Assembly (NCBI GenBank): GCA_934502625.1
Contig: CAKSUQ010000003.1
Coordinates: 1 to 64,000, forward strand
Source of the DNA: an uncultured Gemmiger sp.
GTDB lineage: Bacteria; Bacillota; Clostridia; Oscillospirales; Ruminococcaceae
Reading direction: 5' to 3'
DNA length: 64,000 nt
In this document: piece by piece, positions 1 through 64,000 of the stretch
Layout: each line of letters starts with the position of its first letter
Position numbering within the stretch: position 1 is the first letter of the stretch
The notes under the pieces: generated by a model
The model's input: only the letters and a program-made list of their open reading frames with translations
Database searches by the model: none
Told to the model about the DNA's origin: nothing
Made by a program: the position numbers and the translations under genes

Positions 1-136
1 TTGGGCGGTACTTTGTGTAAGATTGGCAGTCCATTATTAAGTTTTTTATTATGTTCCCTTTGTACACCGTTGCAAATCATAAAAAAGTGCAGAAAAAAGT
101 AAAAATGATTTACAGGTTGAGCGGAGGTCGGACAAT

Positions 137-1180
137 ATGAAACAGGAACGCAAACAAAACAGAGGGCGGCAATGGCGGGCTGCATTGATGGCGGCAGTGC
201 TGGGCTTGGCACTGGCTGGGTGCAGCGCCGACGCGGTCAGCAGCCACGAACATGAATGGGAGGCGGCGACCTGCGAAACGCCGCGTGTGTGCAAGACCTG
301 CGGGGAGACTGACGGCGAACCGCTGGGTCATACTTGGCAGGAGGCCACCTGCCTTGCCCCAAAGACCTGCACGGTTTGCGGGAAAACGGAGGGCAAGAAA
401 TCAGAAGATCATGTGTGGGGTGAGGCAACTTGTACGGAGAGGGAAAAATGTGTACTTTGCGGGAAAGAGAACCTGCACTCTGAACCGCTGGGGCATGAAT
501 GGATACCAGCAACAATAGAGAAACCGTACACCTGCGCAAGATGCGGTAAGCAAGATGGAGAGCCAATAGCAATAGGTGCATTTGATCGTGGACACAGCGG
601 CAAGTGGGAGGGACACCCAACGAAAGAGCAATATATTGGCATGAGCGGTTATGTTGCCGTTACGCATAGCTCCTATATGTATCCGACAAATAATAGTCCC
701 TATAAGAATGACTGGCTTTCTGAACCTTGGTATGCAACGACCTATGAAAAAGACAAGCAGTTTTTTGACCCGGTTGGAACGGTGGAACACAAAACGCCGG
801 TCACTGTGATCGGACAGGAATTGACGGATTGGCAATGCGGTGTTTGCTGCTACGACGGATTCCTTTTGGTTGAAAGAGCAGACAACGGAGAACAGTTCTA
901 TATTTCTGTGACAGACTTTGTGACAGAACCATATTGGGAATCTACAAGCGCAGCCGATATAGGAGTTTCAAACCCATGCCTTGCCGTATACCACCAGCGT
1001 AGCGATTACTACCCGGTAGACCGCAACGGAAAAAAATATAATGCGACGGACGGAGAAGTGGTAATGATATACGGCGCTACAGACTGGGGAGGCATAGATG
1101 AAGAAACAAACCAAGTAGATGTTCTGGGAGCAAATGGCCGGGGGTTCTTCAACGCGGATGATTTGACGGTGATTTACTAA
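137..1180 (+). CDS. Secreted lipoprotein with Cys/His-rich (zinc-ribbon-like) repeats
   Basis: The N-terminus is a lipoprotein signal: basic residues, a hydrophobic stretch at about 15-28 and a lipobox LAGC with Cys29 as the predicted lipidated residue. Residues about 35-145 hold four degenerate repeats of the pattern H-x-W-x2-A-T-C, then C-x2-C-G (for example EATCLAPKTCTVCGKTEG), which look like treble-clef or zinc-ribbon knuckles. The remaining 200 residues are rich in Tyr, Trp and Asp with no family I recognise; they may be an SH3-like or carbohydrate-facing domain. The start is supported by GGAGG 9 bases upstream. It stands alone, with a possible terminator after it. Such repeats occur in surface proteins of gut Firmicutes. 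Function unknown; a cell-envelope location is well supported. Confidence 0.75.
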   Translation: MKQERKQNRGRQWRAALMAAVLGLALAGCSADAVSSHEHEWEAATCETPRVCKTCGETDGEPLGHTWQEATCLAPKTCTVCGKTEGKKSEDHVWGEATCTEREKCVLCGKENLHSEPLGHEWIPATIEKPYTCARCGKQDGEPIAIGAFDRGHSGKWEGHPTKEQYIGMSGYVAVTHSSYMYPTNNSPYKNDWLSEPWYATTYEKDKQFFDPVGTVEHKTPVTVIGQELTDWQCGVCCYDGFLLVERADNGEQFYISVTDFVTEPYWESTSAADIGVSNPCLAVYHQRSDYYPVDRNGKKYNATDGEVVMIYGATDWGGIDEETNQVDVLGANGRGFFNADDLTVIY

Positions 1181-1260
1181 GCACCGGGCACAGAAAAATA
1201 TTTTTTGAAAGTTAGCAACTTTGACAGGTTTTGTGTAGTATAGTAGTAGCATGAAAATAT

Positions 1261-1293
1261 AAAGGCTCGTGGCGGGAACGCTGCGGGCCTTTT
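1261..1293 (+). terminator. Possible terminator after the lipoprotein gene
   Basis: AAAGGC (1261-1266) can pair with GCCTTT (1287-1292), followed by TTGTTTT. The stem is short with an imperfect interior, so it is a weak call. Confidence 0.35.
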
Positions 1294-1299
1294 GTTTTG

Positions 1300-1633
1300 G
1301 GTCTGCCCGGCGGGGGCGGGCTTTACCTTTGACAACGGCACCGAGTTTGCGGCGGAGGAGGAGTTGGAACACTCTTGTGTCAACAAGCGCCTGCCCCGGA
1401 CTAAGGTGTATTTCTGCCATCCGTATTCTTCTTGGGAGCGGGGCACTAACGAGAACACCAACGGCATGATTCGGCGGCGGTTCCCAAAGGGCACGAACTT
1501 TGTGGCGGTGACGAACGCGCAGATCACGCAGGCCGAAAACTGGATAAATAACTATCCACGGAAGATATTGGGGTACAAGTCAAGCGAGATCGTATTTAGA
1601 GAGTGCCTGCGGGAACTGGGCATTGCGGCATGA
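1300..1633 (+). pseudogene. IS30-family transposase, C-terminal remnant
   Basis: The reading frame encodes about the last 105 residues of an IS30-type DDE transposase. It keeps the TFDNGTEFA segment with the second catalytic Asp, the HPYSSWERGTNENTNG segment with the catalytic Glu, the following IRRRFPKGT motif, and the C-terminal NNYPRKILGYKS region. An intact IS30 transposase is about 320-350 residues, so the N-terminal helix-turn-helix domain and first Asp are missing. No proper ATG or ribosome binding site precedes it; the frame opens only at a TTG. It is a decayed insertion, and no clear terminal inverted repeats or target duplication were seen around it. Confidence 0.85.
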
Positions 1634-1849
1634 TGGGTAGATAAAGAACGGAAAATATAGATAAATCGTTGAAAAAGGCGTGATGTGGTATAGTCGGTGC
1701 AATAGAATAGGTGTTATAATAGGCTGCCAACAAAAGGGTGAATGTTGACGGTCTTGTTGCGGTGCGATAAAATGCACAAAAACAAAGGTGAAATATTGTC
1801 GCATTTGACTATTGAATTTTTCTTCCCCACTTGTTTACAAAAACTTTGT
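1634..1849. other. Intergenic stretch without recognisable gene
   Basis: AT-rich DNA between the transposase remnant and the citrate synthase promoter. An open frame runs through it into citrate synthase, but it has no homology or ribosome binding site of its own. It may contain the degraded right end of the IS30 element. Nothing else was recognised. Confidence 0.4.
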
Positions 1850-1878
1850 TTGACAGAATGTCCAAAATTCCGTATAAT
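1850..1878 (+). promoter_or_regulatory. Sigma-A promoter of citrate synthase
   Basis: TTGACA at 1850-1855, a 17-bp spacer, then TATAAT at 1873-1878: a perfect consensus. Transcription would start near 1885, leaving an 88-nt leader before the start codon. Confidence 0.85.
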
Positions 1879-1972
1879 AGAACTTAACCATTATACGAAC
1901 TGTAAAAAAGCGCACATCTGCTACAGAGTGTTTATCAGCCGTGGACATCAAAGGGAAAAGGAGGCCATCATC

Positions 1973-3328
1973 ATGAGTGACTACGCTGCCATTGAGAAAG
2001 AAGCCCGCATTTTTACTGAGGAATGCGTCACCAACAACCGCATCGACCCTGCACTTTTTGCCCAATACGACATCAAGCGCGGCCTACGCGACAAAAACGG
2101 CAACGGTGTGCTGGCCGGTATCACGAATATCTCCCGCATTGACGCCTTCGAGATGCGCGACGGCCAGAAAGTCCCCTGCGAGGGCAAGCTCTGGTATCGC
2201 GGATACAACGTCTATGACCTGATCCGTGGCCTGAAGGGCAAGCGCTACGCCTTCGAGGGTGCGGCCTACCTGCTGTTGCTGGGCGACCTGCCCAACGCCG
2301 AGCAGCTGGAAGCCTTCACGGCCTGCCTTGGCAAATGCCGCGATCTGCCGACAAATTTCGTCCGCGACGTCATCATGAAAGCGCCCAGCCACGACTTGAT
2401 GAACTCGCTGACCCGCAGTGTGCTGACGCTGGCCAGTTACGACGATGACATCGGCAAGGCCGACCTGCAGACCCAGCTGGAGCAGTGCATCAAGCTCATC
2501 AGCGTTTTCCCGATGCTGGCCGTCTACGGCTACCACGCCTACAATTATTACGAGTGCGGCGGCAGCATGTACATCCACCGCCCCGACCCGAACCTGTCCA
2601 CGGCGGAAAACCTGCTGAAAATGCTGCGTCCCGATCAGAAATATACTGACTTGGAGGCACATGTTCTCGATATAGCGCTGCTTTTGCACATGGAGCACGG
2701 CGGCGGCAACAACTCGACCTTCACGACCCGCGTCGTCACCTCGTCGGGGTCGGACACCTACTCCGTCATTGCGGCGGCGCTGTCCAGCCTGAAAGGCCCC
2801 AAGCACGGCGGCGCGAACATCAAGGTCATGAAGATGATGGACGACATCCGCGCCCACGTCGCCGACCCACTGGACGAGGACGCCATGGCCGACTATCTTG
2901 GCCGCATCGTCGACCGGCAGGCCTTCGACCAGAAGGGTTTGATCTACGGCATGGGGCACGCGGTCTACTCCCTCAGCGACCCGCGCGCCGTCGTCTTCAA
3001 AAATTTCGTGCACCAGCTGGCCGACGCCAAAGGCCGCGCCCGCGATTTCGAGTATTACAACACCATCGAGCGCCTCGCGCCGAAGGTCATCGCCGAGAAA
3101 CGCCACATCTACAAGGGTGTCTCGACGAATGTCGACTTCTACTCCGGCTTTGTGTATGACATGCTGGGCATCCCGGTGGAGCTGTACACCCCGATTTTCG
3201 CGATTGCGCGTATCGTCGGCTGGTCGGCGCACCGGATGGAGGAACTTGTCAACGTCGACAAAATCATCCGCCCCGCCTACCAGAGCATCATGCAGCCGAG
3301 AGAGTACGTCCCGCTGGAAGAGCGGTAA
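1973..3328 (+). CDS. gltA: Citrate synthase
   Basis: A 451-residue type I/II citrate synthase that condenses oxaloacetate with acetyl-CoA and feeds 2-oxoglutarate and glutamate synthesis. Visible family motifs include the substrate-site region LLLHMEHGGGNNSTFTTR, the catalytic-core GPKHGGAN segment, GMGHAVYSLSDPR and the C-terminal VDFYSGFVYDMLGIP region. The frame is open further upstream, but ATG 1973 is preceded by AAAAGGAGG at good distance and matches the start of homologous proteins. The length fits the somewhat longer clostridial form. It is monocistronic, with its own perfect promoter upstream and a strong terminator just after the stop. No aconitase or isocitrate dehydrogenase gene is adjacent in this window. 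Confidence 0.95.
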   Translation: MSDYAAIEKEARIFTEECVTNNRIDPALFAQYDIKRGLRDKNGNGVLAGITNISRIDAFEMRDGQKVPCEGKLWYRGYNVYDLIRGLKGKRYAFEGAAYLLLLGDLPNAEQLEAFTACLGKCRDLPTNFVRDVIMKAPSHDLMNSLTRSVLTLASYDDDIGKADLQTQLEQCIKLISVFPMLAVYGYHAYNYYECGGSMYIHRPDPNLSTAENLLKMLRPDQKYTDLEAHVLDIALLLHMEHGGGNNSTFTTRVVTSSGSDTYSVIAAALSSLKGPKHGGANIKVMKMMDDIRAHVADPLDEDAMADYLGRIVDRQAFDQKGLIYGMGHAVYSLSDPRAVVFKNFVHQLADAKGRARDFEYYNTIERLAPKVIAEKRHIYKGVSTNVDFYSGFVYDMLGIPVELYTPIFAIARIVGWSAHRMEELVNVDKIIRPAYQSIMQPREYVPLEER

Positions 3329-3332
3329 AAAG

Positions 3333-3369
3333 AAAACCGGGAAGCGCCGATCTGACGCTTCCCGGTTTT
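3333..3369. terminator. Bidirectional terminator between citrate synthase and GNAT gene
   Basis: A 14-bp stem: AAAACCGGGAAGCG (3333-3346) pairs with CGCTTCCCGGTTTT (3356-3369), with A and T tracts on the two sides so it can end transcripts from both directions. Confidence 0.9.
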
Positions 3370-3834
3370 TTATCGGTGGATGTACATGCGGGTCATCTCG
3401 TCCTCGCCGTCGCCCTGCACCATGCACAAAAACTCCCAGCCGCAGCGCTCATAAAAGCCCGTGTGGTCGGTGACAAGATACAGCGGCGTGATGCCCTTGG
3501 CGCGCATCTGTGCGACGACGGTATGCAGCAGCTTGCCTGCAATGCCTTTTCCGCGGTAGGCTTCCTCGGTGTAGACGGCGCAGACGTTGGGGGCAAGGTC
3601 TTTGCGGTCATGGAAGTCGTTCTCGATCACGCCCATGCCGCCGACGATTTTGTCCCCGTCAAGGCAGAGATACCAGCCGTACTCGGTCTCGCCCGCGAGA
3701 TAGGCGTCCATGCAGTCGAGATACGCCTGCTCCGGCACGCCCCACTTGTCATGAAACCATGCGGCGGCGGTCTGCTCCAACTCCGGCCGCGCCCGCAGGT
3801 TAAGATAGGTGTAGTTGTCCATAGGTTCGTCCAT
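3370..3834 (-). CDS. GNAT-family N-acetyltransferase
   Basis: A 154-residue protein with the GNAT fold. The acetyl-CoA-binding motif A is seen as VCAVYTEEAYRGKGIAGKLL (residues about 88-107), with the Q/R-x-x-G-x-G/A signature present as YRGKGIAG. A C-terminal FYERCGWE segment is the usual GNAT strand 6/7 region. The substrate is unknown. It is the last gene of a three-gene minus-strand unit after the XRE regulator and the CPBP protease; the gap to the CPBP gene is only 3 nt. An in-frame ATG at 3822 is an alternative start, and neither has a strong ribosome binding site, which fits translational coupling. Confidence 0.85.
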   Translation of the reverse strand: MDEPMDNYTYLNLRARPELEQTAAAWFHDKWGVPEQAYLDCMDAYLAGETEYGWYLCLDGDKIVGGMGVIENDFHDRKDLAPNVCAVYTEEAYRGKGIAGKLLHTVVAQMRAKGITPLYLVTDHTGFYERCGWEFLCMVQGDGEDEMTRMYIHR

Positions 3835-3837
3835 AAT

Positions 3838-4629
3838 TTACGCAGCTGCGTTTTTTACTACCCGGCTTCGCAGCCAAACGGCGGCCGGGGTGATTATCAG
3901 ATACAAAACGGTCAGAATCACAAAAAATCCAATGTCGGCATCTAGAAACACGTAGAGAATATTGAATCCAAAGTGCAGCAGCACCGAGTAGAGCAGGTTG
4001 TTGTACCGCTCCAAAAACAAGTTCATCAACACAGTAATGGACGTAATGACGACAATATTGGAGATGATGTAGGGAATCGCGCGCCAGTCGGTAAACTCGG
4101 AATCCACCGCCCACAGCAGCGTGTGCCAGAAGCACCACACCAGCCCTTGCCAGAGTGCCGAGCGCAAAAAGCCGTACTTTTTGTTGAACTCCTCCCGCAG
4201 AAAGCCGCGCCAGCCCAGCTCCTCGCCCGTCGGCCCCGACGTGAAGGACAAGAAAACGCTGAGGGGCAGCGGCGTCGTCCCAAAATCAATATAGAACAGC
4301 GGGGGCTTTCCCGTCATGGCCGCGTAAAGGCAGAGCGCCAGCACGCTGATGCCAAAAGTCAGCGTGAAGGAAAGCACCAGCGGCAGCGGCCTGATCTTGC
4401 CGGAAAAGCACCGCCGCACAAACGCGGTGCGGGTCTCGACTGGGCGGAAATGTTTCCAGCCCAGCAAAAGCAGATAGGTCGGCGACCACGCAATCAGGTT
4501 GCGCACGACCCACATGATGACGGGCGGCGCGTGGAAAACCAAACTGGCCGTGCCCGCCACGACGATAATAAGTGCCCAGACGAGAATATAAGAACCGACG
4601 ATATAGCGTTTTAAATAGTTCTGCTTCAT
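3838..4629 (-). CDS. CPBP-family intramembrane glutamic endopeptidase
   Basis: A polytopic membrane protein of 263 residues in the CAAX-protease/bacteriocin-processing (CPBP, Abi) family. The diagnostic motifs are EELGWRGFL (motif 1, EExxxR, near residue 140), FWHTLLW (motif 2, FxxxH) and a later Asn-containing segment. About seven or eight hydrophobic segments are visible. The start at 4629 is chosen because AGGAG lies 8 bases before it; a longer frame exists but lacks support. It sits 4 nt after the XRE regulator gene, so the two are co-transcribed. Members act in bacteriocin self-immunity, membrane-anchored regulator cleavage or protein maturation; the target here is unknown. Confidence 0.9.
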   Translation of the reverse strand: MKQNYLKRYIVGSYILVWALIIVVAGTASLVFHAPPVIMWVVRNLIAWSPTYLLLLGWKHFRPVETRTAFVRRCFSGKIRPLPLVLSFTLTFGISVLALCLYAAMTGKPPLFYIDFGTTPLPLSVFLSFTSGPTGEELGWRGFLREEFNKKYGFLRSALWQGLVWCFWHTLLWAVDSEFTDWRAIPYIISNIVVITSITVLMNLFLERYNNLLYSVLLHFGFNILYVFLDADIGFFVILTVLYLIITPAAVWLRSRVVKNAAA

Positions 4630-4633
4630 TGCG

Positions 4634-5521
4634 TCAGCTCCTGTTTTGGCCGGCGCAGATGACAAGCTCGCTCTTGATGCCGTTCAGCTCGATGACATTT
4701 TCCGCATCGGGGATGTCGAACGCTTCCGCCGGTTGGCCGTCCTTCTCGTAGGAAATGCTCGTCCCGATGCCCTTTGTCACGGCGGTGAACACGGCGTTCT
4801 CCGGAACGCAGATGCGCGACGTCGCCGACACCTGATTGATGTCCACCTCGCCGCGCAGGGAATGGCAGACCACCTCCATATCCAAGTTGCAGTTGATCTC
4901 CACCGTGCCGATCACGTCCGCCAGAACGATTTGCGGCGTCCGCACGTCCAGCTCGACGCTGTCACATTCCAGCGCGCGCACCTCGACGGATTCCGCGTTG
5001 ACGGCGCATTCGATTTTCCCGACGTAGGGCGCGGGGATCTGCACAAAGATGCTGACCTCCTGCTTGGCCGTTGCCTCCGACACGCCGTTGCGGCGGTTTA
5101 CGTCCACGTCGATCCGCCTGCGAATGTCGTCGATTTTCACCTTAAAGTCATTTTGCAGCGTAGCGAGCGTGTTGGACGCCAGCCGGACACGGAGCTTTTC
5201 GCCCTGCCAGCCCGCCAGCACAAACCGCTTTGCCCCGCCAAACTTCATGTCGTAGCGCTTCGGCTCGTCAATGTCGTACTCGGTGACGCTCTCGAACAAA
5301 TAGTCCGCCGGTTTGGGGGCTGGCCGCTCGTTGGAGAGCAGGTCGTCAATGGAAATGTCCAGCAGCGCCGAGATTGCCCGGATATTTTCAATGTCGGGGA
5401 TGCCCGCGCCCGTCTCCCATTTTGTGACGGCCTGCCGCGATACGCCGAGCTTTTCCGCCAGCTGCTCCTGCGAGAGCCCCGCCTGCCTGCGGGTGGTTTT
5501 CAATTTTTCTGCAAGTGTCAT
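4634..5521 (-). CDS. XRE-family regulator with C-terminal DUF4097-like domain
   Basis: The first 65 residues are a Cro/CI helix-turn-helix (LAEKLGVSRQAVTKWETGAGIPD). Residues about 80-295 form a repetitive beta-rich region (alternating VEVRALECDSVELDVRTP-type strands) like the DUF4097/adhesin-like beta-helix domain often found with such regulators or with anti-sigma genes. ATG 5521 is preceded by AAAGGAGG, and a good promoter lies just upstream; a longer upstream frame is not supported. The gene leads the operon with the CPBP protease and the acetyltransferase. The context suggests an envelope-stress or antimicrobial-peptide response switch, but this is inference. Confidence 0.85.
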   Translation of the reverse strand: MTLAEKLKTTRRQAGLSQEQLAEKLGVSRQAVTKWETGAGIPDIENIRAISALLDISIDDLLSNERPAPKPADYLFESVTEYDIDEPKRYDMKFGGAKRFVLAGWQGEKLRVRLASNTLATLQNDFKVKIDDIRRRIDVDVNRRNGVSEATAKQEVSIFVQIPAPYVGKIECAVNAESVEVRALECDSVELDVRTPQIVLADVIGTVEINCNLDMEVVCHSLRGEVDINQVSATSRICVPENAVFTAVTKGIGTSISYEKDGQPAEAFDIPDAENVIELNGIKSELVICAGQNRS

Positions 5522-5546
5522 AGTACGTCCTCCTTTGCTTGCTTTC

Positions 5547-5575
5547 AGTATAGGAAAACGCGCTTCGCATTGCAA
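5547..5575 (-). promoter_or_regulatory. Promoter of XRE-CPBP-GNAT operon
   Basis: On the minus strand TTGCAA (5575-5570), 17-bp spacer, TATACT (5552-5547). It lies between the sigma-factor partner gene and the XRE gene. Confidence 0.75.
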
Positions 5576-5628
5576 GCAAATGACGGTGGCATTTTGTTTT
5601 TTGCTGCTACTTTGCGTGGCATTGCCGG

Positions 5629-6627
5629 TCAGGCGAAGCCGTCCAGCACGGTTTTCAGCTCCGCCCAGATCTCCTCCTGCGCCGCGTTGAACCAGCTGCC
5701 CGTCGGGCAGCAGATGACCTTGTACAGAATGCCGTCCTGCGCAAAGTAGGCCACCGACTGCGTCCACGGCATCGAGGTCGGGTTGCTGGTGCAGTGGGGG
5801 ATGAGGGCGGTGTTGCCGTTCGCCATCTTGTAGCTTTCGCAGTCCCATGTCAGCCCGGCGCTTTTTTCTTCAAACACGGCGGTCGCCGTTTCCTGCGGGG
5901 CGTCGCCCAGATAGGCGACCGCCATCAGTTCCACATCGAAATCGCCCAGCTTCTTGCTGACGCGCAGGTAGAGCTTTTCCGGCGTTTCACCGCGCCCGAT
6001 GGGGATGCACCCGGCGGGATACCGCTGCGGCAGAACCATCAAGACGCGCCCGTCTGCGCCCACGGGAATTTTCTGCAGATCATCCGTGTACAGCGCAATG
6101 GCCGAGCCGTCATCTGTCTCGCCCGCGTCCAGCACTGCGTTTTGCACCAGCGGAAGCCCCGTCGCCGCCGTCATCTTGCCCCAGCTGTCATAGCCGCGCG
6201 CCGCCTTGGCGTAAACATTTCGCGCATCCTCCTCCGAGGGGTGCAGGCGGCCGCTCGTCGAACTGCTCGCCGGTTTCGTGCCGTCTGCGGCGGTCTCGCC
6301 GTTGTGGTTGGCGATCATGCCCGTCAAGAAATCACTGTCCAGCGTAAAATACTGCCGCTCATAGGTGATGGCGTACCCGGTGTTTGCTTCGGGCGCGAAG
6401 GACGGGCGCGGGTTTTCGCGCAGGTTTGTGAACTCCGCCGTGCCCGCCAGCACCCCGGCGGCGATCAGTAGCGGCGCGGCCAAGCAGATGACAAACCGCC
6501 GCCAATGCCGCGCCGGGCGGGCGTCGGGCAGCGCTTCGGCCACCGACGGCCACAGGTCGACGTCGGCGGGGTGCAGGCCGTCGGCCAGTTTTTCGCGCAG
6601 GTACGCTTCGTCGCGGTCATACTTCAT
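5629..6627 (-). CDS. Membrane-anchored sigma-factor partner (putative anti-sigma protein)
   Basis: A 332-residue protein with about 45 cytosolic residues, one transmembrane helix (FVICLAAPLLIAAGVLAG, near residues 44-62) and a large extracytoplasmic domain. I do not recognise a named domain with certainty; the layout resembles anti-sigma factors of the DUF4179 or RsiV type that sit after ECF sigma genes. It overlaps the preceding sigma factor gene by 11 nt, so coupling is strong. ATG 6627 is chosen over GTG 6636 because AAGGAGG lies 9 bases upstream of the ATG. The cytosolic part contains a Trp/Leu-rich segment (DVDLWPSVAEAL) that could bind the sigma factor. Role inferred from context. Confidence 0.75.
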   Translation of the reverse strand: MKYDRDEAYLREKLADGLHPADVDLWPSVAEALPDARPARHWRRFVICLAAPLLIAAGVLAGTAEFTNLRENPRPSFAPEANTGYAITYERQYFTLDSDFLTGMIANHNGETAADGTKPASSSTSGRLHPSEEDARNVYAKAARGYDSWGKMTAATGLPLVQNAVLDAGETDDGSAIALYTDDLQKIPVGADGRVLMVLPQRYPAGCIPIGRGETPEKLYLRVSKKLGDFDVELMAVAYLGDAPQETATAVFEEKSAGLTWDCESYKMANGNTALIPHCTSNPTSMPWTQSVAYFAQDGILYKVICCPTGSWFNAAQEEIWAELKTVLDGFA

Positions 6628-7102
6628 CGTGTTCACCCTCCTTCAAAAGTGTAGCCAGCTGCTTTTTGGCGCGGTGGTAGCGCGTGCGCAGGTAACCTGC
6701 GGGGCGGCCATGGATGCGCGCCAGCGCGGCATAGTCCAGCCCGTCCAGCACGCGCTCCAGCACCAGCGCCCGGTCGAGCGGCTTCAGCTGCGCCAGTGCG
6801 GTGCGCAGCTCGTCGCTGATGCCGGGGTCTTGCTCCTGCGGTTCTGGCGTCGGGCAGTTTTCGGCGCGCTTGGCCGCCCGCAGCATATCCAGCGCCGTGC
6901 GGTAGGCGATGCGGTAGAGCCACGCGCGCTCGTTGTCGGTGCCGTCCCTGCGCAGGGTGTGCCGCCGCTGCCACGCCTTGATGAAGGTTTTCTGCACGGC
7001 GTCCTGTGCGTCAGCCTCGCAGCCCAGCAGCCCGGTGCAGTACCGCAGCAGCTCGCCCGTGTGGGCATGTACCAATTTTTCCAGTTCCTGTTCGGTTTGC
7101 AT
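6617..7102 (-). CDS. RNA polymerase sigma factor, sigma-70/ECF type
   Basis: A 161-residue sigma factor with region 2 (LLRYCTGLLGCEADAQDAVQ and the RAWLYRIAYR segment, the usual ECF region 2.3-2.4) and region 4 (a DYAALARIHGRPAGYLRTRYHRAK helix-turn-helix, residues about 120-150). It would direct RNA polymerase to a small regulon, probably including its own operon. The start has AAAGGAGG at 8-9 bases. The next gene overlaps its end and encodes a membrane protein with one transmembrane helix, the usual partner arrangement. The inducing signal is not visible from sequence. Confidence 0.9.
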   Translation of the reverse strand: MQTEQELEKLVHAHTGELLRYCTGLLGCEADAQDAVQKTFIKAWQRRHTLRRDGTDNERAWLYRIAYRTALDMLRAAKRAENCPTPEPQEQDPGISDELRTALAQLKPLDRALVLERVLDGLDYAALARIHGRPAGYLRTRYHRAKKQLATLLKEGEHDEV

Positions 7103-7153
7103 CGGCTCGACCTCCTTTCACCCTTATAACGACGATGAGGGCGGAAATGTATC

Positions 7154-7183
7154 AAAAAAAGAGCCCCGCAGGGCTCTTTTTTT
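7154..7183. terminator. Bidirectional hairpin terminator
   Basis: AAAAAAAGAGCCC (7154-7166) pairs with GGGCTCTTTTTTT (7171-7183); tracts of A and T on both sides. It separates the sigma operon from the acyltransferase unit. Confidence 0.8.
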
Positions 7184-7189
7184 CATCTT

Positions 7190-7243
7190 TGGCTTCCCCT
7201 GAGGGGGAAGCTGTCACCGAAGGTGACTGATGAGGGGCAAGCT
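7190..7243. repeat. Partial copy of the CTTCCCC...GGGGAAG repeat (family B)
   Basis: It begins with a GGCTTCCCC/GGGGGAAGC palindrome, followed by GTCACCGAAGGTGAC (hairpin) and TGATGAGGGGC. The same order occurs in the three longer copies at 56904, 59914 and 62785. Confidence 0.75.
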
Positions 7244-8316
7244 CACCTTGCCGCCCTTTTACAGCGCAGCAGCCGAAACGCCGCGTTCGCAGCCAGCGGC
7301 AGCGCCAAGCCTGCCGCCGTGTAGGCCAGCCACCACGCGCCGCCTGTGAAATAGGTCGGGAACGCCGCCAGCAGGTAGCCTTCGCCGCCCGTCGCCAGCA
7401 GCCCCAGCCATGTCACGAGCTTGAAGCTCAAAAAGTGCAGAATCACGATCGGCATCGTTGCGCGGCCAAGGTAGGCCAGTGCCGCACTGAGCCGGGGCAG
7501 GGCAGCCGCAAGGCAGGCGGCCTCCCGCACCAGTACCCAGCCCGCGAGGCTGGCAGCCAGCAAAAACAGGCGGCTCGTATAGCCGTTGCCCGCCAGTCCG
7601 ACCGAGCCGAACTGCCCCAAAATCAGCAGCAGCACAAACGCACCGACGGCCAGCGCCGCGCGGTGCAGCGGCTTGATGTCCGCCCGCGCAAAGCGCCGCA
7701 GCACAGTGCCGAGATAAAACAGGCAGTAGCAGCTGGCCGCAATGCCCAGCCCCCAGACGTTCCACCCCGCGCGGCTGCAATGCCAGCCGACACTCAGCAG
7801 CACCAGCGAGATCACGCCCTGCGGCAGCAATGTGTCAATATCGTGCAGCCGCTTTTTCAGCAAAACGTCCAATACAGCGTACAAAATCGAGATCTGGAAC
7901 AGCGCTTGGACAAACCACAGCGCGCCGCCCAGCTGGGTGCCGCCGTCGAACACGCACCAATGCACCGTGCGGCCGATAACGTCCTTCAATGTCGTGGGCG
8001 TCGTGACGACGTTGCCGGGGATTGCCAGAATCCGCTCGTCGGTCGTTAAAATATTCAGCCGCAGAAACAGGTTGTTCAGCACCGTGAACGCCGTGTTCGC
8101 CGCCACAAACGGTAGCCAGAGCGTCAGCACCTTGCGCTTGACGAACCGCCCCAGCCCACCCCGCAGACTGAAAAACCACCCGCTGAGTATAAAGAACAGT
8201 GCCATGTGGAATAAATAGATAAAATCCGTCCCCGCAAAGCCGGAATGTCCCAGCACCATAAGCACGATGCCGATGCCGCGCATACTATCTAATACAGGGT
8301 CGCGCTGTTTTGCCAT
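7243..8316 (-). CDS. Membrane acyltransferase, family 3 (OafA-like)
   Basis: A 357-residue polytopic protein of the acyltransferase-3 family. The N-terminus (DSMRGIGIVLMVLGHSG) carries the typical R-G-x10-H segment, and about ten hydrophobic helices follow, including FIYLFHMALFFILSGWFF. Members O-acylate cell-wall or capsular sugars, or other exported molecules. Start 8316 has GAGG 7 bases upstream, and it follows the perR stop by 8 nt, so it may be read from the perR promoter. The substrate cannot be told from sequence. The family B repeat overlaps its 3' edge. Confidence 0.85.
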   Translation of the reverse strand: MAKQRDPVLDSMRGIGIVLMVLGHSGFAGTDFIYLFHMALFFILSGWFFSLRGGLGRFVKRKVLTLWLPFVAANTAFTVLNNLFLRLNILTTDERILAIPGNVVTTPTTLKDVIGRTVHWCVFDGGTQLGGALWFVQALFQISILYAVLDVLLKKRLHDIDTLLPQGVISLVLLSVGWHCSRAGWNVWGLGIAASCYCLFYLGTVLRRFARADIKPLHRAALAVGAFVLLLILGQFGSVGLAGNGYTSRLFLLAASLAGWVLVREAACLAAALPRLSAALAYLGRATMPIVILHFLSFKLVTWLGLLATGGEGYLLAAFPTYFTGGAWWLAYTAAGLALPLAANAAFRLLRCKRAAR

Positions 8317-8324
8317 AGTCAACC

Positions 8325-8699
8325 TCACTGTGCGTTTTTCGCGCGGCATTTGGGGCAGAGGTAGCGGATCGTCAGCGTGTAGCCGCGCACCTCGGTGCCG
8401 ATGGCCGATTCAATATCGCGGATCAGCCCCACCACCGGCAGGTCGTCCAGCTCGCCGCAGCCGTCGCAGAGCAGGTGCCCGTGGGGGCTGGGGTTCGCGT
8501 CGTAGCGGTCGGGGCCGTCGGGCATTTCCAAGTGGCCGATCTCGCCGTCCAGCTCCATCAATTTCAGGTTGCGGTAGACGGTACCGCGCGCGATGTGCGG
8601 CATGGCCTGCCGGGCGTGGTTGAAAATTTCGTCAGCGGTCAGATGCTCCGGGCATTTTTCGCGCATAATGTCCAGTATCAGGGCGCGTTGGCGGGTCAT
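8325..8699 (-). CDS. perR: Peroxide-sensing Fur-family repressor PerR
   Basis: A 124-residue Fur-family repressor. The winged-helix part ends in HIARGTVYRNLKLME. The five ligands of the PerR regulatory metal site have equivalents: His35, Asp67 (DRYDAN), His73, His75 and Asp85/86. The Asp rather than Glu in the second position favours PerR over Fur. A structural zinc site is formed by Cys78-x2-Cys81 and Cys115-x2-Cys118. Context agrees: it is divergent from rubrerythrin, and a PerR-box-like 7-1-7 repeat lies at its own promoter. Oxidation of the site His residues would release repression. AAAAGGAGG precedes the start. Confidence 0.9.
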   Translation of the reverse strand: MTRQRALILDIMREKCPEHLTADEIFNHARQAMPHIARGTVYRNLKLMELDGEIGHLEMPDGPDRYDANPSPHGHLLCDGCGELDDLPVVGLIRDIESAIGTEVRGYTLTIRYLCPKCRAKNAQ

Positions 8700-8722
8700 A
8701 GACAGCCCCTCCTTTTCAAAAT

Positions 8723-8737
8723 TAAGATTATATCTTA
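8723..8737. promoter_or_regulatory. PerR-box-like operator at perR
   Basis: TAAGATT-A-TATCTTA, a 7-1-7 inverted repeat with 6 of 7 paired positions, close to the Per box TTAGAAT-N-ATTCTAA. It lies just downstream of the perR -10 box, fitting autoregulation. Confidence 0.6.
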
Positions 8738-8742
8738 TTTAG

Positions 8743-8771
8743 ATAGTACACCATCCCCATTGATTTGTCAA
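8743..8771 (-). promoter_or_regulatory. perR promoter
   Basis: On the minus strand TTGACA (8771-8766), 17-bp spacer, TACTAT (8748-8743). Confidence 0.75.
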
Positions 8772-8789
8772 CGGCCTGTGCAGAATAGA

Positions 8790-8804
8790 CAAGAATCATT
8801 CGCG
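8790..8804. promoter_or_regulatory. PerR-box core upstream of rubrerythrin
   Basis: AGAAT-C-ATTC matches the central nine positions of the Per box. It lies 9 bp upstream of the rubrerythrin -35 box; the outer arms do not match. Confidence 0.45.
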
Positions 8805-8813
8805 AAATAATAC

Positions 8814-8841
8814 TTGACAGAGGCTGTTGTTATGCTATAAT
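8814..8841 (+). promoter_or_regulatory. Rubrerythrin promoter with extended -10
   Basis: TTGACA (8814-8819), 16-bp spacer, TATAAT (8836-8841), with TG one base before the -10. A very strong promoter. Confidence 0.88.
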
Positions 8842-8887
8842 AGAGGCAAATCAAGACACATTCCTAATTTTAACGGAGGTATTCATC

Positions 8888-9430
8888 ATGGAGCTTAAGG
8901 GCAGCAAGACCGAGAAGAATTTGTGGGAGGCTTTCGCAGGTGAGAGTCAGGCACGCAACAAGTACACCTATTTCGCATCGAAGGCGAAGAAGGAGGGGTA
9001 CGAGCAGATCAGCGCCATCTTCACCGAGACCGCCAACAACGAGAAGGCGCACGCGAAGATCTGGTTCAAGCTGTTGATGGAAAACGGCGAGATCCCCGAC
9101 ACCCTGACCTGCCTGAAGATGGCCGCCGCGGGCGAGAACGAGGAGCATACCTCGATGTACCCGCGCATGGCCGCCGAGGCGAAGGAGGAGGGCTTCAACC
9201 AGATTGCCGCGCTGTTCACGATGGTCGCCGCCATCGAGAAGGAGCACGAGGAGCGCTACAAGGCGCTGGCCGCTAACATCGAGGCGGGCAAGGTCTTCGC
9301 CCGCGAGACTGAGCAGGTCTGGCAGTGCCGCAACTGCGGGTTTGTCTATATCGGCCAGCACGCCCCCGCCAAGTGCCCGGTGTGCGCCCATCCGCAGAGC
9401 TATTTTGAGCTGAAGAGCAATAATTATTGA
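8888..9430 (+). CDS. rbr: Rubrerythrin
   Basis: A 180-residue rubrerythrin that reduces hydrogen peroxide to water in the anaerobic cytosol. Residues 1-135 form the ferritin-like four-helix domain with the diiron ligands in two E-x2-H type segments (NEKAH near 51-55 and EKEHEER near 117-123) plus Glu19 and Glu85/86. Residues 147-166 form a rubredoxin-like FeS4 site (Cys147-x2-Cys150 and Cys163-x2-Cys166). AACGGAGG precedes the ATG. It is divergent from perR, has a very strong promoter and a Per-box core upstream, so peroxide induction is likely. The length is typical of the family. Confidence 0.95.
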   Translation: MELKGSKTEKNLWEAFAGESQARNKYTYFASKAKKEGYEQISAIFTETANNEKAHAKIWFKLLMENGEIPDTLTCLKMAAAGENEEHTSMYPRMAAEAKEEGFNQIAALFTMVAAIEKEHEERYKALAANIEAGKVFARETEQVWQCRNCGFVYIGQHAPAKCPVCAHPQSYFELKSNNY

Positions 9431-9500
9431 TTAAAGAAACGGCAGCCGCAACGTCCTGCGGGCGAGCAATATCCGCTCCTGCTTTTTTACAATTTTCCTA

Positions 9501-9529
9501 TTGACATCTTCCGAAACTCATGCTATATT
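9501..9529 (+). promoter_or_regulatory. Promoter of DUF3793-flavodoxin unit
   Basis: TTGACA (9501-9506), 17-bp spacer, TATATT (9524-9529) with TG at 9521-9522 (extended -10). The TTAG-N6-CTAA box at 9536 overlaps the expected start of transcription. Confidence 0.8.
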
Positions 9530-9535
9530 GTTGAC

Positions 9536-9551
9536 GTTAGTTAAAGCTAAC
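9536..9551. promoter_or_regulatory. Iron-box candidate 1 (TTAG-N6-CTAA)
   Basis: GTTAGTTAAAGCTAAC, placed just after the -10 box where a bound repressor would block transcription. Confidence 0.65.
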
Positions 9552-9621
9552 CGCAGCAAGCATCCATTCTTGGAAACCATAGCCCGCACAGTGCGGTTCT
9601 CTCCCCGTGCTGTGCGGTTTT
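9536..9621 (+). ncRNA. Possible short RNA or attenuated leader
   Basis: From the promoter at 9501 a transcript would reach a hairpin after about 80 nt: CCGCACAG (9584-9591) pairs with CTGTGCGG (9610-9617), followed by TTTT. This could end a short iron-regulated RNA or attenuate the downstream DUF3793 gene. No leader peptide was recognised. The loop is long (18 nt), which weakens the terminator call. Confidence 0.4.
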
Positions 9622-9632
9622 ATGGGCTTGAA

Positions 9633-9650
9633 GGTTAGTAAACACTAACC
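9633..9650. promoter_or_regulatory. Iron-box candidate 2 (TTAG-N6-CTAA)
   Basis: GGTTAGTAAACACTAACC: perfect 7-bp arms around AAAC. It lies downstream of the hairpin and 25 bp before the DUF3793 start codon. No convincing promoter of its own was seen. Confidence 0.65.
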
Positions 9651-9674
9651 ATTGTAGAGTTAAGGAGCTGTCTC

Positions 9675-10268
9675 ATGCAGGAACGCACCCACGTCACCCC
9701 CAGCCCCCGCAGCTTCGCCTGCGATTTGGCCACCCTGTGCGCGCCCACGCTGGCCGGGCTGAAGCCCGCCAGTCTGTTCCGCTACCAGCCCGCGCCGGGG
9801 CAGGACGCCGCCGCGATGGCGGCTGCTTGGCACGCAGCACTGGTCGCGCGCGGCGTCACGGTGCGGGTGCTCAAGCAGTGCCCGCGCACCGGTGCGGTGC
9901 TGGTCTACGTTTACCGCCCCGCGCGGGTGGCAAAACTGCTGGCAGACCCCCGCACGCTGGACTTTCTGGCGGGGGAGGGCTACCGTACCGGCACGGCGGA
10001 CGAGCTGCTCGACCAGCTAGCCGACCGCCTGTGCTGCGAGGGCGATTTCCCGCATGAGATCGGTGTTTTTCTGGGCTACCCGCTGGCGGATGTCATCGGG
10101 TTCATCCAGAATCGCGGCAAAAACTTCACCGTCTGCGGCTATTGGAAGGTCTACACAGACCCCGCCGCCGCGCAAGTCCAGTTTGACCGCTATAAAAAGT
10201 GCGAGCGCATCTACGCCCGCTGCTATTACAACGGCACCCCGATCCGACGGCTGACTGTAGCCGCCTGA
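9675..10268 (+). CDS. DUF3793 family protein
   Basis: A 197-residue cytosolic protein matching the DUF3793 family of anaerobic Firmicutes, recognised from the ordered segments LKQCPRTGAVLVYVYRP, CEGDFPHEIGVFLGYPL, DVIGFIQNRGKNF and CGYWKVYTD. The biochemical function is unknown. It is followed after 38 nt by a flavodoxin gene and preceded by two TTAG-N6-CTAA boxes, so it belongs to the iron-responsive cluster; DUF3793 genes next to flavodoxin and Feo genes are a recurring clostridial arrangement from general knowledge. TAAGGAG before the ATG supports the start. A role in iron-limited electron transfer is a guess. Confidence 0.85.
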   Translation: MQERTHVTPSPRSFACDLATLCAPTLAGLKPASLFRYQPAPGQDAAAMAAAWHAALVARGVTVRVLKQCPRTGAVLVYVYRPARVAKLLADPRTLDFLAGEGYRTGTADELLDQLADRLCCEGDFPHEIGVFLGYPLADVIGFIQNRGKNFTVCGYWKVYTDPAAAQVQFDRYKKCERIYARCYYNGTPIRRLTVAA

Positions 10269-10306
10269 CGATGCACCATATAAATCAAAAAAAGGAGTAG
10301 TTTACT

Positions 10307-10735
10307 ATGAGCAAGATCGCAGTTATTTATTGGAGCGGCACCGGCAACACCGAGGCTATGGCCGATCTGGTCGCCAACGCAGCTGCCGCTGCAGGTGCTG
10401 CCGTCGATAAGTTCACCGCCTCCGAGTTCAACGTTGCCTCCGCCGGCGATTACACCGGTTTCGCGCTGGGCTGCCCCGCCATGGGCGCCGAGCAGCTGGA
10501 GGAGAGCGAGTTCGAGCCGATGTATCAGGATCTGCGCGGCAGCCTGAGCGGCAAGCCCGTCGGCCTGTTCGGCTCCTACGGCTGGGGCGACGGCGAGTGG
10601 CTCCGCACCTGGGCAGAGGATGCCGAGGCTGCCGGTGCCCGCATGGTCGTTGAGCCCGTCATGGCGAACGGTAGCCCCGACGGCGACGCTGAGACTGCCT
10701 GCGCTGCCCTTGGTACCGCGCTGGCCAACGCTTGA
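10307..10735 (+). CDS. Flavodoxin
   Basis: A 142-residue short-chain flavodoxin carrying FMN. The phosphate-binding loop is visible as WSGTGNTEAMA (residues 9-19), and the second and third FMN loops lie around ALGCPAMGAEQLEE (53-66) and GSYGWGDGEWLRTW (89-102). It replaces ferredoxin as a low-potential electron carrier when iron is scarce, which fits the iron boxes upstream of the DUF3793 gene with which it is co-transcribed. AAAAAAGGAG precedes the ATG. A strong terminator follows. Acidic residue excess is typical of the family. Confidence 0.95.
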   Translation: MSKIAVIYWSGTGNTEAMADLVANAAAAAGAAVDKFTASEFNVASAGDYTGFALGCPAMGAEQLEESEFEPMYQDLRGSLSGKPVGLFGSYGWGDGEWLRTWAEDAEAAGARMVVEPVMANGSPDGDAETACAALGTALANA

Positions 10736-10758
10736 TATTCTCCATATCCATCATACCT

Positions 10759-10786
10759 GAGAGGGGCAGCAACGCCCCTCTCTTTT
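10759..10786 (+). terminator. Terminator after flavodoxin
   Basis: GAGAGGGGC (10759-10767) pairs with GCCCCTCTC (10774-10782), then TTTT. Confidence 0.85.
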
Positions 10787-10798
10787 GGTGTACAACTC

Positions 10799-10905
10799 CG
10801 TAGGGGCGGATTCTATATCCGCCCGCGGCGTCTGCGGCTGCTTCAACGCTACCGGGCGCATATGGAATGCGCCCCTACGACGCAGCTCCCTGCGGGGGAA
10901 GGCTT
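10799..10905. repeat. GTAGGGG...CCCCTAC hairpin repeat (family A)
   Basis: It starts with GTAGGGGCGGA/TATCCGCCC and ends with GGGCGCATA/TGCGCCCCTAC, two imperfect palindromes separated by a GCGGCTGC-type core. A small family B fragment (CTCCCTGCGGGGGAAG) follows. Confidence 0.75.
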
Positions 10906-10934
10906 TTCTGGGGCAGTACCCTAAAAGTTACCTC

Positions 10935-10962
10935 TTGACAAAACGGCGGAAGTTAGTATACT
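10935..10962 (+). promoter_or_regulatory. Promoter of HMA-ABC-ABC-YgbA unit
   Basis: TTGACA (10935-10940), 16-bp spacer, TATACT (10957-10962). The -10 lies inside the first TTAG-N6-CTAA box. Confidence 0.8.
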
Positions 10963-10988
10963 CTAAGTTGAATTAGAAAATACTAACT
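10951..10988. promoter_or_regulatory. Tandem iron-box candidates 3 and 4
   Basis: AGTTAGTATACTCTAAGT covers the -10 box, and AATTAGAAAATACTAACT follows 20 bp downstream (two helical turns). Both fit TTAG-N6-CTAA. Confidence 0.65.
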
Positions 10989-11001
10989 AGGAGGTTATTG
11001 T

Positions 11002-11376
11002 ATGGCAAACGTCATTATTGTTCTTATTTTGGTTGCGGCGGTCGTCTACGGCATCTACAACTATGTATATCACCTGAACCACGGCGGCGGCTGCTGCGGC
11101 GAGCACGACGCCCCCGCCAAGAAGGTCAAGGCGGCCGACACCAACAAAAGTCACTATGCCCACCGCCTTGTGATGGGCGTCGACGGCATGACCTGCCAGA
11201 ACTGCCAGCGCCACGTGGAGAACGCGCTGAACGCCCTGCCCGGCACGCTGGCCGAGGTGAACCTGAGCGCGCAGAACGTGACGGTCTGGACAAAGGCCGA
11301 CGCTGACGAGGACGCCCTGCGCCAAGCCATCCGCGACGCGGGTTATCTGCCCCTGCGCACGGCGGAGAAAGCATAA
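11002..11376 (+). CDS. Membrane-anchored HMA (heavy-metal-associated) protein
   Basis: A 124-residue protein in two parts. Residues 1-25 form a transmembrane helix followed by a GGGCCGEH cysteine pair (Cys31, Cys32), much like the FeoB-associated Cys-rich membrane proteins. Residues about 54-120 form a ferredoxin-like HMA domain with the metal-binding MTCQNC motif (Cys65-x2-Cys68). It would be a membrane-tethered metal carrier facing the cytosol or the envelope, depending on orientation. It leads an operon with two ABC exporter half-subunits and YgbA, under two iron-box candidates. The fusion of a FeoB-associated-type anchor with an HMA domain is unusual. GGAGG precedes the ATG. Confidence 0.85.
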   Translation: MANVIIVLILVAAVVYGIYNYVYHLNHGGGCCGEHDAPAKKVKAADTNKSHYAHRLVMGVDGMTCQNCQRHVENALNALPGTLAEVNLSAQNVTVWTKADADEDALRQAIRDAGYLPLRTAEKA

Positions 11377-11397
11377 AACAACGCGTATGCTCGACCT

Positions 11398-11491
11398 GTA
11401 GGGGTCGGGCATGCCCGACCCTCAGCTTTACGGCAACCCGCCGCGTTACGGGCTGTGGTAAGTGAGCGGGTCGGACATGTCCGACCCCTAC
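11398..11491. repeat. Family A hairpin repeat
   Basis: Two palindromes, GTAGGGGTCGGGCA/TGCCCGACCC and GGGTCGGACA/TGTCCGACCCCTA, flanking a GCGGGTTGCC-like core in the gap between the HMA and ABC genes. Confidence 0.75.
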
Positions 11492-11524
11492 GGCTCTATA
11501 ATAGGAAAAAAGGAACAGCATCTT

Positions 11525-13246
11525 ATGTTTAACAAACGCTTAATTGCCATGATGGGCGATTCCAAACGGTACATTGCCCGCAACGTCGCGCTGCAATGGC
11601 TGGCACTGCTGGCGAATATCGCGATGATCTTCGCCGTATCCGCGTTTCTGGCGGGGCTCGTGGCGGGGCAGGGGAATCTGCCCGCCGCGCTGCTCGTGCT
11701 GCTGGGGGCGCTTATCGTGCGCTTCTTCTGCACGCAGGGCGCGGCGTCGGCCAGCTACAACGCCAGCCGCACCGTGAAAAAGACGCTGCGCGCCGCCATC
11801 TATGAAAAGCTGCTCCGCCTCGGCGGCAGCTACACGCAGGCCGTGCCCACCGCCGAGGTCTTGCAGCTGGCGGGCGAGGGCGTCGAGCAGCTGGAAACCT
11901 ACTTCGGCGCGTATCTGCCGCAGTTTTTCTACGCCATGCTCGCGCCGGTCACGCTGTTTCTCGCGCTGGCACCGGTCAGCCTGCGCGCGGCGGTCATTCT
12001 GATGGTCTGCGTGCCGCTGATCCCCGTTTCCATCGTAGCGGTACAGAAATTTGCCAAGCGGCTGCTGGGCAAATATTGGGGGCAGTACGCCGCACTGGGC
12101 GACAGCTTCCTCGAAAACCTGCAAGGTCTGACGACGCTCAAAATTTATCAGGCCGACGAGGCCCGCCACGCGGCCATGAACCGCGAGGCCGAACACTTCC
12201 GCAAGGTGACGATGAAAGTTTTGACGATGCAGCTGAACTCCATCATCGTCATGGACGTCATTGCCTACGGCGGTGCGGCGCTGGGCATCGCGGTCGCGGC
12301 GAAGGAGTTTGCCGCAGACCGCGTCAGCCTGCAGGGTGCGCTCTGCATCTTGCTGCTGTCGGCGGATTTTTTCCTGCCGATGCGTGCGCTGGGGTCGTAC
12401 TTCCACGTCGCGATGAACGGCATGGCCGCCAGCGATAAAATTTTCAAGCTGCTCGACCTGCCGGAGGGTAAGGCCAAGACTGCCGAGATCGACGCGGACT
12501 GCACCATTGCCTGCCGTGACCTGCACTTTGGCTACACGGCTGAAAAAGAGACGCTGCACGGTCTGGATCTCGACTTCCCGCAGGGCAGCTTCACGGCGCT
12601 GGTCGGCGAGAGCGGCTGCGGCAAGTCAACGATTGCCGCCATGCTGACGGGTCGCGCGGCCGGGTACACCGGCAGCGTGACCGTGGGCGGGCAGGAGCTT
12701 TCGTCCCTCAACGAGGCCAGCCTTTTGAAGAACGTGACACTCGTCAGCCTTGGCAGCCACCTGTTTAAAGGCACGGTCGCCGACAACCTGCGGATGGCCG
12801 CGCCCGACGCCGACGACGGCGCGCTGTGGGGCGCGCTGGAGCAGGTCAATCTCGCGGATTTCCTGCGCAGCGGTGACGGGCTGAATACCCAACTGGCCGA
12901 GGGCGGCAGCAACCTGTCCGGCGGCCAGCGGCAGCGCTTGGCGCTTGCCCGCGCACTGCTGCATGACAGCCCTGTCTATATTTTCGACGAAGCCACGTCA
13001 AACATTGACGTAGAGAGCGAGAACGACATCATGGCGGGCATTCACCGCCTTGCCGGGCACAAGACGGTCATTCTGATCTCGCATCGCCTCGCCAACGTCA
13101 CGCAGGCTGACAACATCTATGTGCTCGACCACGGCAGTCTGGCCGGGCAGGGCACCCACGAAGAGCTGCTGGCGCAGGGTGGGCTGTACGCCGACCTGTG
13201 GAACCGCCAGCAGGCATTGGAAAACTACGGAAAGGAGGCGCAGTGA
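11525..13246 (+). CDS. ABC exporter half-subunit (CydD-like), membrane plus ATPase domains
   Basis: A 573-residue type IV ABC exporter: an N-terminal six-helix membrane domain (about 1-300) and a C-terminal nucleotide-binding domain with Walker A GESGCGKST (near 358-366), signature LSGGQRQRLALARAL, Walker B VYIFDEATS and the H-loop ISHRLAN. The closest group by eye is the CydD/CydC thiol-exporter class, but iron-linked exporters look alike. It overlaps the second half-subunit by one base and they would form a heterodimer. The start at 11525 is chosen from an AAAGGAA upstream; longer frames run through the repeat. The substrate is unknown; context suggests a chelator, thiol or heme-related molecule. 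Confidence 0.88.
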   Translation: MFNKRLIAMMGDSKRYIARNVALQWLALLANIAMIFAVSAFLAGLVAGQGNLPAALLVLLGALIVRFFCTQGAASASYNASRTVKKTLRAAIYEKLLRLGGSYTQAVPTAEVLQLAGEGVEQLETYFGAYLPQFFYAMLAPVTLFLALAPVSLRAAVILMVCVPLIPVSIVAVQKFAKRLLGKYWGQYAALGDSFLENLQGLTTLKIYQADEARHAAMNREAEHFRKVTMKVLTMQLNSIIVMDVIAYGGAALGIAVAAKEFAADRVSLQGALCILLLSADFFLPMRALGSYFHVAMNGMAASDKIFKLLDLPEGKAKTAEIDADCTIACRDLHFGYTAEKETLHGLDLDFPQGSFTALVGESGCGKSTIAAMLTGRAAGYTGSVTVGGQELSSLNEASLLKNVTLVSLGSHLFKGTVADNLRMAAPDADDGALWGALEQVNLADFLRSGDGLNTQLAEGGSNLSGGQRQRLALARALLHDSPVYIFDEATSNIDVESENDIMAGIHRLAGHKTVILISHRLANVTQADNIYVLDHGSLAGQGTHEELLAQGGLYADLWNRQQALENYGKEAQ

Positions 13247-14913
13247 TGGAAAACGAACGTACACGCGGCAATTTTAACGTCATGTGCCGCCTTGTTGGGC
13301 TGGTACGCCCTCTCGCCCCGGTCATGGTCTGCGCCGTGCTGCTGGGCGTGGCGGGCTTTCTCTGCGCCATTTTCATCCCGATTCTGGGGGTCTACGCGCT
13401 GCTGGACACGCTGCTTTCCGCTGCACCCATCGCGCTTGGCACCGTCTGCCTCCTGCTGCCGATTCTGGCCGTCGCGCGCGGCGTGCTGCACTACGCCGAG
13501 CAGGGCTGCAACCATTTTATCGCCTTCAAGCTGCTGGCACTTATCCGGGACAAGGTCTTCGGTGTGCTGCGCCAGCTCGCCCCCGCGAAGCTGGAAGGCC
13601 GCGACAAGGGCGACCTGATCGCCGTGCTGACCGCCGACATTGAACTATTGGAGGTCTTTTACGCGCACACGATCTCGCCCATCTGCATCGCAGTCATCGT
13701 AAGCGTCATCATGGCCTGCTTTATGGGCGGCTACGCACCGGCGCTGGGGCTGTACGCCGCGCTGGCCTACGCCGTCATCGGCATCGGTGTGCCCGTGGTT
13801 GCCGCTAAGGGCGCACGCAAATCGGGCGAGAACTTCCGCGCGGAGTTCGGCGCGCTGAACGGCTTTGTGCTGGACAGCCTGCGCGGCGTGCGGGAGAGCC
13901 TGCAATACAACGACGGTGCGCACCGCTTGGCACAGATAAACCAGCGCACCGACGCCCTCGCCGGGCAGGAGCGCCGCCTGAAGGAGGCGGGCGGCACGGC
14001 GCAGGCCGTGACCGGTGCCATGATCCTGCTGCTGGACGCGGGGATGCTGGCGCTGGCCGGGCACCTCTGCACGGCGGGCGTCATCGGGTTTGACGGCGCG
14101 CTCGTCTGCGTCGTGGCACTCATGAGCAGCTTCGGCCCCGTCATCGCGCTGGCAAACCTCGGCACCGGGCTGCAAAACACCTTCGCCGCAGGCAACCGCG
14201 TGCTGGACATTCTCGACGAGAAGCCCACCGTGCGGGAGGTCACCGACGGCAAGGACGTTGCCTTTACCGGCGCGGACGCCCGCCGTGTGACCTTCGGCTA
14301 TGGCGACAGCGAGATTTTGAAAGAGGTCACGCTGCACATCCCGCAGCACCAGATCGTCGGCATCACGGGGCGCAGCGGCAGCGGCAAATCGACACTGCTC
14401 AAGCTGCTGATGCGGTTCTGGGATACCGACTTGGGCAAGGTGGAGATCTCCGGCGAGAACATCAAGGGCATCAACACGGCGTCGCTGCGCGCGGCTGAGA
14501 GCTTCGTCGAGCAGGACACCGTGCTGTTCCATGACAGTATCGAGGAAAATGTCAAAATTGCGAACCAGAACGCGACCCACGAGCAGGTCGTCGCAGCCTG
14601 CAAGAAGGCATCCATCCACGACTTTATCATGACGCTGCCGCAGGGCTACGACACACCGGTCGGTGAGCTGGGTGACACGCTTTCGGGCGGCGAGCGGCAG
14701 CGGCTGGGCGTGGCGCGGGCGTTCCTGCACAATGCGCCGTTCATTTTGCTGGACGAGCCGACGAGCAACCTCGACAGCTTGAATGAGGCCGTCATCCTGC
14801 GCAGTCTGGCTGAGGAGCGCGCCGCCAAGACGGTGGTGCTGGTATCCCACCGCGCGTCGACGATGCGCATTGCCGACACGACCTACTCGGTCGAGAACGG
14901 GAGGATGAGCTGA
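13246..14913 (+). CDS. ABC exporter half-subunit (CydC-like), membrane plus ATPase domains
   Basis: A 555-residue partner exporter subunit: a six-helix membrane domain (about 1-310), then Walker A GRSGSGKSTLLKLLM (near 376-390), signature LSGGERQRLGVARAF, Walker B FILLDEPTSNLD and the H-loop VSHRAST. The ATG shares its A with the TGA of the previous gene, and AAAGGAGG sits inside that gene's end, so the two are translated together as a heterodimeric exporter. The iron-box promoter upstream of the HMA gene would control both. Function beyond export is not determined by sequence. Confidence 0.88.
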   Translation: MENERTRGNFNVMCRLVGLVRPLAPVMVCAVLLGVAGFLCAIFIPILGVYALLDTLLSAAPIALGTVCLLLPILAVARGVLHYAEQGCNHFIAFKLLALIRDKVFGVLRQLAPAKLEGRDKGDLIAVLTADIELLEVFYAHTISPICIAVIVSVIMACFMGGYAPALGLYAALAYAVIGIGVPVVAAKGARKSGENFRAEFGALNGFVLDSLRGVRESLQYNDGAHRLAQINQRTDALAGQERRLKEAGGTAQAVTGAMILLLDAGMLALAGHLCTAGVIGFDGALVCVVALMSSFGPVIALANLGTGLQNTFAAGNRVLDILDEKPTVREVTDGKDVAFTGADARRVTFGYGDSEILKEVTLHIPQHQIVGITGRSGSGKSTLLKLLMRFWDTDLGKVEISGENIKGINTASLRAAESFVEQDTVLFHDSIEENVKIANQNATHEQVVAACKKASIHDFIMTLPQGYDTPVGELGDTLSGGERQRLGVARAFLHNAPFILLDEPTSNLDSLNEAVILRSLAEERAAKTVVLVSHRASTMRIADTTYSVENGRMS

Positions 14914-15269
14914 TGGCGAAAACCGCGACACCCGAACAAAAGCGCCGGCAGGAGAAAGAGACCGTCGGCCTCATGATCGAGCTGTACTGCCGCGGCCACC
15001 ACGGCACGCGGAAGGGACAGCTCTGCCCCGACTGCGCCGCCCTGCGTGACTACGCCGACGCGCGGGTCGACCACTGCCCGCACATGGCGACCAAAACGTT
15101 CTGCAGCGCCTGCAAGACACACTGCTACAAGCCCGAAATGCGCGCGCGCATCCGCGACGTCATGCGTTGGAGCGGTCCCCGGATGCTGTTCCACCATCCC
15201 GTGATGGCGGTACGGCATTTGGTGGAGACGCGCAAGCAGAAGAAAGCGCAGCGAGTCCATTATAAATGA
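14913..15269 (+). CDS. YgbA-type 'nitrous oxide-stimulated promoter' family protein
   Basis: A 118-residue cysteine-rich protein of the family named after E. coli YgbA. The ordered motifs are ELYCRGHHG, LCPDCAALRDYA, CPHM, FCSACKTHCYKPEMR and MRWSGPRMLFHHPVMAVRHL. Conserved cysteines (Cys-x2-Cys pairs) suggest iron or Fe-S binding. YgbA in E. coli belongs to nitrosative-stress regulons; a role in recovery of iron-containing proteins has been proposed there. Here it is the last gene of the HMA-ABC-ABC unit, its ATG overlapping the preceding TGA, and it lies just before the feo operon. Biochemical activity unknown. Confidence 0.85.
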   Translation: MAKTATPEQKRRQEKETVGLMIELYCRGHHGTRKGQLCPDCAALRDYADARVDHCPHMATKTFCSACKTHCYKPEMRARIRDVMRWSGPRMLFHHPVMAVRHLVETRKQKKAQRVHYK

Positions 15270-15275
15270 GAACAG

Positions 15276-15365
15276 CCCGGAAGGGGAGACCCCTCCCTAC
15301 AGCACAACGTTAATGGGCGGTCTGTAGGGAGCGGTCAAGACCGCTCCGTGCAGCGTTGCGGCAGC
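15276..15365. repeat. Family A-like hairpin repeat
   Basis: GGAAGGGGAGACCCCTCCCTAC followed after a spacer by TGTAGGGAGCGG/CCGCTCC. Lies between the YgbA gene and the feo promoter. Confidence 0.65.
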
Positions 15366-15485
15366 CACCCCATACAAATCCCCGCCACAAATTCACAAAT
15401 CGTTCAAAATTCCACAAAATTTCCAAAGTTAGTTATCGGTAACTGTGCAACCTTACAAACCTGTTTGCCAACACTAACTCGCATA

Positions 15486-15514
15486 TTGACAACATAAGTT
15501 AGTGGTGGTAAACT
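15486..15514 (+). promoter_or_regulatory. feo operon promoter
   Basis: TTGACA (15486-15491), 17-bp spacer, TAAACT (15509-15514) with a TG extension. A CACTAACT/AGTTAGTG inverted repeat (15472-15504) brackets the -35 region. Confidence 0.75.
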
Positions 15515-15525
15515 ATCGGCGTAAG

Positions 15526-15545
15526 CGGTTAGAGCGTTCTAACCG
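15526..15545. promoter_or_regulatory. Iron-box candidate 5 (feo)
   Basis: CGGTTAGAGCGTTCTAACCG: perfect 8-bp arms, the most symmetric of the six TTAG-N6-CTAA boxes, covering the likely transcription start. Confidence 0.7.
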
Positions 15546-15561
15546 TACACTTTAGCTCGGC

Positions 15562-15580
15562 ACGTTAGTATACGCTAATG
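15562..15580. promoter_or_regulatory. Iron-box candidate 6 (feo)
   Basis: CGTTAGTATACGCTAATG, 36 bp after box 5, between the promoter and the feoA ribosome binding site. Confidence 0.6.
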
Positions 15581-15613
15581 TGATGTGAAATCGCATAAAG
15601 GGGAGTGCATGGA

Positions 15614-15826
15614 ATGCCTTTGACGATGTCTAAAGCAGGCGATACCGTTACCATCAAAAAGATCACCGGCAAGGATGAAGTCCGTCAGCATCTGGCTGAG
15701 CTGGGCTTCGTCGTGGGCGAGACCGTTACTGTTGTCAACGAGATCAGCGGCAACCTCATCATTCAGGTCAAGGAAGCCCGCATCGCGCTGGATAAGACCT
15801 TGGCAATGCGCGTGATCGTCGCGTAA
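15614..15826 (+). CDS. feoA: Ferrous iron transport protein A (first copy)
   Basis: A 70-residue SH3-like FeoA protein: GDTVTIKKITG, then LAELGFVVGETVTVVNEISGNLIIQVKEARIALDKTLAMRV, the standard beta-barrel order. FeoA binds FeoB and supports ferrous iron uptake. Start 15614 is chosen because AAAGGGGAG lies 8 bases upstream; an ATG at 15626 is possible. It leads the feo operon behind iron boxes 5 and 6. The gap to the second feoA is 238 nt and contains an imperfect palindrome, so the spacing is unusually wide. Confidence 0.92.
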   Translation: MPLTMSKAGDTVTIKKITGKDEVRQHLAELGFVVGETVTVVNEISGNLIIQVKEARIALDKTLAMRVIVA

Positions 15827-15860
15827 TAAAGGCACCCCCACACAATTCCCGCCCTTCGGG

Positions 15861-15988
15861 CTTAAGCACCGCTCCGGCGGCTGCGGCACGCCATCTGCGT
15901 CGCAAAAATGCTCGGTAATACACAAAGTATCACCTGCGCTTTTTGCTTAGCAGCTGGCGCACCTCGCTCACCGTATCGGCGCTTAGAA
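15861..15988. repeat. Imperfect 130-bp palindrome between the two feoA genes
   Basis: GCCATCTGCGTCGCAAAAA (15890-15908) pairs with TTTTTGCTTAGCAGCTGGC (15940-15958) at about 15 of 19 positions. Weaker pairing continues outward to CTTAAGC on the left and GCTTAG on the right. It looks like a degenerate MITE or a long hairpin in the feo transcript. Confidence 0.55.
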
Positions 15989-16064
15989 TTGTGCGGTGCT
16001 GCCTAAATTGGAATCTCAGCCACAGGCTGTTTGATTTATTGTACCTTAAGAGGAGGAACGAAGT

Positions 16065-16286
16065 ATGAAGACTCTGAAAGATGTACAGGTCGGCGAGACC
16101 GTTACCGTTGCCAAGCTGCACGGCGAAGGCCCTGTCAAGCGCCGCATCATGGACATGGGCCTCACCAAGGGCACCAAGGTCTACGTCCGCAAGGTCGCGC
16201 CTCTGGGCGACCCGATGGAGTTGACCGTCCGCAACTACGAGCTCAGCGTCCGCAAGGCTGACGCCGAAATGATCGAAGTTGAGTAA
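16065..16286 (+). CDS. feoA: Ferrous iron transport protein A (second copy)
   Basis: A 73-residue FeoA protein, distinct from the first copy: GETVTVAKLHGEGPVKRRIMDMGLTKGTKVYVRKVAPLGDPMELTVRNYELSVRK. The RRIMDMGLTKG and APLGDPMEL segments are the classic FeoA signature that the first copy matches less well. AGAGGAGG precedes the ATG, and feoB follows after 20 nt. Two FeoA copies in one operon are common in Clostridia and may form a mixed complex with FeoB. It acts at the cytosolic side of the membrane. Confidence 0.93.
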   Translation: MKTLKDVQVGETVTVAKLHGEGPVKRRIMDMGLTKGTKVYVRKVAPLGDPMELTVRNYELSVRKADAEMIEVE

Positions 16287-16306
16287 TTCAGAAAGGGGTA
16301 TAACCA

Positions 16307-18505
16307 ATGGCAATTAAAATTGCTCTGGCAGGCAACCCGAACTGTGGTAAAACTACCCTGTTCAACAGCCTGACCGGTTCTAGTCAGTACGTCGGCAACT
16401 GGCCCGGCGTCACCGTTGAGAAGAAGGAAGGCAAGCTGAAGGGTCACGACGACGTCGTGATTCAGGACTTGCCCGGTATCTACTCTCTGTCTCCCTACAC
16501 GCTGGAGGAAGTTGTCGCCCGTGGCTACCTCGTCAACGAGAAGCCCGATGCCATCCTGAACATCATCGATGGCACCAACATCGAGCGTAACCTCTACCTC
16601 ACCACCCAGCTGATCGAGCTGGGCATCCCCGTTGTCATGGCTGTCAACATGATCGACCTCGTCCGCAAGAACGGCGACAAGATCGACCTGAAGAAGCTGT
16701 CCAACGAGCTGGGCTGCGAGGCCGTCGAGATCTCCGCCCTGAAGAACGAGGGCAGCGAGAAGGCCGCCGAGATGGCCGTCGCCGCCGCCAAGAAGGGCAA
16801 GGCAGGCGAGCTGCCCCACGTCTTCACCGGCAGCGTGGAGCATGCCATCGCCCACATCGAGGAGTCTATTCAGGGCAAGGTCGATGACCGCTTCCTGCGC
16901 TGGTACGCCGTCAAGCTGTTCGAGCGTGACGACAAGGTGCAGGCTGAGCTGAACCTGAGCAAGGAGCTGCTGGATCACCTCGACGCACACATCGCTGACT
17001 GCGAGAAGGAGATGGACGATGACGCCGAGAGCATCATCACCAACCAGCGCTACGCTTACATCAACGGCGTTGTTGACAAGGCTGTCAAGAAGAAGCCCCG
17101 CACCGAGAACCTGACCGTTTCCGATAAGATCGATCAGATCGTCACGAACCGTATTCTGGCGCTGCCGATCTTTGCGGCCATCATGTGGCTGATGTACGCC
17201 ATCGCGATGGGCACCTCCGTTGCGGACGGCGGTATCGGCATCGGCACCTTCGCAACCGACTGGACGAACGACGTCCTGTTCGGCGAGATCGTCCCCAACG
17301 CTCTGGGCGGCCTGCTGGAAAGCATCGGCGTGGCTGACTGGCTGTACGGCCTGATCATGGACGGCATCGTTGCCGGTGTCGGCGCAGTTCTGGGCTTCGT
17401 TCCCCAGATGCTCGTTCTGTTCTTCCTGCTGTCCATTCTGGAGGATGTCGGCTACATGGCTCGTGTCGCCTTCATCATGGACCGTATCTTCCGCCGCTTC
17501 GGCCTGTCCGGCAAGAGCTTCATCCCCATGCTGGTCGGCACCGGCTGCGGCGTTCCCGGTGTTATGGCTTCCCGTACCATCGAGAACGAGCGTGACCGCC
17601 GTATGACGATCATGACCACCTGCTTTATCCCCTGCGGTGCCAAGATGCCCATCATCGGCCTGTTCGCAGGTGCTCTGTTCGGGGGCAGCAGCTGGGTTGC
17701 CACCTCCGCTTACTTCATCGGCTTCGCAGCCATCATCATCTCCGGCATCATCCTGAAAAAGACGAAGCTGTTCGCCGGTGACCCCGCTCCGTTCGTTATG
17801 GAGCTGCCCGCTTACCACGTCCCCGCCTGGGGCAACGTCCTGCGCGCCACCTGGGAGCGCGGCTGGTCCTTCATCAAGCGTGCCGGCACCGTCATTCTGG
17901 CTTCCACCATCATCCTGTGGTTCCTGCAGGGCTTCGGCTTCGAGAACGGTGCCTTCACGATGGTCGAGGATCAGGACAACTCTATTCTGGCTATCGTTGC
18001 AAGCGCAATTTCCTGGATCTTTATCCCGCAGGGCTTCGGCGATTGGCGTGCAACCGTTGCGTCCATCTCCGGCCTGATTGCCAAGGAGAATGTTGTCGGT
18101 ACCTTCGGCGTTCTGTATCACTATGCTGACGAGCTGTCTGAGAACGGCGATGAGATCTGGCCCGAGGTTGCTGCCAACTTCACCGCCCTCTCCGCTTACA
18201 GCTTCATGATCTTCAACCTGCTGTGCGCCCCCTGCTTTGCCGCTATGGGCGCCATCAAGCGCGAGATGAACAACGGCAAGTGGACGGCTATCGCCATCGG
18301 CTATATGTGCCTGCTGGCTTACTGCGCTTCTCTGGTCGTCTACCAGATCGGCGGTCTGATCACCGGTGAGGTCGGCTTCAACTTCTTCACCATCGTTGCT
18401 GTCGCTATTATCGCCTTCACGATCTACCTGCTGTTCCGCCCCAACAAGTACGAGGGTGTCAACGAGGTTCAGTTCGATTCCAAGAAGGCTGTTGCTTCCA
18501 AGTAA
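16307..18505 (+). CDS. feoB: Ferrous iron transporter FeoB
   Basis: A 732-residue Fe(II) transporter. The N-terminal G domain has G1 GNPNCGKT (9-16), G3 DLPG (54-57) and G4 NMID (114-117). A helical GDI-like region follows to about residue 270, then the membrane core with the two conserved Gate regions (the VGTGCGVPGVMASRTI segment with its Cys, and a later LIAKENVVGTFG segment) and FIPCGAKMPI. The length is typical. It is co-transcribed with two feoA genes upstream and a small Cys-rich membrane protein downstream, and lies under iron boxes 5 and 6. AAAGGGG precedes the ATG. Confidence 0.97.
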   Translation: MAIKIALAGNPNCGKTTLFNSLTGSSQYVGNWPGVTVEKKEGKLKGHDDVVIQDLPGIYSLSPYTLEEVVARGYLVNEKPDAILNIIDGTNIERNLYLTTQLIELGIPVVMAVNMIDLVRKNGDKIDLKKLSNELGCEAVEISALKNEGSEKAAEMAVAAAKKGKAGELPHVFTGSVEHAIAHIEESIQGKVDDRFLRWYAVKLFERDDKVQAELNLSKELLDHLDAHIADCEKEMDDDAESIITNQRYAYINGVVDKAVKKKPRTENLTVSDKIDQIVTNRILALPIFAAIMWLMYAIAMGTSVADGGIGIGTFATDWTNDVLFGEIVPNALGGLLESIGVADWLYGLIMDGIVAGVGAVLGFVPQMLVLFFLLSILEDVGYMARVAFIMDRIFRRFGLSGKSFIPMLVGTGCGVPGVMASRTIENERDRRMTIMTTCFIPCGAKMPIIGLFAGALFGGSSWVATSAYFIGFAAIIISGIILKKTKLFAGDPAPFVMELPAYHVPAWGNVLRATWERGWSFIKRAGTVILASTIILWFLQGFGFENGAFTMVEDQDNSILAIVASAISWIFIPQGFGDWRATVASISGLIAKENVVGTFGVLYHYADELSENGDEIWPEVAANFTALSAYSFMIFNLLCAPCFAAMGAIKREMNNGKWTAIAIGYMCLLAYCASLVVYQIGGLITGEVGFNFFTIVAVAIIAFTIYLLFRPNKYEGVNEVQFDSKKAVASK

Positions 18506-18544
18506 TTTGGGGTGTATCATGCTTCCGGAAAGGAGCGGATTTCT

Positions 18545-18754
18545 ATGATGGAATTTCTTGCGACCAACTTCAACCTGCCCACGGTCATCGTTTCGATTAT
18601 CGTCTTCGGCGGTACCGGCTGGCTTATGTACCATGAGCACAAGACCGGTGGCCTTGGCTGCTGCGACGGCTCCTGCGGGGGCGGCGGCTGTGGCAGCCAC
18701 GGTGGCTGCACAGGAAACTGCAAGGCCTGCGGCAGCGCTTGCCACAGTAAGTAA
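18545..18754 (+). CDS. FeoB-associated Cys-rich membrane protein
   Basis: A 69-residue protein with one transmembrane helix (VIVSIIVFGGTGWLMY, about 14-29) and a Cys/Gly-rich tail: CCDGSCGGGGCGSHGGC, then CKACGSACHSK, nine cysteines in all. This is the usual small partner encoded after feoB in Firmicutes. Its role is unclear; metal handover or a membrane metal sensor are the common ideas. AAGGAG lies 9 bases before the first of two adjacent ATGs. A terminator follows the stop. Confidence 0.9.
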   Translation: MMEFLATNFNLPTVIVSIIVFGGTGWLMYHEHKTGGLGCCDGSCGGGGCGSHGGCTGNCKACGSACHSK

Positions 18755-18768
18755 CACATAGTGCCTGA

Positions 18769-18803
18769 AAGGGGCGCGGGTCCGTTCGTGGCCTGCGCCC
18801 TTT
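18769..18803 (+). terminator. feo operon terminator
   Basis: AAGGGGCGCGGG (18769-18780) pairs with CCTGCGCCCTTT (18792-18803), followed by more T residues. Confidence 0.85.
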
Positions 18804-18837
18804 TTGTTTGAAAATGGTATAGAAGGAGAGTGGTACC

Positions 18838-19212
18838 ATGACCCTGACCGATTCCAACCTGCGGTATCTGCTGGCGATCCACCACCTTGCCCAGCAGAAC
18901 ACCGAGGTCTCGCCGCTGGCGCTGGCGCAGGCGATGGGCGTGACGAAGCCCAGCGTCACCAGCATCCTGACGAGCCTGATGAATCAGGGCGTCATCGTGC
19001 GGCGGCGGTACGGCAAGATTTACATCACCGATCGCGGCGTGCTCTACGCGCGGTATTACGACGATCTGGTCGAGAAAATATTACAGAACTTCCCGCTGGC
19101 AGACGAGGGTTTCACCCCGGAGGAATGCCGCAATGCCGCCGTCGCCATGGCGGTGTCGTTACCGGCAAGGGAGATCGATGAGAAGTGCGAGAGTTTGTAC
19201 GGCGCAGAATAA
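18838..19212 (+). CDS. DtxR/MntR-family metal-dependent regulator, divergent metal site
   Basis: A 124-residue protein with a DtxR-type winged helix (LALAQAMGVTKPSVTSILTSLMNQG, residues 27-51, then the YGKIYITDRG wing) and a dimerization domain. It is the best candidate to bind the TTAG-N6-CTAA boxes nearby. The usual metal ligands are poorly kept: the E in the D/E-Y-L-E-A-I helix is Leu, the R-H pair of helix 4 is Tyr73-Tyr74, and after Glu96-Cys97 the E-H pair of the E-A-C-x-x-E-H motif is absent (NAAVAMAVS follows). It may bind iron through other residues, or need no metal. No SH3 domain. GGAG precedes the start. Confidence 0.8.
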   Translation: MTLTDSNLRYLLAIHHLAQQNTEVSPLALAQAMGVTKPSVTSILTSLMNQGVIVRRRYGKIYITDRGVLYARYYDDLVEKILQNFPLADEGFTPEECRNAAVAMAVSLPAREIDEKCESLYGAE

Positions 19213-19219
19213 ATCCCTA

Positions 19220-19248
19220 TTGCACACCCGATCAAATTGTGGTAAAGT
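19220..19248 (+). promoter_or_regulatory. dapL promoter
   Basis: TTGCAC (19220-19225), 17-bp spacer, TAAAGT (19243-19248). Confidence 0.65.
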
Positions 19249-19282
19249 AAATTCATATAAAGGTATACGAGGGGGAACCATC

Positions 19283-20467
19283 ATGCAGTTGAATCCGCAT
19301 TACGCTGAGCTGAACGAGAGCTATCTCTTCAGTACCATCGCCCACAAAGTCTCCGCCTACCAGAAGGCCAACCCGGACGCTGACATCATCCGTCTGGGCA
19401 TCGGCGATGTCACCCTGCCGCTGGCAGCGTCCGTGACCGAGGCCATGCACAAGGCTGTCGAGGAACAGGGGCACAAGGGCACCTTCCACGGTTATATCCC
19501 CAGCGAACAAGGCTACGAGTTCCTGCGTGACGCCATCCGCAAGTATTATGCAGGCCACGGCGTCGAGCTGGACATGGCGGAAATCTTCATCTCCGACGGC
19601 GCAAAGAGCGACCTCGGCAACCTGCTTGACCTGTTCAGTCAGGACAATACGATCCTCGTGCCCGACCCGGTTTACCCCGTCTACGTCGACGACAACGTGA
19701 TGGCAGGCCGCAAGATTCTCTACCTGCCCGCCACGGCGGAAAACAACTTCCTGCCGATGCCCGCCGAAGCACCCCATGCGGACATCGTCTACATCTGCAG
19801 CCCCAACAATCCCACCGGCTCGACCTACTCGGTCGAGCAGCTAAAGGCTTGGGTCACTTGGGCGAAGGCCAACGACGCTGTCATCCTGTTTGACGCTGCC
19901 TACGAGTGCTTCGTCACCGAGACGGGTCTCGCCCGCAGCATCTATGAGGTCGAGGGTGCAAAGGAAGTCGCCATTGAGGTTTGCAGCTTCTCGAAGATCG
20001 CAGGCTTCACCGGCACGCGCTGCGGCTATACGGTCGTGCCTGCGGCGCTGGCCGACGGCAAGCTGAACAAGATGTGGCTGCGCCGCCAGACCACGAAGTT
20101 CAACGGCGTTGCCTACGTGGTGCAGCGCGGTGCCGAGGCCGTCTTCACCGAGGAGGGCATGAAGGAGATCCAGCACAATCTCGATTACTACCGCGCCAAC
20201 GCCGCCGTTATTGCGGCTGCGCTGGACGAGGCAGGCATCTGGTACTGCGGCGGCAAGAACAGCCCCTACATCTGGCTGCGCTGCCCCAACAATATGGGCA
20301 GCTGGGAGTTCTTCGACTGGCTGCTGGAGAACGCTCACGTCGTGGGCACCCCCGGCGAGGGCTTTGGCCCCTGCGGCAAGGGATATTTTCGTCTGACCGC
20401 GTTCGGCGATGCCGAGCGCACGAAGGAGGCCACCGCGCGCATCAAGGCCGCGCTGGCCACACTGTAA
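19283..20467 (+). CDS. dapL: LL-diaminopimelate aminotransferase
   Basis: A 394-residue fold-type I, PLP-dependent aminotransferase that converts tetrahydrodipicolinate to LL-diaminopimelate in one step, for lysine and peptidoglycan. Motifs match DapL closely: IRLGIGDVTLPL, the YIPSEQGYEFLRDAI loop, FISDGAKSDLGN, the CSPNNPTGS loop and the PLP-lysine region SFSKIAGFTGTRCGY. ATG 19283 has a GGGGGAA upstream; the open frame extends further but without support. It is followed by a small flavin-binding protein after 19 nt. The family length is about 390-410 residues. Confidence 0.95.
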   Translation: MQLNPHYAELNESYLFSTIAHKVSAYQKANPDADIIRLGIGDVTLPLAASVTEAMHKAVEEQGHKGTFHGYIPSEQGYEFLRDAIRKYYAGHGVELDMAEIFISDGAKSDLGNLLDLFSQDNTILVPDPVYPVYVDDNVMAGRKILYLPATAENNFLPMPAEAPHADIVYICSPNNPTGSTYSVEQLKAWVTWAKANDAVILFDAAYECFVTETGLARSIYEVEGAKEVAIEVCSFSKIAGFTGTRCGYTVVPAALADGKLNKMWLRRQTTKFNGVAYVVQRGAEAVFTEEGMKEIQHNLDYYRANAAVIAAALDEAGIWYCGGKNSPYIWLRCPNNMGSWEFFDWLLENAHVVGTPGEGFGPCGKGYFRLTAFGDAERTKEATARIKAALATL

Positions 20468-20486
20468 TTGCGGGAGGGTACATACC

Positions 20487-20897
20487 ATGAAACCGAATGA
20501 AGAGATCATGGAATTCCTGAAAGAGAATCCCACTTTCTACCTTGCCACCGTCGAGGGCTATCTGCCCCGCGTGCGCCCCATCGGCTTTGCCATGTGGTAC
20601 AACGGCCACCTGTGCATCGGCTTGGGCAAGCACAAGGCCGCCTACAAGCAGCTGCTGGACAACACGAACCTTGAAATCTGCGCCGCCAACGACCGCGGCG
20701 AGTGGATGCGCATTCAGGGCACCGCGAACTTTGACAACAGCCCCGAAGCGCAGGCTGCTGCTTTTCAGGTCATGCCCCAGCTGGCTGACCTGTACAACGA
20801 GGAGACCGGCCACAAGCTCGGCATTGTCTACCTCGACCATATCTCCGCCAAGCTGTTCTCGATGTCGGGCACAGTGAAGGATATTTTGAGCTACTGA
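20487..20897 (+). CDS. Pyridoxamine 5'-phosphate oxidase family flavin-binding protein
   Basis: A 136-residue split-barrel protein of the PPOX-like group (MEFLKENPTFYLATVEGYLPRVRPIGFAMWYNGHLCIGLGKHKAAYKQL). Members bind FMN or F420 and reduce or oxidise small substrates; many clostridial ones are uncharacterised. It lacks the C-terminal extension of true PdxH. GGGAGG precedes ATG 20487. It is 19 nt after dapL and shares its transcript, with a strong terminator after it. The particular substrate is unknown. Confidence 0.85.
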   Translation: MKPNEEIMEFLKENPTFYLATVEGYLPRVRPIGFAMWYNGHLCIGLGKHKAAYKQLLDNTNLEICAANDRGEWMRIQGTANFDNSPEAQAAAFQVMPQLADLYNEETGHKLGIVYLDHISAKLFSMSGTVKDILSY

Positions 20898-20903
20898 TGC
20901 AAT

Positions 20904-20939
20904 AAAAAATCCCGGTACGCACGCGTACCGGGATTTTTT
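20904..20939. terminator. Bidirectional terminator
   Basis: A 17-bp perfect stem, AAAAAATCCCGGTACGC (20904-20920) with GCGTACCGGGATTTTTT (20923-20939), only two loop bases. It serves both the dapL unit and thiT. Confidence 0.92.
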
Positions 20940-20945
20940 ATGTTC

Positions 20946-21512
20946 TTACTGCTCCTGCGCCGCAAACAGCTGCGGGGCGGCCTTGTAGATCAGCACGGCC
21001 GCAATCGTCGTCAGGATGGTCTCCGGCAGCATGTAGCTGCCGTTGTAGGTCAGGCTGTACGTCCAAGCGGGCAGACCGTCGCTCAGGTTGCCCCAGATCA
21101 GCACACCGGACAGGAAGCTGCACATAAAGCGGATGAAGCAGACGACCGCCGTGCCGACGGCCACGCCGACGAGGCGATTCTGGAACGGCTTTGCGATGAC
21201 ACAGGCCAGCCCCAGCAGGGTGAAGGCCAGCACGTAGTCCAGCAAAATCATGCCCACCAGCGGCAGCAGGCCGGGTGCCGGAGGTGCGTAGAAGCCCAGC
21301 AGCATCTGCAGCAAGCTGTTGACGAAGCCGGTGAACAGACCCCACTTCACACCGTGGCGGAAGGAGATCATGATGAACGGCAGCATGCTCAGCAGGGTGA
21401 TCGAGCCGCCGTTGGGCATCTCAAAGATTTTGATGTTGGCCAGCACAGTGCCGAGGGCGATCATCAGGGCGCACTCGACGAGGGTACGGGTCTTGGAATA
21501 GGTTTTGGACAT
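20946..21512 (-). CDS. thiT: Thiamine ECF transporter, substrate-binding S component
   Basis: A 188-residue membrane protein with six hydrophobic segments, matching ThiT: the N-terminal ECALMIALGTVLANIKIF segment, FRHGVKWGLFTGFVNSLLQ and the NGSYMLPE C-terminal region with thiamine-contacting aromatic residues. It captures thiamine and docks with an energy-coupling module encoded elsewhere. ATG 21512 is chosen because GAGGAG lies 8 bases upstream; a GTG at 21521 is less likely. A TPP riboswitch and terminator lie upstream, so expression falls when thiamine diphosphate is plentiful. Confidence 0.93.
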   Translation of the reverse strand: MSKTYSKTRTLVECALMIALGTVLANIKIFEMPNGGSITLLSMLPFIMISFRHGVKWGLFTGFVNSLLQMLLGFYAPPAPGLLPLVGMILLDYVLAFTLLGLACVIAKPFQNRLVGVAVGTAVVCFIRFMCSFLSGVLIWGNLSDGLPAWTYSLTYNGSYMLPETILTTIAAVLIYKAAPQLFAAQEQ

Positions 21513-21542
21513 GGGTTCCACTCCTCAAAAAATTTGTAACAT

Positions 21543-21580
21543 AAAAACAAGAAAGCGCCCGCAACATACATTGCAGGCGC
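21543..21580 (-). terminator. Riboswitch-controlled terminator of thiT
   Basis: On the minus strand GCGCCTGCAA (21580-21571) pairs with TTGCGGGCGC (21564-21555), followed by a T-rich tract. It is the expected expression platform of the TPP riboswitch. Confidence 0.8.
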
Positions 21581-21603
21581 AAAAGCGTTATGACTGTGGG
21601 TCA

Positions 21604-21700
21604 AACTTCCTACGCCGGCATTACCCGGATCAGGTTCAAGGCGACCCGAAACTGCGGTTTGTTTCGATCTCAGCCGAGGATGCCCCTCAGCGCCCCTGTT
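21604..21700 (-). ncRNA. TPP riboswitch (THI element)
   Basis: The minus strand carries the conserved core: GGGGCGCTGAGG, CGGCTGAGAT, then after a variable stem CTTGAACCTGATCC and GGGTAATGCCGGCGTAGGAA. Placed just upstream of thiT, it senses thiamine diphosphate. Confidence 0.95.
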
Positions 21701-21795
21701 TTTATGTCCATCTTCCATTATACACGCCGTCATGCGTTTGTCAAGCGCCATCCTTCCACACCTTCAGTAAGTATGAGGTGGCGAAAGCCTGACGC

Positions 21796-21828
21796 AAAAA
21801 GAGGACGCCCTCACAAGCGTCCTCTTTT
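21796..21828. terminator. Terminator after PTS EIIA gene
   Basis: AAAAAGAGGACGC (21796-21808) pairs with GCGTCCTCTTTT (21817-21828). On the minus strand it ends the EIIA transcript. Confidence 0.85.
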
Positions 21829-21839
21829 GCTATCTAAAC

Positions 21840-22355
21840 TTACTTGCTGACCTTGATGAGATCCGCGCCCGCCTCAACTGCACCGGAGGCGACGACCTCG
21901 ACGTCCTTGTAATCATCAGTGTTCGTCACGACCGTGATGACAACGGCGGGGTGGCCGGCGGCTGCGATCTTCGCCAGATCCATCTCCAGCAGCAGGTCGC
22001 CCTTCTTGACTTTATCGCCGACCTTGACCTTCGGGCTGAAGCCGTCGCCCTTCATCTCGACGGTATCCACGCCGACGTGGATCAAAATCTCGACGCCGCC
22101 GTCAGCCAGAATGCCCAGCGCGTGACCACTGTCAGGTGCCTGCGTGATCTCGCCGTCCGCAGGGGCAAATACCTTGCCCTCGGTGGGGTCGATGCCGCAG
22201 CACTTGCCCAGAATGCCCTGCGCGAAGACCTCGTCGGGGATGTTTTCCATCGCGACGACGGTGCCCTTGGCGTCAGCCGCCAGCGTCAGGGGGAAGGTGG
22301 GTTCCGCAGGCGCAGCCGGTGCGGAAGATTTCTTCAAAAAGTCAAAAAAGCCCAT
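21840..22355 (-). CDS. PTS glucose-type EIIA protein
   Basis: A 171-residue soluble IIA-Glc domain. Motifs in order: VVAMENIPDEVFAQGILGKCCGIDP, the GEITQAPDSGHALGI segment with one active-site His, and GVEILIHVGVDTVEM whose His accepts phosphate from HPr. A short Pro/Ala-rich linker follows an N-terminal FFDFLKK amphipathic stretch, as in Crr-type proteins. It stands alone with no EIIB or EIIC beside it; HPr and enzyme I are at 44.1-46.2 kb. AAAAGGAG precedes ATG 22355. It could feed several sugar permeases and act in regulation. Confidence 0.92.
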   Translation of the reverse strand: MGFFDFLKKSSAPAAPAEPTFPLTLAADAKGTVVAMENIPDEVFAQGILGKCCGIDPTEGKVFAPADGEITQAPDSGHALGILADGGVEILIHVGVDTVEMKGDGFSPKVKVGDKVKKGDLLLEMDLAKIAAAGHPAVVITVVTNTDDYKDVEVVASGAVEAGADLIKVSK

Positions 22356-22405
22356 TGTAAATTCGCTCCTTTTCAAGCCCCACAAGGGGTGTTTGTTATA
22401 TTTTT

Positions 22406-22434
22406 ATTATACCCCGCTGCGCGCCAAAAGGCAA
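22406..22434 (-). promoter_or_regulatory. Promoter of the PTS EIIA gene
   Basis: Minus strand TTGCCT (22434-22429), 17-bp spacer, TATAAT (22411-22406). Confidence 0.7.
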
Positions 22435-22460
22435 GCCCGGCGGGGCAAAACGACACGATT

Positions 22461-23027
22461 TTACAGCCGCTCCTTCACGGCGCGGATGGCCTGCCACGTG
22501 ATGCGCGCAATCTCGGCGGGCGGCAGGTCAAAGCCCGCCTCCTGCCACGCAACAATCGTGCCGAAGCAGCCGTTGACGACGAAAGACAGCATATACCGCT
22601 GCTCGTCAGTGCCGCCGCCCGGCGCAAACTCGCCCAAGCACCGCTCTGCAATCAGTTTTTTGGCATTGCGGGTGAACTCCGACTCCCAGCTTTTACCGTA
22701 CAGGGCTTGGCACTGGTCGGGGTTCTCGGTCATATAGCTGAACAGCGCCACCAGCGCAGGGGGCACATCCTCCTGCGAAATGCTGGGGATCAGGGTGTCC
22801 ATCAGTTCGTTCAGGCGCGCCAGCTGGGCGGCCTCCATCTGATCCATCAAGGCATAAATGTCCGCGTAATGGAAATAGAACGTGCCGCGGCTGATCCCAG
22901 CCAGCTCGGTCAATTCCCGCACCGTGATCTCCCGCAGACTTTTCTGCTGCAATAGCGTTATAAGCGCCTGATAGAGCCGCTGCTTCGTCATGCGCACGCT
23001 GCGGTTTGCGTCCCCTTTGGCGTTCAT
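22461..23027 (-). CDS. TetR/AcrR-family transcriptional regulator
   Basis: A 188-residue TetR-type repressor. The N-terminal helix-turn-helix is clear: LYQALITLLQQKSLREITVRELTELAGISRGTFYFHYADIYAL (residues about 19-61). The C-terminal ligand domain is not assignable by eye. ATG 23027 is preferred over GTG 23036, which lies too close to the AGGAAGG. It is divergent from the HD-domain gene, and both promoters lie in the 170-bp gap, so it might control either. Ligand unknown. Confidence 0.88.
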   Translation of the reverse strand: MNAKGDANRSVRMTKQRLYQALITLLQQKSLREITVRELTELAGISRGTFYFHYADIYALMDQMEAAQLARLNELMDTLIPSISQEDVPPALVALFSYMTENPDQCQALYGKSWESEFTRNAKKLIAERCLGEFAPGGGTDEQRYMLSFVVNGCFGTIVAWQEAGFDLPPAEIARITWQAIRAVKERL

Positions 23028-23062
23028 CGTATGCACCGCCTTCCTCGCGATTTACTACTTTA

Positions 23063-23091
23063 AGAATAGCGGTTTTTGCGGACATTGTCAA
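23063..23091 (-). promoter_or_regulatory. tetR-type gene promoter
   Basis: Minus strand TTGACA (23091-23086), 17-bp spacer, TATTCT (23068-23063). Confidence 0.7.
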
Positions 23092-23145
23092 GGATTTTGT
23101 ACAAAAATATAGTCCGTTGTTGACGAAATTTTATAAACAATGCGG

Positions 23146-23174
23146 TTTGTTACCTGTCGTAAATATGCTAAAAT
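23146..23174 (+). promoter_or_regulatory. Promoter of HD-domain gene
   Basis: TTTGTT (23146-23151), 17-bp spacer, TAAAAT (23169-23174) with a TG extension at 23166. Confidence 0.6.
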
Positions 23175-23195
23175 AGAGAGCAGGGAAGTGATAGT

Positions 23196-23978
23196 ATGAA
23201 AATCGACCGCAACCGCGCCCAGCGCGCCTTTGCCGACTATGCCGCGCACTACAACGCCGCCGATCCGAAGGTGAAGTTGAAGATCGACCACACCTACCGC
23301 GTGGCCGCGCTCTGCGTCCGCATCGCGGCCAGCCTGCCGCTGCCGCCGGAGGATGTCGACCTCGCGTGGCTGACCGGCATGCTGCATGATGTAGGCCGCT
23401 TCGAGCAGCTGCGCCGGTACGATACCTTTATCGACTCGCAGTCGGTCAGCCACGCTGCCTTGAGCGTGAGCGTACTGTTCGACGAGGGACGCATCCGGGA
23501 TTATGTGGACGATGCCGCCGAGGACGCGCTCCTGCGCGCGGCAGTGGCGTGGCACAGCGCCTTCCGCCTGCCGGAAGTCCTCGATGACCGCACGCGGACG
23601 TTCTGCCAGATTCTGCGCGACGCTGACAAGATCGATATTCTGCGCGTCAACGTTGAAACGCCGATGGAAGAGATCTACAACGTCAGCACCGAGGCGCTGC
23701 GCCAAAGCCCCGTGACCCCGGCTGTGCTCGACGCCTTCTATGAGCATCACTGCGTGCTGCACAGCCTGAAGCAGTACCCCGCCGACAACGCCGTCGGCCA
23801 CGCGTCGCTCGTGTTCGAGCTGTGTTACCCGGAGAGCCTGCGCATCGTCGACGAGCAGGGCTGGCTGTGGCAGCTGTTGGATTTCAAGACGGAGAACGCG
23901 CAGACGAAGAAGGCGTTTGCGGTAATTGCCGCCGAGATGCACCGCTGGCTGAACGCGAAAAACGCACCTGAAAAATAA
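23196..23978 (+). CDS. HD-domain metal-dependent phosphohydrolase
   Basis: A 260-residue HD-superfamily protein. The metal ligands are visible as H (KIDHTYRV, near residue 30), the HD pair in LTGMLHDVGRFEQ (near 68-69) and a later D (LRDADKIDIL, near 148). Members hydrolyse nucleotides or other phosphoesters; the substrate is not predictable here. It stands alone with a TG-extended promoter upstream and is divergent from the TetR gene. GGGAAGTG precedes the ATG. The terminator after it also serves the opposing transporter gene. Confidence 0.88.
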   Translation: MKIDRNRAQRAFADYAAHYNAADPKVKLKIDHTYRVAALCVRIAASLPLPPEDVDLAWLTGMLHDVGRFEQLRRYDTFIDSQSVSHAALSVSVLFDEGRIRDYVDDAAEDALLRAAVAWHSAFRLPEVLDDRTRTFCQILRDADKIDILRVNVETPMEEIYNVSTEALRQSPVTPAVLDAFYEHHCVLHSLKQYPADNAVGHASLVFELCYPESLRIVDEQGWLWQLLDFKTENAQTKKAFAVIAAEMHRWLNAKNAPEK

Positions 23979-23985
23979 GCACAAA

Positions 23986-24021
23986 AAAACTGATGCCCGC
24001 CCGAAAGCAGTCATCAGTTTT
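23986..24021. terminator. Terminator between HD gene and NSS transporter
   Basis: AAAACTGATG (23986-23995) pairs with CATCAGTTTT (24012-24021), A/T tracts on both sides. Confidence 0.75.
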
Positions 24022-24025
24022 ATTG

Positions 24026-25393
24026 TTATATCAACCCCTGCACCAAAATCACCGCAATCAGCACGGGCAGCACAAACCCGAAGTACGGCTTGACCCACTT
24101 GGGCATCTTGGGGCCGTCGCCGGTGTTGCACTCGGCGGCGTATTTGTCAAAGCCCCAGCCCCACTTGCTGACGCAGAACAGCAGGTAAACAAGGCTGCCG
24201 CCCGGCAAAAGCAGGTTGCTGACGAGGAAATCCTCGAAGTCCAGCACCGTGCTGCCCGCACCCATCGGCTGCAGGAAGCTCCAGACATTGTAACCCAGCG
24301 CGCAGGGCAGGCCGAGGACGACCAGCGCCGCCGCGCCGACGATGCAGGCCTTGCGGCGATTCCATCCGAAGTTCTCGCAGGCGCAGGCGATGAGGTTCTC
24401 GAACACCGCGATGACCGTCGAGAAGCTGGCAAACGTCATGAACAGGAAGAACAGCGTGCCCCACAGGCGGCCGCCCGCCATGTTCGTGAAGACATTCGGC
24501 AGCGTGATGAAGATCAGGCTCGGCCCCGCGTCTGGCGAAATGCCGAAGGAGAAGCAGGCCGGGAAGATGATCAGACCCGCGCAGACCGCCACGAAGGTAT
24601 CCAGCACGCAGATGCGCGCGGCCTCGCCCGGCAGGGTGAAGCGGCGATCCATGTAGCTGCCGAAAATCTCGATGGCACCGATGCCAAGGCTTAAGGTGAA
24701 AAACGACTGGTTCATTGCCGCCGTGATGACGTTGCCGATGCCCTGCTCGGCCGCGCGCGACCAGTCGGGCAGCAGGTAGAAAGCCAGACCGTCGCCCGCA
24801 CCGGACAGCGTGAAGCTGTGGACGACCAGCACCAGAATCAGCACGAGCAGGGCGCTCATCATCCATTTGCCGACCTTCTCAAGGCCGCCCTGCAGGCCGC
24901 GCCCGCAGACGATGAAGCCCGCGACCGTGATGACGACCATCCAGAAGACCATCTCGGCGGGGTTCGCAAGCATCTCGCCAAAGACGCTCATCGCTGCGTC
25001 GGACGACAGACCGTCAAAGCTGCCGGTCAGGAAACGGAAGAAATAGTCGAGCATCCAGCCCGAAACGGTGGTGTAGTACATCATCAGCAGCGCACAGCCC
25101 GCCATGCAGAACCAGCCGTGGATGTGCCACTTGCTGTCCTTCGGCTCCAGCGCCTTGTACGCGGCACGCGCCGCACCGTGCCCCGCGCGGCCGACGGCCA
25201 GCTCCATCGTCAGGACAGGCAACCCCATCAGCACCAAGAACAGCAGGTAGAACAGCACGAACACGCCGCCGCCATACTGGCCGGTGACCGTGGGGAAGCG
25301 CCAGACGTTGCCGATGCCGATGGCACAGCCCGCGCTGACAAGGATGAAGCCAAGGCGCGAGGCAAAGCCCTCGCGTTGTTTTTGGGGATCCAT
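24026..25393 (-). CDS. Sodium-dependent transporter, NSS (SNF) family
   Basis: A 455-residue, about 11-12-helix transporter of the neurotransmitter:sodium symporter family. The family N-terminus is plain: SRLGFILVSAGCAIGIGNVWRFP (helix 1 with the unwound G-x-G and the WRFP motif). Other marks are QYGGGVFVLFYLLFL and the later SFFTLSLGIGAIEIFGSY segment. Bacterial members usually import amino acids with Na+. ATG 25393 has AAAGAGGA upstream. The long frame running into the neighbouring gene upstream is not coding. It is divergent from the aldolase-like gene, and the two may be functionally linked (amino-acid uptake and breakdown). Confidence 0.93.
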   Translation of the reverse strand: MDPQKQREGFASRLGFILVSAGCAIGIGNVWRFPTVTGQYGGGVFVLFYLLFLVLMGLPVLTMELAVGRAGHGAARAAYKALEPKDSKWHIHGWFCMAGCALLMMYYTTVSGWMLDYFFRFLTGSFDGLSSDAAMSVFGEMLANPAEMVFWMVVITVAGFIVCGRGLQGGLEKVGKWMMSALLVLILVLVVHSFTLSGAGDGLAFYLLPDWSRAAEQGIGNVITAAMNQSFFTLSLGIGAIEIFGSYMDRRFTLPGEAARICVLDTFVAVCAGLIIFPACFSFGISPDAGPSLIFITLPNVFTNMAGGRLWGTLFFLFMTFASFSTVIAVFENLIACACENFGWNRRKACIVGAAALVVLGLPCALGYNVWSFLQPMGAGSTVLDFEDFLVSNLLLPGGSLVYLLFCVSKWGWGFDKYAAECNTGDGPKMPKWVKPYFGFVLPVLIAVILVQGLI

Positions 25394-25495
25394 ACTATTC
25401 CTCTTTTCTAATATAAGTAGTATTATTATAGCGTGGCACGGCGAAACTTGCAAGAGTGGAATCACGGTGTTATAATTATAGCAACGCCTGCGGTG

Positions 25496-25521
25496 CGGGC
25501 GGATAGGGAATCCGCCCCTAC
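25496..25521. repeat. Half copy of family A repeat
   Basis: GCGGGCGGATAGGGAATCCGCCCCTAC: one palindrome only, in the gap upstream of the aldolase-like gene. Confidence 0.6.
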
Positions 25522-25549
25522 AACTGCTTACGATAAGGAGACACAATTT

Positions 25550-26602
25550 ATGCTTCGTTTTGAATGTGATTACGGCGAGGGCGCAGCGCCCGCCGTGCTG
25601 GAACTGCTGCAAAAAACCAACTTCGACCAAACCCCCGGCTATGGCGAGGACGAACACTGCGCCAAGGCTGCCGCGCAGATACGCAGCCTGTGTGACGCGC
25701 CATACGCCGACGTACACTTCTTCGTCGGCGCGACGCAGGCGAACCTGACCGTCATTGCGGCGGCGCTCAAATCCTGGCAGGGTGTGCTCTGCGCCGATTC
25801 CGGCCACATCCACGTCCACGAGACCGGCGCGGTTGAGGCCACCGGCCACAAGTGCCTTGCCCTGCCCAGCAAAAACGGCAAGATCACGGCGCGCCAGATC
25901 CGCAAAGCCGTCGAGGAGCACCGCGCCAACGCCAGCCACGAGCACGAGGTGCAGCCCGGCATGGTGTACATCTCGAACCCCACCGAGGTCGGCACTCTTT
26001 ATAATAAGGAAGAGCTGACCGAAATTTCCGCCGCCTGCTACGAGCTGGGGCTGTATCTGTTTGTCGACGGCGCACGGATGGCCTACGGCCTGACGAGCGA
26101 GGCCAACGACCTGAGCTTGCAGGACTACGCCGCACTCTGCGATGTGTTCTATCTGGGCGGCACAAAGTGCGGTGCGCTGTTCGGCGAGGCAGTCGTCATC
26201 ACAAACGACGACCTGAAGTCGGATTTCCGCTACTGCATCAAGCAGCACGGCGGCATGCTGGCGAAAGGCCGCCTGCTGGGCGAGCAGTTCCTCGCGCTGC
26301 TGGACGGCGAGGACGGCAGCGGCAGCAGCCTGTATTTCACGATGGCGCGCCATGCCGATGCGCAGGCCATGCGCATCCGCGCCGCGTTCGAGGCGAAGGG
26401 CTGCAAGCTGCTGCACGACTCGCCGACGAACCAGCAGTTCTTCGTCCTGCCCGACGAGTGGTACGAGAAGCTGGCCGAAAAGTACGCCATGACCCACATG
26501 GGCAAGCCCGACAAGCACCACACCGCCGTGCGCGTATGCACGAGCTGGGCGACGAAGGACGAGGCGGTGGAGCAGTTGGCGGCGGATGTCGCCGCACTGT
26601 AA
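25550..26602 (+). CDS. Threonine aldolase-like PLP enzyme (beta-eliminating lyase family)
   Basis: A 350-residue fold-type I PLP enzyme. Motifs: FFVGATQANLTVIAAAL (phosphate-binding region), SGHIHVHETGAVEATGHK with the stacking His, FVDGARMAYGL (PLP-binding Asp) and FYLGGTKCGALFGEAVV with the Schiff-base lysine in GGTK. Low-specificity L-threonine aldolases split threonine to glycine and acetaldehyde; related members act on other beta-hydroxy amino acids. ATG 25550 has AAGGAG at the right distance. The NSS transporter is divergent. A large terminator follows after a family A repeat. Confidence 0.9.
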   Translation: MLRFECDYGEGAAPAVLELLQKTNFDQTPGYGEDEHCAKAAAQIRSLCDAPYADVHFFVGATQANLTVIAAALKSWQGVLCADSGHIHVHETGAVEATGHKCLALPSKNGKITARQIRKAVEEHRANASHEHEVQPGMVYISNPTEVGTLYNKEELTEISAACYELGLYLFVDGARMAYGLTSEANDLSLQDYAALCDVFYLGGTKCGALFGEAVVITNDDLKSDFRYCIKQHGGMLAKGRLLGEQFLALLDGEDGSGSSLYFTMARHADAQAMRIRAAFEAKGCKLLHDSPTNQQFFVLPDEWYEKLAEKYAMTHMGKPDKHHTAVRVCTSWATKDEAVEQLAADVAAL

Positions 26603-26646
26603 CGGGGACATTTTCCATTACCGTAATGCCAAAAATCCATCGCCCG

Positions 26647-26732
26647 GTAGGGGTCGGGCATGCCCGACCCTCAGCCTGACCGCAAATGCTCCGCTTCCGT
26701 AAGGCTGCGGGCCGCACATGTGCGGCCCCTAC
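26647..26732. repeat. Family A hairpin repeat
   Basis: GGTAGGGGTCGGGCA/TGCCCGACCC at the left and GGGCCGCACA/TGTGCGGCCCCTAC at the right around a CTTCCGTAAGGCTGC core. Confidence 0.75.
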
Positions 26733-26745
26733 AGCTCTACAAAAT

Positions 26746-26783
26746 AAAAGCCTCCCGCATCGCAATGATGTGGAAGGCTTTTT
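26746..26783 (+). terminator. Terminator after the aldolase-like gene
   Basis: AAAAGCCT-C-CCGCATC pairs with GATGTGG-A-AGGCTTTT around a 5-nt loop, with T residues on the right. About 190 bp of DNA up to metI shows nothing else. Confidence 0.85.
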
Positions 26784-26972
26784 CTTATCTATTCAAATGG
26801 CTTGCGGCCTAATTGGTTGTCTGCGCCGCAGCCGAAGCGATTGCTTCTGGCATGGCTGGGGCGGCAGTGTGCATTGCGGTCTTGGGGTGTTCCCCTTAAC
26901 TCTGGCTTTATCATACACCGCATTTATGTCCGGCCTGTCACGCCAATTTGAAATAATTGTTAATTTACAGTT

Positions 26973-27671
26973 TTACTTCTGCACGCGCTTATCGCACTTG
27001 ATGGCGAGCTTCGTGCCGACGGTCTGCAAGATCTGCACCAGCACGACCAGTAGCGCGGTGGCGAAGAACTCCAACACCACGTTGAAGCGGTAATAGCCGT
27101 AGTTGATGGCAATTTTGCCCAAGCCGCCGCCGCCGATGATACCGGCCATTGCGCCGTAGCCCATGATGGTCGTCGCGGCAATCGTCACGTTCGCCACAAG
27201 GCTCGGCATACTCTCCGGCACCATGACCTTCGTGATGATCTGCAAAGGCGTTGCGCCCATGCTCTGCGCGGCCTCGATAACGCCCGCGTCGACCTCACGC
27301 ATGCTTGTCTCGACCAGACGCGAAACAAACGGGAAGGAGGCAATCACCAGCGGCACGATGGACGCCACAGTGCCGATGGACGTGCCCACGATGGCGCGGG
27401 ACAGCGGAATGACGATGATCATCAAAATCAGGAACGGCACGCTGCGCAGCAGGTTCACAAGCCCGTTCAGCAATGCCATCAGCCAGCGGGGCAGGGGGCG
27501 CACGCCGCCCTGCTCGCCCGTAACAAGGCAAACACCCAGCGGCAGGCCGATGACCAGCGCCAGCAGCGTCGCGACGACCGTAGACCAGATGGTCTCCCAC
27601 GTTTCAAACGGAATGGTGGGCAAAATCTGCAAGAACGTCTGCCAGTCCTTGCCTGCAAAAAACTCTGCCAT
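26973..27671 (-). CDS. metI: Methionine ABC transporter permease
   Basis: A 232-residue MetI-type permease with about five transmembrane helices. The start LPTIPFETWETIWSTVVATLLALVIGLPLG and the EAA loop region (VIEAAQSMGATPLQIITKVMVPE, near residues 135-157) match MetI. It forms the channel for D/L-methionine import with MetN and MetQ. The ATG overlaps the metN stop by one base. It is the last gene of metQ-metN-metI. No clear terminator follows on the minus strand. Confidence 0.95.
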   Translation of the reverse strand: MAEFFAGKDWQTFLQILPTIPFETWETIWSTVVATLLALVIGLPLGVCLVTGEQGGVRPLPRWLMALLNGLVNLLRSVPFLILMIIVIPLSRAIVGTSIGTVASIVPLVIASFPFVSRLVETSMREVDAGVIEAAQSMGATPLQIITKVMVPESMPSLVANVTIAATTIMGYGAMAGIIGGGGLGKIAINYGYYRFNVVLEFFATALLVVLVQILQTVGTKLAIKCDKRVQK

Positions 27672-28669
27672 CAGCCATCCACCTCCTCATAGGTAATACC
27701 GGGATAATTTTTGATGTAGTCCAGCGCGGCCTGCGCCTTGTCGCCATCGGGCAGCGCCAGCAGCATGCTGCCCAGCGTCTGACCGTTCACGATGCGGGTA
27801 TCGGCCGCCATGATGGACACCAGTGCGCCGCACTCGATGGCAAGGCTTGCCACAAGGGGCTTGTCGGTCGTCTGGGTGCCGCCGAACGCCACGCGCACCA
27901 GCTTGTGGCCGGGCAGCGCCTCGGCCTGCGGAGCGCCCGCAGGGTAGACGAGGCGGCGCGCCGCCTTGGACGTCGGGTGGCTGAAGATGGCCTGCACCTC
28001 ACCCTCCTCGACGACGGTGCCGTTATCCAAGATGGCAACGCGGTTGCAGACCTCCTCGACGACGCTCATCTGGTGGGTGATGATGACGACCGTGATGCCC
28101 AGCTCGCGGTTGATTTTCTGGATCAGCTGCAAAATGGCATGGGTCGTGTTGGGGTCAAGGGCGCTCGTCGCCTCGTCGCACAGCAGCACCTTCGGGTCGG
28201 TCGCCAGCGCGCGGGCGATGGCGATGCGCTGCTTCTGGCCGCCGGACAGCTGCGCGGGGTAGGCGTCCGCCTTGTCGGGCAGGCCGACCAGCTCCAGCAG
28301 CTCGCGGGCGCGCGCCTCGGCCTTGTCCTTGGGCACCTTCGCCAGCTCCATCGGGAACATGATATTGCGCAGACAGGTGCGCTGCATCAGCAGATTGAAC
28401 TGCTGAAAGATCATTGTGATCTCGCGGCGGGCAGCGCGCAGGTCAGCCGCATTCAGCTCCTGCATCTGCTTGCCGTTGACGATGACCTTGCCCTCGTCGG
28501 GACGTTCCAGCATGTTGATGCAGCGCACCAACGTAGATTTACCGGCGCCCGACATGCCGATGATGCCATAGACATCGCCGTCTTGGATCGTCAGGTTAAT
28601 GTCGTTCAGCGCGACGACCGTGCCGCCCTGCGTCGAAAAGCGCTTTGTAAGGTGTTGCAGTTCGATCAT
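27671..28669 (-). CDS. metN: Methionine ABC transporter ATP-binding protein
   Basis: A 332-residue ATPase: Walker A GMSGAGKSTLVRCINMLERPDEG (near 38), signature LSGGQKQRIAIARALA, Walker B KVLLCDEATSALDP and an H-loop THQMSV. A C-terminal NIL/ACT-like domain (about 255-332) is present, which in E. coli MetN binds methionine and shuts down transport. GAGGGAGAA precedes the ATG. A family A repeat and a separate hairpin (28691-28722) lie between it and metQ, so metNI expression may differ from metQ. Confidence 0.96.
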   Translation of the reverse strand: MIELQHLTKRFSTQGGTVVALNDINLTIQDGDVYGIIGMSGAGKSTLVRCINMLERPDEGKVIVNGKQMQELNAADLRAARREITMIFQQFNLLMQRTCLRNIMFPMELAKVPKDKAEARARELLELVGLPDKADAYPAQLSGGQKQRIAIARALATDPKVLLCDEATSALDPNTTHAILQLIQKINRELGITVVIITHQMSVVEEVCNRVAILDNGTVVEEGEVQAIFSHPTSKAARRLVYPAGAPQAEALPGHKLVRVAFGGTQTTDKPLVASLAIECGALVSIMAADTRIVNGQTLGSMLLALPDGDKAQAALDYIKNYPGITYEEVDG

Positions 28670-28690
28670 GGGTATTCTCCCTCATTTACA

Positions 28691-28722
28691 AAGATAGCGA
28701 ATGGGCGTGAAACCCATTCGCT
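28691..28722 (-). other. Hairpin 22 nt upstream of metN
   Basis: GATAGCGAATGGG pairs with CCCATTCGCTAT around a 7-nt loop. It lies within the metQNI transcript; there is no T tract after it on the minus strand, so it is more likely an RNA-processing, stability or translation element than a terminator. Confidence 0.5.
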
Positions 28723-28785
28723 ATTGATTTTACTCTTTATTTCGCTATGTTTCAAGGGTTATGGAGCAATTTTCGGCAATCGCTC

Positions 28786-28866
28786 CGTAGGGGCGGGCTT
28801 CTAGTCCGCCCGTGCACGTTTGCGGCTGCGTCAGATTGTCCGGGCGGAGCAGAGCCCCGCCCCTAC
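28786..28866. repeat. Family A hairpin repeat between metN and metQ
   Basis: CGTAGGGGCGGGCTTCTAGTCCGCCCG at the left and CGGGCGGAGCAGAGCCCCGCCCCTACG at the right. Confidence 0.75.
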
Positions 28867-28890
28867 GCACATCCCAACCCACATTCCAAA

Positions 28891-29769
28891 TTAGAAGATA
28901 GGCACAACCGCGCCGTCGTAGGTCTCGTTGATGTAATCCTTGACCTTGTCGCTGGTCAGGGCGGCGTACAGAGCCTGAATGGCGGGGTCGTTCTCGTTGC
29001 CTTCCTTCACGACCAGCACATTGGCGTAGGCCTGGGCAGCCTCAGAGGTTGCATCCTCGGTGGCAAGGGCGTCCTTACCAACGGAGAGGCCAGCCTTTAT
29101 CGCGTAGTTGCCGTTGATGACGGCGAAATCAACGTCCTGCACGGTGCGGGGCAGCTGGGCAGCCTCAATCTCCTGAATCTTCAGGTTATGGGGGTTCTCG
29201 GTGATGTCGTTAATGGTCGCGGTCAGGCCGGCGCCGTCACGGACGGTAATCAGACCCTGGGCAGCCAGCAGCTGCAGGGCGCGCGCCTCGTTGGTGGTGT
29301 CGTTGGGAACGGCGATGGTAGCGCCGTCAGCGACGTTCTCCAGATCGCTGCTCTTGCCCGGATAGATGCCGAACGGCTCGTAGTGGACAGCGCCGACGCT
29401 GACGAGGTGGGTGCCGTTCTCCTCGTTGAAGCTGTCGAGGTAGGGGGTGTGCTGGAAGTAGTTGGCGTCGACCTCGCCGCTCTCGGTGACAAGGTTAGGC
29501 TGGACATAGTCGTCGAACTCGACGACCTCAAGGTCGATGCCCTGCTCGGCGAGAATCTCCTTGGCCACATTCAGGATCTCGGCGTGGGGCGTGGGGGAGG
29601 CGGCGACCTTCAGGGTCGTACCGGCCAGCTCGCTGGTCTCAGCAGTGGATTCAGCTTCGGAAGAAGCTGCCTCAGAGGAGGCGGCCTCAGTGGTACTAGC
29701 GGAAGAGCCGCAGGCGGCCAAGCTCAGAGCCAGAGTAGCGGCGAGCGTTGCAGAAATAAGTTTTTTCAT
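28891..29769 (-). CDS. metQ: Methionine-binding lipoprotein
   Basis: A 292-residue NlpA/MetQ-family substrate-binding lipoprotein. Signal peptide with lipobox SLAAC (Cys20), then a Ser/Ala/Glu-rich linker, then the binding domain: LKVAASPTPHAEILNVAKEIL, VEFDDYVQPNLVTESGEVDANYFQHTPYLD and AVINGNYAIKAGL. It captures methionine outside the cell for MetNI. GGAG precedes the start. Upstream lies a Met/Cys-rich leader peptide and a terminator under a strong promoter; transcription into metQ would require read-through. Confidence 0.96.
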   Translation of the reverse strand: MKKLISATLAATLALSLAACGSSASTTEAASSEAASSEAESTAETSELAGTTLKVAASPTPHAEILNVAKEILAEQGIDLEVVEFDDYVQPNLVTESGEVDANYFQHTPYLDSFNEENGTHLVSVGAVHYEPFGIYPGKSSDLENVADGATIAVPNDTTNEARALQLLAAQGLITVRDGAGLTATINDITENPHNLKIQEIEAAQLPRTVQDVDFAVINGNYAIKAGLSVGKDALATEDATSEAAQAYANVLVVKEGNENDPAIQALYAALTSDKVKDYINETYDGAVVPIF

Positions 29770-29901
29770 GATAGTGTCTCCTTTATCATTGTCAGGTGTG
29801 TTGTATTTGAATGCGTGAAAATTCCCTCAAACCTCGTTCACATTCGCACACCGGGCTGCTTGTAGATGGAACCTCTTTCCATAGTCACAAACTTCCTTTC
29901 C

Positions 29902-29937
29902 AAACAAAAGCGGGATGTCGGCTTTCCGGCATCCCGC
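29902..29937 (-). terminator. Attenuator terminator of metQNI
   Basis: On the minus strand GCGGGATGCCGG (29937-29926) pairs with CCGACATCCCGC (29921-29910) with an AAAG loop, then TTTTGTTT. It ends about 130 nt before metQ and starts 12 nt after the leader-peptide stop codon. Confidence 0.88.
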
Positions 29938-29949
29938 TGCAAGTTTTCG

Positions 29950-30045
29950 TTACGCGCTGTAATTTGCGCACAAGAAAGCTGGCACAGGACGCTTACGCAT
30001 CATGCACATGCACATCATCATCATGCCGGAACACGCTGCAGTCAT
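29950..30045 (-). CDS. Met/Cys-rich leader peptide of metQNI
   Basis: A 31-codon frame inside the metQ leader: ATG at 30045, stop TAA at 29950. It begins MTAACSG, followed by MMMMCMCMM (residues 8-16) and ends RKRPVPAFLCANYSA. Seven of the nine residues 8-16 are Met and two are Cys, which is far outside chance. A ribosome binding site (GAAAGGGG) lies 9 bases before the ATG; a promoter lies about 60 bp upstream; an intrinsic terminator begins 12 nt after the stop. This is the layout of translation-coupled attenuation, where shortage of charged tRNA-Met or tRNA-Cys would stall the ribosome. Such control of methionine uptake in Clostridia is not known to me. Confidence 0.8.
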   Translation of the reverse strand: MTAACSGMMMMCMCMMRKRPVPAFLCANYSA

Positions 30046-30103
30046 TGGTCTGTACCCCTTTCTCTCGTTGTTTGGTCGGCGTCATTTGCTTTCCATGGCT
30101 CAC

Positions 30104-30132
30104 AGTATACGCCGGTGAACGCAATCTGTCAA
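30104..30132 (-). promoter_or_regulatory. Promoter of leader peptide and metQNI
   Basis: Minus strand TTGACA (30132-30127), 17-bp spacer, TATACT (30109-30104). Transcription would start near 30097. Confidence 0.85.
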
Positions 30133-30201
30133 CACCTTCTTGCATAAAAATGCACATTTCGGCGTTTTGCATATATCCTATCAGTTTAATAGGTTTAAAG
30201 G

Positions 30202-30230
30202 TTGCAAAATTCCTAGTATTGTGGTATGAT
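30202..30230 (+). promoter_or_regulatory. Promoter of the Rrf2-family gene
   Basis: TTGCAA (30202-30207), 17-bp spacer, TATGAT (30225-30230). A CCTAT-N7-ATAGG inverted repeat just upstream (near 30178-30194) may be an operator. Confidence 0.7.
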
Positions 30231-30259
30231 TGTGTTACAATTAGAAAGGGAGACCGAAC

Positions 30260-30691
30260 ATGAAATTCTCGACCCGTGACCGTTACGCCCTGCGCCTGAT
30301 GGTTGAACTGGCCAACCGCCCGAACGACCTGATCCCGCTGAAGGAGATCAGCGACAAGCAGCGCATCAGCTTAAAATATCTGGAACAGATCGTCACCCCC
30401 TTGGCAAAGGCGGGGCTTGTGTCCAGCGTGCGCGGCGCGCAGGGCGGCTACCGGCTGGCACGCCCGGCCGGGGAGATCACCTCCGGCGAGATCCTGCGCG
30501 CGGTGGAGGGCGAGCTAACGGCCATTCCGTGCCTTGCCTCGACGGTGGACTGCCCCCATCGCAGCCAGTGCCACACCCTCGACTTCTGGTCGGGGCTGAA
30601 TGATCTTATCAATAAATATGTGGATGGCATCACCTTGGAGCAGCTGCGAACGATGCCGCAGGTGCCGGAAGTGGGGGAGAGCGGAGAGTAA
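30260..30691 (+). CDS. Rrf2-family transcriptional regulator (IscR-like cysteines)
   Basis: A 143-residue Rrf2 protein: MKFSTRDRYALRLMVELA, the helix-turn-helix ISLKYLEQIVTPLAKAGLVSSVRGAQGGYRLARP (about 36-69). Three cysteines, Cys91, Cys98 and Cys104, stand in the spacing that holds a 2Fe-2S cluster in IscR and its relatives, so it may sense iron-sulfur status or cysteine, rather than being a CymR without cluster. It is divergent from the methionine leader/metQNI, which raises the possibility that it also acts on sulfur metabolism. AAAGGGAG precedes the ATG. Confidence 0.9.
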   Translation: MKFSTRDRYALRLMVELANRPNDLIPLKEISDKQRISLKYLEQIVTPLAKAGLVSSVRGAQGGYRLARPAGEITSGEILRAVEGELTAIPCLASTVDCPHRSQCHTLDFWSGLNDLINKYVDGITLEQLRTMPQVPEVGESGE

Positions 30692-30718
30692 AGCCCCAGA
30701 CAAATTATAGAAAACCAA

Positions 30719-30756
30719 AGCCGCCCCGTCTGCCAAATCCGGCAGGCGGGGCGGCT
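30719..30756. terminator. Strong GC hairpin between the Rrf2 gene and uxaC
   Basis: AGCCGCCCCGTCTGCC (30719-30734) pairs with GGCAGGCGGGGCGGCT (30741-30756). The run TTGGTTTT follows on the minus strand, so it mostly serves uxaC. Confidence 0.75.
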
Positions 30757-30777
30757 GCTTATTCAGTTCTTACGCAA

Positions 30778-32220
30778 TCACAGCTTGAAATACCGTTTTG
30801 CGTTGTAATAGCTCACGCCCTCGACGATCTTCTGCAGAGCCTTCTCGTCGTTGGGGTACTCGCCGTTCTCGACCCAGTTGCCAACGAGGTTGCACAGCAG
30901 GCGGCGGAACAGCTCGTGGCGGGTGTAGCTCAGGAAGCTGCGGCTGTCGGTCAGCATACCGATGAAGTTGCCCAGAATGCCCAGACGCGCCAGCGTGCGC
31001 ATCTGCTGGTACATGCCGTCGTTCGTGTCGCAGAACCACCACGCGGAGCCCAGCTGGATCTTGCCGGGGATCTCGTCGTCCTGGAACGAGCCGAGCATCG
31101 TGCCCAGCATGTCGCAGTCGGCGGGGTTCAGGCTGTACAGGATGGTCTTCGGGCAGCTGTCGTTTTTCGTCAGGTCGCTCAGCAGGTGGGTCAGCGGCGC
31201 GCCGGAGGCCGTCACCGCGATCATGTCAAAGCCGGTGTCGGGGCCCAGCTTGCGGAACATCTTCTCGTTGGAGTTGCGCAGGCAGCTGAAATGAACCTGC
31301 ATGACAACGTCGTTTTCCTTGTACATGGCGCCCAGCTTCAGCAGCAGGTAGGTCATGTACTCGTCGGCTTCCTGCTGGGTCAGCTTCTCGCCGGCCATGG
31401 CCTTCTTGAAGGCAGCGGTGGCCTTCTCGGCGTTCGTCTCGGCGTAGGGCACATAATCCAGACCCTGATCAGCGGCGCGGCAGCCCATCTCGACGAAGAA
31501 CTTCAGGCGCTCCTCCAGCGCGCTGACGACGCAGTTGGCGCAGGCGAACTTGCGGCCGACGACCTCCTCCAGCTTGTGAATGTAGTCGACGAAGCCCTCT
31601 TTGTAGATGGCGACGGCCTTGTCGGGGCGGAAGGACGGAGCGACGACGACCTTGATGGACTCGTCCGCCGCGATCTTCTTGTGCCACTCCAGCGTGTCGA
31701 TGGGGTCATCGGTGGTGCCGACCATCGCGACGTTGCTCTGCTCGATCAGGCCGCGGACGGTCATCTTCGGGTCATTCTGCAGCTTGTCGTTGCAGAGGTT
31801 CCAGACCTCCTCGGCGGTGTCGCCGTTCAGGACGCCCTCGTAGCCGAAGTATTTCTTCAGCTCCAGATGGCACCAAGTGTACATCGGGTTGCCAATGGCC
31901 ATCGGCAGCGCCTCGGCGAACTTCTGGAAGCGCTCGCGGTCGGGCTTGTCGCCGGTGATGTACTCCTCCGGCACGCCGTTGGAGCGCATCAGACGCCACT
32001 TGTAGTGGTCGCCCGCATAGCTGTCGGTGCCGTCGGGCAGGACGGTGTGGCCGCCCAGCCAGACCTGCGCGAGGTTCTCAAAGCGGCGATCCTCGTAGAT
32101 CTCCTTCGGGGGGATGTGGCAGTGGTAGTCGATGATGGGCAGCTTTTCCGAATACTCATGGTACAGGTGCTGTGCGGTGGGGGTATCCAGCAAAAAGTCC
32201 TTGTCCATAAACGCTTTCAT
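30778..32220 (-). CDS. uxaC: Glucuronate (uronate) isomerase
   Basis: A 480-residue UxaC that converts D-glucuronate to D-fructuronate and D-galacturonate to D-tagaturonate. Motifs: the metal-binding IDYHCHIPPKEI near the N-terminus, WCHLELKKYFGYEG, and LARLGILGNFIGMLTDSRSFLSYTRHELFRRLLCN near the C-terminus with conserved D-S-R. ATG 32220 has AAAGGAG upstream. It stands alone here: no uxuA, uxuB or uronate kinase nearby, so the rest of the pathway must be elsewhere. A promoter lies at 32304-32332. Confidence 0.96.
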   Translation of the reverse strand: MKAFMDKDFLLDTPTAQHLYHEYSEKLPIIDYHCHIPPKEIYEDRRFENLAQVWLGGHTVLPDGTDSYAGDHYKWRLMRSNGVPEEYITGDKPDRERFQKFAEALPMAIGNPMYTWCHLELKKYFGYEGVLNGDTAEEVWNLCNDKLQNDPKMTVRGLIEQSNVAMVGTTDDPIDTLEWHKKIAADESIKVVVAPSFRPDKAVAIYKEGFVDYIHKLEEVVGRKFACANCVVSALEERLKFFVEMGCRAADQGLDYVPYAETNAEKATAAFKKAMAGEKLTQQEADEYMTYLLLKLGAMYKENDVVMQVHFSCLRNSNEKMFRKLGPDTGFDMIAVTASGAPLTHLLSDLTKNDSCPKTILYSLNPADCDMLGTMLGSFQDDEIPGKIQLGSAWWFCDTNDGMYQQMRTLARLGILGNFIGMLTDSRSFLSYTRHELFRRLLCNLVGNWVENGEYPNDEKALQKIVEGVSYYNAKRYFKL

Positions 32221-32303
32221 GTATAGACGCTCCTTTAATAATGGGTGATAGACGGGCGCTGCCCCAAGGCCAAGCGACCCCAAAACAGCATTCTTATGCT
32301 TTT

Positions 32304-32332
32304 ATTATACATGGCAAAAACTGCTTTAACAA
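32304..32332 (-). promoter_or_regulatory. uxaC promoter
   Basis: Minus strand TTGTTA (32332-32327), 17-bp spacer, TATAAT (32309-32304). Confidence 0.75.
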
Positions 32333-32447
32333 GTTGCAAAAATTGCTAGTTCCGCGCGAAGGGATAGCGAAAAAATGCAAGCTATAGTATGATAAAGAAA
32401 AATACCGGGCAGCCCCGCCGCCCGCGCTATGAAAAAGGAGAACTGCA

Positions 32448-33320
32448 ATGTCCAAGCTGACTACCGGCGTCTACGAAAAGTACGGCGTTTCCTACAAGAC
32501 CCTGACCTTGACCGACGGCGACTGCGCCTTCACCGTCACGCCCGAAAAGGGCGGCATGGCGACCTCGTTCACCAAAAACGGCGACGAGTACCTTTGGCTG
32601 CGCGACAAGAACTTTGAATCCACCGACCGCCCCCGCTGCGGCATCCCCATCCTGTTCCCGAACTGCGGCAAGCCGGACGGCGGCGTGCACCACTTCGACG
32701 GCGCGGACTGCCCGATCGAGATCCACGGCCTTGCTGACCTTCTGCCGTGGCAGGTGAAATCCGCCAACGACAGCGCCATCGAGCTTTCGCTGGCTCCCAA
32801 CGGCCTGACGAAGTTCGTCTACCCGTTCGAGTTTGCGCTGACGATGCGCTACACCCTCAGCGGCAGCACCGCGACACTGGCGCTGACCGTGGCGAACCAC
32901 GACAGCAAACCGATGCCGTTCAGCGTCGGCTTCCATCCGTATTTCGCCGCCAGCAAGCTGGAAAATGTCGCGTTCGACATCGACGCCGCGACCTGCAGCG
33001 AGAACGCCAAGGGCGAGCAGCCCGCCGCGCCCGCGGCCATCACGCTGACCCGCAAGGAGGGCAGCGCCGATTCCATCCGCCTGCTGACCGGCGTGAAAAG
33101 TCCGATGCGCCTGACTGACGCCGGCAACGGCCACACGGTCACGGTCGATTTCGACGAGAGCGTTTTCACGAACGGCGTGCTCTGGCAGCAGGACGCCGAG
33201 CGCTTCGTCTGCATGGAGCCGTGGAACGGCTGGGCGAACTCCGTCAACGAGCCCGGCCATCACGAGACCCTGAACCCCGGCGAGAGCAAGGAGTTCAAGT
33301 GGAGCGTAACGATCGGGTAA
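32448..33320 (+). CDS. Aldose 1-epimerase family protein
   Basis: A 290-residue mutarotase-fold protein. Recognisable parts are GGMATSFTKNGDEYLWL, RCGIPILFPNCG, VGFHPYFA with the catalytic-type His, and FVCMEPWNGWANSVN with a likely catalytic Glu. The group includes galactose mutarotase and glucose-6-phosphate 1-epimerase (YeaD); RCGIPILFP and EPW resemble the latter. It interconverts alpha and beta forms of a sugar or sugar phosphate in the cytosol (no signal peptide). AAAAGGAG precedes the ATG. It is divergent from uxaC and followed by a terminator. Confidence 0.88.
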   Translation: MSKLTTGVYEKYGVSYKTLTLTDGDCAFTVTPEKGGMATSFTKNGDEYLWLRDKNFESTDRPRCGIPILFPNCGKPDGGVHHFDGADCPIEIHGLADLLPWQVKSANDSAIELSLAPNGLTKFVYPFEFALTMRYTLSGSTATLALTVANHDSKPMPFSVGFHPYFAASKLENVAFDIDAATCSENAKGEQPAAPAAITLTRKEGSADSIRLLTGVKSPMRLTDAGNGHTVTVDFDESVFTNGVLWQQDAERFVCMEPWNGWANSVNEPGHHETLNPGESKEFKWSVTIG

Positions 33321-33333
33321 CCGTATAAAGTAT

Positions 33334-33373
33334 AAAAGCGAGTGTCCATCGGGTAGAATGGGCACTCGCTTTT
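33334..33373 (+). terminator. Terminator after the aldose epimerase gene
   Basis: AAAAGCGAGTGTCC (33334-33347) pairs with GGGCACTCGCTTTT (33360-33373), then more T residues. Confidence 0.88.
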
Positions 33374-33397
33374 TTGTTGTGTGACAGCCGTGAACCT

Positions 33398-33560
33398 TTC
33401 GGGTCGTCGGGGACGCCGACCCCTACGCCACCGTAGGGGCGGGGCTCTGCTCCGCCCGCAAAACGCTGCGGCTGTCGCTGCACGGCGGGGTGGGGTCACC
33501 CCGCCCTACGCACCACGATATCTTTGGCCGTAGGGGCGCACCTGCGTGTGCGCCCGTGCG
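33398..33560. repeat. Cluster of family A hairpin repeats
   Basis: At least three palindromic units in tandem: GGGTCGTCGGGGACGCCGACCC, CGTAGGGGCGGGGCT/GCTCCGCCCG, GGCGGGGTGG/TCACCCCGCC and CCGTAGGGGCGCAC/GTGCGCCCG. No gene is present in the 460-bp gap other than the promoter and leader of ilvA. Confidence 0.75.
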
Positions 33561-33658
33561 AGGCTTTCTCTGCCGCTTCTATTTCCGGGTCGATTTTATG
33601 AATCCTGCACAGGAATCTTTCAACATCATTGTATAATTCAATGATGAAAATATTTCAC

Positions 33659-33687
33659 TTTACAAATTAGCAAATTTCAACTATACT
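33659..33687 (+). promoter_or_regulatory. Promoter of threonine dehydratase gene
   Basis: TTTACA (33659-33664), 17-bp spacer, TATACT (33682-33687). Confidence 0.8.
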
Positions 33688-33693
33688 CATGTC

Positions 33694-33781
33694 AGTGTCT
33701 CGGCTGCAAGGACGCAGCCCTGAGCCCGATCCGGTCAAGCTGGGTCGGGCTGAACTATTGCCAAAAAAGAAGGAGCACCCC
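33694..33781 (+). ncRNA. Structured RNA leader of threonine dehydratase gene
   Basis: The predicted 88-nt leader holds two neat hairpins: CTC-GGCTGC/GCAGCC-CT-GAG with loop AAGGAC, and AGCCCGATCC/GGGTCGGGCT. The ribosome binding site follows (AAGAAGGAG). It does not match a riboswitch class I can name; it may control translation. Confidence 0.5.
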
Positions 33782-34987
33782 ATGCTTACGCTTGATAAGA
33801 TCTACCACGCAAAATTCGTTTTAAAGCAGGTCGCCCGCAAGACCGACCTGATCGCCGCCCCGCGTCTCTGCCCCGGCACCGAGCTGTACCTCAAAACCGA
33901 GAATTTGCAGGTCACCGGCAGCTTCAAGGTGCGCGGCGCGTACTATAAAATCAGCCAGCTGTCCGAGGAGGAGCGCGCCAAGGGCGTCATTGCCTGCTCG
34001 GCGGGCAATCACGCGCAGGGCGTGGCGCTGGCCGCGACCCGCATGGGCATCAAGAGCGTCGTCTGCATGCCCGACGGCGCGCCCATCATGAAGGTAGAGA
34101 GCACGAAGCGCCTCGGCGCAGAGGTCGAGCTGGTCAAGGGCACCTACGACGACGCCCACGACCGCGCGGTCGAATTGCAGGAGCAGACCGGCATGACCTT
34201 CATCCACCCCTACGACGACGAGCTTGTCATCGCGGGGCAGGGGACGATCGGGTTGGAAATTCTCGACCAGCTGCCCGACGTGGATGCGGTCATCGTGCCC
34301 ATCGGCGGCGGCGGCCTGATTTCCGGCGTGGCGTTCGCCATCAAGAGCCTGCGCCCCGAAGTGAAGATTTACGGTGTGCAGGCGGCGGGTGCGCCCAGCA
34401 TGGAGCACGCCTTCCACGACCACAGGTACGAGACGCTGGACAGCGCCGTGACCTTTGCTGACGGCATCGCGGTCAAGACGCCCGGCGAGACGACCTTCGA
34501 CATGGTAAGCCACTACGTCGACGAGATCGTCACGGTCAGCGAGGACGAGATTGCCGCCGCGATTCTGGCGCTGATGGAGAATCAGAAACTCGTCGCCGAG
34601 GGCGCGGGCGCCACGCCGGTGGCCGCCGCGCTGTTCGGCAAGCTGCCGCTGGCTGGCAAAAAGACCGTCTGCCTGATCTCCGGCGGCAACATTGACGTGA
34701 ACATCCTCTCCCGCGTCATCACCCGCGGCCTTGTCATGAGCGGCCGAAAGACGAACCTGATGATTGCCTTGGAGGACAAGCCCGGCCAGCTGAGCCTTGT
34801 CAGCGACATTGTCTCGGCCTGCGGCGCGAACGTCGTCAGCGTCCACCACGACCGCAGCGACGCCAACATGGCGATTACCAGCTGCTTCCTGAAGCTGGGG
34901 CTGGAAACGAGAGACGCCGCCCAAATCGAAATGATCAGGCAGAAGCTGACCGAAGCTGGATTTAAGCTGGTGACGGAGAGAGCGTAA
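33782..34987 (+). CDS. ilvA: Threonine ammonia-lyase (threonine dehydratase) with ACT domain
   Basis: A 401-residue fold-type II PLP enzyme that deaminates L-threonine to 2-oxobutanoate, the entry to isoleucine. The Schiff-base lysine lies in GSFKVRGAYYK (near residue 49), the phosphate loop is PIGGGGLISG, and a C-terminal ACT domain follows (KPGQLSLVSDIVSACGANVVSVHHDR, about 328-353). The length and single ACT-like tail match the short, often catabolic-type enzymes of Clostridia (TdcB/IlvA group). ATG 33782 has AAGGAG; the 31-codon upstream extension covers the structured leader and is unlikely to be coding. It lies 2 kb before ilvBNCD. Confidence 0.92.
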   Translation: MLTLDKIYHAKFVLKQVARKTDLIAAPRLCPGTELYLKTENLQVTGSFKVRGAYYKISQLSEEERAKGVIACSAGNHAQGVALAATRMGIKSVVCMPDGAPIMKVESTKRLGAEVELVKGTYDDAHDRAVELQEQTGMTFIHPYDDELVIAGQGTIGLEILDQLPDVDAVIVPIGGGGLISGVAFAIKSLRPEVKIYGVQAAGAPSMEHAFHDHRYETLDSAVTFADGIAVKTPGETTFDMVSHYVDEIVTVSEDEIAAAILALMENQKLVAEGAGATPVAAALFGKLPLAGKKTVCLISGGNIDVNILSRVITRGLVMSGRKTNLMIALEDKPGQLSLVSDIVSACGANVVSVHHDRSDANMAITSCFLKLGLETRDAAQIEMIRQKLTEAGFKLVTERA

Positions 34988-34994
34988 AACACAC

Positions 34995-35155
34995 GTAAGG
35001 GCGGGCATTGCCCGCCCGCAGAACCATGTAACAACTACAAAGTTTCCGGGCGGATATGGAATCCGCCCCTACGCTGTAGGGGTCGGCGTCCTCGACGACC
35101 CGGAAAGTCCGCAGCGACACAAAGCGCCTGCGGGCGAACAATGTTCGCCCCTACA
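34995..35155. repeat. Tandem family A hairpin repeats
   Basis: Four palindromes in 160 bp: GGGCGGGCAT/TGCCCGCCC, GGGCGGATAT/AATCCGCCCCTAC, GTAGGGGTCGGCGTC/GACGACCC and GCGGGCGAACA/ATGTTCGCCCCTAC. Confidence 0.75.
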
Positions 35156-35173
35156 AAAGCGGTGAAGGAAGCG

Positions 35174-36349
35174 TCAAACCTTCACTCCCGCCGCCAGCAG
35201 TTCCACAAACTGCTTCGCGACGCGGGGGCTGCGACCACCGGCGCGCAGGGCGAAGGCCGCGCCCTTGATGAACAGCTGGTCGCTGGGCATCTGGACGTTG
35301 TACTGCTTCGCCAGTTCGAGCAAAATGCGGTCGTAGCGATCCTTATCCGGCTGCTGGAAGGTGATCGTCAGCCCGAACCGCGCCGACAGGCTCATCAGCT
35401 CCTGTCGGGTGTCCATCGCGTGCAGGTCGTCGCCGCTGCGGTCGGCCATCGTCTCCTTGACAAGGTGGCGGCGGTTGCTCGTGGCGTAGACCGCGACGTT
35501 GTGGCTGCGCCCGCCGACGCCGCCCTCCAGAATCGCTTTCAGCGCGGCAAAGTTGTCGTCGTTGGACGCGAAGCTCAGGTCGTCGATGAACAGGATGAAC
35601 TTCAGCGGATTTTTCGCCAGCTCGTCCATCAGGGCGGGGATCTGGTACAGCTGGTTCTTCTTCACTTCGATCAGGCGCAGACCGTCGGGCGCAAATTCGT
35701 TCGCAATGGCCTTGACCGTGCTGGATTTGCCTGTGCCCGCGTCGCCGTAAAGCAAAACGTTATTGGCGGGGCGGCCTTCCAGCAGGGCGCGGGTGTTGGC
35801 GATGACCTTCTCCCGCTCCTGCTCATAGCCGGGCAGCTCGCTCAGGCGCTGCGGGTCGGGGTAGCGCACCGGCACAAGACGGCCATCCTCCAGCGCAAAG
35901 ACGTGGTGGCGGGCAAACATGCCGTAGCCCTTCTTGCCTGCGGCGGCGCGCCGCGCCTGATACGCCGCGTGATAGTCGGCGTCGGGCGTTATCTCCCACC
36001 GGGGCAGGAACGCCGCCGCGCCGGGGAAGACCTCGTCCAGCGCGGCGCGGCCAAGCTGCTGCAGAAAGTCCAGCTCGCTGTGCAGCGTGGCTTCCAGCAC
36101 CGCCCCGGCATCCTGCCCGGCGGCCACCCGCAGGCAGAGGTTCTCGTTTTCCAGCACAGCGTCCAGCAGCACCTGCGTCCAGTTTGTACCGCGGATGAAC
36201 AGTTCCGCCTCAAAGGCGGCTGCCGCGCCCGTCAGGGCATCCTCGTCCGCCGCCAGCGCAGTACGCAGAGAGCCGAGCGGCTCGACCGAGAGCAGCCCGC
36301 GAAACACCACAAGCCCGTCCAGACGAGCTAACCATTCATTACGCAACAT
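35174..36349 (-). CDS. AAA ATPase of the DUF815 family
   Basis: A 391-residue protein of the DUF815 group. N-terminal 190 residues are helical and family-specific. The ATPase core has Walker A GDAGTGKSSTVKAI (near residue 200), Walker B FILFIDDLSFA, a VYATSNRRHLV sensor region and a FGLTITFQQPDKDRYDRI arginine region. It is typically a stand-alone ATPase in Firmicutes with no experimentally settled role. ATG 36349 has AAAGGA at 8 bases; an ATG at 36355 sits too close. It is divergent from ilvBNCD. Its C-terminus meets a block of family A repeats. Confidence 0.9.
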   Translation of the reverse strand: MLRNEWLARLDGLVVFRGLLSVEPLGSLRTALAADEDALTGAAAAFEAELFIRGTNWTQVLLDAVLENENLCLRVAAGQDAGAVLEATLHSELDFLQQLGRAALDEVFPGAAAFLPRWEITPDADYHAAYQARRAAAGKKGYGMFARHHVFALEDGRLVPVRYPDPQRLSELPGYEQEREKVIANTRALLEGRPANNVLLYGDAGTGKSSTVKAIANEFAPDGLRLIEVKKNQLYQIPALMDELAKNPLKFILFIDDLSFASNDDNFAALKAILEGGVGGRSHNVAVYATSNRRHLVKETMADRSGDDLHAMDTRQELMSLSARFGLTITFQQPDKDRYDRILLELAKQYNVQMPSDQLFIKGAAFALRAGGRSPRVAKQFVELLAAGVKV

Positions 36350-36387
36350 ATTCATAATCCTTTCCCAAGAGAATCACTCTTACCCAC

Positions 36388-36416
36388 AGTATACCTGCCG
36401 CGACAAAAACTTGCAA
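36388..36416 (-). promoter_or_regulatory. Promoter of DUF815 ATPase gene
   Basis: Minus strand TTGCAA (36416-36411), 17-bp spacer, TATACT (36393-36388). Confidence 0.75.
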
Positions 36417-36444
36417 GGTTTGTTGCAGAATTTTCAAGCAAGCC

Positions 36445-36473
36445 TTGACAAGTGCGCAAAAATACGGTATAGT
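36445..36473 (+). promoter_or_regulatory. ilvBNCD promoter
   Basis: TTGACA (36445-36450), 17-bp spacer, TATAGT (36468-36473); the T-box leader starts near 36480. Confidence 0.85.
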
Positions 36474-36479
36474 GTAACA

Positions 36480-36750
36480 CAAATCCAGATAATGCTTGGA
36501 TGGGAAGTTAGTAACGGTTTCGCCCCCTACAGAGAACTGCCGGTCGGTGCAAGGCAGCAGGGAAGTGCAGACCGCGAACTGATCCCGGAGCAGACCGCCC
36601 GAAACAACCAGTAGGGCGATACGGGCGCACCCGTTACAGTGCCGGACTTTGTTGGAAGTCCATGAGTGGGGGCATTGTCCCAATAAGAGTGGTACCGCAG
36701 AGCTATACACAGGCTTTGTCTCTTGGAATACAGGGGGCAAAGCCTGTTTG
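36480..36750 (+). ncRNA. T-box leader of ilvBNCD, probable Leu specifier
   Basis: The long stem I base is GTAACGG (36510-36516) pairing with CCGTTAC near 36630, and the T-box sequence is AGAGTGGTACCGCAGAG (36687-36703). The specifier is most simply CTG (36579-36581) in the GAA-CTG-ATCCCGGAGC context, i.e. leucine; ATC (isoleucine) one frame over is less likely. The terminator is ACAGGCTTTG (36709-36718) with CAAAGCCTGT (36738-36747), then a T-rich tract. Uncharged tRNA binding would allow read-through into ilvB. Confidence 0.92.
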
Positions 36751-36776
36751 TTTTATTCTTTGCCCCTCATGCGGGA

Positions 36777-36825
36777 GGGCGTAGGGCAGGGACACCTGAC
36801 CTCAGGCCGCCCTACAAACTTTCGG
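36777..36825. repeat. Family A-like hairpin repeat in the ilvB leader
   Basis: GGGCGTAGGGCAGG...CCTCAGGCCGCCCTAC, an imperfect palindrome between the T-box terminator and ilvB. Confidence 0.5.
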
Positions 36826-36860
36826 GAAGTCACCACAGCGCATCAGGAAGGAGCAAAACC

Positions 36861-38525
36861 ATGAAATTGACCGGTTCACAGATCTTCGTCGAAGTGCTGG
36901 TCGAGCAGGGCGTTGATACCCTGTTCGGCTACCCCGGCGGCGCAGTGCTGAATCTGTATGACGAATTGTATAAAAATTCTGATCGTATACGTCACGTATT
37001 GACCGCCCACGAGCAGGGCGCGTCCCACGCGGCGGACGGCTACGCCCGCGCCACCGGCCGCACCGGCGTCGTGCTGGCGACCAGCGGCCCCGGTGCCACG
37101 AACCTCGTCACCGGCATCGCCACCGCCTACATGGACAGCGTGCCGATGGTTGCCTTCACCGGCAACGTTGCCACGACGCTGCTGGGCAAGGACTCGTTCC
37201 AAGAGGCCTACATCGAGGGCATCACAATGCCCATCACGAAGCACAACTACACGGTGCGCCGCGTCGAAGATCTGGCCGACACGATGCGCGCGGCCTTCCG
37301 CATCGCGCAGTCCGGCCGCAAAGGTCCCGTCCTCGTCGACATCCCGAAGGACGTCACCGCCGCCGTCTGCGAGTTCACCCCCAAGGCACCGGAGCTCATC
37401 CGCACCGTGACCCATTATAATGAAGACGACGTCAAAAAGGCCGCCCAGCTCATCAACGAGGCGGAGCGCCCCATCGTCTACTTCGGCGGCGGCGTCCGCA
37501 GCGCGGCAGGCTGCCAGCCGCTGCGCGACCTGCTGGAAAAGACCGGCATGCCCGCCACCTATACCCTGATGGCCGCAGGCGTCCTCAGCTACGGCGAGCC
37601 GCACAACCTCGGCATGCTGGGCATGCACGGCTGCTACGCCGCCAACAAGGCCATTGATGAGGCCGACCTCGTCATCGCGGTCGGTACGCGGTTCAGCGAC
37701 CGCGTCGCCCTCAAGCCCGACACCTTCGCCAAGCGCGCCAAGATCATCCAGATCGACATTGACCCCAGCGAGCTGGGCAAGAACGTCGACATTGACCTGA
37801 GCCTGACCGGCGACGCCAGCTATATTTTACAGGCGATTTTGCCCTACGTCGAAAAGACCGAGCACAAGCTCTGGATGGAGCAGATCCGCAGCTGGCAGAA
37901 AAACGACTACAAGCCGGTGGACAGCGAAACCGAGCTGAAGCCGCACCAGATCATCGACGAGATCTGCAATCAGGCGGGTCCCGAAGCGGTCTACGTCACC
38001 GACGTCGGCCAGCACCAGATGTGGGCGGCGCAGTACCTGCACCACACCAAGAGCCGTGGCTTCCTGACCAGCGGCGGCCTCGGCACGATGGGCTTCGGCT
38101 ACGGCGCGGCCATCGGCGCGCAGATGGCGCTGGGCAACGACGCCCGCGTCGTCATGCTGACCGGCGACGGCTCGTTCCACATGAACCTGAACGAGGCCTG
38201 CACCGCCGTCAGCTACGAGCTGCCCATCATCACGGTCATCTTTGACAATCAGGTGCTCGGCATGGTGCGCCAGTGGCAGACGACCTTCTACGGGAAGCGC
38301 TATTCCGACACTGACCCCCACCGCCGCACCGATTTCGTCAAGCTGGCCGAGGGCTTCGGTGCCAAGGGCTACCGCGCCGAAACGCCCGCCGAGTTCAAGG
38401 CGGCCTTCGCCGACGCGATGAAGCAGAAAGGCCCCAGCTGGATCGACTGCCGCATCGGCAAGGACGAGAAGGTCCTGCCGATGATCCCCGGCGGCGGCGA
38501 CATCAACGACATCATCATGGAATGA
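36861..38525 (+). CDS. ilvB: Acetolactate synthase large subunit
   Basis: A 554-residue ThDP enzyme that makes acetolactate or acetohydroxybutyrate, the first common step of branched-chain amino acid synthesis. Motifs: FGYPGGAVLNLYDEL, HEQGASHAADGYARATGRTGV (ThDP-activating Glu), GPGATNLVTGIATAYMDSVP, the FAD region RFSDRVA and the ThDP-binding GDGSFHMNLNE. ATG 36861 has GGAAGGAG upstream; the longer frame covers the leader. It is 11 nt before the small subunit gene. Controlled by the T-box leader. Confidence 0.97.
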   Translation: MKLTGSQIFVEVLVEQGVDTLFGYPGGAVLNLYDELYKNSDRIRHVLTAHEQGASHAADGYARATGRTGVVLATSGPGATNLVTGIATAYMDSVPMVAFTGNVATTLLGKDSFQEAYIEGITMPITKHNYTVRRVEDLADTMRAAFRIAQSGRKGPVLVDIPKDVTAAVCEFTPKAPELIRTVTHYNEDDVKKAAQLINEAERPIVYFGGGVRSAAGCQPLRDLLEKTGMPATYTLMAAGVLSYGEPHNLGMLGMHGCYAANKAIDEADLVIAVGTRFSDRVALKPDTFAKRAKIIQIDIDPSELGKNVDIDLSLTGDASYILQAILPYVEKTEHKLWMEQIRSWQKNDYKPVDSETELKPHQIIDEICNQAGPEAVYVTDVGQHQMWAAQYLHHTKSRGFLTSGGLGTMGFGYGAAIGAQMALGNDARVVMLTGDGSFHMNLNEACTAVSYELPIITVIFDNQVLGMVRQWQTTFYGKRYSDTDPHRRTDFVKLAEGFGAKGYRAETPAEFKAAFADAMKQKGPSWIDCRIGKDEKVLPMIPGGGDINDIIME

Positions 38526-38535
38526 GGTGGCACGC

Positions 38536-39102
38536 ATGGAACAAAATAACACACGGCGGGTCATCAGCCTGCTGGTCGACAACTCCAACGGCGTTCTGGC
38601 GCGCATTTCCAGCCTGTTCTGCCGCCGCGGCTTCAACATCGACAGCCTGACGGTCTCGGCCACGAACGACCCCGCCGTCAGCCGCATCACCGTAACGCTG
38701 CGCGGCAGCGAACAGGCGCTGACCCAGCTGATTTTGCAGACCGATCGCTTGGAAGTCACCCGTCAGGTTTTTGAGCTTGACCCCGACAAGAGCCTGCAGC
38801 GCGAACTGCTGCTGTTAAAGGTCGCCTGCGACAACCAGAACCGCGCCGAGCTGCGGGAGATTTCCAGCATCTACAAGGCGAAGATCATCGACCTGTCGCC
38901 CGACAGCATGGTGTTTGAGCTAACCGGCAAGCCCGACAAGATCGACGCTTTCCTGACGATGTTCAAGGGCTATGACATCTTGGAGCTTTGCCGCACCGGC
39001 GTCACCGCTCTGGAGCGCGGCGGCAAGCACCAGCACATGCAAAAGCCCGCGCAGGAGGTACGAGAGGCGCAGCTGCCCCTGCCGGGGACGCATTGCCATT
39101 GA
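38536..39102 (+). CDS. ilvN: Acetolactate synthase small subunit
   Basis: A 188-residue regulatory subunit with an N-terminal ACT domain (RVISLLVDNSNGVLARISSLFCRRGFNIDSLTV, residues 7-39) that binds valine, followed by a second ACT-like C-terminal domain (LLLLKVACDNQNRAELREISSIYKAKI onward). It activates IlvB and gives feedback control. ATG 38536 is preferred over GTG 38527; GAGGTGG lies 6 bases before it. It is somewhat longer than the 160-170 residues usual for the family, with a charged His/Gln-rich end that overlaps a repeat element. Confidence 0.92.
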   Translation: MEQNNTRRVISLLVDNSNGVLARISSLFCRRGFNIDSLTVSATNDPAVSRITVTLRGSEQALTQLILQTDRLEVTRQVFELDPDKSLQRELLLLKVACDNQNRAELREISSIYKAKIIDLSPDSMVFELTGKPDKIDAFLTMFKGYDILELCRTGVTALERGGKHQHMQKPAQEVREAQLPLPGTHCH

Positions 39103-39262
39103 GCGAAGCTCAATGGCAAGATAAAAGATAAGAGATAAAAGATAAAAAATGTCGTGGATTGCGTCACTGGCGCTCCGCTCAAAAATTTGTTTTTGCCCGC
39201 TGGGCAAAAACTCCACAATTTCTCTTATCTATTATCTTTGTATCTATTATCTAATTTTTGTT
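39093..39262. repeat. AT-rich compound hairpin element between ilvN and ilvC
   Basis: CATTGAGC-GAA-GCTCAATG is followed by four GATAA(A)A-type repeats, then GTTTTTGCCC-GCT-GGGCAAAAAC, then ATCT/TTATC-type repeats that can pair with the first set. The whole is about 170 bp, folds on itself, and is unlike the flanking GC-rich genes. Confidence 0.6.
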
Positions 39263-39293
39263 TCCCATTAAAAATTCAAATATATAAACTTAA

Positions 39294-40334
<1,041 letters not shown>

Positions 40335-40349
40335 TTGTAAAACAGCCCC

Positions 40350-40506
40350 AAGCTCTGTTGGGGTCGGTGCGAGCATCGCCCCCACAATATTCGCATTACC
40401 GGCATCTCTGTAGGGGCCGGGTATGCCCGGCCCTCAACCTGACGGCGGCCACCCGTCACCGGATTTCTGCCGCAAGGTTGAGGGCGAGGCATGCCTCGCC
40501 CCTACT
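40350..40506. repeat. Tandem family A hairpin repeats between ilvC and ilvD
   Basis: TTGGGGTCGGTGCGAGCATCGCCCCCA, TGTAGGGGCCGGGTA/TGCCCGGCCC and GGGCGAGGCA/TGCCTCGCCCCTAC with a GGCGGCC...CGGATTTCTGCCG core. Confidence 0.75.
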
Positions 40507-40536
40507 GGTGCCATGAGTTGAAAACGGAGAAAACCT

Positions 40537-42195
40537 ATGAACAGCGATAACGTCAAAAAAGGCCCGGAGCGGGCACCGAACCGCAGCCTGTTTTATGCGC
40601 TGGGCTACACGCCGGAGGAGCTGGACCGTCCGCTGATCGGCGTCGTTTCCGCCTACAGCGAGATCGTCCCCGGCCACGCCCATCTGGATAAGATCGCCGA
40701 CGCCGTCAAGGCTGGCGTGCGCATGGCGGGCGGCACCCCCATTCTGATTCCCGCCATCGGTGTCTGCGACGGCATCGCTATGGGTCACGTGGGCATGAAA
40801 TATTCCCTCGCCAGCCGCGAGCTGATCTGCGACAGCGTCGAGACGATGTTCATGGCGCACCAGCTGGACGGCCTTGTGCTGGTGCCCAACTGCGATAAGA
40901 TCGTGCCCGGTATGGTCATGGCAGCCGTCCGTATGGACGTGCCCGCCGTGGTCTGCTCCGGCGGCCCCATGCTGGCCGGCCGCTACGGCGGCGAGGAAGT
41001 CAGCCTGTCCAAAATGTTCGAGGCCGTCGGCGCGTACAAGGCCGGTATGATCGACGACGCCCAGCTGGAGGACTGCACCTGCAACTGCTGCCCCGGCTGC
41101 GGCTCCTGCTCCGGCATGTACACGGCCAACAGCATGAACTGCCTGTGCGAGGCCATCGGCATTGCGCTGCCCGGCAACGGCACGATTCCCGCCGTCTACG
41201 CCAAGCGCCTGCAGCTGGCAAAGCACGCCGGTATGGCGATCATGGACTTGGTCGCGCGCGGCGTGACCGCCCGCCAGATCATCAACGAGCGCTCGATCCG
41301 CAACGCCCTGACCTGCGATATGGCGCTGGGATGCTCTACGAACACCGTGCTGCACCTGCTGGCCATCGCGCAAGAGGCGGGCTGCCCGATCGATTTGAAG
41401 CTCTTCAACGAGATCTCGGCCAAAACGCCGAACCTCTGCCACCTTGCCCCCGCAGGCCCCACCCACATGCCCGACCTGTACGAAGCGGGCGGCATCCCGG
41501 CTGTGCAGGCCGAACTGGCAAAGAAGGGGCTGCTGGATTTGGCTGTCCCCACTGTCACCGGCAAAACGCTGGGCGAGAACATCGCGGGCGCGAAGATCCT
41601 GAACGACAAGGCCATCCGTTCCATTGACAACCCCTACAGCCAGACCGGCGGTCTGCAGATCCTGTGGGGCAACATTGCGCCGGACGGCTGCGTCGTCAAG
41701 CGCAGCGCAGTCGCGCCTGAAATGCAGGTACACAGCGGCCCCGCCCGCGTCTTTGACAGCGAGGATACCGCCATCGCGGCCATCTACGCAGGTGAGATCC
41801 ACCCCGGCGACGTCGTCGTCATCCGCTACGAAGGCCCCAAGGGCGGCCCCGGCATGCGCGAGATGCTCAACCCCACCAGTGCGCTGGCGGGCATGAAGCT
41901 GGATACCACCGTGGCGCTCATCACTGACGGCCGCTTCTCCGGCGCGTCGCGCGGCGCGGCCATCGGCCACGTCAGCCCGGAGGCTGCCTCCGGCGGTCCC
42001 ATCGGCCTCGTCAAGGAAGGGGACACCATCGAGATCGACATCCCGAATGCGTCCATCCACTTGGCCGTCAGCGACGACGAGCTGGCCGCCCGCAAGGCCG
42101 CCTACGTCCAGCCTGAGCCGAACATCAAGACCGGCTGGCTGGCGCGCTATGCCCGCCTTGTCACCAGTGCAAATCTGGGTGCGGTGCTGAAATAA
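40537..42195 (+). CDS. ilvD: Dihydroxy-acid dehydratase
   Basis: A 552-residue Fe-S dehydratase for the third common step of valine and isoleucine synthesis. Cluster cysteines stand in [11 protein letters not shown] and in [21 protein letters not shown]; the catalytic Ser region is [25 protein letters not shown] precedes ATG 40537. It ends the ilvBNCD operon and is followed by a terminator. The family is about 550-570 residues. Confidence 0.97.
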
Positions 42196-42200
42196 GTATA

Positions 42201-42238
42201 AAAAAGAGGATGCTGTTTGCATGACAGCATCCTCTTTT
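42201..42238 (+). terminator. ilvBNCD terminator
   Basis: AAAAGAGGATGCTGT pairs with ACAGCATCCTCTTTT (42224-42238) around TTGCATG. Confidence 0.9.
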
Positions 42239-42251
42239 GGTTTATTGCAGG

Positions 42252-42470
42252 GTAGGGGTCGGGCATGCCCGACCCGCAGCCATCCCATAGCCGCAGCGGT
42301 ACGGGTAACATTGCGGGCGAACAATGTTCGCCCCTACAAGCACCCCTTTTCAATTGGTTTTGTAGGGAGGGGTCTTGACCCCTCCGCGGCGGCCAGAGGG
42401 CTGGCCACCCTACACATTACCCGGAAACAACGGTCTGCCTTGCGGGGCGTCGAGGATGCCGCCCCCCACA
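42252..42470. repeat. Array of family A hairpin repeats
   Basis: Several palindromes in 220 bp: GTAGGGGTCGGGCA/TGCCCGACCC, GCGGGCGAACA/ATGTTCGCCCCTAC, TGTAGGGAGGGGTC/TTGACCCCTCC, GGCCAGAGGGCTGGCC and a GCGGGGCGTC/GATGCCGCCCC unit. No gene lies here. Confidence 0.75.
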
Positions 42471-42471
42471 A

Positions 42472-42984
42472 TTACCGTGCTTTCGCGTGCAATTTTGCCA
42501 ATTCCAAATACTCTTCCTCGTTCGCTTTGATACCCGCCGTCTGCTTCTCGCTCACAGGTTTGACGACCTTGCCCGGCACACCGATGACGAGACTCCCCGC
42601 AGGCACGTTCATCCCCTCCGGCACAAGCGCACCCGCTGCGATCAAGCTGCCGTCGCCGATGACCGCACCGTTCAGGATCGTCGCGTGCATCCCGATGAGG
42701 CAGCCTTCGCCCACCGTACAGCCGTGGACGATCGCCCCGTGCCCGATGGACGTGCCGCGCCCCACCGTCACATTCAGCCCCGGCCCCGTGTGCAGCACGG
42801 CGTTGTCCTGCACATTGGCGTTCTCGCCGATGGTGATGCGCCCGGTGTCCGCCCGCAGCACCGCGCCGTACCAGACGCTGCTGTCCCTGCCCAGCCGCAC
42901 ATCGCCCGCGACCGTCGCGTTGTCCGCCACGAACGCCGCGCCGTTGTCGGCGGGGAAGCGGCCGTTGATTTTACTATACGCCAT
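42472..42984 (-). CDS. Gamma-carbonic-anhydrase-like hexapeptide-repeat protein
   Basis: A 170-residue left-handed beta-helix protein (GDVRLGRDSSVWYGAVLRADTGRITIGENANVQDNAVLH, GRGTSIGHGAIVHGCTVGEGCLIGMHATI). The metal-type His residues of the gamma class are visible at VLH near the middle, SIGHGAIVHG and IGMHAT. It resembles the YrdA/PaaY group. Enzymatic activity is uncertain: many members are carbonic anhydrases or acyltransferase-fold proteins of unknown substrate. GGGAGG precedes the ATG. Confidence 0.88.
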   Translation of the reverse strand: MAYSKINGRFPADNGAAFVADNATVAGDVRLGRDSSVWYGAVLRADTGRITIGENANVQDNAVLHTGPGLNVTVGRGTSIGHGAIVHGCTVGEGCLIGMHATILNGAVIGDGSLIAAGALVPEGMNVPAGSLVIGVPGKVVKPVSEKQTAGIKANEEEYLELAKLHAKAR

Positions 42985-43002
42985 ATATGTTGCCTCCCAT
43001 TT

Positions 43003-43084
43003 TGTAGGGGTCGGCGTCCCCGACGACCCTTGCAGCCCTGCGGCTGCCGCAGTGTTGCCGGGCGAACGAACAATGTTCGCCCCT
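43003..43084. repeat. Family A hairpin repeat
   Basis: TGTAGGGGTCGGCGTCC/GACGACCC, a CAGCCCTGCGGCTG hairpin, then GGGCGAACGAACA/ATGTTCGCCCCTA. Confidence 0.75.
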
Positions 43085-43171
43085 ATATTTTTATTATAAC
43101 GCACCCAAACAAAATTGCAAAGCCCCCCTCGTCTGTGGTACAATAAAATCATAAACCTAAGGAGTGCAACT

Positions 43172-43945
43172 ATGGCAATCAAAATGATCTGCAGCGATAT
43201 TGACGGCACGCTGCTGCAATATGGCCGCAAGACACTGGAGGGCGAGATTTTCGACCAGATCCGCGCCCTGCACGACCGGGGCATCCTGTTCTGCCCGGCG
43301 TCGGGACGGCAGTACACCAGCCTGCGGCTGCTGTTTGCACCGGTGGCCGACTGCTGCGTTTTCCTCTGCGAGAACGGCGGCGTGCTGTTCAAGGATGAAC
43401 AGTGCATCGCCGAAAACCCGATGCCCCGCGCCTTGGCCGAGGAAATCGCCCGCGATATGTGGGCAAACAGCGACGCTCAGGGCGAGGTCATGCTCTCCGG
43501 CCAGAACTGCGCCTATTTAATGGAGCGCGGCCTCGGCATGCTGGATCGCGTCAAATTCATCGGCAACCGGTACAAGATCATCCACGACCCGTCCGAGGTG
43601 CCGGAGGAGATCGTCAAAACGTCGGTCTACCTGCACGAGGGCGTCGAAAAATACGCCGACCGCTTCGTGCCGCGCTGGCAGCAGGCCAACTGCGCCGTGG
43701 CGGGGCCGTACTGGATCGACACGACGACCGCCAACAAGGGTGTCGGCGTGCAGTCGCTCTGCCGCGTGCTGGGCTTTGCGCCGGAGGAGGTCATGGCCTT
43801 TGGCGACAACTACAACGATGTGCCGATGCTCGACCTTGTGGGCGCGCCCTACATCATGGACAGCGCCGCCGCCCCGCTGCGCGCCCGCTATCCGATGCAC
43901 ACGCCCCGACCGGAGGATGTGCTGCGGGATTTTTTACAACAGTGA
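43172..43945 (+). CDS. HAD-superfamily (Cof-type, IIB) phosphatase
   Basis: A 257-residue HAD hydrolase. Motif I is CSDIDGTLL (nucleophile Asp near residue 9), motif II CPASGRQ, motif III/IV a Lys and GDNYNDVPMLDLVG (near 212). A type IIB cap lies in the middle. It would dephosphorylate sugar phosphates or similar small metabolites; the exact substrate is unknown. AAGGAG precedes ATG 43172. It stands alone. Confidence 0.92.
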   Translation: MAIKMICSDIDGTLLQYGRKTLEGEIFDQIRALHDRGILFCPASGRQYTSLRLLFAPVADCCVFLCENGGVLFKDEQCIAENPMPRALAEEIARDMWANSDAQGEVMLSGQNCAYLMERGLGMLDRVKFIGNRYKIIHDPSEVPEEIVKTSVYLHEGVEKYADRFVPRWQQANCAVAGPYWIDTTTANKGVGVQSLCRVLGFAPEEVMAFGDNYNDVPMLDLVGAPYIMDSAAAPLRARYPMHTPRPEDVLRDFLQQ

Positions 43946-44039
43946 CATTTTTCGTCCCACAGAATGGGAACCCCTCTGGAACTACCCAAAAATTTTAACA
44001 GATTCACCAAAGATTAGCACTGTTTTCGTGCCTTTTCCG

Positions 44040-44068
44040 TTGACATTTCCAGTTTGGTATGTTATTAT
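44040..44068 (+). promoter_or_regulatory. ptsH promoter
   Basis: TTGACA (44040-44045), 17-bp spacer, TATTAT (44063-44068). Confidence 0.8.
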
Positions 44069-44133
44069 AATAACAGTTTAATGATCGTGTTGCGCAGCGC
44101 GCGGCACATTTCATTTATGGGAGGAAAATAGCT

Positions 44134-44394
44134 ATGAAAGAGTTCACCTATACGATCAAGGAGCCCGTTGGCATCCATGCTCGTCCCGCCGGTATGCTGG
44201 CAAAGGAGGCCAAGTCCTGCCAGAGCACCGTCACCATCGTGGATAAGAACGGCAAGTCCGTCGACGCCACCCGCCTGATGGCGCTGATGGGCATGGGCAT
44301 CAAGTGCGGCGACACTGTCACCGTCAAAGTCGAGGGTGCCGACGAGGAGACCGCCGCACCTGCGATGGAGAAGTTCTTCAACGAGCATCTGTAA
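44134..44394 (+). CDS. ptsH: Phosphocarrier protein HPr, without regulatory serine
   Basis: An 86-residue HPr. The phosphoacceptor is His15 in GIHARPA. The segment that holds the HPr-kinase site Ser46 in Bacillus (KTVNLKSIM) reads KSVDATRLM here, placing Arg47 where the serine should be. So phosphotransfer to sugar permeases is expected, while the P-Ser-HPr/CcpA type of catabolite control looks unlikely through this protein. GGGAGGAAA precedes the ATG. The enzyme I gene follows after a hairpin and repeat fragment. Confidence 0.93.
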   Translation: MKEFTYTIKEPVGIHARPAGMLAKEAKSCQSTVTIVDKNGKSVDATRLMALMGMGIKCGDTVTVKVEGADEETAAPAMEKFFNEHL

Positions 44395-44408
44395 TTTTCC
44401 CAGCATTT

Positions 44409-44452
44409 ACGGCCGCGGCCGCCGCAGCAGTACGGCGGTCGCGGCCGTTTTG
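44409..44452 (+). terminator. GC-rich hairpin after ptsH
   Basis: ACGGCCGCGGCCGCCG (44409-44424) pairs with CGGCGGTCGCGGCCGT (44433-44448), then TTTT. It may reduce transcription into ptsI. Confidence 0.75.
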
Positions 44453-44480
44453 CCTTCCCCTGTGGGGGAAGGTGGTCGAG
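44453..44480. repeat. Family B repeat fragment
   Basis: CCTTCCCCTGTGGGGGAAGGTGG, the end palindrome of family B only. Confidence 0.6.
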
Positions 44481-44569
44481 CTTACGAGACCGGATGCGGG
44501 GCGGCGTGTATGCAGCCGCCCGCTTCCGGGAAACGATTCGGTGAAATTAAGAAAAAGGGAGGTTCCCCA

Positions 44570-46249
44570 ATGATCACGATTCAGGGCAAGGGCGTTTCCG
44601 CCGGCGTCGGCGTTGGCCCGCTTTACTTTTACCGCCGCGCCACAGCGGAGATCAAGCGCTACACGGTCGAGGATACCGATGCCGAGTGGCACCGCTTCAA
44701 GGGCGCGCAGACCGGCGCGGTCGAGCAGCTGGGCGCACTGGCCGAGCAGGCGCGCGCCGAGGCCGGCGACGAGGCCGCCATGCTGTTCGAGACCCATCAG
44801 ATGATGGCCGAAGATCTCGACTACGAGGAGGCCATCGAGGATCGCATCGTCAACCAGAAGATGAACGCCGAGGCCGCCGTCTCCGATACGGCCGAGCAGT
44901 TCGCCGAGATGTTCGCCTCGATGGACGACGCCTATATGCAGGCGCGCGCCGCCGACGTCAAGGACGTCAGCCAGCGCATCCTGTCCATCCTGTGCGGCAT
45001 CGTGCAGGGCGGCATTGCGTCCGACGTGCCGGTGCTGCTCTGCGCCGACGACCTCGCCCCGTCCGAGACGATCCAGCTGGACAAATCAAAGATTCTGGGC
45101 TTCATCACGGCGGGCGGCTCCGGTTCCAGCCACACCGCCATCCTCGCCCGCACGATGGGCATTCCCGCCATCGTCGGCGTCGGCGACGCGCTGAAGCCGG
45201 AGTATGAAGGCCGTCAGGCCATCTCCGATGGCAGCACCGGCGCGCTTGTCATCGACCCCGACGACGACACCCGCGAACGCCTGCTGAAAAAGCGCGACGA
45301 GCAGCTGCGCCTTCAGCGCCTGTTGGAGACGCTGAAGGGGCAGGCCAACGTCACGAAGGACGGCAAGACCATCCGCATCTACTGCAACATCGGCTCGCCG
45401 GAGGACGTCCACGCCGTACAGGTCAACGACGGCGGCGGCATCGGCCTGTTCCGCTCCGAGTTCCTCTACCTGAACAGCAGCACCTACCCGACCGAGGACG
45501 AGCAGTTCAGCGCCTACAAGCAGGTTTTGTCCGACATGGACGGCAAGGAAGTCATCATCCGCACGCTGGACATCGGCGCGGACAAGCAGATCGGCTACTT
45601 TGACCTGCCGAAGGAGGATAACCCCGCCATGGGCATGCGCGCACTGCGCATCTGCCTGACCCGGCCGGAAATCTTCAAGACCCAGCTGCGCGCGCTGTTC
45701 CGCGCCTCCGCCTTTGGCAAGCTGGGCATCATGTTCCCGATGGTGACCTCTGTCTGGGAAGTCCGCGAGGCGAAGAAGCTCTGCGAGGAAGTCAAGGCCG
45801 AGCTCAAGCGCGAGGGCACGCCCTACAGCGAGGACGTGCAGATCGGCATCATGATCGAGACGCCCGCCGCCGCCATCAACAGCGACCGTCTGGCGAAGGA
45901 GGTCGACTTCTTCAGCATCGGCACCAACGACCTGACCCAGTACACGCTGGCCTGCGACCGCCAGAACAATGACCTAGGCCGCTTCTACAACCCGCACCAC
46001 GTTGCGGTGCTGCGCCTGATCCGCATGGTGACCGAGAACGCCCACAAGAACGGCATCTGGGTCGGCATCTGCGGCGAGCTGGGCGCGGATCTGTCGCTGA
46101 CCGAAACCTTCCTTGCCATGGGCGTGGACGAGCTGAGCGTGACGCCGCGCAGCGTTCTGCCGCTGCGCAACGCCGTCCGCATGACCGACACCCGTGAGAG
46201 CACCCCCCGCATCTTGGCGGATCTGGACGCAGATTATACGGCGAGATAA
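44570..46249 (+). CDS. ptsI: PTS enzyme I (phosphoenolpyruvate-protein phosphotransferase)
   Basis: A 559-residue enzyme I that moves phosphate from PEP to HPr. The phospho-His lies in GGSGSSHTAILAR (near residue 186), and the PEP-binding barrel has GIGLFRSEFLYL, MGMRALRICL, FGKLGIMFPMV and SIGTNDLTQYTLACDR with the FYNPHHVAVLRLI segment. ATG 44570 has AAAGGGAGG. The spacing from ptsH is 175 nt with a hairpin between. A terminator follows. EIIA-Glc is at 21.8 kb. Confidence 0.96.
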   Translation: MITIQGKGVSAGVGVGPLYFYRRATAEIKRYTVEDTDAEWHRFKGAQTGAVEQLGALAEQARAEAGDEAAMLFETHQMMAEDLDYEEAIEDRIVNQKMNAEAAVSDTAEQFAEMFASMDDAYMQARAADVKDVSQRILSILCGIVQGGIASDVPVLLCADDLAPSETIQLDKSKILGFITAGGSGSSHTAILARTMGIPAIVGVGDALKPEYEGRQAISDGSTGALVIDPDDDTRERLLKKRDEQLRLQRLLETLKGQANVTKDGKTIRIYCNIGSPEDVHAVQVNDGGGIGLFRSEFLYLNSSTYPTEDEQFSAYKQVLSDMDGKEVIIRTLDIGADKQIGYFDLPKEDNPAMGMRALRICLTRPEIFKTQLRALFRASAFGKLGIMFPMVTSVWEVREAKKLCEEVKAELKREGTPYSEDVQIGIMIETPAAAINSDRLAKEVDFFSIGTNDLTQYTLACDRQNNDLGRFYNPHHVAVLRLIRMVTENAHKNGIWVGICGELGADLSLTETFLAMGVDELSVTPRSVLPLRNAVRMTDTRESTPRILADLDADYTAR

Positions 46250-46266
46250 GGTTATAGGAATATAAG

Positions 46267-46301
46267 AAAAGGACACCCGATGAATTTCGGGTGTCCTTTT
46301 T
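46267..46301. terminator. Bidirectional terminator after ptsI
   Basis: AAAAGGACACCCGA (46267-46280) pairs with TCGGGTGTCCTTTT (46287-46300). It also faces the AAA gene of the minus strand. Confidence 0.88.
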
Positions 46302-46312
46302 ATGTAGAAACA

Positions 46313-46337
46313 AAGGCTTTCCCCGCAGGGGGAAGGT
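46313..46337. repeat. Family B repeat fragment
   Basis: GGCTTTCCCCGCAGGGGGAAGG, end palindrome only. Confidence 0.55.
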
Positions 46338-46341
46338 ATTT

Positions 46342-48396
46342 TTATTCTAACTCAAAATCCCCAGCCACCAGCAGCTCCAAGCTCGCGTCGGGGTCGGCGA
46401 CCAACCGCTTCGACTGGTTCAGGATGGCCTTTTCCAGCGTGTTGCGTGCCATACGGCCATTGCCGTTCGTGGCGGCGTCCTCGGCCTGCTTGCGTTCAAA
46501 ATAGGTCACCAGCGGCATCTTGCAGCCGTCGTCCAACGCATAGCCCTTGGATTTTGCGATAGAGCACAAAATCTTGTACAGCTCCTCGCCGGAATAATCC
46601 GGGAACTCGATCTGATTCGGGAAGCGGCTGGCAAGGCCGGAGTTCGCACTCAGGAACAGCTGCATCTCCTTCGTGTAGCCCGCCAGAATTACGACGAGGT
46701 CGTCGCGGTGATCCTCGATGCCCTTGACGAGGGTGTCGATGGCTTCGAGGCCGAAGCTATCCTCGCCGCCGCGATAGAGCGCGTAGGCTTCGTCAATGAA
46801 CAGTACACCGCCCAGCGCACTCTGGATGACCGAGTTCGTCAGCGGCGCGGTGTGGCCGACATAGCGGCCTACCAAATCAGCGCGGGTCACCTCGACCAGC
46901 TGGCCGCCGCGCAGTGCGCCGATGGCCTTCAGGTACTTTGCCAAGATGCGGGCGATCGTCGTCTTGCCGGTGCCGGGGTTGCCGGTAAAGATCATGTGCA
47001 TGTTGACCTCGGCCACTTTCAGCCCCTGCGCCTTGCGGCGCTGCTGTGCCTGCACATTTTTCGCGATGTCACGCACATAGGTTTTGATCTCGTCCAGACC
47101 GATGATGCCGTCCAGCTCCGCCTCGACTGCGTCGACGTCGCCGCGGTACTGCTGGGGCAGCAGCGCCAGCAGGTCGATGGACTCGCCTCCGTCCACGGCC
47201 ATGCAGAGCTTGCCGCCCTCGGCCGTCAGCACGGCGGGCGTACCGTCGACGGGCACGGTGTCGGCGTCCAGCACATACTCGGCAATTGCGCGGTAGACCG
47301 TCTCGCAATAGTCGCGCATGGCCTGCATACCGCTGGTCTTGCCGTACTGCGCCGCCAGCAAGTCGCGCACGTCCGCGCCCATCGACAGCGCCAGCCCGCA
47401 CTGCTTGCGGGTGCGCTGCGCCAGATAATTCAGCTCCCGCGCGGCCACAGCGGCCAGTGCGTCGGGTGTAAAGGCCTCGGTGCGGCAGATGTCGCCCGCA
47501 ACCGCGTCGACAAACTTTGCGCCGAAGTGGTCAGCCAGCACGGCCTCGCCCTTGTTCGAGTAGAATACAAAATACTTGCCGCCGGCCTGCAATTCACCGA
47601 TGGCACCGGGCGCAAGCGCCGTGCCCACATCGACGAGGATGCCGCGCTGCAGCACATACCGGCTGGACAGCGCCAGCGTGCCGTCGATGGCAAGCGTCGA
47701 CAGCATGTTCAGGTAGTTGGCCGCACAGCCCTCATAATGCTCAAAGGCCAGCACCTCGGCGTCGGATTGCAGCGCCGCGTACAAGTCCTGCAAAAACAAC
47801 TTTTCCTGTGCGGGGCCGGGGTAGAGCGCCAAGTCCAGCGTCTCGATCTCACCGCTGCGCAGCACACCGCGGGCAGCCAGCTCCTCCACTACGCATTTCA
47901 GCGCGTAGTGGCGGCCTGTGCCGGTGGGGCCGCACAGCAGCATAACGCTGCGCGCACGGCTCGCGTCACCCGCCGTACCCAGCACAAACGGGCGGCGGAA
48001 CGCCTTGACAAGCGCCGAGACAAAGGCATCCTGCCCCAGCACCTGCGCCTGAATTTTCTCGGTCACACCGGAAAAATCCGCCTTGGCGGGCGCAGCCGGG
48101 GCGGGGGAGGGCGCGGCCACCGTGCCGCCCAGCAGGCCGTCCTGCTTCAGCGACTTCGTCAGCTCGCTGCTCATCTTGCGGACGTTCTCGGCGGTGGCGG
48201 CACCGGCCTTCTGCACAGCGTCCAGCGCACTGCCTGCGGCGGTCTGGCGTTTCTGCGCGGCAGTCAGGGCATCCAGCTGCGCCTGCATCTGCTGCACGGC
48301 GTCGCTGGCATCCTCGGCCTGCTGCGGGGTCGCGGCGTACTTGCCGCCGCCCATCAGGCCGCGCACCCAAGCGTCATACTGATCTTCGAGACTCAT
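46342..48396 (-). CDS. Double-AAA ATPase, CbbX/SpoVK-like C-terminal domain
   Basis: A 684-residue protein. Residues 25-90 are Ala/Gln-rich and probably coiled; about 92-107 is a Pro/Ala linker. A first AAA domain (about 110-330) has a broken Walker A, GPTGTGRH (156-163), where the usual Lys-Ser/Thr is Arg-His, so it is likely not an ATPase; it resembles ClpA/X type folds. The second domain (about 430-680) is CbbX/SpoVK-like and intact: GNPGTGKTT (472-480), VLFIDEAYAL (531-540), then a LILAGYTKEM-type sensor. Its ATG lies 23 nt inside the preceding Cys-tail gene. It probably remodels or unfolds a partner, perhaps the Cys-tail protein. GCGAGGAAG precedes the ATG. Confidence 0.88.
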   Translation of the reverse strand: MSLEDQYDAWVRGLMGGGKYAATPQQAEDASDAVQQMQAQLDALTAAQKRQTAAGSALDAVQKAGAATAENVRKMSSELTKSLKQDGLLGGTVAAPSPAPAAPAKADFSGVTEKIQAQVLGQDAFVSALVKAFRRPFVLGTAGDASRARSVMLLCGPTGTGRHYALKCVVEELAARGVLRSGEIETLDLALYPGPAQEKLFLQDLYAALQSDAEVLAFEHYEGCAANYLNMLSTLAIDGTLALSSRYVLQRGILVDVGTALAPGAIGELQAGGKYFVFYSNKGEAVLADHFGAKFVDAVAGDICRTEAFTPDALAAVAARELNYLAQRTRKQCGLALSMGADVRDLLAAQYGKTSGMQAMRDYCETVYRAIAEYVLDADTVPVDGTPAVLTAEGGKLCMAVDGGESIDLLALLPQQYRGDVDAVEAELDGIIGLDEIKTYVRDIAKNVQAQQRRKAQGLKVAEVNMHMIFTGNPGTGKTTIARILAKYLKAIGALRGGQLVEVTRADLVGRYVGHTAPLTNSVIQSALGGVLFIDEAYALYRGGEDSFGLEAIDTLVKGIEDHRDDLVVILAGYTKEMQLFLSANSGLASRFPNQIEFPDYSGEELYKILCSIAKSKGYALDDGCKMPLVTYFERKQAEDAATNGNGRMARNTLEKAILNQSKRLVADPDASLELLVAGDFELE

Positions 48397-49540
48397 TTTC
48401 TTCCTCGCTTTCCGCCTTGCGCGGCAGTTTTACGGTGTAAAAGTCCTTGACGCTGCATCCGGCGCGGCCGCCGCCTGCACAGGCGCAGGCACACGCGCAG
48501 CTCGACGCACAGGCACATGCGCAGCTGGAAGCGCAGCTCGAATGATTGCTATGGCTGCGTCCCGCGCCGCCGCCGCGCGTTCTGCCGCCGCCCGCGCGGA
48601 ACTCCGGCGGCGGGTCGGTACGGTGGTAACCGCTGGGCGGGGGTGCGGTGCGGGCACGGCGGATGGTGTGTACGCCGTTCGTGTACCAGAACCAGTCGTC
48701 GGGGTCGATGTCGTTGCCGAAGCCGCCGCCCCAATCGGGGGACTGCACGCCGATGGCAATGATGATAATGACGATAGCCCCCAGAACGATGATGGTCGCC
48801 GTCAGGCCAAAGATGATCGGCTCCAAGTCCTCGCCGCTGTCGTAGTCATCGGTCGTCATTTCTGCGGCGGGGTCAAAGGCGGCAGCGTTCGTCACAGGCA
48901 CGGTGACGTGCACCATGGCCTGCTGACCGTGCCGCAGCGCGCCGAAATCCCACGTCAGGTAGTCACCGTCGATGCCGTTATTGTCGGCCACAAAGCCGTC
49001 GTAGTTGCGCCACCGCACCTGCATGTTCTCGACGCTTAAATCGTCGAACCAGCCCGGCGTGAAGTTAAAATTCGCCGTGCCGTCGTCGTTTTTTGTGAAC
49101 AAGTGGCTCTGGTGCACGCTGAACGCAAAATGCACGCTGCTCTCGCCGCCGTTTTCCTCGGCGACGTCGGGCGCGTAGTAGCGGTGGGCGAAGACGACCT
49201 TCGCGTAGCTGCCGCCGTCACTGGAATATTGCAAATCGGCGATCGTGTCAGTCAGCGGGGTCAGCTCGTCGACGCTGGCGTTGGCAAGGCCGATCTTGAC
49301 CCAGCTCAGGTAGTCGGTAGCGTCGCCGTCGATGACCTGCCAGTCGATGTCGTAGGTGATGTCGGCGGAGCCGTCCTCCCGCGGGTCGACGGTCACGACG
49401 TAATTGCGGATGTAGTCATAGTCGCCGCTCTCGGCGTAGGGGGCGTCGATCTCCGCCGCCGCAGCGGGCAGCGCCAGCAGCGCCCCGCAGAGCGCTGTGG
49501 CACAGAAAAGCGCGCTTGCGCGAACAAATTTTGTATTCAT
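48374..49540 (-). CDS. Membrane protein with Ala-Cys-rich cytosolic tail
   Basis: A 388-residue protein: signal peptide (1-29, cut after AAAA), an extracellular domain of about 210 residues rich in Asp, Trp and aromatic residues with a DUF2207-like flavour, one transmembrane helix (242-265), and a cytosolic tail. The tail has Gly/Arg-rich DNA, then SSC-A-SSC-A-C-A-C-A-SSC-A-C-A-C-A-C-A and GGGRAGC, nine cysteines (336, 340, 342, 344, 348, 350, 352, 354, 362), then a charged end. Such a tail looks like a substrate of the radical SAM enzyme whose gene ends at its ATG (1-nt overlap). AGGAGGG precedes the start. Function unknown; I have seen no name for this family. Confidence 0.85.
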   Translation of the reverse strand: MNTKFVRASALFCATALCGALLALPAAAAEIDAPYAESGDYDYIRNYVVTVDPREDGSADITYDIDWQVIDGDATDYLSWVKIGLANASVDELTPLTDTIADLQYSSDGGSYAKVVFAHRYYAPDVAEENGGESSVHFAFSVHQSHLFTKNDDGTANFNFTPGWFDDLSVENMQVRWRNYDGFVADNNGIDGDYLTWDFGALRHGQQAMVHVTVPVTNAAAFDPAAEMTTDDYDSGEDLEPIIFGLTATIIVLGAIVIIIIAIGVQSPDWGGGFGNDIDPDDWFWYTNGVHTIRRARTAPPPSGYHRTDPPPEFRAGGGRTRGGGAGRSHSNHSSCASSCACACASSCACACACAGGGRAGCSVKDFYTVKLPRKAESEEENESRRSV

Positions 49541-50934
49541 CAGCAGCCCTCCTGCATCGGCGTCTCGCCCAGCTGGCAGCGGCGGGTCATGCGGGCGCTC
49601 TCCTCGCGGATGGCGCGGCATTCATCACTGTGCCAGATGCGCGGCCACGAGGTGTGCAGCATGTTGCCCAGCCCCTTGCCGGTCAGCCAGCTCTGGCAGG
49701 GCAGCACCGTGCCGTCCGGCGCGATCGCCATGTTGGACAGGCACGCGCCGCAGCTGGGGATCTGGGTAAAGCCCAAGTCCGTCAGCGTTTCCTCGCTCAG
49801 CCAGCCGGGGCTGGTAAAGTTGATCTCGATGCCGTTGGCGGCGGCGTATTCCATGGCGGGGCGCAGCGTCTCCTCCAATTCGGCGGGGGTCAGCCGCACA
49901 GCGCGGCTGGCGGCGGTCTCGGCGTTGCCGGCGGGGATGAGCCCGCTGCAGGTCAGGTATCGCACGCCCAGCTCCTGCGCCAGCTCGACGACCGCGCGGT
50001 AATCGCGGTTCAGGCTGCACAGCGGGGTGTTCAGGCTGACGTTCAGCCCGGCTGCCACGGCGTTTTTGATGCCGTTCAGCGTGTCGTTGTAGCCGTCCAC
50101 GCCGACGAGCTCGTTGTGGATGTCCGCGTCGGCGGAATAGAAGGTGATCTGCACTGCGTCCAGACTGGCGGCGTGCAGTTCCTTGCACATCATGCTGGTC
50201 AGCATCCGACCGTTGGTGTTCAGCCGGGTGACGAACCACTGCGCAGCCTGCACCAGCTTGACAAGGTCATGGCGCAGCGTCGGCTCGCCGCCGGTGAAGG
50301 TCAGCTGTGGGACGCCCGCGTTGCGGCATTTTTCAATGACGGCAAGCCACTGGTCGGTGTCCAGCTCCTGCACGGCGGACAGCGGCTGGTTGGCCGCGTA
50401 GCAGTGCAGACACTTCTGGTTGCAGTGCCACGCGCCGTCCTTCACCATCGAGCTTACCATCAAGTCCATCCGGTGCGGCGCTACCATGTGGGGCGCGTAC
50501 TCGGCCAGACTCATGGGCTGGACGGCCAGCGGCGGGGTCTTGCCCTGCGCCACGGCGAACAGGGTGTCCAGCATAGTTTGCAGGTCGCTCTCGATCTGGG
50601 CGTACTCGGTGCGGCGGTAGATTTTGCGGGTGGCGGCGACGGCCTGCGCGTTGATAGCCGTCCACTCCTCCGGCTTGATTTCCTTGCCGGTGTAGGGCTT
50701 GAGCGCGTCGATAAGGTTCGTCAGCAGAATCGCCCAGCTGACGTTCAGCGGCAGAATGTCCTGCCCGTTCAAAATGACGGTGTACGGCGTCTCGCGGTCT
50801 GGCTTATGGCAGGGCACGATGTGGATGCGCACCACGCCGGGGCCTTCGGGGTCAAGGGTGATATGCCGCACGCGGTTCAGATGCCCGCGCAGGAACATTG
50901 ATTCAGAGTAGGTCAAGTGTTTTGTATGCTTCAT
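49540..50934 (-). CDS. Radical SAM/SPASM maturase-like enzyme
   Basis: A 464-residue radical SAM protein. The SAM-cluster motif is CNQKCLHCYA (Cys171, Cys175, Cys178), preceded by about 165 residues that could form a peptide-recognition domain (a PqqD-like RRE cannot be excluded). The SAM-binding GGEP lies at 215-218. The C-terminus has a SPASM-type cluster region: CGACLSNMAIAPDGTVLPCQSW, then later cysteines near the end (RRCQLGETPMQEGC). SPASM enzymes usually modify ribosomal peptides or protein tails. It is the first gene of the operon; its stop overlaps the ATG of the Cys-tail membrane protein. A clear promoter is at 50986-51014. Confidence 0.9.
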   Translation of the reverse strand: MKHTKHLTYSESMFLRGHLNRVRHITLDPEGPGVVRIHIVPCHKPDRETPYTVILNGQDILPLNVSWAILLTNLIDALKPYTGKEIKPEEWTAINAQAVAATRKIYRRTEYAQIESDLQTMLDTLFAVAQGKTPPLAVQPMSLAEYAPHMVAPHRMDLMVSSMVKDGAWHCNQKCLHCYAANQPLSAVQELDTDQWLAVIEKCRNAGVPQLTFTGGEPTLRHDLVKLVQAAQWFVTRLNTNGRMLTSMMCKELHAASLDAVQITFYSADADIHNELVGVDGYNDTLNGIKNAVAAGLNVSLNTPLCSLNRDYRAVVELAQELGVRYLTCSGLIPAGNAETAASRAVRLTPAELEETLRPAMEYAAANGIEINFTSPGWLSEETLTDLGFTQIPSCGACLSNMAIAPDGTVLPCQSWLTGKGLGNMLHTSWPRIWHSDECRAIREESARMTRRCQLGETPMQEGC

Positions 50935-50985
50935 AAAAAGGGTGTCCCCTTATCCTTCGTAAATATTGTTGCGATATATGTACAA

Positions 50986-51014
50986 AGTATACCATATCTG
51001 TGCGCAGATTACAA
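50986..51014 (-). promoter_or_regulatory. Promoter of radical SAM operon
   Basis: Minus strand TTGTAA (51014-51009), 17-bp spacer, TATACT (50991-50986) with a TGG before it. Confidence 0.8.
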
Positions 51015-51022
51015 CTCAGTAA

Positions 51023-51072
51023 CAAAATATATAAAACACCCGTTCGCCATGTGAGGACACGGGGAACGGGTG
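51023..51072 (-). terminator. Terminator after YitT gene
   Basis: Minus strand CACCCGTTC (51072-51064) pairs with GAACGGGTG (51045-51037), then TTTTATATATTTT. It insulates the radical SAM operon from yitT. Confidence 0.8.
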
Positions 51073-51081
51073 CCATTTCTG

Positions 51082-51966
51082 TTAAATTGCTCTGAATCCT
51101 TTGCCAACGATCTCGCTGCTGTTGACGATGGTGATAAACGCGTGGTCGTCCATGCCGCGCACATGCAGACGCAGCTTTTGCGCCTGACCGCGGGTCAGAA
51201 CGGTCGTCAGCACCCACTTTTCGTCGTGGGTGTAAGCACCCTCGGCCCGCTCCATCGTGGCCGAGCGGTGCAGGTCGTTCACGATAAAATCGCGCACAGG
51301 CGTCGGATTCTCCGTCACCACCGTGCAGACCTTGCGCATGTTGATGCTCTCGATGGCACTGTCGGCGACCGTGCTTTTCAAAATCATGCCCAAGATGCAG
51401 TAGAGTCCCGTCGCGGGGCCGTACAGGTACGCGCCCACCAGCACGATGCCAAGGTCGCTCACCATCAGTGCGCGGCCAACCGGCATACTGGTGTACTTGT
51501 TCAGGATCATCGCGACAATGTCCGTGCCGCCCGTCGACGCGCCGATGTTAAAGACGATGGCCGCGCCCACGGCGGACAGGATGACCGCGAAGCAAAGCTC
51601 CAGAAAGACATCGTTCGTCAGCGGAGCGGTCAGCGGGTAGATGCGCTCGCACAGGCTGACGTAAAACGACAGAGCAAACGACGAATAGATCGTCCACCCC
51701 ATCGACTTGACGCCCAAAAAGAGGAACCCCAGCACGACAAGCGCCGCGTTGATGAACCACATGAACGCGCCGACATTCCAGCGGGGGAACAGCGTCGCCA
51801 GCACGATGGACAGACCCGACGTGCCGCCAAAGGCAAAATGGTTCGGCGTTTTGAAGACAGCGATGCCGACGGCGGTCGCCACCAGACCCAGATTCAGCAA
51901 GAAAAAGAACTCAGCATCCTTCCACAACTCGTGCGGGGTCAGGTGCTTTTTCAACTGTGCTAACAA
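51082..51966 (-). CDS. YitT family membrane protein
   Basis: A 294-residue protein with five or six hydrophobic helices (DUF161) and a C-terminal DUF2179 domain of about 80 residues. Motifs: FGGTSGLSIVLATLFPRWNVGAFMWFINAALVVLGF and FNIGASTGGTDIVAMILNKYT. It begins with TTG, supported by GGAGG 6 bases upstream. It follows prfC by 12 nt, so both are read from the promoter at 53771-53799. The substrate is unknown; such proteins are sometimes called YitT/YpjC and have been suggested as transporters. Confidence 0.9.
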   Translation of the reverse strand: MLAQLKKHLTPHELWKDAEFFFLLNLGLVATAVGIAVFKTPNHFAFGGTSGLSIVLATLFPRWNVGAFMWFINAALVVLGFLFLGVKSMGWTIYSSFALSFYVSLCERIYPLTAPLTNDVFLELCFAVILSAVGAAIVFNIGASTGGTDIVAMILNKYTSMPVGRALMVSDLGIVLVGAYLYGPATGLYCILGMILKSTVADSAIESINMRKVCTVVTENPTPVRDFIVNDLHRSATMERAEGAYTHDEKWVLTTVLTRGQAQKLRLHVRGMDDHAFITIVNSSEIVGKGFRAI

Positions 51967-51977
51967 GCCGTGCCTCC

Positions 51978-53591
51978 TTAGAACGTCAGGTTGCCGAACT
52001 CGGAGAGCTTGAGCGTCTCATTGTGCTGCTCCGCCCAGTTGATGCTCCACGGGCTGCCGAAGAGCAGCAGCGGCTTGCCCTTCATGTCCTCGATGGCGCG
52101 GGTGTCGCTCGTCACGTCAAGGTGCTTGATGTCGATCTCATCAGGGTCATTCAGAATCCAGCGCAGGTGCTCATAGGGCAGCTGCTGCATCCGGATGTCG
52201 ACGTTGTACTCGTTTTTCAGGCGGTATTCCAGCACTTCAAGCTGCAGCACGCCGACGACGCCGACGATGACTTCCTCCATGCCGGAGCCGAGGTCGCGGA
52301 AAATTTGGATCGCGCCTTCCTGCGCGATCTGCTCCATGCCCTTGACGAACTGCTTGCGCTTCATCGTGTCTACCTGCGTCACGCGGGCGAAATGCTCCGG
52401 CGCAAACGTCGGGATGCCCGCATACTGCACATGCTTTTTGCCGGTGCAGAGCGTGTCGCCGATGGAAAAAACACCCGGATCGAACAGGCCGATGATGTCG
52501 CCCGCATAGGCCTCGCTGACGATGGCGCGGTCGTCGGCCATCAGGCTGGTGCCGGTGGCAAGCTTGATATTTTTGCCCTCCTGCACGTGGAACGCCTCCA
52601 TGCCGCGCTCAAACTTGCCGGAGCAGATGCGCAAAAACGCGATGCGGTCGCGGTGGTTTTTGTTCATGTTGGCCTGAATCTTGAAGATGAAGCCGCTGAA
52701 CTGCTCGCTGCACGGGTCAACCAGCTCGCCGGACGCGCTGTCCTTGCGGGGCAGCGGGGTGGGGGTCAAGCGCAGGAACTCCTTCAGGAACGGCTCGACG
52801 CCGAAGTTCGTCAGCGCCGACCCGAAGAAGACGGGGGACAGCTCGCCGTGCTGCACGGCGTCGAGGTCAAATTCCTCGGCAGCGCCGTCCAGCAGCTCAA
52901 TGTCCTCGGCCAGCTTCTCGTGGTTGGCAGCGCCGATCAGCTCGTCTAGGCGGGCGTCGCCCAGCTCGGCCTCGACCTCGTCAACCATCTTGACGCCGTT
53001 GGCGCGGCCGTCGCTCTCGAAGGCCAGCACCCGCTTGGCGTTGCGGTCGTAGACGCCCTTGAAGTCTTTGCCGCAGCTGATCGGCCAGTTCATCGGGTAG
53101 GTCTTGATGCCGAGGATTTCCTCAATATTTTCCATCAGCTCGAAGGGGTCGCGGGCCTCGCGATCCATCTTGTTGATGAAGGTGAAAATGGGGATGTGGC
53201 GCAGCGTGCAGACCTTGAACAGCTTAATGGTCTGCGCCTCGACGCCCTTGGCCGCGTCGATGACCATGACGGCAGAGTCCGCCGCCATCAGGGTACGGTA
53301 GGTGTCCTCCGAAAAGTCTTGGTGGCCGGGGGTATCCAGAATGTTGATGCACTTGCCCTGATAGTTGAACTGCAGCACGGACGACGTGACCGAGATACCG
53401 CGCTGCTTTTCAATGTCCATCCAGTCGGACACAGCGTGCTTGGCGCTCTGCTTGCCCTTGACGGAACCGGCGGTCTGGATCGCCCCACCGTAGAGCAGGA
53501 GCTTTTCAGTCAGTGTGGTTTTACCGGCGTCGGGGTGCGAAATGATCGCAAATGTGCGCCGGGATTCGATTTCTTCGCGCAATGATGCCAT
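51978..53591 (-). CDS. prfC: Peptide chain release factor 3
   Basis: A 537-residue GTPase that recycles RF1/RF2 from the ribosome. GTP motifs: HPDAGKTTLTEKLL (P loop near 19-32), RGISVTSSVLQF (switch I), DTPGHQDFSEDT and INKMDREA (NKxD). Length and the C-terminal RF3 domain agree with PrfC rather than EF-G. AAGGAG lies before the ATG. It is followed by yitT in the same transcript. Confidence 0.96.
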   Translation of the reverse strand: MASLREEIESRRTFAIISHPDAGKTTLTEKLLLYGGAIQTAGSVKGKQSAKHAVSDWMDIEKQRGISVTSSVLQFNYQGKCINILDTPGHQDFSEDTYRTLMAADSAVMVIDAAKGVEAQTIKLFKVCTLRHIPIFTFINKMDREARDPFELMENIEEILGIKTYPMNWPISCGKDFKGVYDRNAKRVLAFESDGRANGVKMVDEVEAELGDARLDELIGAANHEKLAEDIELLDGAAEEFDLDAVQHGELSPVFFGSALTNFGVEPFLKEFLRLTPTPLPRKDSASGELVDPCSEQFSGFIFKIQANMNKNHRDRIAFLRICSGKFERGMEAFHVQEGKNIKLATGTSLMADDRAIVSEAYAGDIIGLFDPGVFSIGDTLCTGKKHVQYAGIPTFAPEHFARVTQVDTMKRKQFVKGMEQIAQEGAIQIFRDLGSGMEEVIVGVVGVLQLEVLEYRLKNEYNVDIRMQQLPYEHLRWILNDPDEIDIKHLDVTSDTRAIEDMKGKPLLLFGSPWSINWAEQHNETLKLSEFGNLTF

Positions 53592-53624
53592 GATTACTCC
53601 TTACCTGTATTGTATATAGAAGCC

Positions 53625-53703
53625 CGTAGGGGCGCATTCCATATGCGCCCGTGGAGCTATGCCTGACGGCAAACGGGTACGGGCGGATATAGAATCCGCC
53701 CCT
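53625..53703. repeat. Family A hairpin repeat
   Basis: CGTAGGGGCGCATT/CATATGCGCCCG and GGGCGGATATAG/AATCCGCCCCTAC around a GCCTGACGGC core. Confidence 0.75.
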
Positions 53704-53770
53704 ACAACGGGGAATCCTGTCTGCTTGTTGTCACATCGGGGCACACTCCTCTATAATAATCCAATAGTAT

Positions 53771-53799
53771 ATAATACACGGTTTTGCGCCGAAATGCAA
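53771..53799 (-). promoter_or_regulatory. prfC-yitT promoter
   Basis: Minus strand TTGCAT (53799-53794), 17-bp spacer, TATTAT (53776-53771). Confidence 0.7.
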
Positions 53800-53943
53800 C
53801 GGAAAATTTGCGGGCACGGCGCAACGTTTTGTATTATACACCGAAATTATACAAAACGTATTTTATCTGCCGTGTATAAACCGCGCGCAGACGTCCACAC
53901 TATCGGCATACACAACATTTCCACACGAAAAGGACGGGGGAAG

Positions 53944-54651
53944 ATGAATCACATCAAGCAGTTTTTCAAGGAAAAAGGGCTGTATCTGTTCTGTCTGGCG
54001 ATGGTCTTTGCGGCCACGGCGGCGGGCATTCTGGCGCTGCGCAGCGTCGTCAACAATGTCGCCGACTTGACGCGCATCCGCAAGGAGGCGCTGCAGAACG
54101 ATTCCACTTGGACGCAGCCCGATGCCGCCATCGACAATCCGGCCGCCAACGTGCCGAAGCCCACGGCCGCGCCCACCACCAAGCCGACGGCAGAACCGCA
54201 GCCAACCGCGCAGCCTGCCGAGACGCCCGCCGTGACCACACCTTCTGCGCAGGCGGACGCAAAGCCCGGCATCTGGGAGGCAAAGCCCCTCGCACCGTTC
54301 AGCGGTGACGAGCTGGTCTACAGCGCGACGCTCGGCGACTGGCGCACCCACAACGGCGCGGACTACGCCGCTCCGGCAGGGGAGAGCGTGACCCCCGCCA
54401 AGGCGGGCAGAGTCGACTCGGTAACCGAGGATGCGCTGTGGGGCGGCATCGTGGAGATCACCGACAAAACCGGCGTAATCTGGCGCTACTGCGGTCTGAC
54501 CGACACGGAAGTCAAAGCCGGGGACAGCGTGACGACCTCGACCGTACTGGGCAAGGCGGCAAGTGTGCCTGCAGAGACGAGCGGAGAGGCGCATCTGCAT
54601 CTGGAATGTTTAAAGGGCGGGACGTATCTTGACCCGGAGGGGTTGATATAA
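53944..54651 (+). CDS. M23-type (LytM/SpoIIQ-like) membrane protein, incomplete catalytic site
   Basis: A 235-residue protein: short N-terminus, one transmembrane helix (YLFCLAMVFAATAAGILAL, about 14-32), a Thr/Pro/Ala-rich linker (about 60-115) and a M23 peptidase fold. Two zinc-site parts are kept: THNGADYA (H-x3-D) and AHLHLE (H-x-H). The usual Y-x-H-L with the catalytic His reads YCGL here, so the site is probably dead or altered. This resembles SpoIIQ, the mother-cell/forespore channel partner, some of whose members are also inactive. Sporulation genes are not nearby. ATG 53944 is preceded by GGGGAAG. Confidence 0.85.
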   Translation: MNHIKQFFKEKGLYLFCLAMVFAATAAGILALRSVVNNVADLTRIRKEALQNDSTWTQPDAAIDNPAANVPKPTAAPTTKPTAEPQPTAQPAETPAVTTPSAQADAKPGIWEAKPLAPFSGDELVYSATLGDWRTHNGADYAAPAGESVTPAKAGRVDSVTEDALWGGIVEITDKTGVIWRYCGLTDTEVKAGDSVTTSTVLGKAASVPAETSGEAHLHLECLKGGTYLDPEGLI

Positions 54652-54655
54652 TGGA

Positions 54656-54690
54656 AAAGGCGTGTGCGAAACCTCTCGCACACGCCTTTT
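54656..54690. terminator. Bidirectional terminator
   Basis: AAAAGGCGTGTGCGA (54656-54670) pairs with TCGCACACGCCTTTT (54676-54690). Serves the M23 gene and the P-type ATPase gene. Confidence 0.9.
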
Positions 54691-54701
54691 TCATTGTATC
54701 A

Positions 54702-56564
54702 TTACTGATACTCTTTCACATTCAACATTCTCGTCGCGTTCAGCACGGCCAGCACCATGACGCCGACGTCGGCGAAGACGCCCCACCACATGTTCGTGAT
54801 GCCCAGCGCCGTCAAGATCAGGCAAAGCGCCTTGACCGTCAGCGCGAAGACGATGTTTTGGTAAGCAATCGTCATGCATTTGCGGGAAATCCGCATGGCA
54901 AGGCTGATTTTCGCCGGGTCGTCGTCCATCAGCACAATGTCGGCGGCTTCGATGGCGGCGTCAGAGCCCAGCGCACCCATCGCAATGCCGATGTCAGCGC
55001 GCATCAGGACGGGCGCATCGTTGATGCCGTCGCCCACGAAGGCAAGCTCCTTCTTTTCGGGCTTCTGCGCCAGCAGCTTCTCGACCCACTCGACCTTGTC
55101 GGCGGGCAGCAGCCCGGCATGGACTTCGTCGATGCCCAAATCCTTCGCCACGGCCTCGGCCACAGTGGGGGTGTCACCCGTCAGCATGACGGTGCGCACG
55201 CCCTGCCCCTGCAAGCCCTGCATGGCAGATTTCGAGGTAGGCTTCTCCTCGTCGGAAATCAGGATGGAGCCAAGGAACTGCCCGTCGCGGGCGACGTAGA
55301 CGATGGTTCCTGCACCCTCGGCGGCGGTGTAGGCGACGCTCTCGCTCTCCATCAGGCGGGCGTTGCCGGCCAGCACCGTGTGGCCGTCGACCTGCGTCTT
55401 TACGCCGTGACCAGCGATCTCCTGCGCGTCGGACGCGCGGCGGACGTCAAGGTCGGGGCAGGCTTCCCGCAGGCTCTTGCTGATGGGGTGGCTGGAGAAG
55501 CTCTCGGCCAGCGCAGCACTCTCCAGCAGGTCGGCCTCGGTTACGCCGGCGGCGGGGGCGGTGTGGGTGACCTTGAAGACGCCCTTCGTCAGGGTGCCGG
55601 TCTTGTCAAACACGGCAACGCCGGTCTTGGACAGGGCTTCCAGATAGTTGCCGCCCTTGACGAGGATGCCGCACTTGGACGCGCCGCCGATGCCGCCGAA
55701 GAAGGTCAGCGGGATCGAGATCACCAGTGCGCAGGGGCAGCTGATGACAAGGAAGGTCAGCGCACGCATGATCCAATCCATCCAGTTGCCAAGGAAGAGC
55801 GGCGGAAGAATTGCCAGCACCAACGCGCCGATGCAGACGGCGGGGGTGTAGTAGCGGGCAAACTTCGTGATGAAGTTCTCGATGGGGGACTTCTTCAGGC
55901 TGGAATTCTCGACAAGGTCGAGGATCTTTGCCACGGTGGACTCGTCGTAAATTTTCGTCGTCCGGACGCGCAGAACGCTGTCGGCGTTCACGCAGCCGCT
56001 GATGACCTCGTTGCCGGGGCGCACGGTGCGCGGGCGGCTCTCGCCGGTCAGGGCTGCGGTGTTCAGCGTGGACTCACCGGAGAGCACGACGCCGTCCAGT
56101 GGGATCTTCTCGCCGGGCTTGACGACGATGGTCGCGCCGATCGGCACCTCGTCGGGGTCAACAACCGAGACCGTGCCGTCCTCGGCCTCCAAGTTCGCGC
56201 TGTCGGGGCGAATGTCCATCAGCGCGGTGATGCTGGAGCGGCTCTTGCCGACGGCGTAGGACTGGAACAGCTCGCCGATCTGGTAGAACAGCATAACGGC
56301 GACGCCCTCAGCGTACTCGCCGCAGCCGATGGCGCCCACCGTGGCGATCGCCATCAGGAAGTTTTCGTCAAAGACCTCGCCGCTCTTGATGCCCATGAAC
56401 GCCTTGCGCAGGACATCGTGGCCGATGACAAGGTAGGGCACGAGCCACAGCACCAGCTGCACAAACCACGGCAGCGGGACAAAATGGAACAAAATTGCCA
56501 GCACCACCGTGAGCGCCGCCGCAATGACAATGCGTTTCAGCGTCTTTTTTTGTTTCTTCGTCAT
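54702..56564 (-). CDS. Heavy-metal P1B-type ATPase (Zn/Cd/Pb-type)
   Basis: A 620-residue metal-export ATPase. Motifs: the actuator TGES (AALTGESRPR), the metal-binding SCPCALVISIP in the membrane, DKTGTLTKG (phosphorylated Asp), a GDTPTVAEAVA segment and VGDGINDAPVL. The N-terminal HMA domain found in many relatives is missing and is instead encoded by the small gene just upstream. The ATG at 56564 is chosen because GGAGG lies 8 bases upstream; an ATG at 56579 overlaps that site. The CPC type and the ArsR partner with a D-x-H...H-x2-E site favour Zn, Cd or Pb. Confidence 0.94.
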   Translation of the reverse strand: MTKKQKKTLKRIVIAAALTVVLAILFHFVPLPWFVQLVLWLVPYLVIGHDVLRKAFMGIKSGEVFDENFLMAIATVGAIGCGEYAEGVAVMLFYQIGELFQSYAVGKSRSSITALMDIRPDSANLEAEDGTVSVVDPDEVPIGATIVVKPGEKIPLDGVVLSGESTLNTAALTGESRPRTVRPGNEVISGCVNADSVLRVRTTKIYDESTVAKILDLVENSSLKKSPIENFITKFARYYTPAVCIGALVLAILPPLFLGNWMDWIMRALTFLVISCPCALVISIPLTFFGGIGGASKCGILVKGGNYLEALSKTGVAVFDKTGTLTKGVFKVTHTAPAAGVTEADLLESAALAESFSSHPISKSLREACPDLDVRRASDAQEIAGHGVKTQVDGHTVLAGNARLMESESVAYTAAEGAGTIVYVARDGQFLGSILISDEEKPTSKSAMQGLQGQGVRTVMLTGDTPTVAEAVAKDLGIDEVHAGLLPADKVEWVEKLLAQKPEKKELAFVGDGINDAPVLMRADIGIAMGALGSDAAIEAADIVLMDDDPAKISLAMRISRKCMTIAYQNIVFALTVKALCLILTALGITNMWWGVFADVGVMVLAVLNATRMLNVKEYQ

Positions 56565-56632
56565 GGATATGACCTCCATTTTGGGTACAAGAATAGCCCA
56601 TCACCTGTAGCGATGGGCTGCTATAGGCGAAC

Positions 56633-56848
56633 TTACAGCTCAATCTCGAAATCAGGCTCGACCTTCTTGGCAACCTTGACGGCGTCCTTCAGCACGGCGT
56701 CAAACTTATCGTCGTCGGCCTCCAGCAGCAGCTTCTGCGCCATAAAGCTGACACTGGCGTTCTTGACGCCGGGCAGCTCTTTGATAGCAGTCTCAATTTT
56801 GGCAGCGCAGTTTGCGCAATCGACTTCGATCTTGAATTTCTTCTGCAT
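56633..56848 (-). CDS. Heavy-metal-associated (HMA) domain protein
   Basis: A 71-residue HMA protein with the DCANCAAKIE motif (Cys11-x2-Cys14), an acidic surface and the ferredoxin-like fold. It is probably the detached N-terminal metal domain of the P-type ATPase encoded 68 nt downstream, delivering or sensing metal in the cytosol. AAGGAGACC precedes the ATG. An Asp before the first Cys is typical of Zn/Cd/Pb HMA domains rather than copper ones. Confidence 0.92.
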   Translation of the reverse strand: MQKKFKIEVDCANCAAKIETAIKELPGVKNASVSFMAQKLLLEADDDKFDAVLKDAVKVAKKVEPDFEIEL

Positions 56849-56903
56849 GATGGTGGTCTCCTTCTATATAGATGTATTTTTATATAAGGGTAACTGGATT
56901 TAA

Positions 56904-57040
56904 AGGCTTCCCCTGAGGGGGAAGCTGTCCGCGAAGCGGACTGATGAGGGGCAAACCTGCCGTTATTGCCCGTTGACGGGTCACTGCCGAAACGCCGCCC
57001 CTCATCCGGCCTTCGGCCACCTTCCCCCCTAGGGGAAGGC
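56904..57040. repeat. Family B repeat, full copy
   Basis: About 137 bp, reverse orientation: GGCTTCCCCTGAGGGGGAAGC, GTCCGCGAAGCGGAC, TGATGAGGGGC, a CGTTATTGCCCG/GACGGGT core, GCCCCTCATCCGGCCTTCGGCC and CTTCCCCCCTAGGGGAAGG. Confidence 0.85.
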
Positions 57041-57042
57041 TT

Positions 57043-57408
57043 TTACTCCTCCGTATGCTCCATGCCCAGCGCAATCATGCTGCGGACATGGTCGTCGTCC
57101 AGCGAGTAGAACATTGCCTTGCCCTCGCGGCGGAACTTGACCAGCTTGCTCGTTTTCAGCAGCCGCAGCTGGTGGCTGACGGCGCTCTGCGAGATGCCCA
57201 CGACCTGCGCAATATCGTTGACGCAGAGTTCGCTTTCAAATAACGCATACAAAATTTTGATGCGGGTCGAATCGCCGAACACCCGGAACAGCTCGGCCAG
57301 ATCATACAGCACCTCGTCGTCGGGCAGATCGTCCTGCAGGCGGCGGATGGCGGCCTCGTCCAGCTGGGCGGTCTCGGCGGCTTTTTCAGCTTCTGCCAAT
57401 GTCATCAT
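57043..57408 (-). CDS. ArsR/SmtB-family metal-sensing repressor (CzrA-like)
   Basis: A 121-residue winged-helix repressor. DNA-binding part: CVNDIAQVVGISQSAVSHQLRLLKTSKLV (about 62-90). The alpha-5 zinc-site pattern D-x-H-x10-H-x2-E is present (Asp105, His107, His118, Glu121), as in CzrA/SmtB; the N-terminal alpha-3N cysteines of CadC are absent. It should release DNA when Zn, Co or similar metals rise, allowing the HMA/ATPase genes to be expressed. An operator-like palindrome lies just upstream. The start is uncertain: the AAAGG sits very close to two ATGs, so a later TTG is possible. Confidence 0.92.
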   Translation of the reverse strand: MMTLAEAEKAAETAQLDEAAIRRLQDDLPDDEVLYDLAELFRVFGDSTRIKILYALFESELCVNDIAQVVGISQSAVSHQLRLLKTSKLVKFRREGKAMFYSLDDDHVRSMIALGMEHTEE

Positions 57409-57411
57409 CCT

Positions 57412-57434
57412 TTCATATGTTTATTTGTTCATAT
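57412..57434. promoter_or_regulatory. ArsR/CzrA-type operator
   Basis: TCATATGTTTATTTGTTCATATGA, an imperfect inverted repeat whose right half TTGTTCATATG resembles CzrA/SmtB sites. It lies immediately before the arsR-type gene. Confidence 0.65.
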
Positions 57435-57477
57435 GATACATCCTAATTCCGGCTTTGTCAATAGAAAAACGCAAAAA

Positions 57478-57516
57478 AATCCCCCGAACACGAAAATTTT
57501 CGCGTTCGGGGGATTT
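57478..57516. terminator. Bidirectional terminator
   Basis: ATCCCCCGAACACG pairs with CGCGTTCGGGGGAT around an AAAATTTT centre. Ends the small hypothetical gene on the minus strand. Confidence 0.88.
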
Positions 57517-57519
57517 GCA

Positions 57520-57873
57520 TTAGTCGGTGATGGGGGTAAAGCCCGGCTCACCGGGCAAAACCACGCCGCTGTCGGCCAGCATTTTGCGGAATTCCTCCTC
57601 CGGGAAGTCGAAGACGACCTCCTTGATCATGCTTTGCTCGTGGACGAGGATCTTCCACGGCGCGCCGTCCGGCTGCTGCAGAAACAGGATACCGGACACA
57701 CCGTCGAGGCTTTGGACGCCCTCGTCCGCCCAGAAAGCGGGGGAGGGGGTTACGAAATAGTGGTCGACCATGCGCCCGCCGGGAAAGTCATGCTCGATGA
57801 CCGCAGGCATCTCTCCCTCGGCCTGTTCAGCCTTATATTGAAGATGCAGGTTGGTGAAATCGGATGCAGTCAT
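57520..57873 (-). CDS. Hypothetical small protein
   Basis: A 117-residue cytosolic protein with no family I recognise. It is rich in acidic and aromatic residues and begins TASDFTNLHLQYKAEQAEG; the middle has FVTPSPAFWADEGVQSLDGV, and the rest looks alpha/beta. GGAAAGGAACG before ATG 57873 is a fair ribosome binding site. It stands alone, with a strong terminator behind. The codon use is like its neighbours, so it is likely a real gene. Confidence 0.7.
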   Translation of the reverse strand: MTASDFTNLHLQYKAEQAEGEMPAVIEHDFPGGRMVDHYFVTPSPAFWADEGVQSLDGVSGILFLQQPDGAPWKILVHEQSMIKEVVFDFPEEEFRKMLADSGVVLPGEPGFTPITD

Positions 57874-57904
57874 AAAAACGTTCCTTTCCGTAAAATGCTG
57901 CCTG

Positions 57905-57985
57905 TGGCGGCATGAGGGCATGCCGCCCTACATGCGGCGATTGGTTGGGATGTAAGGCGGGGTGCCCTCACCCCGCCGCACCGCA
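57905..57985. repeat. Family A-like hairpin repeat
   Basis: GGCGGCATGAGGGCATGCCGCCCTAC and AAGGCGGGGTGCCC/TCACCCCGCC. Confidence 0.65.
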
Positions 57986-57993
57986 GCCGTTTA

Positions 57994-59322
57994 TCAAACG
58001 CGCAGACTTGCGCTTTCCGGCTCGTTGCTGCCCTCATCGAACTCGTAGTCGTTGCCGGGCAGGATGGCGTTCAGCAGGATGCCGGCGATGGCGGCGATGG
58101 CCAGACCGGACAAGTTGATGTCAACGCCGAACACGGCGAAGGTGATGCCGCCGACGGAGTTGAAGCCCAGCGCGCAGACCAGAATGACCGCCGCGATGAT
58201 CAGGTTGCGGCTGTTCGTGAAGTCGACCTTATTCTCGACAACGTTGCGCACGCCGATAGCGGAGATCATGCCGTACAGCACGAAGCTGATGCCGCCGACG
58301 ATGCCGGAGGGGATCGTGTTGATAACGGCCTCAAACTTCGGGCAGAAGCTCAGAATCAAGGCAAACACAGCCGCAATGCGGATGACGAGGGGATCGTAGA
58401 TCTTCGTCAGCGCCAGAACGCCGGTGTTCTCGCCGTAGGTGGTGTTGGCGGGGCCGCCCAGCAGGCCGGCCATAGCGGTGGCAAGGCCGTCGCCCAGCAG
58501 GGTCTTGTTCAGGCCGGGGTCACGGATGTAGTTCTTGCCGGTGGTGGCGGAGATCGCGGCAATGTCGCCGATATGCTCCATCATGGTTGCCAGCGCGATG
58601 GGCACGATGGTGAAGACCGCGCTGATGAAGGTCTCGCTGCCGTCCATGGCAAACAGACCCATGCTGTCCTTGTGCAGGGGGATGCCGAACCAAGCGGCCT
58701 CACCGATGGCTTGGAAGTCGACGGCACCGGTGATAAGCGCGACCGCGTAAGAGACGAGCACGCCGATCAGGATGGGCAGGATCTTGATCATGCCCTTGCC
58801 CCAGATGTTGCAGATGATGACGGTCGCCAGCGCGACGATCGCCAGCAGCCAGTTGGACTGGCAGTTGGAGATAGCACTGGGGGCAAGGATCAGGCCGATG
58901 GCGATGATGATGGGGCCGGTGACGACCGGCGGGAAGAACTTCATCATCTTGCGGATGCCGAACGCCGAGATCAGCGCGCTGAACAGCACATAGACAAGGC
59001 CGGACAGTGCCACCGCCGCACAGGCGTAGGGCAGGTTCTCCGGGTTGGCGCCGCCGTTCGTCACGATGGTGAAGCCGCCCAGATAGGCAAAGCTGGAGCC
59101 CAAGAACGCGGGCACCTTGCCTTTGCACAGGAAGTGGAACAGCAGCGTGCCCAGACCGGCGCAGAGCAGCGTCGTGCTGACGCTGAGGCCGGTCAGCAGC
59201 GGCACCAGCACCGTTGCGCCGAACATAGCGAACATGTGCTGTGCGCCGAGGATCAGCAGCTTGGGCGTACCGAGCTGTTTGGCATCAAAGATGCCCTTCG
59301 AATAATCGATTTTTTCTGCCAT
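57994..59322 (-). CDS. uraA: Uracil/xanthine permease (NCS2, UraA-like)
   Basis: A 442-residue NCS2 nucleobase:proton symporter with about 14 hydrophobic segments. Motifs: LGAQHMFAMFGATVLVPLLTGLSVSTTLLCAG (helix 1 Gln-His), FPPVVTGPIIIAIGLILAP (the P-V-V-T-G-x-I segment), AMMEHIGDIAAISATTGKNY with the conserved Glu-His, and NTTYGENTGVLALTKI near helix 10. It probably takes up uracil; xanthine is the other option. ATG 59322 has GGAGGAAA upstream. A promoter and an attenuator-like hairpin lie in its leader. Confidence 0.93.
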   Translation of the reverse strand: MAEKIDYSKGIFDAKQLGTPKLLILGAQHMFAMFGATVLVPLLTGLSVSTTLLCAGLGTLLFHFLCKGKVPAFLGSSFAYLGGFTIVTNGGANPENLPYACAAVALSGLVYVLFSALISAFGIRKMMKFFPPVVTGPIIIAIGLILAPSAISNCQSNWLLAIVALATVIICNIWGKGMIKILPILIGVLVSYAVALITGAVDFQAIGEAAWFGIPLHKDSMGLFAMDGSETFISAVFTIVPIALATMMEHIGDIAAISATTGKNYIRDPGLNKTLLGDGLATAMAGLLGGPANTTYGENTGVLALTKIYDPLVIRIAAVFALILSFCPKFEAVINTIPSGIVGGISFVLYGMISAIGVRNVVENKVDFTNSRNLIIAAVILVCALGFNSVGGITFAVFGVDINLSGLAIAAIAGILLNAILPGNDYEFDEGSNEPESASLRV

Positions 59323-59350
59323 GAATGATTTCCTCCTCATAATGGCCGCA

Positions 59351-59394
59351 AAAAAAGGGAGACTGTCGGTTCTTATCCAAACACTACAGCCTCC
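59351..59394 (-). terminator. Attenuator-like hairpin in the uraA leader
   Basis: On the minus strand GGAGGCTGT (59394-59386) pairs with ACAGTCTCC (59366-59358), then CTTTTTTT. It stands between promoter and gene, so the permease is under read-through control; the loop GGATAAGAACCG may hold the sensing sequence. Confidence 0.65.
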
Positions 59395-59409
59395 TTGCTT
59401 ATCTTTATA

Positions 59410-59438
59410 AGGATAGCAGAAAATAGGAGAAAGTGCAA
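59410..59438 (-). promoter_or_regulatory. uraA promoter
   Basis: Minus strand TTGCAC (59438-59433), 17-bp spacer, TATCCT (59415-59410). Confidence 0.65.
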
Positions 59439-59520
59439 GATGGTAGAGAAAATTCCTCACTTTTCATTTGTTTTTGAATGTGCTATTATAAAATAAAAAA
59501 GTACACAGGAGAAATCACCC

Positions 59521-59913
59521 ATGCTTACCCCCGGTATCAAGGGTCACGCGGCGCTGCGCGTGACGACAGAAAATACAGCGCAGGCCATGGGCAGCGGCGA
59601 GCTGCCGGTGCTGGCTACGCCCGCCGTGGCCGCCCTCATCGAGAAAGCCTGCTGGCAGGCCGTCGCGCCGGAGCTGGAGCTCGACCAAGGCACGGTCGGC
59701 ACGGCGCTGACGCTGGCGCACAACGCCCCGACGCCCGTCGGCATGGTCGTGCAGTGTGACTGTGAACTGGTCGCGGTCGAGGACCGTCGCCTGCGCTTCG
59801 CCGCCCGCGTCTACGACGACGTGACCGAGGTCGCCTCCGCGACGCATGAGCGCTTCATCGTCGACAACGAACGCTTCACCCGCAAAGCAAACAGTAAATT
59901 GACGGCGGAGTAA
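59521..59913 (+). CDS. Thioesterase (hotdog fold, FlK-like)
   Basis: A 130-residue hotdog-fold protein: VLATPAVAALIEKACWQAVAPEL with the active-site-type Glu, GTVGTALTLAHNAPTPVGM and the strand FAARVYDDVTEVASATHERFIVD. This is the fluoroacetyl-CoA-thioesterase-like group (FlK), whose members hydrolyse acyl-CoA; the natural acyl group here is unknown. The ATG follows a weak GGAGAAA. The end of the gene runs straight into a family B repeat. Confidence 0.88.
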   Translation: MLTPGIKGHAALRVTTENTAQAMGSGELPVLATPAVAALIEKACWQAVAPELELDQGTVGTALTLAHNAPTPVGMVVQCDCELVAVEDRRLRFAARVYDDVTEVASATHERFIVDNERFTRKANSKLTAE

Positions 59914-60058
59914 AGCCTTCCCCCTAGGGGGGAAGGTGGCCGAAGGCCGGATGAGGGGCGGCGTTTCCGCAGCAGCCCTTCAACGGGCAATAACGGCAGC
60001 TTTGCCCCTCATCAGTCAGCGGGCGGAGCCGCTGACAGCTTCCCCCTAGGGGGAAGCC
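59914..60058. repeat. Family B repeat, full copy
   Basis: About 145 bp: GCCTTCCCCCTAGGGGGGAAGG, GGCCGAAGGCC, GGATGAGGGGC, a CCCTTCAACGGGC hairpin, GCCCCTCATCAGTCAGCGGGCGGAGCCGCTGACAG and CTTCCCCCTAGGGGGAAG. Confidence 0.88.
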
Positions 60059-60065
60059 GCGTGCC

Positions 60066-60269
60066 TTAATAAATTGCCTTCTCCCGCCAATGCGCCAGCC
60101 GGTGCACGGTCTCCTCGCTCTCGACCCAGCCTTCCTTATCGTCGGCGTGGGCATCGGGGGCGTAGCGCTGCATCGTGCCGGGGCTGCGCCCCTCCAAGTA
60201 TTCCTGCACCTGCTTCTGGCGGCAGGCGGCGGTGCGGCTCAACAGCGCGTCTTTTTCAGCTTTATTCAC
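60066..60269 (-). CDS. Small hypothetical protein
   Basis: A 67-residue basic and acidic mixed protein (KAEKDALLSRTAACRQKQVQEYLEGRSPGTMQRY, then AHWREKAIY). It starts with GTG at 60269, preceded by GAGGTG at about 7 bases. No known family. Between a family B repeat and the divergent nucleoid-associated protein gene, so it could be read from the shared upstream region. A short ORF of this sort is only moderately supported. Confidence 0.55.
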   Translation of the reverse strand: MNKAEKDALLSRTAACRQKQVQEYLEGRSPGTMQRYAPDAHADDKEGWVESEETVHRLAHWREKAIY

Positions 60270-60373
60270 AAAAAATCACCTCTTTACCGGGTATTCTGCC
60301 CAAGGTCGCCGCTAGGCAAACGCGGAAAATCATGGTATAATTGCACAACATTCCAACCGAAGGAGCAAACACA

Positions 60374-61378
60374 ATGGAAGTCAAGATCAATCAGGTCGTG
60401 CTGCATCTGCTCGACCCCGGCGCATCGGAGCCGGTGCTGTCCGACCGCGCCATGGACATGGACGCCGACCTGTACGAATATTACACCGCCACGCTGGAAC
60501 GCGCGTTCGCCAGCGACGAGGTGAAAAACTGCCGTTTCCTGCCGGACTCCGCTTTTGCGCAGGAGATGGCGCAGAATCAGGATTTCATCGACCTGTCCCG
60601 CCGCATCGCGGGCGTCATCTTTGAGCAGATGCTGCAATATCAGGCCATCCCGGCGGGCGATCTGGCCGTCGTGGATTTCACCGCCGACGGCGTGCCGTTC
60701 TACGGCGTGCTGAAGCTGAACTACCGCCCCGGCTACACCCACCACACCGAGATGATGGGCAACGGCCGGTTCAGCAGCATGGTGCCCCAGCGCACACTGC
60801 TGCCCGGCACACCGAAGGCCGACGAGGCCGCGCTCATCGACCGCGCCAACGGCACGGTACGCCTGATCGAGAAAAAATTCACGCTGGACGATAAAAAAGA
60901 CTACTACCTCTCCACCCGCGTCTTCGGCTGCACCGAGGCCATGCAGGAGAAGGCGAAGCTGAAAGCTGTCTGCGAGACCGCCGTTGCCGCCGTGAAGGAG
61001 GCCTACCCCGAACCCGACGACCTCGACGACGTGCCCCCGTTCGACGGCGGCACTGAGACGGCGGTCGAGCTGCTGGTGCGCAATCAGGCCGTAGACAACC
61101 AGATCGCGGTCGAGGACGTGCGCCAGCGCATCCGGGAGAATTTTCCCCTCGCTGCGCCGAAATTTGAGGAAGCGCTGGCCGAGACCGGCGTGCAGGAAGA
61201 TGACCGCGTCACCGTGACCCCCGCGCGCATCAAGAAGCTGGAAAGCCGCAGCTTCAAGACCGAGTCCGGCATTGAGATCAAAATTCCCGCCGAGTTGTGC
61301 AGTTCGGACGACGCCGTCGAGTTCATCCATTCGGCCACCGGCGGGTTGAGTTTGTTGATTAAGGACGTTTTGGTGTAA
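60374..61378 (+). CDS. Nucleoid-associated protein, NdpA/YejK family
   Basis: A 334-residue protein of the YejK/NdpA (37-kDa nucleoid-associated) family. Supporting segments are the N-terminal INQVVLHLLDP, LAVVDFTADGVPFYGVLKLNYRPGYTHH, and the C-terminal RSFKTESGIEIKIPAEL. Such proteins bind DNA or act in phage-inhibitor and nucleoid contexts, with no enzymatic role settled. AAGGAG lies before ATG 60374. A MATE exporter gene starts 1 nt after its stop, so the two are co-transcribed. Confidence 0.85.
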   Translation: MEVKINQVVLHLLDPGASEPVLSDRAMDMDADLYEYYTATLERAFASDEVKNCRFLPDSAFAQEMAQNQDFIDLSRRIAGVIFEQMLQYQAIPAGDLAVVDFTADGVPFYGVLKLNYRPGYTHHTEMMGNGRFSSMVPQRTLLPGTPKADEAALIDRANGTVRLIEKKFTLDDKKDYYLSTRVFGCTEAMQEKAKLKAVCETAVAAVKEAYPEPDDLDDVPPFDGGTETAVELLVRNQAVDNQIAVEDVRQRIRENFPLAAPKFEEALAETGVQEDDRVTVTPARIKKLESRSFKTESGIEIKIPAELCSSDDAVEFIHSATGGLSLLIKDVLV

Positions 61379-61379
61379 T

Positions 61380-62744
61380 ATGGAAACACAACAAAAAACC
61401 TCTCTGACACAGGGCAGCGTGGCGAAGGGGATGCTCTTCTTCGCGGTGCCCATCTTCATCAGCAACCTGTTCCAGCAGCTGTACAACGCCGCCGATTCCC
61501 TCATTGTCGGCAACTTTCTGGGCGGCGAGGCGCTGGCCGCCGTCGGCTCGTCGGGCAGCCTGATCTTTCTGCTGACCGGCTTCGTCAACGGCGTTTCGTT
61601 GGGTGCAGGCGTCGTTGTAGCGCGGTATTTCGGCGCGAAGGACTGGGCGCGGATGCGCCGCACCATCCACACCACCGTCGCGCTCGGCCTTGCGGCAGGC
61701 GCGGTGCTGACCGTCGTCGGCGTGCTGCTGACGCCGCAGATTTTGCGCTGGATGGGCACACCGGACAATGTTCTCGGCAACTCGATTGCCTACTTCCGCA
61801 TGTACTTCTTCGGCTCGATCGCCGTCGTCATGTATAACGTAGGTGCGAGCATTTTGCAGTCTGTCGGCGACAGCAAAAGCCCGATGCGGTATCTGATCGC
61901 CGCGTCGCTCATCAATATTGTGCTGGATTTGCTTCTCGTCGGCTGGCTGCGGATGGGCGTGGCCGCCGCCGCGTTTGCGACGATCGCGTCCCAGACGGTC
62001 AGCGCGATTCTGGCCTTCGCCAAGCTGACCCGCGCGAAGGCCGAGTGGGCTGTCCACTGGCGCGAGGTGCGGTTCGACGCGCCGTCGCTGCGGGCGGTCA
62101 TCGTGCAGGGGCTGCCCTCCGGTGTGCAGAACTCTGTCATCTCGATCGCCAACGTCATTGTGCAGTCCAACATCAACGCGTTCGGCGCGCAGGCGATGGC
62201 GGGCTGCGGTGCATACAGCAAGATCGAGGGCTTTGCGTTTCTGCCCGTGACCTGCTTTTCGATGGCGCTGGCGACGTTTGTCAGCCAGAACGTCGGCGCA
62301 GGCCAGCCTGACCGGGTGCGGCACGGCATGAAGTTCGGCTGCGTCTGCTCGGTGCTGATGGCCGAGGTCGTCGGCGTCACCATCTGGCTGGCGTCGCCGT
62401 GGCTTATCGGTGCGTTCAGCCGCGAAGCGGACGTCATCGCCTTCGGCGTGCAGCAGGCGCACACGATCTCACTATTCTACTGCCTGCTGGCGTTCAGCCA
62501 TTGCTGTGCGGGCATCCTGCGCGGGCTGGGGCGGCCGGTCGTGCCGATGATGGTGATGCTGCTCGTCTGGTGCGCGCTGCGCATCACCTACATCACGATC
62601 ACGCTGCACTTCATCCACGCCATCGGCGTCGTCTTCTGGGCGTACCCGCTGACATGGAGCATCTCGTCGACGCTGTTTGCTTGGTATATTCTGCACTGCC
62701 CGATCCCGAAGCTGGGCGGCGGTGCACCGGAAGTCAAGGTATAA
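61380..62744 (+). CDS. MATE-family multidrug/Na+ antiporter
   Basis: A 454-residue MATE exporter with about twelve helices. Motifs: PIFISNLFQQLYNAADSLIVGNFLGGEALAAVGSSGSLIFLLTGF at the N-terminus, and the repeat half starting SLRAVIVQGLPSGVQNSVISIANVIVQSNINAFGAQAMAG, which is the NorM/DinF-like class. Substrates may be drugs or metabolites. It follows the nucleoid-associated gene by 1 nt. A terminator and a family B repeat lie downstream. Confidence 0.93.
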   Translation: METQQKTSLTQGSVAKGMLFFAVPIFISNLFQQLYNAADSLIVGNFLGGEALAAVGSSGSLIFLLTGFVNGVSLGAGVVVARYFGAKDWARMRRTIHTTVALGLAAGAVLTVVGVLLTPQILRWMGTPDNVLGNSIAYFRMYFFGSIAVVMYNVGASILQSVGDSKSPMRYLIAASLINIVLDLLLVGWLRMGVAAAAFATIASQTVSAILAFAKLTRAKAEWAVHWREVRFDAPSLRAVIVQGLPSGVQNSVISIANVIVQSNINAFGAQAMAGCGAYSKIEGFAFLPVTCFSMALATFVSQNVGAGQPDRVRHGMKFGCVCSVLMAEVVGVTIWLASPWLIGAFSREADVIAFGVQQAHTISLFYCLLAFSHCCAGILRGLGRPVVPMMVMLLVWCALRITYITITLHFIHAIGVVFWAYPLTWSISSTLFAWYILHCPIPKLGGGAPEVKV

Positions 62745-62748
62745 AAAA

Positions 62749-62780
62749 TTTCCCCGTATCGCAAAAGATACGGGGATTTT
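62749..62780 (+). terminator. Terminator after MATE gene
   Basis: CCCCGTATC (62752-62760) pairs with GATACGGGG (62767-62775) with A and T tracts around. Confidence 0.85.
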
Positions 62781-62784
62781 TCAT

Positions 62785-62922
62785 GCCTTCCCCCTCAGGG
62801 GGAAGGTGGCCGCAGGCCGGATGAGGGGCGAGTGTACCGCAGTAACCCTTCAACGGGTAACATAGGTTGCTCTGCCCCTCATCAGTCACCTTCGGTGACA
62901 GCTTCCCCCTCAGGGGAAGCCT
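62785..62922. repeat. Family B repeat, full copy
   Basis: About 138 bp: GCCTTCCCCCTCAGGGGGAAGG, GGCCGCAGGCC, GGATGAGGGGC, a CCCTTCAACGGGT hairpin, GCCCCTCATCAGTCACCTTCGGTGACAG and CTTCCCCCTCAGGGGAAGC. Confidence 0.88.
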
Positions 62923-62924
62923 TT

Positions 62925-63776
62925 TTACTTCTTGATCACAAAGCACGGCAGCGGGGCGGTGTCCGCCCAGTTTGCAAACTCGCAGACCAGCACCGTGTAC
63001 TTTGTCAGCGGCAGGCTGCGGAAAAACGCCAGCGCCGCCTGCTTTTCGGCATCGCCTATGACCTTGCCGCTGTACAGCACAGCCGCCAGCACACCGCCGG
63101 GGCGCAGGGCATCCAGCGCGGCACACAGGGCGGAAAGACTGCCCTGCGCCGTGGAATGTACGGTGTGCTCGGCCCCCGGCAGCCAGCCGAAGTTGAACAG
63201 CACGCAATCCACCTTGCCGGGCTGCACAAGTTCCCCCAGCTTCGCATGGTCGTAGAGCACCGCACGCCCCACTTTCTCATACCCGGCATCGGTCAGGCGC
63301 TTGTTCGTGCGGTCCACCGCCTTTTGCTGGATATCCATGGCCAGCACACGGCCGTTCTGCCCGGCCAGACGGCACAAAAACAGTGTGTCGTTTCCGTTGC
63401 CGCAGGTCGCATCGAGATACAGCCCGCCGGGGGTCACATGCAGCTCCAGAAACTCATGGCACAGCTCCACCGCGGACAGATCCGGCACACGGCGGCGCAC
63501 CAGCCGCCCGCCCTCCGCCACAAAGTCGAACCGCCGCGCCAAAGCACGGCCTGCCTCGTCCCGGGGCAGGGGGGCGGTGAAGCGTGTGGCCTGCTTTGGG
63601 TCCAGCCCGCCGCCGCGCCGCAGCAGTTCCTTTACCAGATAGCTGCCGTAGCCGCGCCCGCGCCACCGGGGCACGACCTCCAGCCGCAGGATGGTCATGC
63701 CGTCCACAACGGCTGTGCCGATGGCCTCGTTTTCCTTATATAGAGTGTAGCAGCCTTTTTCCTGCCTGATCTGCAT
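62925..63776 (-). CDS. GNAT domain fused to MnmM-like tRNA methyltransferase
   Basis: A 283-residue two-part protein. Residues 1-98 are a GNAT acetyltransferase fold with motif A LEVVPRWRGRGYGSYLVKELL. Residues about 105-283 match the YtqB/MnmM-type SAM methyltransferase (the family formerly called rRNA methylase): LYLDATCGNGNDTLFLCRL (SAM site), VLYDHAKLG, FNFGWLPGAEHTVHS, LRPGGVLAAVLYSGK and a final CEFANW. MnmM methylates U34 of tRNA in other Firmicutes. The fusion with GNAT is unusual, and the acetyl target is unknown. The start shows only a weak GGCGGG. Confidence 0.88.
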   Translation of the reverse strand: MQIRQEKGCYTLYKENEAIGTAVVDGMTILRLEVVPRWRGRGYGSYLVKELLRRGGGLDPKQATRFTAPLPRDEAGRALARRFDFVAEGGRLVRRRVPDLSAVELCHEFLELHVTPGGLYLDATCGNGNDTLFLCRLAGQNGRVLAMDIQQKAVDRTNKRLTDAGYEKVGRAVLYDHAKLGELVQPGKVDCVLFNFGWLPGAEHTVHSTAQGSLSALCAALDALRPGGVLAAVLYSGKVIGDAEKQAALAFFRSLPLTKYTVLVCEFANWADTAPLPCFVIKK

Positions 63777-63781
63777 ATATA

Positions 63782-64000
63782 TTACCCGCCAATCGTATTT
63801 GTGTTCAGGTCGTAGTACAGCACATCATCCCAGTGGCGGCGCAGGGCGATCTGCGCGGTCAGGTCGGTGTCGTCATAGACCAGCGACCACTGGGTGTTGC
63901 TGGTCACGTCGTTGGGGCTGGGGTCCTGGGCGGCTGCCTGCAATGCCTGCCATGCGGTATCCGCAGGAATATTTCCGTCTTGGTCGCGCCTTGCCAGCAC
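63782..64000 (-). CDS. C45/linear amide C-N hydrolase family protein, C-terminal part
   Basis: The last 72 residues of a gene that runs past the window edge. The end SNTQWSLVYDDTDLTAQIALRRHWDDVLYYDL resembles the C-terminus of C45/choloylglycine-hydrolase-like Ntn hydrolases, where an N-T-Q-W-S-x-V-Y-D pattern is usual. The catalytic N-terminal Cys would lie outside the window. It sits 5 nt upstream of the GNAT-methyltransferase gene and is probably co-transcribed with it. The family call is tentative. Confidence 0.5.
   Translation of the reverse strand: MLARRDQDGNIPADTAWQALQAAAQDPSPNDVTSNTQWSLVYDDTDLTAQIALRRHWDDVLYYDLNTNTIGG

Follow-up and report, generated by a model that had tools for sequence, protein, structure and literature searches.

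A candidate leader-peptide attenuator with methionine and cysteine codons ahead of the methionine-uptake genes metQNI in Gemmiger

The window, i.e. the whole 64,000-nucleotide stretch of DNA analysed here, is Gemmiger formicilis-like judging from its sequence, with a MetQ that shares 88% and 90% identity (best segment) with two Gemmiger formicilis loci (L001, L002). On its minus strand, to which all features described here belong unless stated otherwise, lie in order a promoter, a Shine-Dalgarno (SD) sequence, a leader ORF, an intrinsic terminator, a second mini-ORF and the genes metQ, metN and metI. The promoter, TTGACA-N17-TATACT (30104..30132), has 11 of 12 matches to the consensus of the scan tool. 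An SD-like AGAAAGGGG (30055..30063), read from the sequence, precedes a leader ORF of 31 codons plus stop (MTAACSGMMMMCMCMMRKRPVPAFLCANYSA; 29950..30045), whose ATG is at 30045 and whose stop ends at 29950. Residues 8-16, MMMMCMCMM (29998..30024), constitute the putative control codons, as indicated by translation and by conservation in relatives. The terminator (29902..29938) was found by folding and was missed by a simple terminator scan, which listed a weaker site on the plus strand instead; its stem runs from 29938 to 29909 around the loop AAAG, followed by a T-rich tail to 29902, and begins 11-12 nt past the leader stop. All of these parts lie where an initial annotation of this DNA had placed them, including the terminator at about 12 nt from the stop, although the stem, described there as perfect, has one mismatch (C29929 opposite A29918). 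Downstream are metQ (28891..29769), encoding the methionine-binding lipoprotein (PF03180), metN (27671..28669), encoding an ATPase with a NIL domain (PF00005 and PF09383; TIGR02314, MetN, is the best model but below its cut-off), and metI (26973..27671), encoding the permease (PF00528; the MetI model is best, again below cut-off). An Rrf2-family regulator gene (30260-30691, plus strand) is divergent from metQNI, with CymR/IscR-like scores that are all below the NCBIfam equivalog cut-offs. Elsewhere, the window contains a TPP riboswitch (21590-21707) and, on the plus strand, a T-box leader (36488-36726) immediately 5' of an ORF, indicating that the same genome employs a T-box for another amino-acid operon; we take the ORF to be IlvB-like.

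Across all six frames of the window, the run MMMMCMCMM is the sole site with at least seven Met/Cys per nine residues, and order-1 Markov simulations (5 x 64 kb) produced none. Conservation is stronger evidence for the run than this estimate of chance. Exactly one match to ATGATGTGYATGTRY was found in 31 of the 35 genomes of Gemmiger, the genus of the genome of L001, and none was found with the reversed control pattern. With the leader of G311, which has the variant run MMMRMC, the Met-codon run is kept in 32 of 35 genomes, the point on which the initial annotation had said its proposal could fail. A MetQ motif follows within 1.5 kb in 31 of these 32 loci, the remaining locus being cut by a contig end. 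Among the best 80 of 367 MetQ loci, an ORF with five or more Met/Cys in nine residues lies no more than 700 bases upstream of the match in 19; by name, 17 are Gemmiger, one is Oscillospiraceae (L010) and one is Subdoligranulum (L011). There are 29 distinct leaders including that of the window (the leader of G325, L114, with GMMCMC, and L131 and L141 stand outside this set, and L003 is without upstream sequence). The other 28 carry MMMCMC or MMMCMY, Tyr replacing the second Cys in six distinct leaders. The first Cys codon is TGC in every leader except one, the N-terminal part of the peptide is variable, and the promoter hexamers and their N17 spacing are identical in 29 of 29. Because methionine has a single codon, the conservation of ATG alone cannot tell a constraint on the peptide from one on the RNA. 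The Rfam scan of the locus gave no match above cut-off, in agreement with the earlier statement that neither an S-box nor a T-box is present; the best match at a lax threshold was the Moco model (21.6 bits, cut-off 36). S-box and T-box elements were likewise absent from the seven Gemmiger-type loci scanned with Rfam, and a search for plasmid copies of the leader gave no match.

The terminator, i.e. regions 3 and 4 of the leader, is present in all 28 leaders with sequence; the 29th, L101, stops at the contig end before the terminator and was left out of every structure count. The predicted antiterminator strand, region 2 (29984..29997), sits just after the run and was recognised by its register and covariation in relatives, where, with numbering that starts at the second Met codon in the run of the window, bases 24-37 oppose the initial 14 bases of the 5' arm of the terminator. 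In this 2:3 register 321 of 392 cells pair over the 28 leaders, against 134/336, 103/364, 179/392 and 136/392 when slid by -2, -1, +1 and +2, and a register as good arose in 3 of 5000 permutations of the terminators among leaders. In the window the paired stretches are 29984-29992 (GCGTCCTGT) and 29929-29937 (GCGGGATGC), and the antiterminator of the window's clade has 9 bp (GCGUCCUGU with GCGGGAUGC, -14.8 kcal/mol). When leaders identical to others over the 64 joined bases are omitted (L001, L006, L017, L023, L024, L026, L109), 21 distinct rows remain, in which 83.0% of the 2:3 cells pair and covariation is 0.190 against 0.132 in shuffles that ignore the kinship of the leaders (0 of 500 as high). 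A Leu-codon wobble base and its partner in the terminator occur as UA (8), GC (7), UG (4), CG (1) and GU (1). Only one 2:3 pair is changed on both sides (2.4 in shuffles), and there are 12 further pair types (11.9 in shuffles). The support from covariation is modest and is carried mainly by one base pair. The 3' part of the control codons can in turn form a helix with the distal side of region 2 (29978..30011), a 1:2 hairpin recognised by its register in relatives, which suggests the layout 1:2, 2:3, 3:4. In this register 350 of 420 cells pair over 28 leaders (105-193 when slid), and on the 21 rows covariation is 0.141 against 0.115 shuffled (3 of 500), with 2 double-change pairs against 1.8; the case for this hairpin is weaker, as in the window 12 of 15 positions pair. 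The features expected of an attenuator are present together, namely an SD and an ORF with codons for the end product, a terminator, a conserved antiterminator strand and a codon-containing hairpin that hides this strand. The predicted pairings match the tripartite arrangement of classical attenuators, and all 28 leaders checked keep the register.

We folded the 28 leaders with a ribosome-sized mask and with the terminator 3' arm not yet transcribed. The mean probability of the 2:3 pairing was 0.72 with the ribosome stalled in the run against 0.19 with the ribosome at the stop codon, and 26 of 28 leaders differed in that direction; for the window the values were 0.35-0.75 and 0.00, respectively. 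In the ribosome-free fold the mean was 0.65, and the stalled value exceeded the free one in just 10 of 28 leaders. The 2:3 pairing is favoured without a ribosome, so an untranslated leader might read through too. We propose that the leader is very probably a ribosome-mediated attenuator of metQNI, which would gauge how much charged tRNA-Met, and probably also tRNA-Cys, is available. From this arrangement we infer translation, stalling, the molecules sensed (the tRNA-Met signal) and the direction of regulation as follows. When methionine (or cysteine) is scarce, the ribosome would stall within MMMMCMCMM and block the 1:2 hairpin; region 2 would then be available to the 5' arm of the terminator, and RNA polymerase would continue into metQNI. 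When methionine is ample, the ribosome would reach the stop codon, and the 3:4 terminator helix would form ahead of metQ.

The initial annotation had also proposed a leader-peptide attenuator on metQNI, and this part of its reading is supported and is conserved in relatives. Its antiterminator strand was a different one: TTCCGGCAT (30023..30031), placed before the run, so that only a late stall would give read-through. TTCCGGCAT is indeed the exact reverse complement of ATGCCGGAA (29932-29924) in the terminator, and in the window this perfect 9-nt pairing (-15.8 kcal/mol) is slightly better than the post-run one. It is strong in L002 (-15.1) and L006 (-13.8) and similar in L007, L008, L009 and L096, and in the ribosome-free fold of the window, pairing of the 5' arm with the pre-run side has a probability of 0.39. 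However, the complementarity is patchy in relatives: in L001 (G. formicilis ATCC 27749) it is eroded, with several G-U pairs, and the strongest pairing open to the pre-run segment lies elsewhere and is weaker (-10.4). When the terminators were permuted among the 28 leaders, 1658 of 5000 permutations were as good as the true pre-run combination, against 92 of 5000 for the post-run segment. With the ribosome stalled on the window leader, pairing of region 3 with the pre-run strand reached 0.01-0.13, against 0.35-0.75 for 2:3; L002 is an exception, with 0.69 at two stall positions. As a general mechanism the pre-run antiterminator is therefore without a genus-wide signal and was rejected, and we consider it highly improbable that it is the switch. 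The classical layout with a post-run strand needs no late stall.

To look beyond metQ we used a covariance model built from joined segments (A2, R1). The model found a second leader copy before metG (tRNA-synt_1g) in G062, and inspection of the regions upstream of metG (30 loci, three of them without N-terminus) revealed paralogous leaders in seven Gemmiger genomes (G062, G309, G314, G316, G326, G327, G328). These have short runs of 2-4 Met/Cys codons and keep CTTCGGC against GCCGAA in six of seven, and none of their antiterminators is singly significant against shuffles (0.057-0.327). In the family genome G092, metF (L122, PF02219) is preceded by an MMMCMCGMMM leader and a terminator, the antiterminator again not being significant against shuffles (0.163). 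The Gemmiger-type model matched one of the 394 genomes of the order sample (E <= 0.001, strict filters), namely that of the query, and 9 of the 197 genomes of the family sample (E <= 0.01). The weak family-sample hits L121, L123, L124 and L126 were set aside, as no Met-run ORF was seen; eight weak second matches (L131, L134-L140) were not metG by motif, and L131 proved to be the metQ leader of G311. A looser scan covered up to 3.5 kb upstream of the 61 MetQ loci without a Met/Cys ORF among the best 80 of 367, and yielded 9 hits in the forward direction, compared with 3 on the reverse strand. In eight of the nine (the ninth is L069) a terminator lies behind the leader, which precedes metN in L035, L038, L063 and L077, and a gene fusing a solute-binding domain to MetQ in L030, L033, L040 and L045; Pfam confirmed the fusion of L030 and L045 and the metN of L035, L063 and L077. 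For six of these eight antiterminators, fewer than 1% of 300 shuffles were as good, and those of L063 and L077 were not significant (0.737 and 0.690). The fusions (L030 3131-4801, L033 3101-4750, L040, L045 3161-4780) join a family-3 solute-binding domain, presumably cystine-like, to MetQ, and their leaders are rich in Cys besides Met.

These leaders bear on the possibility that the element acts as RNA only, as a protein-binding site or a new riboswitch, with the Met/Cys run a by-product of repeated ATG/TGC bases. The strong base-level conservation within and just 3' of the run would fit such an element, as would the folding of 2:3 in untranslated RNA. However, the leaders of L030, L033, L035 and L045 preserve a Met/Cys run although their bases and frames differ, the extra ATG of the window is in frame, and Rfam is without a match, which makes an RNA-only element distinctly improbable. 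Control of the promoter by the divergent Rrf2-family regulator, with the leader playing a minor part, would draw on the position of that gene and on the invariant promoter, but an Rrf2 start was seen upstream of only 14 of 29 leaders (by a regular expression, so that others may be missed), whereas every one of the 28 leaders checked retains the parts of the attenuator; we give this explanation a very slight chance. That the ORF yields a working Met/Cys-rich peptide, e.g. a metal binder, on the strength of an inferred resemblance of MMMCMC to thiol/thioether metal ligands, has next to no probability, given that a terminator and antiterminator accompany the ORF, that its N-terminal part varies and that the downstream genes are methionine genes.

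Between the terminator and metQ lies a second conserved mini-ORF, MERGSIYKQPGVRM (29838..29882), which the initial annotation had overlooked and which was recognised by peptide and pattern scans in relatives. A codon-free scan for the peptide [QK]PGx[RK]M found it in 18 of the 19 leader-bearing loci and in the window; a further match elsewhere in L017 was put down to chance, and the mini-ORF is missing in L011, L104 and L110. A pattern requiring CGAATGTG matched 27 of 35 genomes, against one match of the reversed control, and gave 38 distinct rows, 28 before metQ, 8 before metG and 2 in other genes (L174, L201). The QPGxRM matches of these last two, of L087, of L091 and of L090, where the match is inside a long ORF, were judged to be chance; we assume the long ORF to be RpoB-like. 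All 36 rows before metQ or metG have 14 codons from the start to the final Met. Apart from a few exceptions they fit the consensus M-x-[TRY]-[GS]-P-x-[CY]-[RK]-Q-P-G-[VIF]-R-M, followed by either UGA or a Cys codon; of 33 distinct sequences, 18 carry UGA at codon 15 and 15 carry Cys. The conserved codons Q9, P10, G11 and V12 vary at the third base; CGA at codon 13 is a requirement of the pattern behind the row table, yet is also found in all 18 peptide-scan loci. Since UGA and Cys alternate, selenocysteine was considered, and it was dropped: in L006 a Cys codon is directly followed by UGA, and the sequence after the UGA is, by eye, not visibly conserved. The eight metG genes with the mini-ORF (L142-L145, L159, L166, L203 and L204, in genomes G004, G281, G304, G305, G307, G311, G315 and G318) and the seven with an attenuator paralogue are separate sets, and a terminator-like hairpin between mini-ORF and metG was seen in one of the eight (weak, L142). 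A ribosome at codon 14 had no consistent effect on exposure of the metQ or metG SD in the 36 rows. The fixed length and the conserved C-terminus suggest that the peptide may act inside the ribosome. Tentatively, and at somewhat less than an even chance, it could be a new methionine-responsive peptide (an arrest peptide or a uORF with a hungry Met14 codon) that would act after the attenuator on metQ and alone on metG, so that two ribosome-based methionine sensors would be stacked in one leader; the mini-ORF points to a second layer, apparently not described before.

Leader-peptide attenuation is already known, the classical cases being the trp, his, leu, thr and phe operons of enterobacteria. 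The Gemmiger leader resembles these in its control codons within a leader ORF, its 1:2, 2:3 and 3:4 helices and its terminator before the operon; it differs from them in mixing Met and Cys codons, in preceding a transport operon, in belonging to Clostridia and in the mini-ORF after the terminator. The S-box and the T-box sense SAM and uncharged tRNA, respectively, both directly. These elements (RF00162 and RF00230) are without a match at the Gemmiger locus and occur with the same transporter genes at other loci: in the Rfam scan, which covered 26 of the 61 MetQ loci without a leader hit, an S-box lies approximately 2 kb upstream of metQ in L034, L036, L046 and L068, and a T-box in L031, L037 and L042, with the order metN-metI-metQ behind the element in the two loci read (L036, L037). 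The presence of S-box and T-box elements on the same genes in related loci suggests that direct sensing by RNA may have given way to sensing by the ribosome. A single S-box per genome is found in 32 of the 35 Gemmiger genomes; in the one genome inspected (G001; L205, G001:C57) it precedes a metK-like ORF that we take to be metK. An S-box at metK together with Met-codon leaders at the uptake genes and at some metG would separate the sensing of SAM from that of Met-tRNA, and the Cys-richer leaders of the solute-binding-domain::MetQ fusions offer a testable match of codon to substrate.

Our search of the open-access literature, most subscription journals being outside its scope, found no description of a methionine leader in Clostridia. 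Leader-peptide attenuation is also not tied to Proteobacteria, as the initial annotation had it; this was too narrow, since His leader peptides that replace the T-box of hisS/hisZ genes have been reported in Bacilli (PMC2965389, in the portion available). These are leader peptides of Firmicutes as is that of Gemmiger, but serve histidine and hisS/hisZ. In Campylobacter jejuni, Met-codon leaders have been suggested for MetL and CJsORF19 (MMYQMR before Cj0772c, a methionine-transport binding protein; PMC11955535). They share with Gemmiger a Met-codon leader proposed for a methionine-uptake gene, but belong to a different phylum and are unrelated in sequence, and the available sections of PMC11955535 describe no alternative RNA structure. 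Cys codons precede sulphur-amino-acid genes in uORFC-8-2, a Cys-codon leader before cysS in Rhodobacterales (PMC8632094), and in mycobacterial leaders that are without an intrinsic terminator (PMC1262725); as far as the accessible parts of these reports go, both are like the Gemmiger leader in this respect, but contain Cys only and belong to Proteobacteria and Actinobacteria, respectively. A Met/Cys leader on metQNI in Clostridia is apparently new, and it provides a comparative case for attenuation by methionine (plus cysteine) codons in this class.
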